From the NCBI GenBank assembly GCA_903913285.1, contig CAIWKO010000006.1, positions 1-40,401 of the forward strand: a stretch of DNA of 40,401 bases. The letters are read 5' to 3'. Below, in pieces: positions 1 through 40,401 of this stretch (its first letter is position 1; the number at the start of each line of letters is the position of its first letter). The notes below the pieces were generated by a model that was not told the origin of the DNA, did not search any database, and was given only the letters and a program-made list of their open reading frames with translations. This DNA is from an uncultured Bacteroidales bacterium (GTDB taxonomy: Bacteria > Bacteroidota > Bacteroidia > Bacteroidales > CAIWKO01). The position numbers were made by a program, and so were the translations under genes.

Positions 1-1
1 A

Positions 2-3000
2 ACTGCCGGAAGCTATACCTTGACTACAGCTACTCAGAGCTACGCTACGAGTGTGTTGTGGACTACCAGCGGTACAGGTTCTTTCAATAATGCAAACACC
101 CTGAACCCAATCTATACTCCGAGTGTTGCTGATATCAATGCCGGTTCTGTTACTCTGACCCTTACAGGTCAATCTACAGCTCCTTGTGTTGCTGCTATTG
201 ATGCTATGACCTTAACGATTACAAAACAAGCTATTGTTAATGCAGGTACGGATGCTACTATCTGTGAAACTGCAGGAAACTATACTTTAAGTTCAGCTAC
301 TCAGAATTACACTACAAGTGTGTTGTGGTCTACTTCAGGTGACGGATCGTTCAACGATGCTACACTGCTGAATCCGGTCTACACCCCTGGTACTGCTGAT
401 ATCGCTGCAGGTAATGTTACTTTAACTATCACAGGTCAATCGAATGCTCCTTGTGTTCCTGTCAGTGATGCTATGGTTCTTACAATAACAAAACTGTCAA
501 TAGCCAATGCAGGTAGTGACCAGTTCCTATGTGATGTTAATAATACCACACTTGATGGCAACAATCCTATTTCAGGTACAGGTTATTGGACGACTATAAG
601 CGGACCTAATTTCCCTGCTATTACAAATCCATCCTTATATAATACAACAATTACCAATTTGATTCCGGGAATATATGTATTTAAATGGACGATTACTAAT
701 GGCGTTTGCTCTCCAACAGAAAGCACAGTAACAATTACTAATTACGCTACTCCAACGGTTGCAACAGTTGGAACTACACAAAATATCTGTGCAAGTTTCA
801 CAAGCGGAGCATTGGGTGGTAACACTCCATTGATCGGAACAGGTTCATGGAGTATTGTTAGTGGTGGAACAGGAACCTTTAGTTCACCAACAAACGGTAA
901 TTCGACATTCACAGCTGATGCATATGGAACCTACGTTTTGCGCTGGACAATAAGCAATGGTGTTTGTACCCCAAGTACTGCCGATATTACTGTTAATTAC
1001 TATGAAGCTCCAACTCCTGCAAATGCTGGTTTAGATCAGGAACAGTGTAACAATGATACATATACACTTGCAGGTAATGCCGCTTCAGTAGGCATGGGAA
1101 CATGGACAATAGTTAGCGGAACAGCTAATATTATTAGTCCGAACTCAGAGACATCAACTGTTACAGGTGTGCCTGCAGGCAGCACAGTAGTTTTGCAATG
1201 GACCATTGTGAATGGATCATGTATTACTTCTGATCAGGTATCCTTAACCAATGATGCATTACCGACCACAGCAGATGCTGGGCCGGATCAAACAGGAACA
1301 TCTACTTGCGGTCTGACTACTGTTACACTAGCAGCTAATAGCCCCACAATAGGAATTGGTTCCTGGAGTATTGTAAGTGGAATTGGTGGTTCATTTAATG
1401 ATCCTACTGTTAACACTACAACATTTAGCGGAATTGCAGGTCAAACTTATGTTTTGCGCTGGACAATTACAAATTCGCTTTGTGTGTCAACTGATGATGT
1501 TACAATTACATTTAATGTTATCCCTTCTGCTCCTGTTGTTACCGTTTCTGATAATTGTGCTTACTCAGTTTTGACAGCATCGAATTATACCGGAACACTA
1601 TTATGGAGCACTGGAGAAACAACAAGCTCCATCACTGTTTCTGCAGCCGGTACCTATACTGTTACACAAACTGTAGGATACTGCACTAGTCCAGAAGGAA
1701 GTGGTATAGCTTCTCCTTTGATCATACCCGATGTACCAATAGTTACTGTTGAAAATAACTGTGGAAACTCTGTTTTAACGGTTACAAATAGTATTGGTAC
1801 ACTTTTATGGAGTACAGGAGCTACAACAACCTCAATACATGTTAATATAGCCGGAACATACACAGTTACACAAACTGTGGGTGTTTGTACCAGTCCAGCT
1901 GCTAGTGTTGTTGCTACACCATTATTAGTACCTTCAACTCCAGTTGTTACGGTTACTAATAATTGTGGTAACTCTACTTTATCCACAACAGCAACCGGAT
2001 CATTATTATGGAGTACAGGTGATACAACAAGTTCAATTACTGTTGTAATACCAGGAACCTATACTGTTACGCAAACTGTTGGAACATGTACCAGTCCTGC
2101 AGGTAGTGGCATCGCCTTACCTCTGACGGTACCTTCTGCTCCTGTTGTTACAGTTGTAAATAACTGCGGAAACTCTGTTTTAAACGCCCTTTCATATACA
2201 GGAACTTTATTATGGAGCACCGGAGAAACAACAAATTCTATTACAGTAACAACAGCAGGGACTTATACTGTTACACAAACCGTTGGCGGTTGTGTTAGCT
2301 TAGCCGGAAGCGTAATAGCAACTCCAAAAATAATTCCTGATGCTCCAGTGGTTAGTGTAGTAGATTATTGTGGTAATTCAGTTTTAACCGCTTCAGGATA
2401 TTCCGGAACTTTATTATGGAGTAATAATGCTACTACTAATTCTATCACTGTGAATACAGCAGGAACATACACTATTACTCAAACTGTGAATGGATGTATT
2501 AGCCCTGTTGGAAGCGGAACTGCTGCACCAATAACAATACCTTCAGCACCAGTGGTTACTGTTACAGATAATTGCGGAAATTCTGTTTTGACAGCTTCTG
2601 TTTATACAGGATCCTTACTATGGAGTACTACTGATACTACCAGTTCAATCACTGTTACAACAGCTGGAACATATACTGTTACACAGACTGTTAATGGATG
2701 TGTTAGCCCTGCAGGAAGTGGTCTTGCAGCACCAATGATAATACCTTCAGCACCTATTATTACGGTTAGCAATAATTGCAGCAACTCTGTATTAACTGCT
2801 TCTGGATACACCGGAAATCTATTATGGAGCACTGGGGAAACAACAACTTCTATTACTGTTATTACTGCAGGGACTTATAATGTTACTCAAACAGTAGGAA
2901 GCTGTACCAGTGTTTCAACAAGTGCTGTTGCAGTGCCTATTGCAATACCAGTAGCACCAGTGGTTTCAGTAGTTGATAATTGCGGAAATTCAGTTTTGAC

Positions 3001-4870
3001 CGCTTCGGGTTATACAGGCGATTTACTTTGGAGTAATACAGCTACAACAAGTTCAATTACTGTTACTATTGCAGGAACTTATAGCGTTACTCAAACAGTA
3101 AATGGCTGTGTTAGTCCTTTAGGAAGCGGTGTTGCAGCACCTATAACAATACCTTCAGCACCTGTAGTTACTGTTACTGATAATTGCGGAAATTCTGTTC
3201 TGACAGCTTCAGCATATACGGGAACTTTGTTGTGGAATACTAATGAAACCACTCCTTCAATAACCATTACTACAGCAGGAACCTATTCAGTTACTCAAAC
3301 CGTAAATGGTTGTGTGAGTCCTGCCGGAAGTGGAATCGCTGCACCATTGTATTTACCGAATGCTCCTACAGTGAATGTTGTTAATAATTGTGGAAACTCA
3401 GTTTTAACAGCCTCTGCATATACAGGGACATTATTATGGAGCAATTCATTTACGACAAGCTCTATTACTGTTACAACAGCCAGTAGCTATACAGTTACAC
3501 AAACTGTTGGAACTTGCACAAGTGCACCAGGAAGTGGATCTGCTGCACCGCTAATTATACCTTCGGCACCTGTTGTCACAGTTATTAATAATTGCGGAAA
3601 TTCTGTTCTTTCAACATCAGGATCTTCTTTATTATGGAACACTGGAGCATCTTCAAATTCAATAACAGTTACAACTGCAGGAACATACACAGTTACACAA
3701 ACCGTTGGAAGTTGTACAAGTCCTGCAGGCAGCGGAATAGCAACACCTATTGCTATACCTTCTGCTCCTGTAATTTCAGTTGTAAATAATTGCGGTAACT
3801 CCGTATTAACTGCTTCAAGCTATACAGGAACGTTAGCATGGAATACCGGAGTTTCTACTAATCCTATTACAGTTACAACTGCCGGAACTTATACTGTTAC
3901 ACAAACTATTGGAGGATGTATAAGTTCGTCTGGTAGCGGTATTGCCTCACCTTTGTCAATACCTTCGGCTCCAATAGTTATTGTTACGGATAATTGTGGC
4001 AACTCTGATCTTGAAGCTTCGCCTTATAGCGGAACTTTGTTATGGAACACCGGAGCTACTACAAATTCAATTACGGTTACTACTGCAGGAACTTATACAG
4101 TAACACAAACAATAAATGGTTGTACAAGTCCTGTTGGAAGTGGTACTGCTGCGCCTTTGACCATACCTTCAGCACCTGTTGTTAGTGTAACTGATAACTG
4201 CGGAAATTCTGTTCTGACAGCTTCAAGTTATACGGGAAGTTTATTATGGAATACTGCTGCAACTACAAATTCTATCACTGTTACTTCAGCTGGAACATAC
4301 AGCGTAACACAAACAGTTGGAAGTTGTACGAGTATACCCGGAACAGGTATAGCAGCTCCTAAAACTATTCCCGTTGTTTCTCTTGGCAATGATACAGCAC
4401 TTTGTATAAATCAATTTGTTATACTTGATGCTGGAAATTCAGGATCAACATATCTGTGGACTCCTGGAGGACAAACTTCTCAAACTATTACAGTTGATTC
4501 CTCAGGAATTGGAATTGGAGCTCATACTTATTCAGTTATAGTGACAAGTCCTGATCTTTGTATAGCTTCAGATAATATTGTCGTGATTTTCAATCCATGT
4601 ACGGGAATTGAAACTATTACTTCTGATATCTCTTTCAGCGTCATTCCAAATCCTTCTAACGGTATGTTCTATCTTACAATAGAAGGACTAAATGAATCTT
4701 CTTCGCTGAATATCTTCTCCATGAGTGGACAAATCATCTACTCTGATCAACTGGATAATTCCGGATTCGTTAATAAACCCATCGACCTAAGTTCATATGC
4801 TAAAGGCATGTATTTCATCAGAGTAATTTCAAAAAATTACTCTCACGTCGAGAAAATAATTATTAACTAA
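2..4870 (+). CDS. Giant secreted repeat protein with T9SS type A sorting domain (5' partial)
   Basis: The reading frame is open to the left edge, so the N-terminus and signal peptide lie outside the window; the TTG at 20 is not a real start. The visible 1,620 or so residues hold, in order: about two 85-residue repeats (AGTDATICETAG... type); four SprB/Ig-like repeats of about 85 residues beginning near AGxDQ; fourteen 68-residue repeats, each with two conserved cysteines (NNCGNS and GxCTSP); a short AGNSG..YLWTPGG domain; and a C-terminal block with IPNPSNGMFYL, IFSMSGQIIY and YAKGMYFIRV. That last block is the standard type A sorting domain recognised by the type IX secretion system and cleaved at the outer membrane. 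The paired cysteines suggest one disulfide per repeat. Composition is very rich in Thr, Ser, Val and Asn, and large charged stretches are absent. I infer a surface adhesin or matrix protein; no ligand can be named. Confidence 0.9.
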   Translation, partial: TAGSYTLTTATQSYATSVLWTTSGTGSFNNANTLNPIYTPSVADINAGSVTLTLTGQSTAPCVAAIDAMTLTITKQAIVNAGTDATICETAGNYTLSSATQNYTTSVLWSTSGDGSFNDATLLNPVYTPGTADIAAGNVTLTITGQSNAPCVPVSDAMVLTITKLSIANAGSDQFLCDVNNTTLDGNNPISGTGYWTTISGPNFPAITNPSLYNTTITNLIPGIYVFKWTITNGVCSPTESTVTITNYATPTVATVGTTQNICASFTSGALGGNTPLIGTGSWSIVSGGTGTFSSPTNGNSTFTADAYGTYVLRWTISNGVCTPSTADITVNYYEAPTPANAGLDQEQCNNDTYTLAGNAASVGMGTWTIVSGTANIISPNSETSTVTGVPAGSTVVLQWTIVNGSCITSDQVSLTNDALPTTADAGPDQTGTSTCGLTTVTLAANSPTIGIGSWSIVSGIGGSFNDPTVNTTTFSGIAGQTYVLRWTITNSLCVSTDDVTITFNVIPSAPVVTVSDNCAYSVLTASNYTGTLLWSTGETTSSITVSAAGTYTVTQTVGYCTSPEGSGIASPLIIPDVPIVTVENNCGNSVLTVTNSIGTLLWSTGATTTSIHVNIAGTYTVTQTVGVCTSPAASVVATPLLVPSTPVVTVTNNCGNSTLSTTATGSLLWSTGDTTSSITVVIPGTYTVTQTVGTCTSPAGSGIALPLTVPSAPVVTVVNNCGNSVLNALSYTGTLLWSTGETTNSITVTTAGTYTVTQTVGGCVSLAGSVIATPKIIPDAPVVSVVDYCGNSVLTASGYSGTLLWSNNATTNSITVNTAGTYTITQTVNGCISPVGSGTAAPITIPSAPVVTVTDNCGNSVLTASVYTGSLLWSTTDTTSSITVTTAGTYTVTQTVNGCVSPAGSGLAAPMIIPSAPIITVSNNCSNSVLTASGYTGNLLWSTGETTTSITVITAGTYNVTQTVGSCTSVSTSAVAVPIAIPVAPVVSVVDNCGNSVLTASGYTGDLLWSNTATTSSITVTIAGTYSVTQTVNGCVSPLGSGVAAPITIPSAPVVTVTDNCGNSVLTASAYTGTLLWNTNETTPSITITTAGTYSVTQTVNGCVSPAGSGIAAPLYLPNAPTVNVVNNCGNSVLTASAYTGTLLWSNSFTTSSITVTTASSYTVTQTVGTCTSAPGSGSAAPLIIPSAPVVTVINNCGNSVLSTSGSSLLWNTGASSNSITVTTAGTYTVTQTVGSCTSPAGSGIATPIAIPSAPVISVVNNCGNSVLTASSYTGTLAWNTGVSTNPITVTTAGTYTVTQTIGGCISSSGSGIASPLSIPSAPIVIVTDNCGNSDLEASPYSGTLLWNTGATTNSITVTTAGTYTVTQTINGCTSPVGSGTAAPLTIPSAPVVSVTDNCGNSVLTASSYTGSLLWNTAATTNSITVTSAGTYSVTQTVGSCTSIPGTGIAAPKTIPVVSLGNDTALCINQFVILDAGNSGSTYLWTPGGQTSQTITVDSSGIGIGAHTYSVIVTSPDLCIASDNIVVIFNPCTGIETITSDISFSVIPNPSNGMFYLTIEGLNESSSLNIFSMSGQIIYSDQLDNSGFVNKPIDLSSYAKGMYFIRVISKNYSHVEKIIIN
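1520..4366 (+). repeat. Fourteen in-frame 204-bp coding repeats (68 aa each)
   Basis: Fourteen consecutive copies run from IPSAPVVTV to the last AAPKT before IPVVSLGND. Copies are 66-68 codons; copies 3 and 11 are slightly shorter. The core LLWSTGxTTxSITVTTAGTY plus TVTQTV is nearly invariant. Most copy-to-copy changes are in the first third and around the second cysteine. The length conservation and strong DNA similarity make unequal recombination and assembly collapse both plausible here. Confidence 0.9.
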
Positions 4871-4884
4871 ACAGAATATTCTAA

Positions 4885-4920
4885 TAAAAAAACGGAGGGC
4901 AATAGCCCTCCGTTTTTTTT
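4885..4920. terminator. Bidirectional intrinsic terminator between the giant protein and radC
   Basis: A perfect 10-bp stem AACGGAGGGC / GCCCTCCGTT with loop AATA is followed by a run of T on the plus strand and preceded by a run of A, which is a U tract on the minus strand. It sits between two convergent genes, so it can serve both. Confidence 0.93.
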
Positions 4921-4934
4921 ATACTAATTGATAG

Positions 4935-5624
4935 CTACAGTATTCCTTCATCGGCAAAGCTGTAAAATGTATCATCACCCATAATAATATGGTCCAATAT
5001 AGAGATATCAAGAAAAGAACCTGCTTCCTTCAATTTATTTGTAAGCTTAATATCAGCGTCACTAGGTTTAATATTCCCTGATGGATGATTATGACATAAT
5101 ATGATAGAAGTTGCATTTTGTTCAATTGCTGCCTTAAAAATCCGCTTCGGATCAGCGACTGTTCCTGTTATTCCACCTTCACTTATTAAAACCTTTTTAA
5201 TTATTTTATTTGCTCTATTCAAGAGTAATATCCAGAATTCCTCATATTGAGAATCTGATAAATTTGATTGAAAAAATTCAAAGACATCCTTACTTGAGGT
5301 TATCTTCCCCTTATTTGCAATACTAGCTTCACGTCGTCTTTTGCCTAATTCAAGAGCAGCAATAATACTTAACGCTTTTGCCTCACCAATTCCATTAAAA
5401 GCAGTAAAATCGCCTAAATTCATCTTAGACAGCTCAACCAAGTTATCGGATACCTGATGCAAAATACGCTTTGATAAATCAACAGCAGTTTCCTTTTTTG
5501 AGCCGGAACGCAATAAAATTGCCAATAACTCGGCATCACTTAATGAAGATTTTCCTTTTAATATCAGCTTTTCTCTAGGGCGGTCATCCTCGGCCCATTG
5601 TTTTATATTTTGAAATTCTAGCAT
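4935..5624 (-). CDS. radC: RadC family JAB/MPN-domain protein
   Basis: A 229-residue protein of typical RadC length. The N-terminal part (residues 5-95) has the UPF0758 start WAEDDRPREKL, the LSDAELLAILLRSG segment and a helix-hairpin-helix-like stretch FNGIGEAKA. The C-terminal JAB/MPN domain has the metal motif HNHPSGN..PS.AD (His178, His180, Asp191) and the E-GG-T upstream segment. The family is linked to DNA metabolism by name, but its biochemical role is unsettled; the original repair assignment was withdrawn. I chose the ATG at 5624, not the upstream in-frame ATG at 5678. The upstream ATG lies inside a good Bacteroidota -33 box, and the extra 18 residues are not RadC-like. Confidence 0.93.
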   Translation of the reverse strand: MLEFQNIKQWAEDDRPREKLILKGKSSLSDAELLAILLRSGSKKETAVDLSKRILHQVSDNLVELSKMNLGDFTAFNGIGEAKALSIIAALELGKRRREASIANKGKITSSKDVFEFFQSNLSDSQYEEFWILLLNRANKIIKKVLISEGGITGTVADPKRIFKAAIEQNATSIILCHNHPSGNIKPSDADIKLTNKLKEAGSFLDISILDHIIMGDDTFYSFADEGIL

Positions 5625-5648
5625 ATATTTGTTATTAAAAATCAACAA

Positions 5649-5679
5649 CAAATATACTAGACTTAAAGAATTAAACAAA
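5649..5679 (-). promoter_or_regulatory. Bacteroidota promoter for radC (TTTG-N19-TATATTTG)
   Basis: On the minus strand, TTTG at 5679-5676 is followed after 19 bases by TATATTTG at 5656-5649. This matches the Bacteroidota primary sigma consensus (-33 TTTG, -7 TAnnTTTG). Transcription would begin near 5642, leaving a leader of about 20 nt before the ATG at 5624. Confidence 0.7.
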
Positions 5680-5750
5680 AAAAGTTAAAACACAAATTCA
5701 AAGAAACATTTTTCCAAATAAATTCTTTCAGATAAAATTGAAAAAAAAGA

Positions 5751-5781
5751 CAAAAAAAAACCCTTGCTTTAGGCAAGGGTT
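5751..5781 (-). terminator. Intrinsic terminator after rpsT
   Basis: The plus strand shows AACCCTTGC, loop TTTAG, GCAAGGGTT: a perfect 9-bp stem. On the minus strand the stem is followed by about nine U, and it lies 18 bases past the rpsT stop. Confidence 0.93.
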
Positions 5782-5799
5782 AATAAAATATTTTTTCAA

Positions 5800-6054
5800 T
5801 TATTTCAAGGAATTGTAGAACTTTACAGCACCTGATTTTAGGTTTGCCGCCTTGTTCTTATGAATAACATCCTTAGTTGCAAGTTTATCAATCATCGATA
5901 CTAACTTTGAAAGCTCTTCTCCAGCTTTTTCTTTTTCTTTTAAACTTCTGAATTCCTTAAGCGCATTACGCATAGTTTTTGCATAATAACGATTATGTGT
6001 CCTTTTGATTTCTGTTTGTCTGATTCTTTTCTCAGATGATTTGTGATTTGCCAT
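5800..6054 (-). CDS. rpsT: 30S ribosomal protein S20
   Basis: This is an 84-residue, strongly basic, all-helical protein of normal S20 length. It begins MANHKSSEKRIRQ and carries the S20 hallmarks: RN-rich first helix, MRNALKEFRSL, and DKLATKDVIHKNKAANLKS near the C-terminus. S20 binds 16S rRNA early in small-subunit assembly. The gene lies 18 bp downstream of tRNA-Glu on the same strand with no promoter in the gap, and it is followed by a strong terminator. The tRNA and rpsT are therefore likely one transcript driven by the promoter at 6176-6206. No odd residues were seen. Confidence 0.97.
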   Translation of the reverse strand: MANHKSSEKRIRQTEIKRTHNRYYAKTMRNALKEFRSLKEKEKAGEELSKLVSMIDKLATKDVIHKNKAANLKSGAVKFYNSLK

Positions 6055-6072
6055 TTTAATTTCTTTTATTTG

Positions 6073-6146
6073 CAGTCCGTAGGGGACTCGAACCCCTGAT
6101 TTCCAGGATGAAAACCTGGCGTCCTAACCGACTAGACGAACGGACC
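6073..6146 (-). tRNA. tRNA-Glu (anticodon TTC)
   Basis: A complete 74-nt cloverleaf reads on the minus strand. The acceptor stem is GGTCCGT / ACGGACT with discriminator G. The D arm is GTC..GAC, the anticodon arm is CCAGG-TTTTCAT-CCTGG giving anticodon TTC, and the T arm contains GTTCGAGTC. The CCA end is not encoded. It lies immediately upstream of rpsT. Confidence 0.97.
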
Positions 6147-6175
6147 GTATGGTTTCTCCTCAATTTTTGAGGGTG

Positions 6176-6206
6176 CAAAGATACTTATTTTTTTATTTAC
6201 AACAAA
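6176..6206 (-). promoter_or_regulatory. Promoter for tRNA-Glu and rpsT (TTTG-N19-TATCTTTG)
   Basis: Minus strand: TTTG at 6206-6203, a 19-base spacer, then TATCTTTG at 6183-6176. This is the best Bacteroidota consensus match in the window. A short palindrome, CCTCAA-TTT-TTGAGG at 6158-6172, lies between the -7 box and the tRNA 5' end and would be in or near the transcript start. Confidence 0.8.
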
Positions 6207-6239
6207 TTTTTTTGATCTTTTTCATTAATAATACCATTT

Positions 6240-6938
6240 CTACAGTTTTTCTTCAGGGTCTGCCTGAAACCTAAAACCCAACCTCTTTCCCGTCTGTATT
6301 TTCATTGTTGATGAATACTCAAAAATCTGTAAAACCGAAATCTCTTTAATCATATCATAAGGTTGTAAAAGCAAATCAAAATCCAGACAATAAATAACAG
6401 CAGTTTCTAATATTTGACGCAATGTTGGGTAATCAATGGGTTCATTCATGAATGTATTATTCAAAAAATCCATTTGCCTTTTCCCTTCAACAACAAAATG
6501 GAAATCTTTGTTAATAAAGATTCTTGCAACTAAATATCCAATATCATTTTCGCGATTATATTTTAATGAGTCTGCCAAAAAATTATAAACATAAATCACA
6601 CCACAATAAGAACGACTTTCGTCTTCTTTTATATATGAACTTCTCATTATTGAATGCTCTCTGGGAAATTCAAATACATTGGTATGCATAATAAATACTA
6701 ATGTATCTCCGGCAAAGTTTAATTCTGCTTCAAACTGACCTTTATCAAAGAATTCCACTTTAATTTGAGGAATATTATTTTTTTTCAATTCCTTTTTTGC
6801 CTCTTCAGCAAAATCTTTTGCAACCTGTTTCAATTCAACAAATGTATCACTCGTGTTTTGAAATATTTTCTGTTTTAATACCGATTTATTTTTAAAACGA
6901 TCGATTACTTCATTCAGGCGACTTTTTTTCCGTGTCAT
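6240..6938 (-). CDS. Conserved protein of unknown function
   Basis: A 232-residue soluble protein with no signal peptide and no membrane segment. I do not recognise a named family. The N-terminus (residues 1-60) is basic and helical (MTRKKSRLNEVIDRFKNKS, then a Lys/Glu-rich helix). The middle (60-150) looks like a beta-rich domain with many aromatic residues (VEFFDKGQFEAELNF, LVFIMHTNVFEF, YCGVIYVYNF). The C-terminal third is helical (PTLRQILETAVIYCLDFDLLLQPYDM). It lies between tRNA-Glu and the dNTP triphosphohydrolase on the same strand, 59 bp downstream of the latter. That suggests co-transcription but gives no firm functional clue. The length and clean composition support a real gene. Confidence 0.75.
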   Translation of the reverse strand: MTRKKSRLNEVIDRFKNKSVLKQKIFQNTSDTFVELKQVAKDFAEEAKKELKKNNIPQIKVEFFDKGQFEAELNFAGDTLVFIMHTNVFEFPREHSIMRSSYIKEDESRSYCGVIYVYNFLADSLKYNRENDIGYLVARIFINKDFHFVVEGKRQMDFLNNTFMNEPIDYPTLRQILETAVIYCLDFDLLLQPYDMIKEISVLQIFEYSSTMKIQTGKRLGFRFQADPEEKL

Positions 6939-6997
6939 ATCTATTACTTTATAAAAACAAAATTATTAAATTTCAAATATCTCAATGACTTCTTTTA

Positions 6998-8227
6998 TCA
7001 AAATCTAGTAAGTTCTCCAAATAATTTCATTGCATATTGGTCTGTCATTGAAGATATATAACTTACTACTGCGTGTTTATATTGCTTAATATCATCAATC
7101 TCGCATACAATAGAATTTTCAAATTTAGTATTTTTTCTTTCCTTAAGATTAATATCAGAATATTTCATCAGCCAATATTTAAAAGCACCTATTAAGTTCG
7201 GATAAATCTTTTCGGTTTCATCAAGATTGCAAATAAGTTTTGGCCTTTCATCAAACAAAATAGCTAATGTATGATACAATGAATTTATTATTAATCCTGC
7301 CAATTCATTAAAATAAAGCAGCCGTTTGTTCTTATAAATATTTTTATAATTAAACTTAATAACCTCATTTATTAGTTCCAAGTACTTTTCTGAAAACAAA
7401 ATTCCTTTTTCGGGCGAACTCATTTTACATAAATTAATTACAAAATCATTCATCAGAATAGTGTTATTGATTTGCCATACCTTAATTTTTTTTATTCTGC
7501 TAACTATTTCGGACAATTCTGCAATCTGATCCTTATTGAGTATCTTTAGTGTTAATGCATCCTCAATATCGCGCCCCAGATATGAAATTTTATCGGCAAT
7601 TTTTACAACACAAGCTTCCCAAGTATAAGGTGAATACTGGTTTGGATGACGAATCAGTTCCAAATCAATAGATTCATCTCTCGGATGTAAATCATTTTCA
7701 TTTACTTCGCCACAATGTGATATAATTCCATCTCGTACAGCATACGTTAAATTAAGATTGTTTTCTTTATTATTAAGATTTGGTAATGTTTCAATTTTAT
7801 CTACAAAAAACAAACTATTTCTTTCATGCCAAAATGATTCTGAAATTTGATTCATTAATATCTCGTTTAAGATATGCTCTCCTTCATGACCAAAAGGTGC
7901 ATGTCCTAAATCGTGACCTATGGCAATAGCAGCAGTAAGTTCAGTATTTAGTCCTAAATAATTTGCTATAGAATAACTCACAGCCGCAACATGATTCACA
8001 TGTTCGATCCTTGTACAAACATGGTCATTCTGTGTTGCAGAAAAAACCTGAGTTTTATGCTTCAACCTTCTATACGCCTTAGAATGTAGTACTCGATTGT
8101 AATCTCGTGTAAACTCACTCCTTATATCATCATTTTTTTTATAAATATTATTAACCCGATTTGTCGCTATTGACCAATTCGGATTTTCCGGATACATACC
8201 AACATTAAAAAACCTCTTTGAAATCAT
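6998..8227 (-). CDS. dgt: dGTPase-like deoxynucleotide triphosphohydrolase (HD domain)
   Basis: A 409-residue HD-superfamily enzyme that hydrolyses dNTPs to deoxynucleosides and triphosphate. The evidence is the N-terminal RDYNRVLHSKAYRRLKHKTQVF segment typical of Dgt, the RIEHVNHVA helix (His76, His79), the metal-binding IAIGHDLGHAPFGHEGE motif (His105, Asp106, His109, His114) and the downstream KIADKISYLGRDIEDA segment with its conserved Asp. Family members in many bacteria are activated by other dNTPs, so the true substrate range cannot be read from sequence. The length fits the shorter Dgt subfamily. A promoter-like element lies just upstream, and the gene is divergent from copA. Confidence 0.9.
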   Translation of the reverse strand: MISKRFFNVGMYPENPNWSIATNRVNNIYKKNDDIRSEFTRDYNRVLHSKAYRRLKHKTQVFSATQNDHVCTRIEHVNHVAAVSYSIANYLGLNTELTAAIAIGHDLGHAPFGHEGEHILNEILMNQISESFWHERNSLFFVDKIETLPNLNNKENNLNLTYAVRDGIISHCGEVNENDLHPRDESIDLELIRHPNQYSPYTWEACVVKIADKISYLGRDIEDALTLKILNKDQIAELSEIVSRIKKIKVWQINNTILMNDFVINLCKMSSPEKGILFSEKYLELINEVIKFNYKNIYKNKRLLYFNELAGLIINSLYHTLAILFDERPKLICNLDETEKIYPNLIGAFKYWLMKYSDINLKERKNTKFENSIVCEIDDIKQYKHAVVSYISSMTDQYAMKLFGELTRF

Positions 8228-8240
8228 AAAATCGTTTTAA

Positions 8241-8270
8241 CAAACCTACGATTATTTTACTGATTTCAAT
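8241..8270 (-). promoter_or_regulatory. Putative promoter for the dgt gene
   Basis: Minus strand ATTG at 8270-8267, an 18-base spacer, then TAGGTTTG at 8248-8241. It fits the -33/-7 pattern with one mismatch and predicts a very short leader before the ATG at 8227. Confidence 0.5.
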
Positions 8271-8333
8271 AAACAACAATGAATAAAATAATAATTATTT
8301 TTATTTAGAAATATTCTTAATAACATTCTTTCG

Positions 8334-8341
8334 TATCTTTG
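8334..8341 (+). promoter_or_regulatory. -7 element TATCTTTG upstream of the copper ATPase
   Basis: An exact TATCTTTG -7 box lies 13 bp before the ATG at 8355. No clear TTTG -33 box was seen at the expected distance, so the gene may need an activator or use a weak upstream element. Confidence 0.5.
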
Positions 8342-8354
8342 TAAAAAATTATAA

Positions 8355-10472
8355 ATGAAACCGAAAAAAGATACGGTTCTGGTTGTTGAAGGGATGGATT
8401 GTACGAATTGTGCACTCGGTATAAAAAAACAATTGGATAAAGCAGGTCTTGATAATGTGGATGTGAACTTTGCAACGGCAGAAGTTCGTTTCAACAGTGC
8501 TTCTGAAGAGCAGACAGAGTTTGCAATTCATAAGATCAATAAAATGGGTTATAAAGTAGTTGCAAATCTATCGGAGGAAGAACAAATCGTAAAAAAAGGT
8601 TTGAGCAGCATTGAGATTAAATTTTATTTTTCAATAATTTTTACAATTCCACTTCTCACAGCAATGTTTATCCCAATTGATTTCCTGCATAATTCTTATT
8701 TTCAACTTGCATTAGGATTGCCTGTTTATTTAATCGGAATGTGGCATTTTGGTAAAAGCGCATTCTTCTCAATAAAATCAGGTGTCCCCAATATGGATGT
8801 GCTTATTACTATAGGAACAACAGCTGCATTTTTTTACAGCTTATCGGGGACCTTATTGGATCTTGGGCATAATTATCAGTTTTACGAAACATCAGCAAGT
8901 ATCATTTCATTGGTTTTACTTGGTAATTTACTTGAGCATAAAGCAATAAAAAAAACCACATCTGCTATTGATGAACTTGTAAAAATGCAAAAAGTTACAG
9001 CAAGACTTATTAGCACAGTGAATGGCATTGAACAAATAACCGAAATCGAAGCTTCGAAAGTCAGAAAGGACGATATGCTGTTAGTGAATTTAGGCGATAA
9101 AATTCCAGCAGATGGAATCGTATATTGGGGAGAGGGAAATGCTAACGAATCAGCAATAACAGGCGAAAGTGTCGAAGTAGAAAAACAAACCGGAAATGCA
9201 GTAATAGGCGGGACCATTCTCGTATCTGGAAATATTAAAGTAAAAGTAACCGCTATCGGTAATCAATCTGTCTTAGGTCAAATAATCGACCTTGTAAAAA
9301 ATGCACAACAGGACAAACCCGAAATGCAAAATTTAGCTGATAGAATCAGTGCAGTATTTGTACCTGTTGTATTATTGATTTCTGTTGTTACATTTCTAAT
9401 CAATTATTTTGCTGCAGATATCGACTTTCAGCATTCACTACTTAGATGTATCGCCGTATTGGTAATCGCCTGCCCGTGTGCTTTAGGGCTTGCTATTCCT
9501 ACTGCCGTTATTGTTGGCGTAGGACGTGTTGCCAAACAAGGGATATTAATAAAAGGTGCCAGTACTATTCAAAAAATCAATGACATTAAAACAATAATTT
9601 TTGATAAAACAGGGACACTGACCACGGGAAACTTCACGATTCGCGCAATAAACACGAATGATATCAGTGAAAATGAAGCAAAAAAGATTCTTTTTTCTTT
9701 GGAAAAATTTTCAACTCATCCGATAGCAGTTTCAATTACTAATGAACTAAAAAATGAATTCCCGATCGAATTAAATGATATAAAAGATGAAAAAGGAATC
9801 AGCATAAGCGGAATAGATAATCAAGGAAATAATTATGCTGCAGGTTCATACAGGATCGCAAAACACGAAACTTCCGATTATTCTCATTCGGTTTATCTTG
9901 TAAAAAACGGCAAGCTAGTTGCGACTGTCGATTTACAGGATGAAATTCGTGCAGATGTTCCTCAAACAATTGATTTTTTTAAATCAAAAGATGTTAAAAT
10001 CATTTTGTTAAGTGGAGATAAGAAAGAGAAATGCGACATCTTTGCTTCTCAACTTAATTTTGATGGTGTATATTCTGAAAAACTGCCTGCAGAGAAACTT
10101 GAACTGGTTGAACAACTGAACAAAAATAATGATCTATGTATGGTAGGTGATGGAATAAACGATGCACCTGCTCTTTCAAAAGCGGCTGTAGGAATATCAT
10201 TAAGCGACTCCACACAGATAGCCATAAAATCGGCACAGGTTGTCCTGCTCAACGGTAAGATAAACCTATTATCAAAAGCATGGCTAATTAGCCACGCGAC
10301 TATGAAAGTGATTAAACAAAATTTATTCTGGGCTTTTTTCTACAATATCATTGCTATTCCAATTGCTGCATTTGGATTACTTGATCCAATGATAGCCGCT
10401 GCATCGATGGCATTATCGGATGTTGTCGTTATTTTAAATTCATTACGTTTACGAACAAAAAAATTGAAATAA
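8355..10472 (+). CDS. copA: Copper-type heavy-metal P-type ATPase (CopA-like)
   Basis: A 705-residue P1B ATPase that should pump monovalent copper out of the cytoplasm. Order of parts: a single HMA domain with GMDCTNC (Cys16, Cys19); membrane helices from about 90; the actuator TGES (269-272); CPC in the metal-binding helix (373-375); the phosphorylated Asp417 in DKTGTLT; the nucleotide-binding His-Pro pair (455-456); GDGINDAP (598-605); and the last two helices. CPC with Tyr663-Asn664 points to Cu(I). The usual last-helix motif MxxSS reads M-A-L-S-D here (Met685, Ser688, Asp689), a substitution at a residue normally tied to Cu(I) coordination. No CopZ chaperone or metal-responsive regulator lies next to it. 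Divergent from dgt and convergent with the flavoenzyme, 22 bp apart. Confidence 0.93.
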   Translation: MKPKKDTVLVVEGMDCTNCALGIKKQLDKAGLDNVDVNFATAEVRFNSASEEQTEFAIHKINKMGYKVVANLSEEEQIVKKGLSSIEIKFYFSIIFTIPLLTAMFIPIDFLHNSYFQLALGLPVYLIGMWHFGKSAFFSIKSGVPNMDVLITIGTTAAFFYSLSGTLLDLGHNYQFYETSASIISLVLLGNLLEHKAIKKTTSAIDELVKMQKVTARLISTVNGIEQITEIEASKVRKDDMLLVNLGDKIPADGIVYWGEGNANESAITGESVEVEKQTGNAVIGGTILVSGNIKVKVTAIGNQSVLGQIIDLVKNAQQDKPEMQNLADRISAVFVPVVLLISVVTFLINYFAADIDFQHSLLRCIAVLVIACPCALGLAIPTAVIVGVGRVAKQGILIKGASTIQKINDIKTIIFDKTGTLTTGNFTIRAINTNDISENEAKKILFSLEKFSTHPIAVSITNELKNEFPIELNDIKDEKGISISGIDNQGNNYAAGSYRIAKHETSDYSHSVYLVKNGKLVATVDLQDEIRADVPQTIDFFKSKDVKIILLSGDKKEKCDIFASQLNFDGVYSEKLPAEKLELVEQLNKNNDLCMVGDGINDAPALSKAAVGISLSDSTQIAIKSAQVVLLNGKINLLSKAWLISHATMKVIKQNLFWAFFYNIIAIPIAAFGLLDPMIAAASMALSDVVVILNSLRLRTKKLK

Positions 10473-10494
10473 AACTTTCTATTCTATTTTAAAG

Positions 10495-12015
10495 TTACTT
10501 TACTCCAAATTTTATTTTGCACTTTTTACATATAATTTGTGTCAGGTCGCGACCTGTTTTTATTGCTACAGGTAATCCTCCACCAGGCATGGCCCAATGA
10601 CCGGTGAAATAAAAGTTTTTTAACCCGGGCAAATCAATTTTTATTGGAGAACGAGCCGTCAGATTTTTATCAGGCAACCATCCTTGTACGCTACCGGCTC
10701 TGTTTGCCGTGTATCGTTGGTAGGTAGCGGGAGTTGTTATATCCATTTCCTCAATAAAATTCTTAATATTACCGATTTTATTATCAAGAGCATCAATAAT
10801 TTGTTGTGCAAAAGCATTTTTCTGCGTATCATATGCGGCTTTGTCATTGGATCTGAGTTGTACCCAATAATCTCCGTTAGTAGTATAAAAGCTCACAGAA
10901 ACGACTGTCTTTCCTTCAGGTGCTAAGGTAGGGTCATAATTATAAACATGTGCTTCTAGTCTGGAGTATACAGTGCCATCAGGAGAGGACAACTCTTTTT
11001 CAATAGGAAACCTAAAAAAATGAGGAAAATCATTAAAACTTCGCGCAATGCCCAAAGCAACCATAAAGATGGAATAATATACCTTTAATTTCTTTTGCTC
11101 ATTCAACTGATTTATAAGAGTGTCAGTATATTTTCCATCCAGAGCATGGAACAATGTATATTGCCAGTCAGCTGCAGAAACAGTAATATCAGATTTTATT
11201 ACAGATCCATCCTTGAGTAGGACAGCAGTTGCAATATCATTATCACAAACAATTTTTTCGACAGTTTGGTTATAATGAATCTCACCTCCAAGGTCTAGGT
11301 ACTTTTGTTCAATTTTTTTAGAAAACTTATAAGACCCTCCAATAGGGTAACCTGCCCCGTTTTTATCATAAGATGCCAAAGGGATCGTTAAAATAAGAAG
11401 GCAGATCTCATCGCCATCGTACAGCAGTTGGAATGCTTCTTTAAGGAAGGGATTCTTGAATTTTTCACCAAAAGTAAAATTGGTAACCTTTTTCCATTTA
11501 TTAACAAACATCAGTAATGGCAAATGTTTAATCATTCTGATTTTCTCAGGGAAAGTAAGTAATTCCGGAACTTTATCAACGATTGGAGGCATCTCAAAAT
11601 GCTGAATCTTCCGCATGGATTTTACAAACTTTCGGATAAGTTTCGAATCTTCAGGGGCAATATCAAGCAAATAATGTTCAAGTTTATCAAGGTTTGTGTA
11701 TAGATGGAAAACCTTGCTCCCATATTTATTTGAGGTATCTTTCACTTCAATTTCAGCTCTTAGCTTATGATTTACAAACCGGATAGAATCCATATCAATA
11801 AGTTCAGACCAAAGTTTGTAAAAAGGATTCGAAGGATTAGAACCCAGTAACCAATGAATGCAACCGTCGAAAGTATACTCGCCACGTTGCCAACTGGTAC
11901 ATAATCCCCCTGATACTGGATTCTTTTCAAAGATATGGGTTTCGAATCCATTCATTTGGAGATAACATCCAACTGATAATCCAGAAACGCCTGCCCCAAT
12001 GATATTAATTTTCAT
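10495..12015 (-). CDS. Phytoene desaturase/carotenoid isomerase-like FAD-dependent oxidoreductase
   Basis: A 506-residue flavoprotein from the ATG at 12015, chosen because the Rossmann motif INIIGAGVSGLSVGCYL starts three residues later. The alternative start at 12057 adds an unlikely 14-residue extension. The N-terminal dinucleotide fold (GAGVSGL) continues into VFEKNPVSGGLCTSW-type sequence, and the C-terminal FAD-binding motif reads FTGHWAMPGGGLPVAIKTGRD. This arrangement is shared by CrtI-type desaturases, CrtISO isomerases and retinol saturases. No phytoene synthase or other carotenoid gene is nearby, so a carotenoid substrate is only a family-level guess. Other members act on fatty-acyl or retinoid-like substrates. 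It is divergent from the helicase-nuclease gene. Confidence 0.82.
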   Translation of the reverse strand: MKINIIGAGVSGLSVGCYLQMNGFETHIFEKNPVSGGLCTSWQRGEYTFDGCIHWLLGSNPSNPFYKLWSELIDMDSIRFVNHKLRAEIEVKDTSNKYGSKVFHLYTNLDKLEHYLLDIAPEDSKLIRKFVKSMRKIQHFEMPPIVDKVPELLTFPEKIRMIKHLPLLMFVNKWKKVTNFTFGEKFKNPFLKEAFQLLYDGDEICLLILTIPLASYDKNGAGYPIGGSYKFSKKIEQKYLDLGGEIHYNQTVEKIVCDNDIATAVLLKDGSVIKSDITVSAADWQYTLFHALDGKYTDTLINQLNEQKKLKVYYSIFMVALGIARSFNDFPHFFRFPIEKELSSPDGTVYSRLEAHVYNYDPTLAPEGKTVVSVSFYTTNGDYWVQLRSNDKAAYDTQKNAFAQQIIDALDNKIGNIKNFIEEMDITTPATYQRYTANRAGSVQGWLPDKNLTARSPIKIDLPGLKNFYFTGHWAMPGGGLPVAIKTGRDLTQIICKKCKIKFGVK

Positions 12016-12180
12016 TCCACTTAGCTTATTTGCTTTGACTGTACTTAAGCCACACAAAGTACGGACTTTTTCACCACTAAAATTGTATATTTATAAGGAT
12101 TTATAATTAGCCGTTAGTTTTTTCTCTAAATTTACAAATCGAAAAAGTAAAAGACAATAATTTTATTAAATTATCATCAT

Positions 12181-15100
12181 ATGGGGATTTCGGACAAGAA
12201 TTTTATTGTTTATAAAGCTTCGGCCGGTTCTGGAAAAACCTATACTCTGGTAAAAGAATACCTAGAAATCGTATTAACTAACCCGGAAAAATACCGTCGC
12301 GTTTTGGCTGTTACTTTTACAAACAAAGCAGCCTATGAAATGAAAACCCGGATTATAAAATATTTGGTCAATCTTTCAAAAATCAATAAATCAACAAACA
12401 AAGCTGATGTTGAACAAATCAAAAACTCATACAAAGAACTGATAAATGAATTGTGTTCGGTAACAAGAGTTAACGTTAATGAACTTTCATGCCGTGCAGA
12501 TATCGTTCTTAAAAAAATTTTGCATAATTATACCGATTTTGCGATTTGCACTATCGACAGTTTTGTTCAACGCATTATACGGACATTTGCTTTCGACCTA
12601 AAGATACCTCAGAATTTTGAGGTAGAACTGGATTCAAAAAATATTTTATCGCAAGCTGTTGACATATTACTGAGTTTTGTTAATCAAGGCGAAGCCATAA
12701 CAGAATTGATGGTTGAATTTATCAAACAAAAAATCTCTGAAGGAAAAAGCTGGGATATTGAAAAAGACCTCAAATCGTTTGCTGAAGAGTTACTAAAAGA
12801 AGACACTCAAAAATTTATTCCCTTAATTGAGGGATTCAGCATAAATAACTTTCAAAAAATTATATCAAAATCATTTGAAATACGAAAAACGTTAAGCGAC
12901 CAAGCAGAGACCATGGCAAAATCGGTTCTTATCGAAATCAACCGGCTTCAAATCGATATCACTTCGTTTTATTATGGAACAAAAGGTATACCGGGGTTTT
13001 TTAAAAAAATTATTTCCAAAGGTTTGGCAAACGCAACTCTCAGCTCAACTTATTATATAAAAACCGTTGAAGAAAACGAATGGTTTTCAAAAAAAGCACC
13101 GGCACAAGACATACAAAATATTGATTCGCTAAAAGATATGATTAGCGAAGCTTATCATAAAATACTTGAATTGCAGATACAGTTCAAAAACATCAACATT
13201 GTTACAAAAAGCCTGTATCAACTTTCGTTGCTCAATCAAATCAGAGCTGAAACGGACGAAGTAAAATCAAATTCAAATCTGGTTTTTATTTCCGACTTCT
13301 ATCAAAAAATTCACGAACAATTGCTGAACGAACCCGTACCATTTATCTATCAAAGAACCGGCGAAAAATATGAACATTTTTTTATTGATGAGTTCCAGGA
13401 TACTTCGGTTTTGCAATTCCAGAATATGCTCCCGCTCATTGATAATTCTCTGGCTACTGCTAATACAAATCTTGTGGTGGGCGACGGAAAACAAGCAATT
13501 TATCGCTGGCGCAACGGCGAGGTTATGCAATTTGCTTCTTTACCTAAAATATTCAACAAGCCGGATTTGCTCCACTTCGACTATATAGAATCTTCCTTAG
13601 AAAGAAATTTTATCAATTATGCTGATACTGAGAACGGAGCTTTGAATATTAATTATCGCTCACAACGAGAAATTGTGAATTTCAACAACAAACTTTTCGG
13701 CTATCTAAGTAACCTGTTAAGCGAAAAACACAGAAACATTTACGATAATATATCACAAAATGTTAAGCCCGGTAGCGATAGAGGTTATATTAAGGTGCAG
13801 TTTTTTGATGCGGAAGATTATGAAGAAAACCAATTGAATGCTATCCTTGAAGTCATTCAAAACCTCAGTATTCAGAATATTCCCTTGAATAATATTGCGG
13901 TTATTTGTCGTAAAAATTTTGAGACCATAATAGTTGCTGCCCATCTACTTAAAAACAATATTGAAGTTGTTTCATCTGAATCTCTACTGCTTTGTGCATC
14001 ATCCGAAATCAACCTTATCATATCCTCTCTCAAGTTTTTACATAATGCCGACGATAATTTATCTGCTTCATATATCCTGTTTTATTTAAGCAGGAACAGG
14101 TCGACAGTGGAAAACACCAACACATTGATTGAACGGTATAATACCCTTAGGAACACGATGCAAGGGTTTGCAGCTTTATCAGAGATACTGAAATCATTCA
14201 ATATCGAAATAGATTTTAACGTCCTTGCAAAGCTTTCTTTATTCGATTTGAACGAATATCTTATCCGTAAGTTTGGGTTAATGATATATGCCGACCCCTT
14301 TATTATCTTTTATCTTGATGCTGTGAGCCAGTTCACTCAAAAAAACACATCAACTATTTTTGATTTCCTGAGATGGTGGGACGAATTCGGAGCAAAAAAA
14401 TCCATCGTCATTCCTGATGAACTGAATGCAGTTAAAATTATGACGATTCATAAAGCCAAAGGCATGGAATTTCCTGTTGTGATTTACCCCTTTGCCGACG
14501 AATCACCCGTAATAAAAAATGCTTCGACATGGGTATTAAATCAGGATAAAATAACATCGGAGCTTCCGGTATTTCAATTGCAAATAAGCGAAAAACTGTT
14601 GAAGGGCACTTCATACGAAAAATATTTTATAGAAGAGAAATCGAAAGCAACGCTTGATATGCTTAATATTTGTTACGTAGCACTTACACGGGCTGGAGAA
14701 CATTTATATATTTTTTCAAAGAAATACGCCGACAATTCGAAAAGTCAGAGTTTTGGGGTACAACTTCAAAAATATCTTACATTAGAAAACCTATGGGTTG
14801 ATGGAAAAACTATTTATGAGTTTGGACACACTGAGAATTTTATTTTGAACGCTGTTGAAAAAAGAAAGGAAAATAATCTAAAATTCTACGATTCACTGGT
14901 TTCGTCGGATTGGACAAAAAAATTGATAATACGTTATAGTTCACCTCAAGCGCTCGATTTTGATAAACAGGACAAACGTTTGTCCTGGGGAAATATGGTT
15001 CATGAAATTTTATCGGAAATGCAAGATATGGCCGACATGGACAAAGCTATAGCCGAAACTGTTCAAAAATTCATGCTGAACGAGGAAGACAGCAATAAAA

Positions 15101-15399
15101 TCAGGAAACTAATTGCTCAGGTTTTTTCGAAACCTGAGATGGAAGCATTTTTTGCTCCTGGTTTGAAGGTGATGACTGAATCTGAAATCCTGACAGCAGA
15201 CAACAAGTTATATCGGCCCGACCGTATTATTTTTGATAACGACAACAACATCGTGATCGATTTTAAAACAGGTGCTGCAGAGGAAAAACATCAGCAGCAA
15301 ATTAGTAATTATGCTGCTTTGCTCACTGATATCAATAAAAAACCGACAGAAAAATTTCTACTTTATTTAAACGAAAATGTAAAACTGGTGAAAGTTTAA
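12181..15399 (+). CDS. UvrD/Rep-family helicase with C-terminal PD-(D/E)XK nuclease (RecB/AddA-like)
   Basis: A 1,072-residue DNA helicase-nuclease expected to process double-strand breaks. Superfamily 1A helicase motifs in order: Walker A ASAGSGKT (residues 13-20), LAVTFTNKAAYEMK (motif Ia), DEFQDTS (motif II, about 403-409), VVGDGKQAIYRWRNG (III), LNINYRSQREIV (IV), MTIHKAKGMEFPVV (V) and CYVALTRAGEHLYI (VI). The C-terminus has a RecB-type nuclease signature: RPDRIIFD, then VIDFKTG at about 1023-1029, then QISNYAALL (the Q-x3-Y element). The ASAGSGKT start is typical of the RecB/AddA group. AddAB and RecBCD normally need partner subunits, and no AddB or RecC/D lies beside it. It may act with a distant partner or alone. 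Confidence 0.9.
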   Translation: MGISDKNFIVYKASAGSGKTYTLVKEYLEIVLTNPEKYRRVLAVTFTNKAAYEMKTRIIKYLVNLSKINKSTNKADVEQIKNSYKELINELCSVTRVNVNELSCRADIVLKKILHNYTDFAICTIDSFVQRIIRTFAFDLKIPQNFEVELDSKNILSQAVDILLSFVNQGEAITELMVEFIKQKISEGKSWDIEKDLKSFAEELLKEDTQKFIPLIEGFSINNFQKIISKSFEIRKTLSDQAETMAKSVLIEINRLQIDITSFYYGTKGIPGFFKKIISKGLANATLSSTYYIKTVEENEWFSKKAPAQDIQNIDSLKDMISEAYHKILELQIQFKNINIVTKSLYQLSLLNQIRAETDEVKSNSNLVFISDFYQKIHEQLLNEPVPFIYQRTGEKYEHFFIDEFQDTSVLQFQNMLPLIDNSLATANTNLVVGDGKQAIYRWRNGEVMQFASLPKIFNKPDLLHFDYIESSLERNFINYADTENGALNINYRSQREIVNFNNKLFGYLSNLLSEKHRNIYDNISQNVKPGSDRGYIKVQFFDAEDYEENQLNAILEVIQNLSIQNIPLNNIAVICRKNFETIIVAAHLLKNNIEVVSSESLLLCASSEINLIISSLKFLHNADDNLSASYILFYLSRNRSTVENTNTLIERYNTLRNTMQGFAALSEILKSFNIEIDFNVLAKLSLFDLNEYLIRKFGLMIYADPFIIFYLDAVSQFTQKNTSTIFDFLRWWDEFGAKKSIVIPDELNAVKIMTIHKAKGMEFPVVIYPFADESPVIKNASTWVLNQDKITSELPVFQLQISEKLLKGTSYEKYFIEEKSKATLDMLNICYVALTRAGEHLYIFSKKYADNSKSQSFGVQLQKYLTLENLWVDGKTIYEFGHTENFILNAVEKRKENNLKFYDSLVSSDWTKKLIIRYSSPQALDFDKQDKRLSWGNMVHEILSEMQDMADMDKAIAETVQKFMLNEEDSNKIRKLIAQVFSKPEMEAFFAPGLKVMTESEILTADNKLYRPDRIIFDNDNNIVIDFKTGAAEEKHQQQISNYAALLTDINKKPTEKFLLYLNENVKLVKV

Positions 15400-15530
15400 G
15401 AAGTGACTAAAGTACTTAAAGTGCCTAGAGTTAAGTTAAAAGTTTATAATGTTACGAGGATCTTTTGCTTTTTCTTAACCACAGAGTTCACAATGAATAG
15501 ACAGAGGTTCACAGCGAATTACCAAAGGCA
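15400..15530. repeat. Degenerate short intergenic repeats
   Basis: The gap between two convergent genes contains two low-grade tandem patterns. At about 15403-15440 a 9-bp-like motif recurs (GTGACTAAA, GTACTTAAA, GTGCCTAGA, GTTAAG). At 15481-15521 a 20/21-bp unit occurs twice (ACAGAG-TTCACA-ATGAAT, then ACAGAGG-TTCACA-GCGAAT). No gene or terminator was seen here. Confidence 0.5.
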
Positions 15531-15560
15531 ATAATAGACCAGATACCAAATACCGGACAC

Positions 15561-16169
15561 CTATTTCTTTTCGTCCAGATAAAGTTTCAAAAGTTTCGCC
15601 ACATACTTGCCAAACACATCAAATTCGATGTTGATTACGGTGCTTTTTTTGAAGTTGTGGAAATTGGTTACATCGAAGGTGAAAGGGATGATTGCTACCG
15701 AAAACTGCGATGGTAATGAATCTACTACGGTAAGACTAACGCCATTGACAGATATTGAACCTTTTTCAACAGTAATATTTTGTTTGCCCGGATCATATTC
15801 AAACCAATATTTCCAGCTGCCGTCCATCTCTTCAACTTTAGTGCATACTGCAGTTTGGTCGACATGACCTTGAACTATATGACCGTCGAAACGGGCTTCC
15901 ATACGCATGCTTCGTTCTAGATTTACTTCATAGCCGACAAACCATGAGCCCAGATTAGTCTTGTCGAGAGTTTCCTGTATAGCAGTGACAACATATTGCT
16001 GTTTTTCGTAGTCAACTTTCACTACTGTAAGACACACACCGTCGTGGCACATGCTTTGGTCGATGCTGAGTTCTTTTGCAACGGGGGTTTGTATAGTGAT
16101 GTTAATATTGGTACGATCGCGGTCGATGCCTACTACTTTGCCTGTGGTTTCTACGATTCCTGTGAACAT
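15561..16169 (-). CDS. ribE: Riboflavin synthase, alpha subunit
   Basis: A 202-residue enzyme that joins two molecules of 6,7-dimethyl-8-ribityllumazine to give riboflavin. It has the tandem lumazine-binding barrels of the family. Barrel 1 starts MFTGIVETTGKV and holds HDGVCLTV and NLERSMR. The GHIVQGHVDQ junction follows, then barrel 2 with KGSISVNGVSLTV and FTFDVTNFHNF. The length is typical. No other rib gene and no FMN riboswitch is next to it, so this is a stand-alone locus. Convergent with the helicase-nuclease gene. Some genomes call this gene ribC. Confidence 0.95.
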   Translation of the reverse strand: MFTGIVETTGKVVGIDRDRTNINITIQTPVAKELSIDQSMCHDGVCLTVVKVDYEKQQYVVTAIQETLDKTNLGSWFVGYEVNLERSMRMEARFDGHIVQGHVDQTAVCTKVEEMDGSWKYWFEYDPGKQNITVEKGSISVNGVSLTVVDSLPSQFSVAIIPFTFDVTNFHNFKKSTVINIEFDVFGKYVAKLLKLYLDEKK

Positions 16170-16213
16170 ATCTTTTGTTTTAGATAAATAAAATTTGAAT
16201 TTATTAGTGAGGA

Positions 16214-16221
16214 CAAAATTA
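16214..16221 (-). promoter_or_regulatory. Putative -7 element for ribE (TAATTTTG)
   Basis: Minus-strand TAATTTTG matches TAnnTTTG and lies about 45 bp upstream of the ribE ATG. No TTTG box is visible at -33, so confidence is low. Confidence 0.35.
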
Positions 16222-16486
16222 ATGAAAAAGGTTGAAGCTTAATTATACGGACACATTTATTTTAAGCAAATAAAAACTTGTCAGGTAATCTATATAAATG
16301 ATAAAATTAATTTAACATTAAATACTCTTTCCATCCTCTAAATATACAATATTATCAATCTTATAGGTTTGAATTTCAATATTTATTGGAACAATCTAAC
16401 AATGCATTATCACAATAATGATTCAATCATAACGAAATAAAAGAATTAAAAAAGATAAATCTGAAAGTCGATTTTAGGATCGAATT
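16222..16486. other. AT-rich intergenic region, no gene seen
   Basis: The interval between ribE and the ACP gene is strongly AT-rich and has stops in all frames. A weak hairpin (TCGAT-CCTAAA-ATCGA on the minus strand, about 16470-16485) follows the ACP stop and might slow transcription, but it lacks a good U tract directly after it. Nothing else could be supported. Confidence 0.5.
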
Positions 16487-16792
16487 CTAGTCAAAAGCAA
16501 TGATGTTATTTTCGTGTTCGATGATGAGCATGGTCATATCTATGAGCTGTCCAATAGTTTCGACAGGATGTTTCACCACGTATTTGCCAATAGTTTTCAG
16601 TTCGATATTAAGATTGTATTTCTTTTTGAAGATTTCTATCAACTCGAGGAACATAAGAGAGTCGCCGTCGATATCGCTTATTATATTAGTATTTTCGTTT
16701 AAAGCTGAAGCATCTACTTCACATTCTTCGGTAAAAAAATCGTAAACGGTTTGTTTTACTTCATTACGGGTATTATCGTTAATTTTTGCCAT
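16487..16792 (-). CDS. Acyl carrier protein
   Basis: A 101-residue ACP, acidic and helical. The phosphopantetheine attachment motif is DIDGDSLMFLELI with Ser45; the family signature is DSL, and helix II continues as the docking surface. It is slightly longer than the 77-80 residues of housekeeping AcpP and diverges from it in the C-terminal helix (GKYVVKHPVETIGQLID), so it is probably a dedicated secondary ACP. It is the last gene of a minus-strand group: 18 bp after the ketosynthase, which is 11 bp after a hydroxyacyl dehydrogenase. That pairing suggests it carries the chain those two enzymes modify. Confidence 0.88.
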   Translation of the reverse strand: MAKINDNTRNEVKQTVYDFFTEECEVDASALNENTNIISDIDGDSLMFLELIEIFKKKYNLNIELKTIGKYVVKHPVETIGQLIDMTMLIIEHENNIIAFD

Positions 16793-16810
16793 CAGTTTTT
16801 TTTGGCAAAT

Positions 16811-18025
16811 TTAGCAATATTTTTTAATTACCAAAACAGCATTGTGCCCTCCAAAAGCAAAAGAATTTGACAATGCACAGTTAACAACCTGTTTTCGAGC
16901 CTTGTTGGGTACATAATCCAAATCAAGTTCAGGATCAGGCTCATCATAATTTATAGTAGGTGTTAATAAGCTGTTATTTATAGACTGAATAGTGATGATA
17001 AGTTCCACAGCACCAGCAGCTCCAATTGTGTGTCCTATCATCGATTTGGAAGATGAGATCGGAATTTTATAAGCCTGTTCACCAAAAACTTTTTTTATAG
17101 CCATTGTTTCATATCTATCGTTCAAAGTAGTGGAGGTTCCGTGAGCATTTATATAATCAACTTCATTGATATCTGTACCGGAGTTTTTTAATGCTTGTTG
17201 AATAGTATGTGCAATGCCTTCACCGTCTTTCATTGGAGCCATAATGTTATATGCCTCGCTGGTGATGGCATATCCTGAAAGTTCGGCAAGGATTTTGGCA
17301 TTTCTTGCTTTAGCAGATGTTTCTGACTCTAACACCAAAACCCCTGCACCTTCTCCAATTACAAAGCCATCACGGTTTTTCGAAAATGGTTTACTTGCTT
17401 TTTCAGGTGTTTCATTCTCTGTTGATAATGCATACAAGTTGTTAAAGCCTTCAATTTCTTCTTTGTTCACAATCGAATCTGCTCCTCCAACGATAACAAC
17501 ATCAGCGGAACCTGAACGTATCATGTCATATCCCAATCCGATGGCGTAGGCCGATGATGCACAAGCAGAAGCCACAGTATAGTTAGGACCTTGAAGTTTA
17601 TATTCTAATGATATCCATGCCGACATAGCATTGTTCATGCTTTTTAGAATAAGATTCTGAGGAGTAGTATTTTGTTCACTCGATGTGTTTGCTGTAGCAA
17701 CAACGCCTAGAATAACCGAACAACGGTTTTTATCCATTTCGTCGAAATTAATTCCACTTTGTTGAACAGCTTCTTTGGCACAAACAAAACATGCTTTTGT
17801 CACACGTGTCATTTGGTCAGCTGAACGTTTTTTAATATAGTTTGGCCATAATTCCTCAAAGGCAGCAGGTAATTCAGCAGCTATTTGGGTTTGGCATTGA
17901 GAAGCATCAAACAAAGATATTTTTTTTACTCCACTTTTGCCTGCAATCAAATTTTCCCAATTTTCTGAGAGGTTTAATCCCAGAGATGTGATCATATTCA
18001 TTCCTGTAACAACAACTCTTTCCAT
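16811..18025 (-). CDS. Beta-ketoacyl-ACP synthase (FabF-like)
   Basis: A 404-residue condensing enzyme of the KAS I/II thiolase fold. The catalytic triad is complete: Cys155 in VASACASSAYAIG, His295 in NAHGTSTTLND, and His332 in SMIGHTIGAAG. The N-terminus VVVTGMNMITSLG and the C-terminus NSFAFGGHNAVLVI are typical of FabF. It should elongate an acyl chain held on the ACP encoded 18 bp downstream. The ACASS rather than ACATG context at the nucleophile, and the company of a secondary ACP, suggest a specialised pathway rather than core fatty acid synthesis. No SDR ketoreductase or dehydratase is adjacent. Confidence 0.92.
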   Translation of the reverse strand: MERVVVTGMNMITSLGLNLSENWENLIAGKSGVKKISLFDASQCQTQIAAELPAAFEELWPNYIKKRSADQMTRVTKACFVCAKEAVQQSGINFDEMDKNRCSVILGVVATANTSSEQNTTPQNLILKSMNNAMSAWISLEYKLQGPNYTVASACASSAYAIGLGYDMIRSGSADVVIVGGADSIVNKEEIEGFNNLYALSTENETPEKASKPFSKNRDGFVIGEGAGVLVLESETSAKARNAKILAELSGYAITSEAYNIMAPMKDGEGIAHTIQQALKNSGTDINEVDYINAHGTSTTLNDRYETMAIKKVFGEQAYKIPISSSKSMIGHTIGAAGAVELIITIQSINNSLLTPTINYDEPDPELDLDYVPNKARKQVVNCALSNSFAFGGHNAVLVIKKYC

Positions 18026-18036
18026 ATTTCTTTTTT

Positions 18037-19116
18037 TCAGATATTAAATTTACGGGCAATAGTAAAAGGACCCTCATCAGCATTCATATATTCCTTTGCA
18101 GCAAATTCGAGTAAGGCTTCAGAACAAATTCCTTCATCAACTATCTGTCGCGCCTTTTCGATATAAACAGTTTTCAATCTTAATAAAATACCTTGGACAT
18201 AATTATTTCCCGGATCATTTTCAGAAACCATGCCTTCTTTATCAGTATCGTCTGAATAATTGTAAAACCCGGATCTTGTTTTCAAACCCAACATATTTTT
18301 CGAACACTTATTCTCAAGTTCATTAATTATGCTCTGATATTTGTTTTTGTCTTCGGATTGTTCAGTATAATTTTTCACAGATTCGAGCATAATATCAATG
18401 CCCACCTGATCGAAAAAGCTGAAAACACCGCCAGGAAATAGATTTGTATTGATGAGTTCATCAATTTGTTTGTACGATAATTCTCCTTCAGCATAGATTT
18501 TACAAGCTTCATTCTGCACTTCTAGAAAGAGTTTGTTAAGAATAAAAGAATGCTTTTCATTTAGAATCAATGGTTTCTTTTGTATTATGCTACAGAAATC
18601 AACAATCGTAATCATGGTTTCAGTAGTAGTTTGCTCATTTTTTAGGATCTCAACAATATTCTTCAACATGATCGGATAAAAAAAGTGCAGTCCGATCACA
18701 TCATTCAATATTTTTGTTTCATCAACCAACTCGGAAGGATTTATTGACGATGAATTGCTTGCGATGATACATCTTTTATTCACAACATCGGCAATTTCAT
18801 GAAACAAATTTTGCTTCTGTAATTTGTTTTCCCAAATGCATTCAATTATCAGATCACAAGGAAACAAATCATTGTTCGAACTTGTAATAACAACTGATTT
18901 TTTAATCTTCTCTAATGCTAAATCACCGATTATACCGCATTTTAGCTGGCGGGTTAGTTTCTTTTGAAATGTACTTTCTATCCTTTCACATTCATCAGCA
19001 TCTATACATTTCCATACCAAATAAAAGTTAAACGGTAACAAGTAATAAAAAATATCGGTACCCAGTTTCCCAGAGCCAATAATTCCAATACTTTTAATTT
19101 TCCTGTTTAGCGGCAT
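18037..19116 (-). CDS. 3-hydroxyacyl-CoA dehydrogenase family protein
   Basis: A 359-residue NAD-dependent dehydrogenase from the ATG at 19116; the upstream ATG at 19146 would add a Phe-rich stretch before the Rossmann strand. The N-terminal domain starts KSIGIIGSGKLG (Gly14-x-Gly16-x2-Gly19), then IECIWENKLQKQ, ASNSSSINPSEL (Ser122-124) and IGLHFFYPIMLKNIVEIL (His144, Glu156: the catalytic pair). The C-terminal helical domain begins HSFILNKLFLE with the conserved Asn194 and has MLGLKTRSGFYNY, typical of the family. Adjacency to a ketosynthase and ACP (11 bp) suggests it reduces the beta-keto group of their product, an unusual role for an acyl-CoA enzyme. Usual fatty-acid oxidation partners are absent. 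Confidence 0.85.
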   Translation of the reverse strand: MPLNRKIKSIGIIGSGKLGTDIFYYLLPFNFYLVWKCIDADECERIESTFQKKLTRQLKCGIIGDLALEKIKKSVVITSSNNDLFPCDLIIECIWENKLQKQNLFHEIADVVNKRCIIASNSSSINPSELVDETKILNDVIGLHFFYPIMLKNIVEILKNEQTTTETMITIVDFCSIIQKKPLILNEKHSFILNKLFLEVQNEACKIYAEGELSYKQIDELINTNLFPGGVFSFFDQVGIDIMLESVKNYTEQSEDKNKYQSIINELENKCSKNMLGLKTRSGFYNYSDDTDKEGMVSENDPGNNYVQGILLRLKTVYIEKARQIVDEGICSEALLEFAAKEYMNADEGPFTIARKFNI

Positions 19117-19187
19117 ATAAAATGTATTACAAACAAAAAAAAACAAGGTAAAAGTAATTATTTACCTCATCATTCCCAATTTTGTTT

Positions 19188-19433
19188 CTATAGATTCACT
19201 GCTTCAACCGATTTTATTTCGGGAATTGCTTTCAACATGGCAGCTTCGACACCGTTCTTCAAAGTCATCAAACTCATAGGGCAACTACGGCAAGCACCAT
19301 GCAGTTCAACATTTACTACGTTATCTTCAGTTAATTCAACAAAACTAATGCTTCCGCCGTCAGCTTCCAAATAGGGTCTGATCTGGTCGATTACAGCATT
19401 TACTTTACTGATCATTACTTCTTTAGTATCCAT
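19188..19433 (-). CDS. NifU C-terminal domain (Nfu-type) Fe-S protein
   Basis: An 81-residue stand-alone Nfu domain. It has VNAVIDQIRPYLEADGGS and the cluster-binding GACRSCPMS motif (Cys48, Cys51). Such proteins carry a 4Fe-4S cluster between two subunits and pass it to target enzymes. It lies 27 bp downstream of the Mrp/ApbC ATPase, another Fe-S carrier, which supports a shared role in cluster delivery. The downstream hydroxyacyl dehydrogenase follows after 72 bp and may be on the same transcript. Confidence 0.93.
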   Translation of the reverse strand: MDTKEVMISKVNAVIDQIRPYLEADGGSISFVELTEDNVVNVELHGACRSCPMSLMTLKNGVEAAMLKAIPEIKSVEAVNL

Positions 19434-19460
19434 TTTTTAGTTTATTTTAGATTATTAAAT

Positions 19461-20585
19461 TTATTTTTTACAATTACAAGTTTCTTCATGTTTTTCAACA
19501 TCAGTTGCTTCATAAAATGCATTCCAAATTGAAAGTTGCTGAGTGAGCTTTTCGGCAAGCATTACAAACGATTTTTCAACAATATTATTTTCCATAGCAG
19601 CAATAGGTTCTCCGGCATCGCCCGATTCACAAATACTTTGAACAATGGGTATCTGACCCAACAAGGGAATTTTCATTTCAGCAGCAAGTTTACTTCCACC
19701 GTCTTTACCGAAAATATAATATTTATTTTCGGGCAATTCGGCAGGAACAAAATACGACATGTTTTCAATAAGCCCAAGAACAGGAACTTTGATCCCATCG
19801 GCACGAAACATATTAATGGCTTTGCGTGCATCTGCCAAAGCAACATTTTGTGGAGTTGTCACAATTGCAACACCAGCCACATCCAGAGTTTGCACTAAAG
19901 TTAAATGTATATCCCCGGTTCCGGGAGGCGTGTCTATTATCAAATAATCAAGTTCTCCCCATTCAACATCAGTAAATAATTGTTTTAAGGCATTGGAAGC
20001 CATTGGTCCGCGCCATATCAGTGCTTTCTCAGGATCGACAAAAAAACCTATAGAAATAAGTTTGATTCCAAATTTTTCGAATGGAAGTACTTTAACTACA
20101 CCATCTTTTTCAAAAGCCTCGGGTTTTTGATTGCTTAAGTTAAACATCATCGGAATCGACGGTCCGTAAATATCAGCATCTATTAATCCAACTTTGGCAC
20201 CTGTTTTAGCAAGAGAAATTGCCATATTGACAGAAACTGTCGATTTGCCAACTCCTCCCTTTCCTGAAGCTATCAAAATAATATTTTTTACCTGAGGTAA
20301 AATTGCTGTTTTATCGCTTACTTGCGGATTGGTTTTTACTTTTGAGCTCACTTCTACCCGCACATCCAACGAACTATCAACGTATTTTTTGACAGCTTCA
20401 ATACAATCGTTTTTTAATTTTTCGCGTAACGGACACGCAGGAGTGGTTAACACAAGTTTAAAGCTTACTGTGTTATCACCGGTGACAATATTCTCAATCA
20501 TACCCAAACTCACAAGATTCTTTTGCAAATCGGGGTCAATAACATTTTTCAACGCGTTAACAATCTGTTCAGTAGTAGGTCTCAT
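19461..20585 (-). CDS. mrp: Mrp/ApbC family Fe-S carrier ATPase
   Basis: A 374-residue P-loop protein. The N-terminal MIP18/DUF59 domain (residues 3-80) has NVIDPDLQKNLVSLGMI and the TTPACPL segment (Cys51). The ATPase domain starts with the deviant Walker A GKGGVGKST (108-116), then LIDADIYGPSIPMMF, WRGPMASNAL and DTPPGTGDIHLT. The usual CxxC after ENMSYF is replaced by PAELPENKYYIFG, the form I associate with Bacteroidota homologues. A CNC motif ends the protein (Cys370, Cys372) and could be the cluster ligands instead. It heads the minus-strand group that continues with nfu. Confidence 0.93.
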   Translation of the reverse strand: MRPTTEQIVNALKNVIDPDLQKNLVSLGMIENIVTGDNTVSFKLVLTTPACPLREKLKNDCIEAVKKYVDSSLDVRVEVSSKVKTNPQVSDKTAILPQVKNIILIASGKGGVGKSTVSVNMAISLAKTGAKVGLIDADIYGPSIPMMFNLSNQKPEAFEKDGVVKVLPFEKFGIKLISIGFFVDPEKALIWRGPMASNALKQLFTDVEWGELDYLIIDTPPGTGDIHLTLVQTLDVAGVAIVTTPQNVALADARKAINMFRADGIKVPVLGLIENMSYFVPAELPENKYYIFGKDGGSKLAAEMKIPLLGQIPIVQSICESGDAGEPIAAMENNIVEKSFVMLAEKLTQQLSIWNAFYEATDVEKHEETCNCKK

Positions 20586-20675
20586 TAGTTCTTATTTAGA
20601 TTTTGTAAAGATAGTGATAATTTTCGAACCAAAAACAATTATAAATTAATAAATATTTGTTTTTATAAGCAATTT

Positions 20676-20713
20676 TACCGTTAACTTTTTTTTTCCTACC
20701 GTTAACTTTTTTA
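20676..20713 (+). repeat. Two 17-bp direct repeats 21 bp apart
   Basis: TACCGTTAACTTTTTT occurs at 20676 and again at 20697, 21 bp apart. They lie in the 295-bp divergent region between mrp and tRNA-Ser. The even helical spacing could suit a dimeric regulator, but the T-rich tail makes chance duplication by slippage equally possible. Confidence 0.6.
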
Positions 20714-20864
20714 TGCTTTTTTTCAGGACAAAAATGTTGTATCATTGTACTAACAAACCAAAAACAATGTTTGCAACTATCACCATAAGGAGTAATTTTG
20801 AGACAAACCTCTCAAACACAAAAAAAGAAAATACATGGCAAGGCATTGCGTATGAAAAAATTCA

Positions 20865-20872
20865 TATCTTTG
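20865..20872 (+). promoter_or_regulatory. -7 element TATCTTTG for tRNA-Ser
   Basis: An exact TATCTTTG followed by CACCC lies 8 bp before the tRNA 5' end. A possible -33 ATTG sits at 20845-20848, somewhat close. The same TATCTTTGCACCC string precedes tRNA-Glu on the other strand, which supports a shared stable-RNA promoter. Confidence 0.65.
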
Positions 20873-20880
20873 CACCCTTC

Positions 20881-20968
20881 GGAGAGATGGCCGAGTGGTC
20901 GAAGGCGCACGCCTGGAAAGTGTGTAATCGTCAAAAGCGGTTCATGGGTTCGAATCCCATTCTCTCCG
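20881..20968 (+). tRNA. tRNA-Ser (anticodon GGA)
   Basis: An 88-nt class II tRNA. The acceptor stem GGAGAGA / TCTCTCC has discriminator G. The anticodon arm CACGC-CTGGAAA-GTGTG gives GGA. A long variable arm (GTCAAAAGC region) and the T arm with GGTTCGAATCC complete it. CCA is not encoded. Confidence 0.96.
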
Positions 20969-21018
20969 CAATTTTTTTTAAAGTAATTCGTTATTTCAAT
21001 TCAATTTATGTTTTATTG

Positions 21019-21258
21019 ATGGGTAAGAAGCTCAATTTCGATTTCATGGTGATTTTTGGTTTACTCATGGTAATTATGTATGTTGGGATGGGATTTTATT
21101 TTCTTTTGTATTCGGGTTTTAATGCCAAATTTAATATTCCGCCTGAATATAACAGTATCAGAATCTTCTTCGGCATTTTTTTGGTTGCCTATGGTTTTTT
21201 TAGGTTTGTTCGTATTTATCCTAAACTTAAAAACAAAAAAGATTATGAAAATGATTAA
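21019..21258 (+). CDS. Small two-helix membrane protein
   Basis: A 79-residue protein from the ATG at 21019, the first start after the tRNA. It has two hydrophobic segments, about residues 9-31 (FMVIFGLLMVIMYVGMGFYF) and 48-65 (RIFFGIFLVAYGFFRF), joined by a polar loop with a Pro-Pro-Glu-Tyr turn. It ends in a basic tail followed by an acidic end. The predicted topology leaves the loop on the outside. It overlaps the PstS-like lipoprotein gene by 14 bp, so the two are probably translationally coupled. I recognise no named family. In other Bacteroidota, similar PstS-TPR pairs lie beside ExbB/ExbD genes, and this small protein may belong to that locus type. Confidence 0.72.
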   Translation: MGKKLNFDFMVIFGLLMVIMYVGMGFYFLLYSGFNAKFNIPPEYNSIRIFFGIFLVAYGFFRFVRIYPKLKNKKDYEND

Positions 21259-22183
21259 ACAGCTATCGGTTATAGCAGTTGTTTTGGTAACTGTTATTTT
21301 TTCGGGTTGCGGCTCATCAAAAAAAACAGATGAAACCCCTACCCGCGGCAACATTAAAATAAGTGTTGATGAATCTTATACTTTAGCTTTAGATGCTCAG
21401 GTATCGACATTTGAAGCTATTTATAATTATGCGGTAATCAATGCTTCCTACAAAAATGAAGTAGATTGTTTTAAGGATCTTTTGAATGATTCGGTGCGGC
21501 TGATCATTGCCAACCGCAATCTTACACCTACTGAAGAAAAGTTCTTGCAAGATAAGCAAATAATACCAAAGGTTACAAAGATCGCTTATGATGCTCTTAC
21601 TTTCATCATAAACAAAGAAAATCCCGATTCGGTTCTGCAATTCGAACAAATTGCAGGGCTATTCTCCGGAAAGATAAAAGCTTGGACGGATCTTAATAAA
21701 AATTCGAAATTGGGCGATATAAGTATTGTTTTCGATAACAATAAATCAGGAAACCCACGTTATATAAGAGATAAATTTAAGATAAACAACGAATTTCCTT
21801 CAAATTGTTATGCTGTGAACTCCAATAAAGAAGTGATCAATTATGTTCAAAAAAACAAAGGCGCTATCGGAATTATTAGTGTGAACTGGATCAGCGACCC
21901 ACAAGACAGCGTTTCGCATAATTTTTTGTCGAAAATAAAAGTGGCTGGCGTTTCAGCCGAAGGCTTTACCGAAGGACCTTTTATGAAACCTTATCAGGGA
22001 TATATTGCTGAAGGTTCGTATCCATTCATCAGAGATGTTTATGTAATAAACCGGGAATATTTTTCGGGACTCGGCACAGGTTTTGCATCATTTATTGCAG
22101 GCGAAAAGGGACAAAGAATATTTTTAAAATCAGGACTTGTTCCGGCAACAATGCCTGTCAGACTTATTGAAATAAAAAAATAA
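21245..22183 (+). CDS. PstS-like periplasmic substrate-binding lipoprotein
   Basis: A 312-residue lipoprotein. The signal peptide ends in the lipobox IFSGC with Cys22, then a Ser/Lys-rich linker. The rest is a PBP-like fold close to phosphate-binding proteins: KISVDESYTLALDAQVSTFE, a middle part VLQFEQIAGLFSGKIKAWTDL (a hallmark of PstS-type proteins), DNNKSGNPRYIRDKF and GAIGIISVNWI. The start at 21245 overlaps the upstream gene; the next ATG at 21251 is also possible. There are no pstCAB transporter genes nearby, so import by a classical ABC system is doubtful. The link with a TPR protein suggests a Bacteroidota envelope complex of the ExbBD/TonB-associated type. The ligand is unproven. Confidence 0.83.
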   Translation: MKMIKQLSVIAVVLVTVIFSGCGSSKKTDETPTRGNIKISVDESYTLALDAQVSTFEAIYNYAVINASYKNEVDCFKDLLNDSVRLIIANRNLTPTEEKFLQDKQIIPKVTKIAYDALTFIINKENPDSVLQFEQIAGLFSGKIKAWTDLNKNSKLGDISIVFDNNKSGNPRYIRDKFKINNEFPSNCYAVNSNKEVINYVQKNKGAIGIISVNWISDPQDSVSHNFLSKIKVAGVSAEGFTEGPFMKPYQGYIAEGSYPFIRDVYVINREYFSGLGTGFASFIAGEKGQRIFLKSGLVPATMPVRLIEIKK

Positions 22184-22194
22184 AAATAGAAATC

Positions 22195-22200
22195 GGAGGA
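22195..22200 (+). promoter_or_regulatory. Shine-Dalgarno GGAGGA before the TPR gene
   Basis: GGAGGA is placed 7 bases before the ATG at 22208. Strong Shine-Dalgarno sequences are uncommon in Bacteroidota and few other genes in this window have one, so this gene may be translated unusually well. It also fixes the start. Confidence 0.7.
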
Positions 22201-22207
22201 TAATACC

Positions 22208-23893
22208 ATGTTAAACAAATTAAAAAAAATCGTTACACTGCTTTTTGTAACAACTTTGGCCTTATTTTCATTCAGAGCAATGGCTCAAACACCCGAATCG
22301 ATAACCAGGTTAACTATTTCAGAAAACTTTGAAGACGCTGGTAAAGCGTTTCAAGCTATGCTGAAAGACCAGCCGAACAATGGGGATGTTTACTATTATT
22401 ACGGTGAAAATTATTTGTACGAATATTTTACGGATACCGTTTATGGTTCGGAACAAGCTGCTGCAAAAGATGCATTGACCTTATTTAAAAAAGGTGTGGA
22501 AGTCGACCCAAACAATCCATTATGTTATGTTGGCATGGGTAAAGTTGCTCTAATGCTCAAAGACAAAGTTTCGGCCGAAAAAGATTTTGCTGATGCTCAG
22601 GCAAAATTTCCCAGCAAAGCAAACAAAGCTTCGACTGTTACTCCCGAAAAACAAGGTTTAACACTTGCAAAGATTGCCGAAGCTTATATTCTGGTCGACA
22701 GAAAGAAGAACATCAGTAAAGCTTTGCCGTTGCTCGAAAAAGCAGTAGCACTGGATCCGAAAAGCGCTGAAATTTATCTGATATACGGTGATGCTTACAT
22801 TGAAAATAATGATGGCTCGAATGCTATTGCACAGTATAAAATGGCTCAGGAATTAAGTCCGAAATCGCCTGCTGCAAAATTGCGACTGGGCAATCTTTGG
22901 ATCAGAGCCCGCAACTGGACTGAAGCTATTGGATATTATAAAGAAGCTATCGACATTGATTCTACTTTTGCTCCTGCTTATTTAGAATTGGGAGTACTAT
23001 TCTCAAAGGCAAGTCAATTGGACAAATCGTTGCAATACTTTAAAAAATATGATCAGATGTCCACTAATGTTTCGGCTAAAATTAAATACGTGAACGTGTT
23101 GATGGAATCGAAAAAATATGACGAAGCCATCACAAAACTGAATGAAATTTCAAAGACCGATACCACCCGTAACGACCTCAACCGCGCTTTTGCTATTTGT
23201 TATTTCGAAACCAGCAAATACGACAAAGCTTTAAGTGCAAGCGAACATTTCTTCAAAAAGACCACTCCCGAAAAAACAAAACCAATCGACCTTTATTACT
23301 ATGGCAAAGCGCTTTCGAAAAACAACAAAGATTCTCTTGCTATAGAAAAATTTAAAGCCGCCTATAAAATGGACACTACAAATATTGACATCCTGAGCGA
23401 TATTGCAGGTTCGTTTAGCAAAATGAAAAAATATAACGATGCTGCCTATTATTATGAACTAAAGATCAGCAAACCTTCCGAAAAATCGAAGATCACGGAT
23501 TACTATAAGTTAGGATTGGTTTACTACAACCTGAAGAGCTGGGTAAAGGCCGACTCAACCTACGCATATATTACCAGAAACAAACCCGATTTTATGAACG
23601 GGAAGGCTTATTATTGGAGAGGATTGATCAATTCAAACATCGATTCGGCTTCTGTTACCTGGCAAGCAAAACCCTATTTCGAAAAATATGCCGAAATGAT
23701 TAAGAATGACTCGGTTAAATTTGCGAAAGATCTGGTAACCTGCTATGATTACTTTGCTTCGTATTATTTCCTCGGACCGAATAAGGAAATTTGTGAAGCC
23801 AGAAAATACTGGGATAAGATCATTATCCTCGATGCTAAAAACGAGAAAGCAACAGAGTTGTTGGAAAAAACAAAAGGGAAGTGCAATAAATAA
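22208..23893 (+). CDS. Secreted or periplasmic tetratricopeptide repeat protein
   Basis: A 561-residue protein with a Sec signal peptide (KLKKIVTLLFVTTLALFSFRAMA, cleaved before QTPES). The rest is helical TPR solenoid. Clear units include NGDVYYYYGENYLYEYF, LCYVGMGKVALMLKDKVSAEKDF, AEIYLIYGDAYIENNDGSNAIAQY, AAKLRLGNLWIRARNWTEAIGYY and PAYLELGVLFSKASQLDKSLQYF, spaced about 34 residues apart; weaker units continue to about residue 540. It follows the PstS-like gene by 24 bp on the same strand, with a strong terminator after it. TPR proteins scaffold other proteins, and the partner is likely encoded nearby. The exact function is unknown. Confidence 0.88.
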   Translation: MLNKLKKIVTLLFVTTLALFSFRAMAQTPESITRLTISENFEDAGKAFQAMLKDQPNNGDVYYYYGENYLYEYFTDTVYGSEQAAAKDALTLFKKGVEVDPNNPLCYVGMGKVALMLKDKVSAEKDFADAQAKFPSKANKASTVTPEKQGLTLAKIAEAYILVDRKKNISKALPLLEKAVALDPKSAEIYLIYGDAYIENNDGSNAIAQYKMAQELSPKSPAAKLRLGNLWIRARNWTEAIGYYKEAIDIDSTFAPAYLELGVLFSKASQLDKSLQYFKKYDQMSTNVSAKIKYVNVLMESKKYDEAITKLNEISKTDTTRNDLNRAFAICYFETSKYDKALSASEHFFKKTTPEKTKPIDLYYYGKALSKNNKDSLAIEKFKAAYKMDTTNIDILSDIAGSFSKMKKYNDAAYYYELKISKPSEKSKITDYYKLGLVYYNLKSWVKADSTYAYITRNKPDFMNGKAYYWRGLINSNIDSASVTWQAKPYFEKYAEMIKNDSVKFAKDLVTCYDYFASYYFLGPNKEICEARKYWDKIIILDAKNEKATELLEKTKGKCNK

Positions 23894-23902
23894 TATAAAA
23901 AA

Positions 23903-23932
23903 AGCTGTGCAAAATTGTACAGCTTTTTTTTT
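23903..23932 (+). terminator. Intrinsic terminator after the TPR gene
   Basis: An 8-bp stem AGCTGTGC / GTACAGCT, with one G-U pair and a 6-nt AAAATT loop, is followed by nine T. It lies 10 bp after the stop codon. Confidence 0.9.
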
Positions 23933-23965
23933 GCTGATCCATAACCAATACCTTAAATCCATTTT

Positions 23966-24394
23966 ATGTTAAGCACCAAAGAAGAAATTCTGAACTATAT
24001 CAACCAAAATCCCTTGTGCTTTGTAGCCAGCGATGATGGCGGACAACCACGCGTGAGAGGTATTATGATGTATAAGGCCGATAGCAGCGGCATTGTTATT
24101 TCTACGGCCAAGAATAAGGATTTTTTTCAGCAACTTAAAGCCAACACTAAAACCGAACTTTGTTTTTATCACGATAAAATTCAGATACGCATCACTGGCA
24201 CAGCCACCGATATGGATGAGAATCTGGCGTTGAAACACGAAATTGTTGACGCCCGTCCGTTTCTGAAACCCATGATAGATTATAAAGGCTACGACTTTAT
24301 GGGCTTGCTGTGCATTATCAATTGCGTTGCCACCGTTTGGGATTTCGATAATCCCTTTGCCCGGAAACGCTTTGTTAAGCTGTTTGAGGAATAG
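23966..24394 (+). CDS. Pyridoxamine 5'-phosphate oxidase-like split-barrel flavoprotein
   Basis: A 142-residue protein with the FMN-binding split-barrel fold. It begins TKEEILNYINQNPLCFVASDDGGQPRVRGIMMYK, the typical barrel entry, followed by GIVISTAKNKDFFQQLKANTKTELCFYH and the core strand IQIRITGTATDMDEN. The ending DYKGYDFMGLLCIINCVATVWDF and FARKRF is shared by the Bacteroidota group of small PNPOx-like proteins. These are often misnamed pyridoxamine oxidase or general stress protein; actual reactions are unproven for most. It starts just after the TPR terminator, so it is likely an independent gene. Confidence 0.85.
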   Translation: MLSTKEEILNYINQNPLCFVASDDGGQPRVRGIMMYKADSSGIVISTAKNKDFFQQLKANTKTELCFYHDKIQIRITGTATDMDENLALKHEIVDARPFLKPMIDYKGYDFMGLLCIINCVATVWDFDNPFARKRFVKLFEE

Positions 24395-24695
24395 ACAGAA
24401 TTTTTAGAACAACATCTACCAATAATAATCTCTTCTGCTGATTAAGATATCATTTTCTTACTTTTCATATTAATGAACTTCAAAGGTGTGTTTTTTATGC
24501 ACCCTTTCAAATACTATATAACATAGAACCGCTACTTTTCGATAAACATCAATTATCGAGCTTATCAAACCATAGATAAACCTTATAGAATCAACAATTG
24601 ATTCTTTCAATCCCATAGTATTCTTTTAGGACTCAATAACAAATACTGCAATAGAAATCACTACACCTGACATTTCCATCATGAGCCCGGACGAA
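24395..24695. other. Intergenic region with one palindrome, no gene seen
   Basis: Stops occur in all frames. A perfect 7-bp inverted repeat GAATCAA-CAA-TTGATTC lies at 24588-24604. A weaker imperfect pair (AAAGGTG .. CACCCTTT) at about 24481-24510 could be a decayed terminator. No promoter or coding signal was convincing. Confidence 0.5.
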
Positions 24696-25071
24696 TCCAA
24701 TTAGAAGTTCGGAAAAACAATATGGCAATGTTACGTTTCCATATAGAACTTCGGTAATGCTATATAGAACTTCGGAAAAGCTATATGGAAATATCATAAA
24801 TCCATATAGAACTTCGGAAAAGCTATATGGAAATGTCATAAATCCATATAGAACTTCGGAAAAGCTATATGGAAATGCTTTAATTCCATATAGAACTTCG
24901 GAAAAGTTATATGGAAATGCTTTAATTCCATATAGAACTTCGGAAAAGCTATATGGAAATGCTATGACTCCATATAGAAGTTCGGAAAAGCTATATGGAA
25001 ATGTTACGTTTCCATATAGAAGTTCGGAAAAGCTATATGGAATTGATAAAGTTCATAATGGAAACGTAACA
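24696..25071. repeat. 42-bp hairpin repeat array with 14-bp boundary inverted repeats
   Basis: Eight consecutive units start at 24696, 24738, 24801, 24843, 24885, 24927, 24969 and 25011. All are 42 bp except the second, which is 63 bp through a 21-bp internal duplication; the first is degenerate. Each unit has arms CCATATAG and CTATATGG around a loop AACTTCGGAAAAG, an 8-bp stem. The arm of one unit can also pair with the next (CTATATGGAA / TTCCATATAG, 10 bp where the spacer ends in T). Spacers are variable. TGTTACGTTTCCAT at 24729-24742 and its exact inverse at 25058-25071 bound most of the array. Unlike CRISPR, units are contiguous and there are no cas genes. Open frames across it on both strands follow from the multiple-of-three period. 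Confidence 0.93.
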
Positions 25072-25141
25072 AACCGTTATTTATCTTCAACGTTTTATGA
25101 TTGTTATCGTATGGAATATCAACGAACCTTTTAATAACTAT

Positions 25142-25174
25142 AAAAAAAAGGGTGCAGTAATAAACCACACCCTT
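25142..25174 (-). terminator. Intrinsic terminator after the vWA-FHA gene
   Basis: Minus strand: AAGGGTG stem, 13-nt loop, CACCCTT stem, then eight U. The hairpin lies 24 bp past the stop codon. The short stem and long loop make it moderate in strength. Confidence 0.8.
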
Positions 25175-25198
25175 CTATTAATATTTTAACTATATCGA

Positions 25199-26668
25199 TC
25201 AGAACTGCACCTTTAAGTTTGCAGCGCCGAGCTTGATAAGATCGTTATTGTTGAGTTTTTGTTTGCTCACTTTAGTTCCGTTAACAAAGGTGCCGTTGGT
25301 GCTGTTGTTGTCAACTATAAACCAGTTGCCGCCTTCATTCACCAGCGAAGCATGGTTGCCCGACACGGTGGTTTCGGGAATCACCACATCATTGCCGGCG
25401 TTGCGCCCAATGGTCATGTTCATTTTGTTGATGGGGAAATTTTTCGAGAAAGTGCCTGAGCTAACCATCAAAGTGGGAGTTCCGCCTCCGCCTCCAATAA
25501 TGGTGCGTTTCAGATCGAACTTCTGGGCTTCCGGTGAAGGAGGCACCTGAGTGCGTTGATTGACCCCCTGACGCATTTGTTCCTGAAGTTGAATGTTTCG
25601 TTCTTCAAGGTTCTTCAGGCGGTTGCGTTCTTCCGCCTTGGCTTTTTTGCCTTTATTCATCATTAATATTATCACCACCACAATTCCGATAACAACCACG
25701 CCAATGATAAGCAACATCCACCAGTATTTTTTCAAGACTGATTCCTGACCTTCGGGCACGGTATATGTTCCGCTCACCTTTTCGCCTTTGTATAAAACAT
25801 CAAAGCTGTTGGTTTCGCCCGACTGGGTAGCGTCGAAAGTAAGTGTGTAGCCCGTGCCGGTTGCTGCAACTGCTTTTTCGGCAGCGCCCATAAAATCGGT
25901 GATGTCAGAGCTAATTTCGGAAGCACTTTTGGCCGACGAACTTTTGCCGTTGGTTTTATCGCTCAGTCGGATAAAATTGTCGGCAGCATATTTATTATTG
26001 GTTCTGTAGGTAATGGTGTAGATAGGAATATTGAACTTGGTCGATTTTTCGATGCAGTCTTCGGCCTTGATGGGCGATTTGCTGTTGTTGATGGCTGCCG
26101 AAATCACGATGAGAATTTTGTTGCCGGTCAGATCCTTTTTCGAATTAAAAAAATCCAGACATTCATAAATTCCCTTAAACACGTCGGCAACACGGTTTGT
26201 ATCGCGTGCAGCAACAATCTTGTTCTGGACTTCGTCTTTCAAAATGCCTTTATCATTTGTGAATTCTGCGCTCAACACATTAAGGGTTTTCCCATCGCTG
26301 TTGGCTTTGCCAAAATAGCAAACATTCACTTTGTCATTTTCGGTTATGGTTCCCAAAGCAGAGATCACAGCCGTTTTAAACTGGTCGATAGCAGCGCCAT
26401 GGGTATAACCCGAAGCTTCTATCAAAAAACAAATGTTACGGCCGCCGCCTCCCGAAGTGTTGTTTTCTTTGGCAAACGTGAACGCTTCTTCTTTATCTTT
26501 TTCATAGACCTTAAAATCGCTTTGCTGAGCTTCTCCCTTATCCTGAAGGGTGACGCTTACATTTATTTTGGGATATGCCGTGTTGTCGACATTCGAAATT
26601 GTTATTTTTTGTGCAGAGACGTATGTGAACATCCCGAGCAACATTATCAGTGAAAGTAATTTTTTCAT
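25199..26668 (-). CDS. Membrane protein with periplasmic vWA-like domain, TM helix and cytoplasmic FHA domain
   Basis: A 489-residue protein. Parts in order: signal peptide (1-19, cut after VSA); a beta-rich segment; a von Willebrand factor A-like domain (about 76-260); a TM helix (about 315-337, WWMLLIIGVVVIGIVVVIIL); a charged coiled-coil linker (343-368); and a C-terminal FHA domain (398-489) with intact phosphothreonine-binding residues IGR (Arg422), SGNH (Ser436, His439) and NSTNGTFVNG. The vWA metal site is degenerate: the DxSxS motif reads E-A-S-G-Y, and the TDG position reads S-A-A, so metal-dependent ligand binding is doubtful. LKRTII just before the FHA may be a phosphosite. Encoded 30 bp downstream of another FHA protein, so one operon is likely. 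Confidence 0.88.
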   Translation of the reverse strand: MKKLLSLIMLLGMFTYVSAQKITISNVDNTAYPKINVSVTLQDKGEAQQSDFKVYEKDKEEAFTFAKENNTSGGGGRNICFLIEASGYTHGAAIDQFKTAVISALGTITENDKVNVCYFGKANSDGKTLNVLSAEFTNDKGILKDEVQNKIVAARDTNRVADVFKGIYECLDFFNSKKDLTGNKILIVISAAINNSKSPIKAEDCIEKSTKFNIPIYTITYRTNNKYAADNFIRLSDKTNGKSSSAKSASEISSDITDFMGAAEKAVAATGTGYTLTFDATQSGETNSFDVLYKGEKVSGTYTVPEGQESVLKKYWWMLLIIGVVVIGIVVVIILMMNKGKKAKAEERNRLKNLEERNIQLQEQMRQGVNQRTQVPPSPEAQKFDLKRTIIGGGGGTPTLMVSSGTFSKNFPINKMNMTIGRNAGNDVVIPETTVSGNHASLVNEGGNWFIVDNNSTNGTFVNGTKVSKQKLNNNDLIKLGAANLKVQF

Positions 26669-26698
26669 GACTTTTTGTTTTATTATTTTTTGGTAATA

Positions 26699-27244
26699 TT
26701 AAACTGTACGGAAACGGAAAATGGTATTGCCAACCTTTATGGTATCGCCATCGGTAAGGTTGCCTTCTTCTTTAAACTCATCGTTGACGAAAGTTCCGTT
26801 GGTCGAAAACTCATCTTTAAACTTAAAAATGCCCATACGATACAATATGGTAAGATGTTTAACCGAAACTGTGTGGTCGTTGGAAACAATAATATCGCAA
26901 GCCGGATCGGAACCCACAATGTTGCGACCTTCGTAAAGTTTAAAATCGGCTCCGTTAGCATCAATGGTGAACGAAACCAGCCAGCCTACAAGCTTTCTTC
27001 CCGAACGTTCGGCCGAAGAGTTAAACACAGGTTCTTCGGCATTTGCACCCTGAAATATTTGGGTCTTGTTCAGATCGTTTCCGGCAGCACTGCCCGAAAA
27101 TATCTGGGTTTTATCGTTTTGATTTCCCGAAGGATTATCGATTTTTGTTTTATCCATATTAGTTTGGTTTTTGGGGCAATACGGACATTCGTTCAAATTG
27201 TCCTGATAATAATGCCCGTTAATACATACTTTAAATTCACTCAT
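26699..27244 (-). CDS. Soluble FHA protein with N-terminal zinc-ribbon-like motif and repeated KT(Q/K)I motifs
   Basis: A 181-residue cytoplasmic protein. The N-terminus has C-x3-H (Cys7, His11) and CPYC (Cys20, Cys23), a zinc-ribbon-like knuckle. Three similar threonine motifs follow: DKTKID (Thr33), DKTQIF (Thr46) and NKTQIF (Thr61), which look like tandem phosphoacceptor sites. A C-terminal FHA domain spans about 85-181 and keeps SVKH (Ser127, His130) and FSTNGTFVND, but the phosphate-binding Arg after the first Gly is Ser (VGS, residue 112). It could therefore bind phosphothreonine weakly, or be itself the phosphorylated ligand of another FHA protein. It is the first gene of a two-gene operon with the vWA-FHA gene. 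Confidence 0.86.
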   Translation of the reverse strand: MSEFKVCINGHYYQDNLNECPYCPKNQTNMDKTKIDNPSGNQNDKTQIFSGSAAGNDLNKTQIFQGANAEEPVFNSSAERSGRKLVGWLVSFTIDANGADFKLYEGRNIVGSDPACDIIVSNDHTVSVKHLTILYRMGIFKFKDEFSTNGTFVNDEFKEEGNLTDGDTIKVGNTIFRFRTV

Positions 27245-27288
27245 GGTATCTGATATTGAGAATTAATATATAACCTTATGATTTCGTG

Positions 27289-27296
27289 CAAAATTA
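27289..27296 (-). promoter_or_regulatory. Putative -7 element for the FHA operon (TAATTTTG)
   Basis: Minus-strand TAATTTTG followed by CACG lies 45 bp before the FHA gene start. No TTTG -33 box at the proper spacing was found. A similar TAATTTTG on the plus strand at 27340-27347 could serve the divergent glycosyltransferase. Confidence 0.35.
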
Positions 27297-27391
27297 AACG
27301 ATTTAAACGAAATTTACGGATTAATTACCTCATTATTTTTAATTTTGTCGCAAAAGGGAAGCCTTTTTAATGTTTCGAACCCAATGTCAGC

Positions 27392-28945
27392 ATGAACAAA
27401 ATATACAGCTACACAGTTAATAGTTTTTCACTTTCGAATCCGAATCTTCTGAGGAATATTCTGTTTCTTGCCTTCGCTATTCGAATGGTATCGGTGCTTT
27501 TTGCCAAAGGCTTCGGCATGTTGGACGATCATTTTCTGGTGATAGAAGCCTCGCAATCGTGGGTCGACGGAACCGACTACAACAACTGGCTTCCCTCGAG
27601 CGGGGCAAAAGTTCCCGACGGTCATTCGTTTTTCTATTCAGGCATACATTTCATACTGTTCACCATCATCAAATTTTTCGGTATCAACGACCCTCAACAT
27701 AAAATGTTTATTATACGTTTTTTGCATGCCATGTTCTCGCTGATTACTGTTGGTTGTGGGTTTAAGATAGCCGAAAAACATTCAGGAACAAAAGCTGCAC
27801 GGATGACGGGATTTCTTTTGGCTCTCTATTGGTTCATGCCGTGGCTGAGCGTTAGAAACCTGATTGAAGTTACCTGTGTTCCTTTTATGATGTGGGGTTC
27901 ATGGATATATGTGAAAGCGACTACCGAAAAAAGCAAGATCATTCACTATTTTATTTCGGGTTTGATCATAGGTTTGGCGGTCGACATTCGGTTTCAGGTG
28001 CTGTTCTATGTGATAGGCTTCGGATTCGGCATGTTGTTGCTGAAACAATGGAAAGAAGCCTTGTTGTGGAGTGCGGGAGTTATTCTTTCTTTTTGCCTGA
28101 TACAATTTTTTGTTGATATTGGTATATGGGGATATCCGTTCGCACAGTTTATCGAGTATGTGAAATATAATATCGACAATGCTTATCATTATATTCGGAA
28201 TCCTTGGTATTCCTACTTTTTGTTGATATTTGGAATATTACTACCACCCATGTGTTTCTTTTGGTTCTTCGGATTTCTGCGAAGCTACAAAATGCAATGG
28301 GCGCTGTTTGCAGGCACCATGTTATTTTTGGTGTTCCACTCCTATTTTCCCAACAAACAGGAGCGCTTCATTTTGCCTATAGTACCAATGATCATTACAC
28401 TAGGCGTAGTTGGTTGGCTTGAATTCTATAATAAATCGAACTTCTGGGCAAGACATAAGAAAATGATGCGGGTGTGTTTGATCATTTTTTGGTCGTTGAA
28501 TTTGCTGTTGCTTCCGTTTGTTTCGGCTATGTATTCGAAAAAATCGCGGGTGGAATCGATGTACTATTTATCGCGTTACCCCGATTTGAAATGTATTTTG
28601 CTTGAAGATATTTATAAGAGGGAGCCTGACATGCCGCCCTTGTTCTATTTGGGCCAATGGATAGTGGTACTTAATGTTTGTGAGAAATATCCCATTGATT
28701 CGTTGCAAACCAAATTGCATAAATGGGGAGCTGAATGGAACCCGAGATTCGCTTTATTTTTTGATGATAAGGATATCAACCGCCGAGTGGCTTCGGTTAA
28801 AACCGTACTGCCCGATTTGGAATATGAAACTACCATTAAACCCAGCTTTATCGATGATCTGTTGTACAGGATGAATCCTAACAACACGAACCAAACCGTT
28901 GTGATATACAGAAACAGGGATTTTTATCCTCAGAAGAAGGAATAA
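27392..28945 (+). CDS. GT22-like (Alg9/PIG-B type) integral membrane mannosyltransferase
   Basis: A 517-residue polytopic GT-C protein with about ten membrane helices. The first periplasmic loop has the acidic pair D45-D46 in GMLDDHFLVIEAS, the position of the GT22 catalytic HPDE-type motif. SVRNLIEVT (about 153-161) and NKQERFILPIVPM (321-333) match GT22 motifs, the second being the HKEERF-like signature of that family. Known members transfer mannose from dolichol-phosphate-mannose to lipid-linked or GPI glycans; bacterial members are less studied. A soluble C-terminal domain (about 365-517) follows the last helix. A second GT-C enzyme lies at 32444-34441. The donor and acceptor in this organism are unknown. 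Confidence 0.8.
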   Translation: MNKIYSYTVNSFSLSNPNLLRNILFLAFAIRMVSVLFAKGFGMLDDHFLVIEASQSWVDGTDYNNWLPSSGAKVPDGHSFFYSGIHFILFTIIKFFGINDPQHKMFIIRFLHAMFSLITVGCGFKIAEKHSGTKAARMTGFLLALYWFMPWLSVRNLIEVTCVPFMMWGSWIYVKATTEKSKIIHYFISGLIIGLAVDIRFQVLFYVIGFGFGMLLLKQWKEALLWSAGVILSFCLIQFFVDIGIWGYPFAQFIEYVKYNIDNAYHYIRNPWYSYFLLIFGILLPPMCFFWFFGFLRSYKMQWALFAGTMLFLVFHSYFPNKQERFILPIVPMIITLGVVGWLEFYNKSNFWARHKKMMRVCLIIFWSLNLLLLPFVSAMYSKKSRVESMYYLSRYPDLKCILLEDIYKREPDMPPLFYLGQWIVVLNVCEKYPIDSLQTKLHKWGAEWNPRFALFFDDKDINRRVASVKTVLPDLEYETTIKPSFIDDLLYRMNPNNTNQTVVIYRNRDFYPQKKE

Positions 28946-29036
28946 GTTACGATTTACTGATTACTAGTTATGAGTTTTTTAGTTCAGTTATTGAATCGTA
29001 AGACCGGTAAAACTATTTGGATAAAAAACGAAAGCA

Positions 29037-29497
29037 TTCCAATGAGTTGGGAAAGGGTTCAAGCTATTGGGGAAAGGGTTCAAGCGAGAAGGGTAAGGGT
29101 TCAAGCTATCGGTGAAAGGGTTCAACCTATCGGGGAAAGGGTTCCAACGAGTTGGGAAAGGGTTCAAGCGAGTGAGGAAAGGGTTCCAACGTGTGACGAT
29201 ATCGTTCCAGCATGTGACGATATCGTTCCAAGGTGTGACGATATCATTCCAACGATTTAGGAAAGGGTTCCAACGAGTCGGGAAAGGGTTCCAACGAGTC
29301 AGGAAACCGTTCCAACGAGTCGGGAAAGGGTTCCAACGGGTGATGAACCCATCCAACGGGTCGGGAAAGGGTTCCAATGAGTCAGGAAACCGTTCCAACG
29401 AGTCGGGAAAGGGTTCCAACGAGTCAGGAAAGGGTTCCAACGAGTCGGGAAACCATTCCAACGAGTCGGGAAAGGGTTCAAGCGGGTCGAAAAAGTG
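29037..29497. repeat. 21-bp tandem repeat array, 22 units
   Basis: Units start at 29037 and every 21 bp to 29497, except one 20-bp unit at 29331. The consensus starts TTCCAACGAGTCGGG and ends AAAGGG. Variants include a first block with TTCAAG, three successive units (29184-29246) with GTGACGATATCG in place of the second half, and several with AAACCG. GGAA-AGGG-TTCC across unit junctions is a short inverted repeat. The single-base deletion shifts all reading frames, yet the array goes on unchanged, which argues against coding despite open frames on both strands. It fills most of the 588-bp gap between the GT22 gene and the MerR gene. The flank 29498-29533 is a decayed continuation. Confidence 0.93.
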
Positions 29498-29533
29498 TTC
29501 AAACTTGAAAAATCAGTTGAAAAACTTGAGAGG

Positions 29534-29869
29534 TTAGAGTTCTTCTTTAAGTTCGAGTAAAAAATCTTTTATTCGATTGAGTGAGGCAACGATCTCGACG
29601 TTTTCGATGGTGTCGGCTTTGTTTTCGTTCATTTTATCTTTGGCTCCCTGAAGTGTGAAGCCGCGTTCTTTCACCAAATGGTAGATGATGTAGAAATTAT
29701 CCATGTCGGCTTTGGTGAACAGACGGTTGCCTTTTTTGTTGCGAAAAGGTTGGATAATATCAAACTCTTTTTCCCAGAAACGAATGAGGGAAGGATTTAC
29801 ATTAAATTTTTCGGCTACTTCGCCAATGGAATAGTAAATTTTTTCGGCTTGTTTGGGTTTGTATGGCAT
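29534..29869 (-). CDS. MerR family transcriptional regulator
   Basis: A 111-residue DNA-binding protein. The MerR winged helix is clear: YYSIGEVAEKFNVNPSLIRFWEKEF (residues about 12-36), then GNRLFTKADMDNFYIIYHLVKERGFTLQGAKDKM. The rest is a short helix with acidic residues (SLNRIKDFLLELKEEL), the dimerisation end, and no metal- or drug-binding cysteines. Short, cysteine-free members of this type are common in Bacteroidota next to lipoprotein transport and peptidase genes. It lies 78 bp downstream of the LolC/E-like permease on the same strand, so the two may share a transcript. Its targets are unknown. Confidence 0.9.
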   Translation of the reverse strand: MPYKPKQAEKIYYSIGEVAEKFNVNPSLIRFWEKEFDIIQPFRNKKGNRLFTKADMDNFYIIYHLVKERGFTLQGAKDKMNENKADTIENVEIVASLNRIKDFLLELKEEL

Positions 29870-29947
29870 AAGAGCAGCTTTTTAAAATGAATCGAGCCAT
29901 AAAAATAAGATTTTTTTGCGTATCAGCAGAACATTTACAGTTTTTTT

Positions 29948-31174
29948 CTAGTTGAACCGTATGGCTTTGACCGGTGATACTTTTGTTACCACAAAAGTTG
30001 GGATGATGAGTACCAGCATGCATACCACTATGGTGCCCGCATTGATCAACAAAATATGCAGGGCGTTGAGGTTGATGGGAACCTGACTGACATAGTAGGA
30101 AGATGGGTCGAGCTTGATGATGCCAAATTGCATCTGGATGAGGCTTAGAGCTATTGCTATTATGTTTCCCCAAATTAATCCACGGATGATGAGGTAGGAT
30201 GCATTGATGAGAAATATCTTGCGGATGCCCCAGTTGTTCATGCCAAGAGCCTTCAGCACACCTATAAGTTTGGTTTTTTCGATAATAAGGATGAGCAAAG
30301 CAGATATCATATTGATGGCAGCCACTATCACCATCATGATGAGGATGATGGTAACGTTTACATCCTGAAATCCCAGCCAGTCGAATATTTGAGGGTATTG
30401 TTGCCTGATGCTTGTGCAATTGAGGTTATAGTCGATCTGCTTGTAGACCGATTCAGTGATCTTATCCAGATCGTTGAAATTGTTGATAAGTATTTCGAAG
30501 CCGCCCACCTGAGTGGAATCCCAGTTGTTGAGACGTTGAATGTGATGAATGTCGCCCAACACGTACATTTTATCGAATTCTTCGAGGCCGGTGTTATAGA
30601 TGCCGCAAATTCTGAATTTACGGACACTGGGTTGTAGTTCGTTTTGGTTGATGAAATACATCAGCAGAAACTGTCCTGTATCTAATTTGAGTTGTTTGGC
30701 CTGAAATTCGGAAACAAGTATATCGTTGGTTTTTCCGGTATCGCTTACCATAAACTTACGACCTTTGACGATGCGATTTTCGAAAAACGACCAGTCGTAA
30801 TCTTTTCCGATGCCTTTGAGCACAATACCCTGAATTTCTTCATCGGTTTTTACGATTCCTGCTTTGGTGGCATACACCTGAATATGACGGATGCCTTTCT
30901 GATGCTCGATAGAAGGATAGAACTTTTGCCTGATGCTGACAGGGGTGGATTCCATTGAATTGTTGTTCGTATAACTCGAGATCTGAATATGCGCTCCGAA
31001 ACCTATGACTTTGTTGCGTATTTCTTTCTGAAACCCCGTTACAATAGCCACAGACATTATCATTACAGCAATTCCAAGAGCAATACTAAGCACTGCAATA
31101 CGAATGATGGGCCTCGAAAAATTGGTTTTATTTTTCGAAATAATGTGTTTTGCTATAAAAAATTCTATATTCAA
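29948..31174 (-). CDS. LolC/LolE-like lipoprotein-releasing ABC permease
   Basis: A 408-residue inner-membrane permease with MacB/FtsX topology. It has an N-terminal amphipathic start plus TM1 (IAVLSIALGIAVMIMSVAIVTGF), a large periplasmic domain (about 55-265), and three C-terminal helices (VTIILIMMVIVAAINMISALLILI and following) ending KVSPVKAIRFN, the typical family end. The family releases outer-membrane lipoproteins to LolA. No ATG is available: the frame offers TTG at 31198 or 31174. I chose 31174 because NIEFFIAKHI then begins the protein as in relatives. The ATPase LolD is not adjacent. It is divergent from NamZ, 47 bp away. Confidence 0.85.
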   Translation of the reverse strand: MNIEFFIAKHIISKNKTNFSRPIIRIAVLSIALGIAVMIMSVAIVTGFQKEIRNKVIGFGAHIQISSYTNNNSMESTPVSIRQKFYPSIEHQKGIRHIQVYATKAGIVKTDEEIQGIVLKGIGKDYDWSFFENRIVKGRKFMVSDTGKTNDILVSEFQAKQLKLDTGQFLLMYFINQNELQPSVRKFRICGIYNTGLEEFDKMYVLGDIHHIQRLNNWDSTQVGGFEILINNFNDLDKITESVYKQIDYNLNCTSIRQQYPQIFDWLGFQDVNVTIILIMMVIVAAINMISALLILIIEKTKLIGVLKALGMNNWGIRKIFLINASYLIIRGLIWGNIIAIALSLIQMQFGIIKLDPSSYYVSQVPINLNALHILLINAGTIVVCMLVLIIPTFVVTKVSPVKAIRFN

Positions 31175-31221
31175 GCAGAAAAATTTATTAATTTGCAAAA
31201 GTATTTAATTAATTCGAAAAT

Positions 31222-32442
31222 ATGCGGATAATCGGTTTACTCACAGGGCTTTTTTTATCGATGACAATTGCGGTTCAAAGTTCAGCACAGAATCAGGTTA
31301 CACAAGTTATCGGTATTGATATTTCGGCAAAAGATATCAAAGTGGGGGCGCAACGCACGGAAGTTTATTATCCGTGGATAAAAGACAAAAAGATAGCCGT
31401 TGTTGCCAATCAAACATCGATGATAGGCCAGACGCACCTGGTTGATTCGTTGCTGCATGCAGGATTTTCGGTTACCAAAGTATTTTGTCCGGAACATGGT
31501 TTCAGAGGAGATGCAGATGCAGGAGAAATTATCGGCAACAGCATCGACGAAAAAACAAAACTGCCGGTTATTTCGCTTTACGGAAAAAACAAAAAGCCCA
31601 GTCCCGAAGATCTGTCTGATGTTGATGTGGTGATCTTTGACATACAGGATGTGGGAGCGCGTTTCTATACTTATATTTCGACCCTGCATTATGTGATGGA
31701 AGCCTGCGCTGAAAACAACAAATTTTTTATTGTATTGGACCGACCTAATCCGAATGGATATTATGTGGACGGACCTGTTCTGGAAAATGAGTTCACATCA
31801 TTTGTAGGCATGGACCCTGTTCCTATTGTTCACGGAATGACCGTTGCCGAATATGCCCGAATGCTCAACGGACAAGGATGGTTGAAAAACGGAGTTCAAT
31901 GCCAGTTAAGATATGTTCCCGTATTCAACTATAACCATACCTGTTTTTATCAGTTACCTGTTAAACCATCGCCCAACCTCCCATCAATGGAATCAGTTTA
32001 TATGTATCCATCGATATGCCTGTTTGAAGGAACCTGTGTAAGTGTTGGCAGAGGAACTGCAACACCCTTTGAGATCATTGGCCATCCGAAGATCGACAGC
32101 ACTGAATACAGTTTCACACCAATAAGTATTGCAGGTATGGCAAAAAATCCTCCTTATGAAGGGCAATTATGCAAGGGCTACAATTTCCACAACTACGCTG
32201 CAGAATATATTAAAGGCTATGGCAAATTGTACATTTTCCCTTTGATTGAACTTTATAAAGAATTAAAAGATAAAACCGAATATTTTGGAAAGGGATTCGA
32301 CCAGCTTGCAGGCACTTCAAAACTCAGGCAACAAATAATTTCAGGGATGAGCGAAGAAGACATCCGCAAAAGCTGGAAATCTGATCTGGATAATTTTAAA
32401 AGGATCCGTAAAAAATATTTGCTTTATACCGACTTCGAATAA
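31222..32442 (+). CDS. namZ: NamZ-like exo-beta-N-acetylmuramidase (DUF1343)
   Basis: A 406-residue secreted protein with a signal peptide (1-22, MRIIGLLTGLFLSMTIAVQSSA). The body matches DUF1343: VVANQTSMIG, VTKVFCPEHGFRGDADAG, PVISLYGKNKKPS, VVIFDIQDVGARFYTYISTLH, LDRPNPNGYYVDGP, KPSPNLPSMESVYMYPS and FEGTCVSVGRGT. Characterised members are exo-N-acetylmuramidases that release MurNAc from peptidoglycan fragments, so it likely acts in cell-wall recycling in the periplasm. No MurQ or MurK is nearby. It is followed after one base by the glycosyltransferase gene, so the two are co-transcribed and probably coupled. Confidence 0.92.
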   Translation: MRIIGLLTGLFLSMTIAVQSSAQNQVTQVIGIDISAKDIKVGAQRTEVYYPWIKDKKIAVVANQTSMIGQTHLVDSLLHAGFSVTKVFCPEHGFRGDADAGEIIGNSIDEKTKLPVISLYGKNKKPSPEDLSDVDVVIFDIQDVGARFYTYISTLHYVMEACAENNKFFIVLDRPNPNGYYVDGPVLENEFTSFVGMDPVPIVHGMTVAEYARMLNGQGWLKNGVQCQLRYVPVFNYNHTCFYQLPVKPSPNLPSMESVYMYPSICLFEGTCVSVGRGTATPFEIIGHPKIDSTEYSFTPISIAGMAKNPPYEGQLCKGYNFHNYAAEYIKGYGKLYIFPLIELYKELKDKTEYFGKGFDQLAGTSKLRQQIISGMSEEDIRKSWKSDLDNFKRIRKKYLLYTDFE

Positions 32443-32443
32443 T

Positions 32444-34441
32444 ATGAAAGTACAAAAAAACAAAAATGTTCTTTACAAAAGTAAGAACAAGCAACAAAAA
32501 CCACATCAACCGTTCAAAAGCCAAAGCTTTGCCGAGATGCTATCAAATATTTCTTCGAATTCAAGTTCGAATTTTCGAATTTTATTAGCATTTCTGTTTT
32601 TTGCTTTAGCTTTTTTGCTTTATTCTAATACGCTCTACCACGGCTATGCGCTTGATGATGATCTGGTTTATAAATTAAACAAATCTGTTCAAAAAGGTAT
32701 TTTAGGAATTCCTGAGATATTTACAACAACCAATATGTATGGATTTAACGGACAGAATTACGGTGCTTACCGTCCGTTGACACAAAGTATTTTTGCAATA
32801 GAATATCATTTTTTTGCTCAAAACCCACACGTAAATCATTTAATAAGTGTTTTGATGTATGCTTTGTGTTGCGCTTTATTTTTTATCTTAATGTTAAAGT
32901 TTTTTGAAAAACAAAAGCTGATAATACCCATATTTATTACACTCATTTTTACTGTTCATCCTATACATACAGAAGTTGTAGCAAACATAAAAAGTCGTGA
33001 TGAAATTATTGCTTTCTTTTTTGGATTTCTACTTACTTTTCTGTTTCTGTACAAATATGTGGGTTCAAGAAAGATCAAATACCTGATATTTAGCATTATT
33101 TTTTATTTTCTAGGACTTCTGAGCAAAGAAAATATTCTTACACTTTTCCCCTTCATTCCGTTGAGTCTTTACTTTTTTAGAGAGGTGAAATGGAAACAAA
33201 TCTTTAGGATAAGCGCTTTGTTTTTAATTCCGGTTCTTTTATTTATTGGAATGCGAACGGCATTTATCGAATCCGCCAGCGATAAAATAGCTTTTATTGA
33301 TAACTTTATCCACCTGATTCCCGATTTTGCAACCAAATCGGGTACAATCTTGGTGGTTTTTTTACTTTATTTCAAGCTTTCTTTTTTCCCGTTTCCATTG
33401 TCCTATGACTATTCTTTTGCACAAATTAGTCATACTTCTTTGTTCGCACCAGTTTCGTTGTGCAGTTTGATCATCTTGATTTCTCTTATAGTTATTGCTA
33501 TATATTTCTTTAAAAGAAAAAGCGTTTTGTCATGGTCTATTCTGTTCTTTTTAATTACTATTTCTATTTACCTTCATATTTACGCAGATCTTGCTGCTAC
33601 AGCTGCTGAACGATTTTTGTTTTTGCCTTCGGTTGCTGTTTCAATTGCTGTTATTTTTCTATTAATCATGATTGCCGATAAGTTTCTTATCACAAAAACT
33701 GCAAATCAATTCATTACTGTTGCCGTATTAACAATTTGTATGGTATTTATGATCAAAACGTTTACACGAAATTTTGCATGGAAAAATAACGATTCTCTGT
33801 TTTTGACTGATATAACTCATGCCCCTAAAAGCGTACGCATGAACAAATCAGCAGGTGATATTTATCTAAATTGGGCCATAAAAGAAACTGATGAGGTTAA
33901 AAAAACACAATATTCACGTACTGCATTGACATATCTATATAAAGCCTACAATATCTACGCTGATTATCCGGAAAATATTTTGGATATTGGAACTGCATAT
34001 TTTTATCTTGAAAAGTATGATTCTTCACAATACTATTGGAATAAATTCAAATTATTGGATCCAAAATCACCTCGTAATCAAGAAAACAGAACTTTTTTAA
34101 TTAGCGGGTTTTCATCAGAAGCTTTGAAATTGAGAGAAAAAGGGCAAATAAAAGAATCGGAAGCAGTGTTTGAAAAAGTGCTCAAATTAGATTCTTTAAA
34201 TGCGCCTGCATTTTTTAATATCGGAATGCTAAATGTAACTTTGTTAAATTACCCAAAAGCTAAGGCAAATATGCAAAAGGCTATTTCTATTGATTCATTA
34301 AACTCAGAATTTTGGTATAATTTAGGTGGCTTTGCCTATACAATAAAAGATTATAATCTTGCACGAAAAGCATGGCTAAAAACCTTACAGATAAATCCAC
34401 AGCATGCTCAGGCAAAGCAAGGGTTAAGTGCAATAAAATAA
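32444..34441 (+). CDS. TMTC-like GT-C membrane protein with C-terminal TPR repeats
   Basis: A 665-residue polytopic protein with a 43-residue basic cytoplasmic start and about eleven helices. A soluble TPR region follows (about 480-665; FNIGMLNVTLLNYPKAKANMQKAI and FWYNLGGFAYTIKDYNLARKAWLKTL are clear units). Motifs resemble the TMTC/O-mannosyltransferase group: DDD (71-73) in the first loop, YRPLTQ (109-114), HPIHTEVVANIKSRDE (172-187) and SKEN (227-230). Eukaryotic TMTCs O-mannosylate cadherins; bacterial homologues are mostly uncharacterised. The start sits one base past the NamZ stop. With a GT22-like enzyme 4 kb upstream and Ser/Thr-rich adhesins at both window ends, protein O-glycosylation is a reasonable guess, no more. 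Confidence 0.85.
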   Translation: MKVQKNKNVLYKSKNKQQKPHQPFKSQSFAEMLSNISSNSSSNFRILLAFLFFALAFLLYSNTLYHGYALDDDLVYKLNKSVQKGILGIPEIFTTTNMYGFNGQNYGAYRPLTQSIFAIEYHFFAQNPHVNHLISVLMYALCCALFFILMLKFFEKQKLIIPIFITLIFTVHPIHTEVVANIKSRDEIIAFFFGFLLTFLFLYKYVGSRKIKYLIFSIIFYFLGLLSKENILTLFPFIPLSLYFFREVKWKQIFRISALFLIPVLLFIGMRTAFIESASDKIAFIDNFIHLIPDFATKSGTILVVFLLYFKLSFFPFPLSYDYSFAQISHTSLFAPVSLCSLIILISLIVIAIYFFKRKSVLSWSILFFLITISIYLHIYADLAATAAERFLFLPSVAVSIAVIFLLIMIADKFLITKTANQFITVAVLTICMVFMIKTFTRNFAWKNNDSLFLTDITHAPKSVRMNKSAGDIYLNWAIKETDEVKKTQYSRTALTYLYKAYNIYADYPENILDIGTAYFYLEKYDSSQYYWNKFKLLDPKSPRNQENRTFLISGFSSEALKLREKGQIKESEAVFEKVLKLDSLNAPAFFNIGMLNVTLLNYPKAKANMQKAISIDSLNSEFWYNLGGFAYTIKDYNLARKAWLKTLQINPQHAQAKQGLSAIK

Positions 34442-34539
34442 GAATTCGATAAATTTCAAATAATATAATAATAATTTACCATCTTTGTTTAATAAATTCA
34501 ATTTTCAAAGAGTTTCTACTAATTTATCGAAAAAAATTA

Positions 34540-34547
34540 TAATTTTG
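34540..34547 (+). promoter_or_regulatory. Putative -7 element for the kinase operon (TAATTTTG)
   Basis: TAATTTTG lies 40 bp before the kinase ATG in the 145-bp gap after the TMTC-like gene. The -33 region has only TTTC with poor spacing. No hairpin terminator lies in the gap, so read-through from the upstream genes is possible. Confidence 0.35.
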
Positions 34548-34586
34548 AAAACGTATAAAAACACTTAATAAACACGACAGGACAAG

Positions 34587-36347
34587 ATGATTGGTCAGCA
34601 GATTCTAAACTACAAGATTGAAAAACTTATTGGCGAAGGCGGCATGGGAAACGTGTATTTAGGCATACATACCCATATAGGCAGAAAAGTTGCCATTAAA
34701 GCACTCAATCCTGTCTTAGCAAAAAATCCTGACATACGAGAACGTTTTAAAAACGAAGCTTCCACCCTATCGCAATTGCATCATCCAAATATCGTCACAC
34801 TTTTTGATTACGTGGAAACCGATCAGGGCATTTTTTTGGTGATGGAATACGTGGAAGGAAAACAGCTTGACCAATATATAGAAACGATTACAGGACCTAT
34901 TCCTGAAGAAAAAGCTATACCGTTGTTTACGCAGATCCTCGATGGCGTTTCATACGCTCACCAACGGAATGTGATTCACCGCGATATAAAACCTTCTAAC
35001 ATCATCATTACTAGCGAAGGCAAAGCTAAGATATTGGATTTCGGTATCGCAAAGATTCTTTCGGAAAGCAACCATAAACTTACCAAAACCGGCACCAAAC
35101 TGGGTACGGTTCTTTTTATGAGTCCTGAACAAGTGAAAGGTGTTGAAGTTGACAAACGCACAGATATTTATTCACTTGGCATAACTCTTTTTCAAACATT
35201 AACAGGAAAAAGCCCTTTTGACGAAGACCAAAGTGAGTATGAAGTTTATAAAAGGATAGTTGAAGAACCATTGCCTGATGCGAAAACATTTTATATTGGG
35301 GTGAGCGACCGTATGGAGCTTATTCTCAAAAAGGCAACTGCTAAAAACGCTTCCGAACGATTCAGCGATTGTGATAAATTTAAACAAGCTTTGGAAGATT
35401 TAAGTTTTGGACAAAGTACCTCAAAGAAAGCAAAAGCTAAATCAGCAAGAACTCCTGTATCTAATAGACCTGTTAAAAAACCTTCAGCAAAGGTTAATAA
35501 TAAACGTAAAGGTTGGACTATTTTCTGGTCAATCTTTTTTGGTATGCTTTTTTCAACTGCATTGGTAGTAACAACGTACAAACTTATATTCAGCGGGACT
35601 GAAAAGTATGTGCTTGCAAATAAACTCTGGATACGTTCTTCTGAAGCATTAACGGGGAACAATGGAGTTGAATTGCTGAAATTCGGTGAAAAACTGAATG
35701 TATTGGAAACTGACAGCAAACTTGACGCAAACGGTCTTCGATGGGCTAAAGTAAGATCTGAAGATGGTAAGGAAGGTTACACAGTAATAGATTATTTGGG
35801 AAGTGAAGATGAGTACGAGCGTATCAATGCTGTGTTTAAAGATAACGCACTGAAGGATACACCCGTCATATATAAGAAAGCAGTAATCGACTATTTGAAT
35901 TCAAACGGTATGATCGATAAAGATAACTCCAGCAATTGGAGTATTAATGGTAATTTATCAGGAGCCGAATTTAACAATTATGTTTTCGCTGATTTCAATC
36001 AGGATAGTAAAGACGATTATGCTTGTGTGGCAAATAATGGAGATAAATATCTGCTGCTTGTTTTTGTGAGTGGCAGTGTATTGGATGCTACAATTAAAAT
36101 TGCAGAGAACGAAGACCAAAAGATTTCTATCAAAAAATTACCAAGAGGCACAAAATATTTTACGGGAAAATATACTACCGAAAACCGCATTGATTGGTAT
36201 GGTGAAATATATACAGTAAACGTAAAAGTTTATGATATGCTCAAAAGCGATGCCTTAGTTATTACGGAAAAACAAGGAAACAAAAGCAAAGTCTATACTT
36301 ACGATAATAATCATAACGATTTTATTTTAACTGCCCTTCCTCAATGA
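34587..36347 (+). CDS. Transmembrane Ser/Thr protein kinase with periplasmic SH3-like domain
   Basis: A 586-residue Hanks-type kinase. Cytoplasmic catalytic domain (8-270): glycine loop GEGGMGNV (16-23), Lys38 in VAIK, Glu57, HRDIKPSN (131-138), DFG (151-153), a threonine-rich activation loop (KLTKTGTKLGT), and SPE instead of APE (179-181). All catalytic residues are present, so it should be active. A basic Ser/Lys linker (275-308) leads to one TM helix (about 311-333). Outside, an SH3b-like domain (338-402: NKLWIRSSEAL, KFGEKLNVLE, GYTVIDYLG) is followed by a domain with a DFNQDSKDD calcium-site-like loop. The sensor side is not PASTA, so the cue may differ from muropeptide binding. The stop overlaps the next gene's ATG by 4 bp (ATGA), which couples the two. 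Confidence 0.93.
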   Translation: MIGQQILNYKIEKLIGEGGMGNVYLGIHTHIGRKVAIKALNPVLAKNPDIRERFKNEASTLSQLHHPNIVTLFDYVETDQGIFLVMEYVEGKQLDQYIETITGPIPEEKAIPLFTQILDGVSYAHQRNVIHRDIKPSNIIITSEGKAKILDFGIAKILSESNHKLTKTGTKLGTVLFMSPEQVKGVEVDKRTDIYSLGITLFQTLTGKSPFDEDQSEYEVYKRIVEEPLPDAKTFYIGVSDRMELILKKATAKNASERFSDCDKFKQALEDLSFGQSTSKKAKAKSARTPVSNRPVKKPSAKVNNKRKGWTIFWSIFFGMLFSTALVVTTYKLIFSGTEKYVLANKLWIRSSEALTGNNGVELLKFGEKLNVLETDSKLDANGLRWAKVRSEDGKEGYTVIDYLGSEDEYERINAVFKDNALKDTPVIYKKAVIDYLNSNGMIDKDNSSNWSINGNLSGAEFNNYVFADFNQDSKDDYACVANNGDKYLLLVFVSGSVLDATIKIAENEDQKISIKKLPRGTKYFTGKYTTENRIDWYGEIYTVNVKVYDMLKSDALVITEKQGNKSKVYTYDNNHNDFILTALPQ

Positions 36348-37639
36348 AAATAATATTTATTGGACGAAACACCAATAACGATGTGGTTATTGCCGACCCT
36401 TATGTTTCAGGGCAACACATATCTATTACTCAAAATGACGATGGCAGCTTTAGAATCTCTGATTTAGGTTCACGAAACGGCACCTACGTTAATGGGAAGA
36501 AAATAGTTCAGCAGATGCTGTATTATAACGATATCGTAAAAATTGGTGAACATATCATTCCTTGGCAGGAATATTTTCAGCAAAATGCAGGCATCTACAC
36601 CGGGAAAATTATCAAACAATATTCAATAGGTAGAAACATCGATAATAATATTGTTATCTCTGATGATTATGCTTCTGGAAAACATGCTCTGCTGTCATTA
36701 ACTGACCTAGGTGAAGTTATTATTCAGGATATCGGTTCTACAAACGGTACCTTTGTAAACGATTGCAAAATAACAAACATTCTTATCAATCCCGGTGACA
36801 GACTTCGGATTGCCAGAACTCCTCTAATTTGGACAGACTATTGTGAACCACAAACTAATAAAAACGGAAGGAGCAATCAAACCAACAAAACTCGGTTTTG
36901 GATAATCATTGCTGCAAGTATTGCAGCAGGAGTTTTGCTAATGATTTCTGCATGGTTTATCGGTGTGAAAATTGGAATTATCAAGGGTTCCAACACAGAT
37001 TCTATACCTTCAGATACAATGCCTGTTTTTTCTAATTTAAACGAACTGGTTAAATATACCGAAAAGGCAGTTTTTTTGATTGAAACTGACAACAATAGCG
37101 GACAAGCTGTTGCGTATGGTACCGGATTTTTTGTGAGCAGCAATGGTGTCGGCATTACGAATGCACATGTTTTGCGGAACGGCTCCGGTTGGAAAATCAA
37201 AACATACAGCGGACAATCTTATTCCATAGAAAAAGTTCTAAGAACAAACGATACATACGATTACTCTATTTTCAAAGTTATTTCTGATGAGAGATTTACG
37301 AATTTAAAAATATCGGATACTCCTCCTGAAAAAGGTCAGGATATTTATGTGTTGGGAAATCCTCAAGGAATAGAAAGCACACTTACAAAAGGCATTGTTT
37401 CCGGGTTAAAGGGAGGAACAGAGGAAGATGTTATTGAAGGCAAATTTGGCAGTGGCAATACTTACATCCAGATTGATGTGGCCATTTCGCATGGAAGTAG
37501 TGGTAGCCCTGTAATGAATATGAAAGGAGAAGTCATTGGCGTTGCTACACTTTCGTTTGAAGAAGCCGATTGTAAGAATTGCAATTTTGCCTTAAATATC
37601 GATATGGTCCGTTCGGATGTGGAAAGTGTAATGAAATAG
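36344..37639 (+). CDS. Tandem-FHA transmembrane trypsin-like serine protease
   Basis: A 431-residue protein. Two cytoplasmic FHA domains come first: residues 2-75 (FIGRNTNND, SGQH, SRNGTYVNG) and 93-165 (SIGRNIDNN, SGKH, STNGTFVND). Both keep the phosphate-binding Arg, Ser, His and Asn. One TM helix follows (about 185-207), then a periplasmic HtrA-like trypsin domain (238-431) with an intact catalytic triad: His275 in TNAHV, Asp306 in YDYSIFKV and Ser386 in GSSGSP. There is no PDZ domain, unlike DegP. I infer that phosphorylation by the upstream kinase, with which its start overlaps by 4 bp, controls the protease from inside. Two C-terminal cysteines (C410, C413) could form a disulfide. Domain order and coupling make this unusual. 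Confidence 0.92.
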   Translation: MKIIFIGRNTNNDVVIADPYVSGQHISITQNDDGSFRISDLGSRNGTYVNGKKIVQQMLYYNDIVKIGEHIIPWQEYFQQNAGIYTGKIIKQYSIGRNIDNNIVISDDYASGKHALLSLTDLGEVIIQDIGSTNGTFVNDCKITNILINPGDRLRIARTPLIWTDYCEPQTNKNGRSNQTNKTRFWIIIAASIAAGVLLMISAWFIGVKIGIIKGSNTDSIPSDTMPVFSNLNELVKYTEKAVFLIETDNNSGQAVAYGTGFFVSSNGVGITNAHVLRNGSGWKIKTYSGQSYSIEKVLRTNDTYDYSIFKVISDERFTNLKISDTPPEKGQDIYVLGNPQGIESTLTKGIVSGLKGGTEEDVIEGKFGSGNTYIQIDVAISHGSSGSPVMNMKGEVIGVATLSFEEADCKNCNFALNIDMVRSDVESVMK

Positions 37640-37833
37640 TATTAAAGTGTCGCATTCTATTGTTTTTTTTTAGAAGTAAATACTATTTCCTTAATAATGC
37701 CTTTTAGGAATGATTATTCCCTTAATTTACTTTAAAAATCTTTTTAAAATTTTCCTTGAACTGTTTCCTGTAAAAATCTAAAACTTTTAGTTGTTATTAT
37801 ATTAAATTTCTGAATTTTAGCAATACTTTTTTA
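37640..37833. other. Intergenic region after the protease gene
   Basis: AT-rich with stops in all frames. A small hairpin (AGGAAT-GATT-ATTCC) near 37707-37722 and T-rich runs may stop transcription of the kinase operon, but no clear terminator was found. A promoter for the next gene follows directly. Confidence 0.45.
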
Positions 37834-37864
37834 TTGTTTTTACTCATAAATTGTGCTATCTTTG
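37834..37864 (+). promoter_or_regulatory. Promoter for the lectin/P-domain surface protein (TTG-N20-TATCTTTG)
   Basis: TTG at 37834-37836 is followed after 20 bases by TATCTTTG at 37857-37864. It leaves a leader of about 80 nt before the ATG at 37951, unusually long compared with the other promoters here. Confidence 0.7.
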
Positions 37865-37950
37865 CGTTTATATAAGATAGTTATTAACTTTAAAAGCAAA
37901 ACATAAAAAAGTCAGTAAAAAACCCCATATTTCCACCTAATAATAAATTC

Positions 37951-40401
37951 ATGGAAACAAAAGAATCGACACAAAATTGTAAAACCGGATTCAATTTTCG
38001 CTTTACAATTTTTATATCAACAATGCTTCTTTTGTTTTTATTTCATAAAAATGAAGTTGAAGCACAGTTTATTATTGCAGGAAATGCATCATCTACAGGA
38101 GGAGGGTGTTATACATTAACCAACAACATATCACAATCGGGCGCGATTTGGAATTCAACCATGATTAATTTGACGCAGCCTTTTGATATTACTTTAATAT
38201 TAAATTTTGGATGTACTAATGCTGGGTCTGATGATTATACATTATCTCCCAATTGTGGGGGAGATGGAATGTCTTTTATTTTGCAATCATTAAATACTGG
38301 AGTTTCAGCAACAGGTGGTGGCGTAGGTTTTCAAGGTATAACACCTTCATTGGGTGTTGTTATGGATGATTACTCTGCAAATCCAACTGACCCACCTTAT
38401 GATCACATTTCTATAAATCAGAATGGAGACATACTTCATGGGACAACCAACGAATTTGTTTCTTATACGAGTGCTGTTGGTTTTCCTGCTGAAATAGAGG
38501 ACTGCAATAATCATACTTTCCGCTTCAAATGGACTCCGGGGTCACCTAACGGAACCATCCAAGTTTGGTTTGACGGGACCTTGACCTTTACTTATACAGG
38601 CGATATTGTTACAAATATTTTTGGTGGCAACCCAAATGTTTATTGGGGTATAAGTGCATCTACAGGGGCCTGTTGGAATTTGCAAACAGTTTGTATGGCT
38701 ATTGAATCGGATTTTTCTAATACAACAGTTTGTGTTGGACAACCAACAGTATTTACGGACCAAAGTATTAGTAGTACCCCAATAAGTACATGGTTGTGGA
38801 ATTTTGGTGATGGATCACCCACATCTTCGCTGCAAAATCCGACCCATATTTATGCTAATCCCGGGACATATAATGTTCAACTTACAGTAACAAATTCTGC
38901 TGGACTAACTTCAACAATCTCCAATGCTGTCTCAGTATTGGGTCTTGAAATAACTACTTCAGCTTCTCCCACCAATATTTGTCAGGGAGGTTCAGTCACA
39001 TTATCTGGAACCATTATTTCACATCCTACTACTACTATTCAAAATCCATCTTTTACCAACACAACAGATTATTCGATTCCTGATGCTGGTGTAGCTTCAG
39101 GCTGGACAGGAACAACCGGTTCTTATGTTCAGTCAAATATTACAGTTTCTGGAATATTGACTGGTTGGAGTATAAAAAACATTTGCCTTAATATTAACCA
39201 TACATACGACGGAGACATCATTGTATATCTTAAGGATCCCTGTGGAAATATTGTCAGCCTTATTAATTCCGGTTGTTATGGGACAAATTTTACAAATACT
39301 TATTTTGCACCAATCGCCACAACAACTATCAGCTCTGGAAGTAGCCCTTATTCTGGAATCTGGATTCCATCAGGTGGAACAGGCATATGGACAATTTTGC
39401 AAGGGTGTGCCACTCCAAATGGAACATGGAGTTTGTTATTAGGGGATCAATATGCTGCGGATGTTGGGACTTTGCTTGATTGGACAATAACATTCAATAA
39501 CCCAGTACCAACTACCTACACATATATCTGGACTCCAGGAAATATCACAAATACTCTTACTCCTATTGTGACTCCTACTGCCACGACTACCTATACATTA
39601 ACTGGTAATGATTCTTATGCTTGTGCTTCCAGCATCACAGTAACCGTAACAGTCGATGCATCTACTACTATTTCCGCAACAGCAACACCGGATACGATCT
39701 GTGCCGGACAATCATCTGTTTTGAGTGCCTCTGGTGCATCTACCTACACTTGGATGCCTGGAAATTTATCAGGAAGTTCTGTTACTGTAACTCCTTTGAC
39801 ATCGACTATATACACTATTACAGGAACCACGACAGGTTGTACAGGATCTACAACAGTTTCTGTTACTGTAAACTCTAATATTGTTATTACTACCACTGTC
39901 TCACCAACTTCAATATGCCTTGGAAATTCATCTTCCTTAAGTGCAAATAGTGGTGTTGTAGGAGCAGTTTACACCTGGATGCCCGGAAATTTAATCGGAA
40001 CCCCTGTTTCTGTTTCACCAGCGACTAATACCACTTATACCGTTACAGGAACAGCTTCAGGATGCACTGGCACAGCAACTTTATCGGTATCAATAAATCC
40101 CGATTTGGTTATCACAACATCAGCTTCTCCAGCCTCAATATGTAATGGGACTTCATCTTCCCTAACTGCCACAAATAGTGTCTCGGGAACAACATATTCA
40201 TGGATGCCAGGCAATTTAAGCGGAACTCCGGTATCCGTTTCACCGGCTTCTACCACTGTATATACTGTGACAGGCAATGCCTCCGGTTGTACAGGAACTG
40301 CTACTGTTACAGTAACCGTAAATCCGATTCCTTTTGTAACTGCTACTGCAACCTCTACAACAATATGTAATGGCTCAGCAACTTCACTAAATGCAAGCAG
40401 T
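37951..40401 (+). CDS. Giant secreted protein: L-type lectin, PKD, P/Homo B, Ig-like repeats (3' partial)
   Basis: The frame is open from the ATG at 37951 to the right edge (817 codons). Signal peptide: a basic start, hydrophobic core TIFISTMLLLFLF and likely cut after VEA (residue 38). Domains: an L-type legume-lectin-like domain (39-250; GDGMSFILQS, ISINQNGDI, FRFKWTP, IQVWFDGTL, YWGISASTG); a PKD domain (about 255-333; TVCVGQPTVFTDQS, WNFGDGSPTSS, TYNVQLTV); a P/Homo B-like domain (about 364-518; SIPDAG, INHTYDGDIIVYLKDPCGN, TWSLLLGDQYAADVGTLLDW); then at least four Ig-like repeats of about 75 residues (YTWMPGNLSG, VYTVTGNASGCTGTATV). Secretion by T9SS is likely, but the C-terminal signal lies outside the window. 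Function: surface carbohydrate binding is inferred from the lectin domain. Confidence 0.88.
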   Translation, partial: METKESTQNCKTGFNFRFTIFISTMLLLFLFHKNEVEAQFIIAGNASSTGGGCYTLTNNISQSGAIWNSTMINLTQPFDITLILNFGCTNAGSDDYTLSPNCGGDGMSFILQSLNTGVSATGGGVGFQGITPSLGVVMDDYSANPTDPPYDHISINQNGDILHGTTNEFVSYTSAVGFPAEIEDCNNHTFRFKWTPGSPNGTIQVWFDGTLTFTYTGDIVTNIFGGNPNVYWGISASTGACWNLQTVCMAIESDFSNTTVCVGQPTVFTDQSISSTPISTWLWNFGDGSPTSSLQNPTHIYANPGTYNVQLTVTNSAGLTSTISNAVSVLGLEITTSASPTNICQGGSVTLSGTIISHPTTTIQNPSFTNTTDYSIPDAGVASGWTGTTGSYVQSNITVSGILTGWSIKNICLNINHTYDGDIIVYLKDPCGNIVSLINSGCYGTNFTNTYFAPIATTTISSGSSPYSGIWIPSGGTGIWTILQGCATPNGTWSLLLGDQYAADVGTLLDWTITFNNPVPTTYTYIWTPGNITNTLTPIVTPTATTTYTLTGNDSYACASSITVTVTVDASTTISATATPDTICAGQSSVLSASGASTYTWMPGNLSGSSVTVTPLTSTIYTITGTTTGCTGSTTVSVTVNSNIVITTTVSPTSICLGNSSSLSANSGVVGAVYTWMPGNLIGTPVSVSPATNTTYTVTGTASGCTGTATLSVSINPDLVITTSASPASICNGTSSSLTATNSVSGTTYSWMPGNLSGTPVSVSPASTTVYTVTGNASGCTGTATVTVTVNPIPFVTATATSTTICNGSATSLNASS
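39652..40401 (+). repeat. In-frame Ig-like coding repeats of about 225 bp
   Basis: Three full copies of about 73-75 codons and the start of a fourth are visible, each with TICxGxSSSLxA, YTWMPGN, TVYTVTG and SGCTGTATV. A more diverged copy precedes them. The array goes on past the window edge. Confidence 0.8.

What the first reader, a model, noticed from the sequence alone, without database searches (positions are those of the whole stretch)
34587..37639. Kinase and tandem-FHA periplasmic protease: a coupled transmembrane phosphothreonine circuit
Two genes overlap by 4 bp. The first encodes an intact Hanks-type kinase with a periplasmic SH3-like sensor. The second puts two intact FHA domains in the cytoplasm and an intact trypsin-like protease in the periplasm, joined by one TM helix. 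FHA domains bind phosphothreonine, and the kinase makes it. The simplest model is that envelope sensing leads to phosphorylation, FHA binding and gating of an HtrA-like protease. I know of FHA proteins and kinase operons in Bacteroidota, but not of this exact inside-to-outside protease arrangement as a studied system. The protease lacks a PDZ domain, so FHA could replace the PDZ as the regulator.
Basis: partly seen in the sequence, partly recalled or inferred. Interest (0 to 1): 0.85.

Follow-up and report, generated by a model that had tools for sequence, protein, structure and literature searches.

The report
Phosphothreonine-linked periplasmic protease module
In Bacteroidota and green sulfur bacteria, a kinase that marks threonines sits beside a protein that appears to read such marks inside the cell while holding a protein-cutting enzyme outside the inner membrane, suggesting that bacteria may control envelope proteolysis from the inside.

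Summary
The two genes are as described: a kinase (34587-36347) overlapping by 4 bp an FHA-FHA-TM-Trypsin_2 protein (36344-37639) with intact H/D/S triad. They are two parts of a larger module. The genome has one Pkinase match and three FHA proteins, all on this contig: the protease, a Zn-ribbon-like/Thr-rich/FHA adaptor (26699-27244) and a vWA-like-TM-FHA protein (25199-26668). A PP2C-TM-LysM phosphatase lies on another contig.

I read 23 FHA2-TM-trypsin loci (22 distinct). All 23 have a kinase within 2.4 kb and 20 a PP2C within 0.72 kb. Eleven FHA-less homologues from one family of genomes show neither in the stretches fetched; nine of the ten whose N-termini were printed have a lipobox-like signal, supporting an extracytoplasmic protease domain. 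Related clusters carry FHA-TM-M48 peptidases or FHA2-ABC exporters instead. Adaptor linkers are enriched in [KR]-T (122 against 30 +/- 5 shuffled).

Best reading: the kinase phosphorylates linker Thr sites; the FHA domains bind them and recruit or gate the protease. Linkage and architecture are shown; phosphorylation, binding, gating and sensing are inferred. Against: one subtype has lost the FHA Arg, and PP2C is kept where the rest is lost. A new variant of known kinase-FHA modules (PknF-Rv1747).

The parts
34587..36347 (+). Hanks-type Ser/Thr kinase, 586 aa: kinase domain 34611-35393, TM near residue 310, ~250-aa extracytoplasmic region with sub-threshold SH3_3 similarity
   Evidence: the only Pkinase match in the genome
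36344..37639 (+). FHA-FHA-TM-trypsin-like protease, 431 aa
36356..36547 (+). FHA domain 1, with GR / SxxH / NG residues
   Evidence: fold match to FHA domains, Z up to 12.7 over model residues 1-81
36620..36811 (+). FHA domain 2, with GR / SxxH / NG residues
36902..36964 (+). transmembrane helix (residues 187-207)
   Evidence: hydropathy; helix 182-209 in model
37118..37543 (+). Trypsin_2 domain; H275, D306, S386
   Evidence: triad conserved 33 of 33; the top PDB sequence relatives are HtrA/Deg proteases
36344..36347 (+). ATGA overlap of kinase stop and protease start
26699..27244 (-). Adaptor: Zn-ribbon-like N-terminus (CxNGHxY...CPYCPK, by eye), linker with three KT motifs (DKTKI, DKTQI, NKTQI), FHA domain
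   Evidence: orthologues directly follow the FHA2-protease in five Chlorobiaceae MAGs
25199..26668 (-). Signal peptide (by eye) - vWA-like region - TM - linker with RTQV and KRTII - FHA; the window protein matches no Pfam vWA model, but homologues L170 and L171 do (1.3e-15, 2.9e-16)

Best explanation
This is a trans-envelope phosphothreonine module. A membrane Hanks kinase, opposed by a PP2C phosphatase, phosphorylates Thr in repeated [KR]T[QVK][IV] sites in the cytoplasmic linkers of an FHA adaptor (and of the vWA-TM-FHA protein). The two cytoplasmic FHA domains of the FHA2-TM-trypsin protein bind these pThr sites (or the phosphorylated kinase) and so recruit, cluster or allosterically set the attached extracytoplasmic protease. 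SHOWN by computation: the domain architecture, intact triad, conserved gene linkage, signs that the protease family is extracytoplasmic, Thr-motif enrichment, and other output domains in related clusters. INFERRED: that the kinase phosphorylates these sites, that the FHA domains bind them, that binding changes protease activity, and that the ectodomains (SH3-like on the kinase, LysM on the phosphatase) sense envelope or peptidoglycan state.
For: Kinase within 2,358 bp at 23 of 23 FHA2-protease loci (22 distinct; L191 = L270), in different gene orders; PP2C within 717 bp at 20 of 23; same-strand FHA adaptor in the fetched stretch at 19 of 23. FHA-less homologues of one family of genomes: 0 of 10 with kinase, PP2C or FHA in the stretch, plus L234 with none. 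9 of these 10 have a lipobox-like signal in the 45 residues printed; triad 33 of 33. Whole genome: one Pkinase match, three FHA proteins, all on one contig. Genus: kinase, adaptor and FHA2-protease present in G000, G001, G003 and not found in G002. Adaptor linkers: 122 [KR]T against 30.3 +/- 5.0 shuffled, 39 proteins; the same count over 22 whole FHA2-proteases is 66 against 74 +/- 8. Other outputs: FHA-TM-M48 in L202, L203, L205 and FHA2/3-ABC exporters in L202 and L170. Precedent: pknF-Rv1747 two-gene operon (abstract of PMC3908365); phosphorylation by PknF promotes condensation of the Rv1747 FHA-linker-FHA region (passages of review PMC9312465).
Against: In subtype II both FHA domains have GS/GT in place of GR (L191/L270, L233, L267, L268, L269), and FHA2 alone in L271, L272, L282; single GR-to-GK changes in L263 and L266. 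So pThr binding is doubtful there. The window adaptor's own FHA has GS. PP2C is kept in G002, where the other parts were not found, so it is not exclusive to the module. In the window genus adaptor, kinase and PP2C are dispersed. Charges flanking the TM agree with FHA-in in 10 of 23, are tied in 7 and opposite in 6 (L191, L266, L269, L270, L272, L282). The KT count includes close relatives and some linker ends that run into the FHA domain. Nothing here shows phosphorylation, binding, protease activity or a substrate. The 23 loci are related by descent and are not independent trials.
Confidence: 0.55

Rival explanations
1. The FHA domains are constitutive assembly domains: kinase, phosphatase, adaptor and protease form a fixed envelope complex and phosphorylation regulates something else.
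For: Loss of the pThr-contacting Arg in both FHA domains of subtype II while linkage to kinase and PP2C is kept.
Against: GR is kept in FHA1 and FHA2 of the window genus (3 of 3) and the Chlorobiaceae (5 of 5); enrichment of KT motifs in the partner linkers.
Confidence: 0.2
2. Outside-in: the trypsin-like domain is the sensor (a DegS-like detector of envelope damage), and the FHA pair passes its state to the cytoplasmic phospho-network.
For: Single-TM layout with HtrA-like domain outside; the top PDB sequence relatives are HtrA/Deg; NCBIfam DegS model matches at E=4.9e-17, though at 62 bits against a cut-off of 423.
Against: No PDZ domain in the Pfam table; triad kept in 33 of 33, including FHA-less proteins, which fits a working enzyme; FHA is a reader module, and other clusters carry M48 peptidases or exporters with FHA domains.
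Confidence: 0.15
3. A secretion/maturation module: the protease trims a product exported by the FHA2-ABC transporters of related clusters.
For: FHA3-ABC exporter near an M48 gene in L170 and FHA2-ABC exporter near FHA-TM-M48 in L202.
Against: No ABC exporter with FHA in the window genome: its only FHA matches are in the three proteins listed. No cargo gene was identified.
Confidence: 0.08
4. An anti-phage or conflict system with a protease effector.
For: Kinase and trypsin domains occur in conflict systems (passages of PMC7159879); PADLOC kinase models (PD-T4-6, MAD6 and others) and RT-Protease_XI match by domain; two ORFs beside one cluster look like DNA cytosine methyltransferases by eye (L087; not tested).
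Against: The kinase matches many different kinase models at once, as any Hanks kinase may; the adaptor and the vWA-like protein match no PADLOC model. The protease domain is predicted extracytoplasmic.
Confidence: 0.05

Closest known systems
PknF-Rv1747 (Mycobacterium tuberculosis kinase + FHA2-ABC exporter)
   Same: Two-gene operon of a Ser/Thr kinase and a membrane protein with two cytoplasmic FHA domains; the kinase positively modulates the output (abstract of PMC3908365; passages of PMC9312465). The window's FHA1 model matches Rv1747 FHA-1 and FHA-2 at Z 10.8 and 11.2.
   Different: Output is a predicted extracytoplasmic protease, not an exporter; adaptor, vWA-TM-FHA and PP2C accompany it. 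FHA2/3-ABC proteins occur in sister Bacteroidota clusters (Pfam-confirmed in L170 and L202).
T6SS threonine phosphorylation pathway (PpkA / PppA / Fha)
   Same: Kinase (PpkA) and pThr-reading FHA protein controlling an envelope machine (PMC3953482, search listing and start of abstract); the phosphatase PppA is recalled.
   Different: No Tss family appeared among the 16 window ORFs scanned with Pfam; the linked output is a protease.
GarA/OdhI and FhaA/FhaB FHA adaptors of Actinobacteria
   Same: Small FHA protein with an N-terminal Thr motif that kinases phosphorylate (recalled); NCBIfam OdhI and FhaB models match weakly, below cut-off.
   Different: Zn-ribbon-like N-terminus, several KT motifs, no GR in the window adaptor's FHA.
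HtrA/DegP/DegS and MarP periplasmic proteases
   Same: Trypsin-fold HtrA-like catalytic domain by sequence.
   Different: No PDZ; cytoplasmic tandem FHA; scores far below the family cut-offs.

Membership tests
Hanks-type Ser/Thr kinase | Pkinase domain with catalytic Lys, HRD and DFG | tested here: met
   Pfam E=4.8e-60; AIK, HRDIKPSN, DFG
PASTA-type PknB/Stk1 kinase | NCBIfam NF033483 above its cut-off and PASTA repeats | tested here: not met
   310.6 bits against cut-off 450, residues 9-306 only; no PASTA in the Pfam tables
FHA domain protein | FHA fold with GR / SxxH / NG residues | tested here: met
   for the window protein; in subtype II homologues GR is lost
FHA domain protein | actual phosphothreonine binding | not testable with these tools
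   needs binding assay
HtrA/DegP/DegS (Do) family | HtrA-like trypsin domain plus at least one PDZ; scores above family cut-offs | tested here: not met
   TIGR02037 98.5 bits against 416.2; DegS TIGR02038 62.1 against 422.95; no PDZ in the Pfam table
Trypsin-like serine protease | Trypsin_2 domain with H/D/S triad | tested here: met
   activity not tested
Rv1747-type FHA2-ABC exporter | FHA2 fused to ABC ATPase and ABC2 permease | tested here: not met
   the window protein has one TM and no ABC domain
T6SS TagH/Fha | TIGR03354 above cut-off | tested here: not met
   37 bits against 120.25
MarP serine protease | NF033740 above cut-off | tested here: not met
   64 bits against 250

The most novel reading that the evidence does not exclude
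Bacteroidota and green sulfur bacteria carry a modular inside-out signalling system in which one phospho-adaptor with repeated [KR]T sites, written by a Hanks kinase and erased by PP2C, addresses interchangeable FHA-tethered envelope outputs: a trypsin-like protease, an M48 metalloprotease or an ABC exporter. Envelope proteolysis would then be controlled by cytoplasmic phosphothreonine.
Probability: 0.42. Interest if true: 0.82.

Novelty: new variant of a known kind. Interest (0 to 1): 0.66.

Why it matters
The phosphothreonine-to-envelope routes that I know of end in exporters, secretion machines or cell-wall enzymes (recalled, apart from the Rv1747 and T6SS papers cited). A conserved cluster whose output is a membrane-tethered protease joined to FHA domains, with an M48 peptidase in that role in sister clusters, would add periplasmic proteolysis to those outputs. 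It offers a defined, testable set of candidate phosphosites and readers in gut Bacteroidaceae, and suggests roles for Hanks kinases, FHA and PP2C proteins in a phylum where my literature searches found no description of such a cluster.

Tried and rejected
Kinase AlphaFold model: mean pLDDT 36.7 with three sequences; not used, so the ectodomain fold stays unknown. The protease half of the other model is also unusable, so the protease assignment rests on sequence profiles only; no trypsin row appeared in the fold search, which tells nothing about that half.

Protease homologues elsewhere: of the 80 loci, 9 matched from the first FHA on and all 9 were followed up (L080 is a MAG labelled Clostridia). 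Of the other 71, I annotated 18: none had an FHA hit, and a kinase hit lay in the stretch of L088 and L111. Seven of the 18 were also put through the distance script: 1 of 7 had a kinase (L088, 6,056 bp). The remaining 53 were not annotated.

Rows dropped: and 71 rows matching only the FHA or only the protease part were not all followed up. One search's list was truncated and its three-row profile missed subtype II (G409 was in that sample), so its 6 of 395 is a lower bound.

Phage link: 11 phage-collection records matched partially, mostly HtrA/Deg-annotated or unannotated, none covering 80% of the query. Plasmid link: one place covering at least 80% of the query, in a Phocaeicola massiliensis record labelled plasmid; the identical protein lies on a 3.1-Mb contig in G841, so I do not call it plasmid-borne.

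Envelope neighbours (NamZ, TPR glycosyltransferase-like gene): other genes lie beside the kinase in G001, so they are not treated as parts. Promoter-like sites were at chance level (13 against 14.0 +/- 3.8); terminator-like sites 5 against 2.0 +/- 1.3, none used.

Literature: searches (and 49, 93 on Rv1747) returned no paper that I recognised from the listings as describing an FHA-TM-protease beside a kinase; one search returned zero papers; only PMC papers under open licences are held. I fetched five papers: passages only of PMC7159879, PMC1262709, PMC5549992 and PMC9312465, and abstract and outline of PMC3908365; the rest was seen as search listings.
Full report
Observation. The two genes are real and placed as stated. 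The kinase has the core motifs searched for and Pkinase E=4.8e-60; the second protein has two FHA domains and Trypsin_2 at E=7.8e-27. A TM helix lies at about residue 187-207. The 'SH3-like sensor' is weak: SH3_3 at 21.6 bits against a cut-off of 27. The catalytic triad H275/D306/S386 is intact.

Genome context. The window lies on contig C6 of a 4.0-Mb assembly, 97% complete. That genome has one Pkinase match and four FHA matches in three proteins, all on this contig: the protease, an adaptor (26699-27244) and a vWA-like-TM-FHA protein (25199-26668). It has one PP2C_2 match, on contig C4: a phosphatase with a C-terminal LysM region (two stretches) after a hydrophobic segment. So the kinase, the phosphatase, the protease and the vWA-like protein each appear to join a cytoplasmic phospho-module to an extracytoplasmic domain.

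Relatives. In the genus, the kinase-protease pair with the same overlap is in G001 and G003; in G002 the best match covers only part of the protease domain. G002 (93% complete) also has no Pkinase match and no adaptor match but keeps PP2C. G001 has one Pkinase match, G003 two and G409 four. Incompleteness is possible, but in G001 and G003 the adaptor and the pair lie on different contigs, so one missing contig would not explain the loss. Across 395 phylum genomes, a match running from FHA1 into the protease domain was listed for the window genome and five Chlorobiaceae MAGs (organism from record titles). In those five the order is kinase - FHA2-TM-trypsin - adaptor - PP2C. The adaptor is found in 12 of 395 phylum genomes at E<=1e-15 and 17 of 395 class genomes at E<=1e-12; the two samples share some genomes.

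Linkage test. In the family of G409 (taken to be Bacteroidaceae, because the protein of G841 is identical to one from Phocaeicola massiliensis), 23 of 251 genomes had a match at E<=1e-25. Reading the neighbourhoods, 13 genomes have the FHA-bearing form; the other 10 have FHA-less forms, and G986 has both, giving 11 FHA-less loci. With the window genus (3), Chlorobiaceae (5), L080 and L191 this makes 23 FHA2-TM-trypsin loci, 22 distinct because L191 equals L270; in L268 the script found one FHA, the alignment shows the second. A kinase lies within 2,358 bp at 23 of 23, PP2C within 717 bp at 20 of 23, and an adaptor on the same strand at 19 of 23, up to 4,730 bp away. The exceptions: in the window genus PP2C is elsewhere and the adaptor is 9.1 kb away on the other strand or on another contig; L282 lies on an 8.5-kb contig. 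FHA-less loci: 0 of 10 and L234 none; four of these ten have less than 5 kb on one side (L274, L277, L280, L283). Treating loci as independent, 23 of 23 against 0 of 10 would have a chance near 1e-8, but they are related by descent. Gene order differs between lineages: the nearest kinase is upstream in the window genus and Chlorobiaceae, downstream after adaptor and PP2C in L080 and L262-L266, and upstream in L191, L267-L272 and L282; L233 has one on either side. So linkage has outlived rearrangement.

Topology. Nine of the ten FHA-less proteins show, by eye, a lipobox-like signal in the 45 residues printed; for L276 none is in the stretch printed. This places the protease domain outside the inner membrane. 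Flanking positive charges agree with FHA-in in 10 of 23 (window genus 4-6 against 1-3), are tied in 7 and point the other way in 6 (L191, L266, L269, L270, L272, L282), so they do not settle it.

Phosphosites. The adaptors share a linker rich in [KR]T: 122 in 39 proteins against 30.3 +/- 5.0 in 2,000 shuffles, maximum 50. Of 119 with enough following residues, the next residue is Q in 38, V in 17 and K in 10, and the one after is I in 51, V in 20 and P in 13; D or N before it is common by eye. The same statistic over 22 whole FHA2-proteases is 66 against 74 +/- 8. The window adaptor has DKTKI, DKTQI and NKTQI; the vWA-like protein has RTQV and KRTII between TM and FHA. That these are phosphosites is inference. 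The 39 include adaptors without the Zn-ribbon-like start (L195-L198, L200, L201, L206 and subtype II) and close relatives, and in some the linker end drawn by the script runs into the FHA domain.

Readers. GR, SxxH and NG are present in both FHA domains of the window genus and in FHA2 of the five Chlorobiaceae (FHA1 of L067 has SG for NG). In subtype II the Arg is Ser or Thr. The FHA1 model matches known FHA domains, best 3gqs Z=12.7, rmsd 1.9 over 78 residues.

Other outputs. Clusters with adaptor, TM-FHA protein (vWA hit in L202 and L205, none in L203), PP2C and kinase, and no FHA2-trypsin in the fetched stretch, carry FHA-TM-M48 peptidases with HExxH (L202, L203, L205). Large FHA2 or FHA3 proteins occur in L169, L170, L173, L202, L203 and L205; ABC ATPase and permease domains were tested and found in L170 and L202. 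So an FHA-joined envelope peptidase exists with two unrelated folds. This is the strongest hint that proteolysis is the output rather than an accident of the trypsin fold.

Mechanism and comparison. The nearest studied system is pknF-Rv1747 (PMC3908365 abstract; review passages PMC9312465), where kinase and FHA2 exporter share an operon and phosphorylation promotes clustering. By analogy I favour recruitment or clustering of the protease by multivalent pThr, with gating as a variant. Not shown: phosphorylation, binding, activity, substrate, signal. The module is therefore a new variant of a known kind. The literature searches listed under Tried and rejected found no description of it, within an open-licence library only.

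Noticed in passing
window 29030-29504 and 24702-25042; L071 2-262 and 9548-9670; L075 401-743: Tandem arrays with a 21-bp (or 42-bp) unit recur in two genomes of this genus, including just downstream of the protease in G001 and just upstream of the PP2C gene; the unit sequences differ. They create repeat ORFs that look spurious.
   Followed up: partly
window 32444-34441 and G000:C4:2375-4522 (L075): A TPR membrane protein, glycosyltransferase-like by eye, lies directly upstream of the kinase, and a TPR protein with PMT_2 and a sub-threshold TMTC match directly downstream of the PP2C gene. Other genes lie beside the kinase in G001.
   Followed up: partly
window 37951-40401: A large secreted repeat protein (lectin-like and PKD-like by eye) starts downstream of the protease and runs off the window end.
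   Followed up: no
L202:5497-6714, L203:14200-15570, L205:2880-4247: FHA-TM-M48 metallopeptidases in the same kind of kinase/PP2C/adaptor cluster.
   Followed up: partly
L195-L198, L200, L201, L206: One class-level family (f150) has a compact adaptor / TM-FHA / PP2C trio whose adaptors repeat DPxxTQ-like motifs; no kinase hit appeared in the stretches fetched.
   Followed up: no
L234:7762-10347: FHA-less relative (862 aa) with a long N-terminal region before a TM-like segment and the trypsin-like domain; no kinase hit in the stretch.
   Followed up: no
L087:702-4372: Two ORFs beside the Phocaeicola cluster look like DNA cytosine methyltransferases by eye.
   Followed up: no
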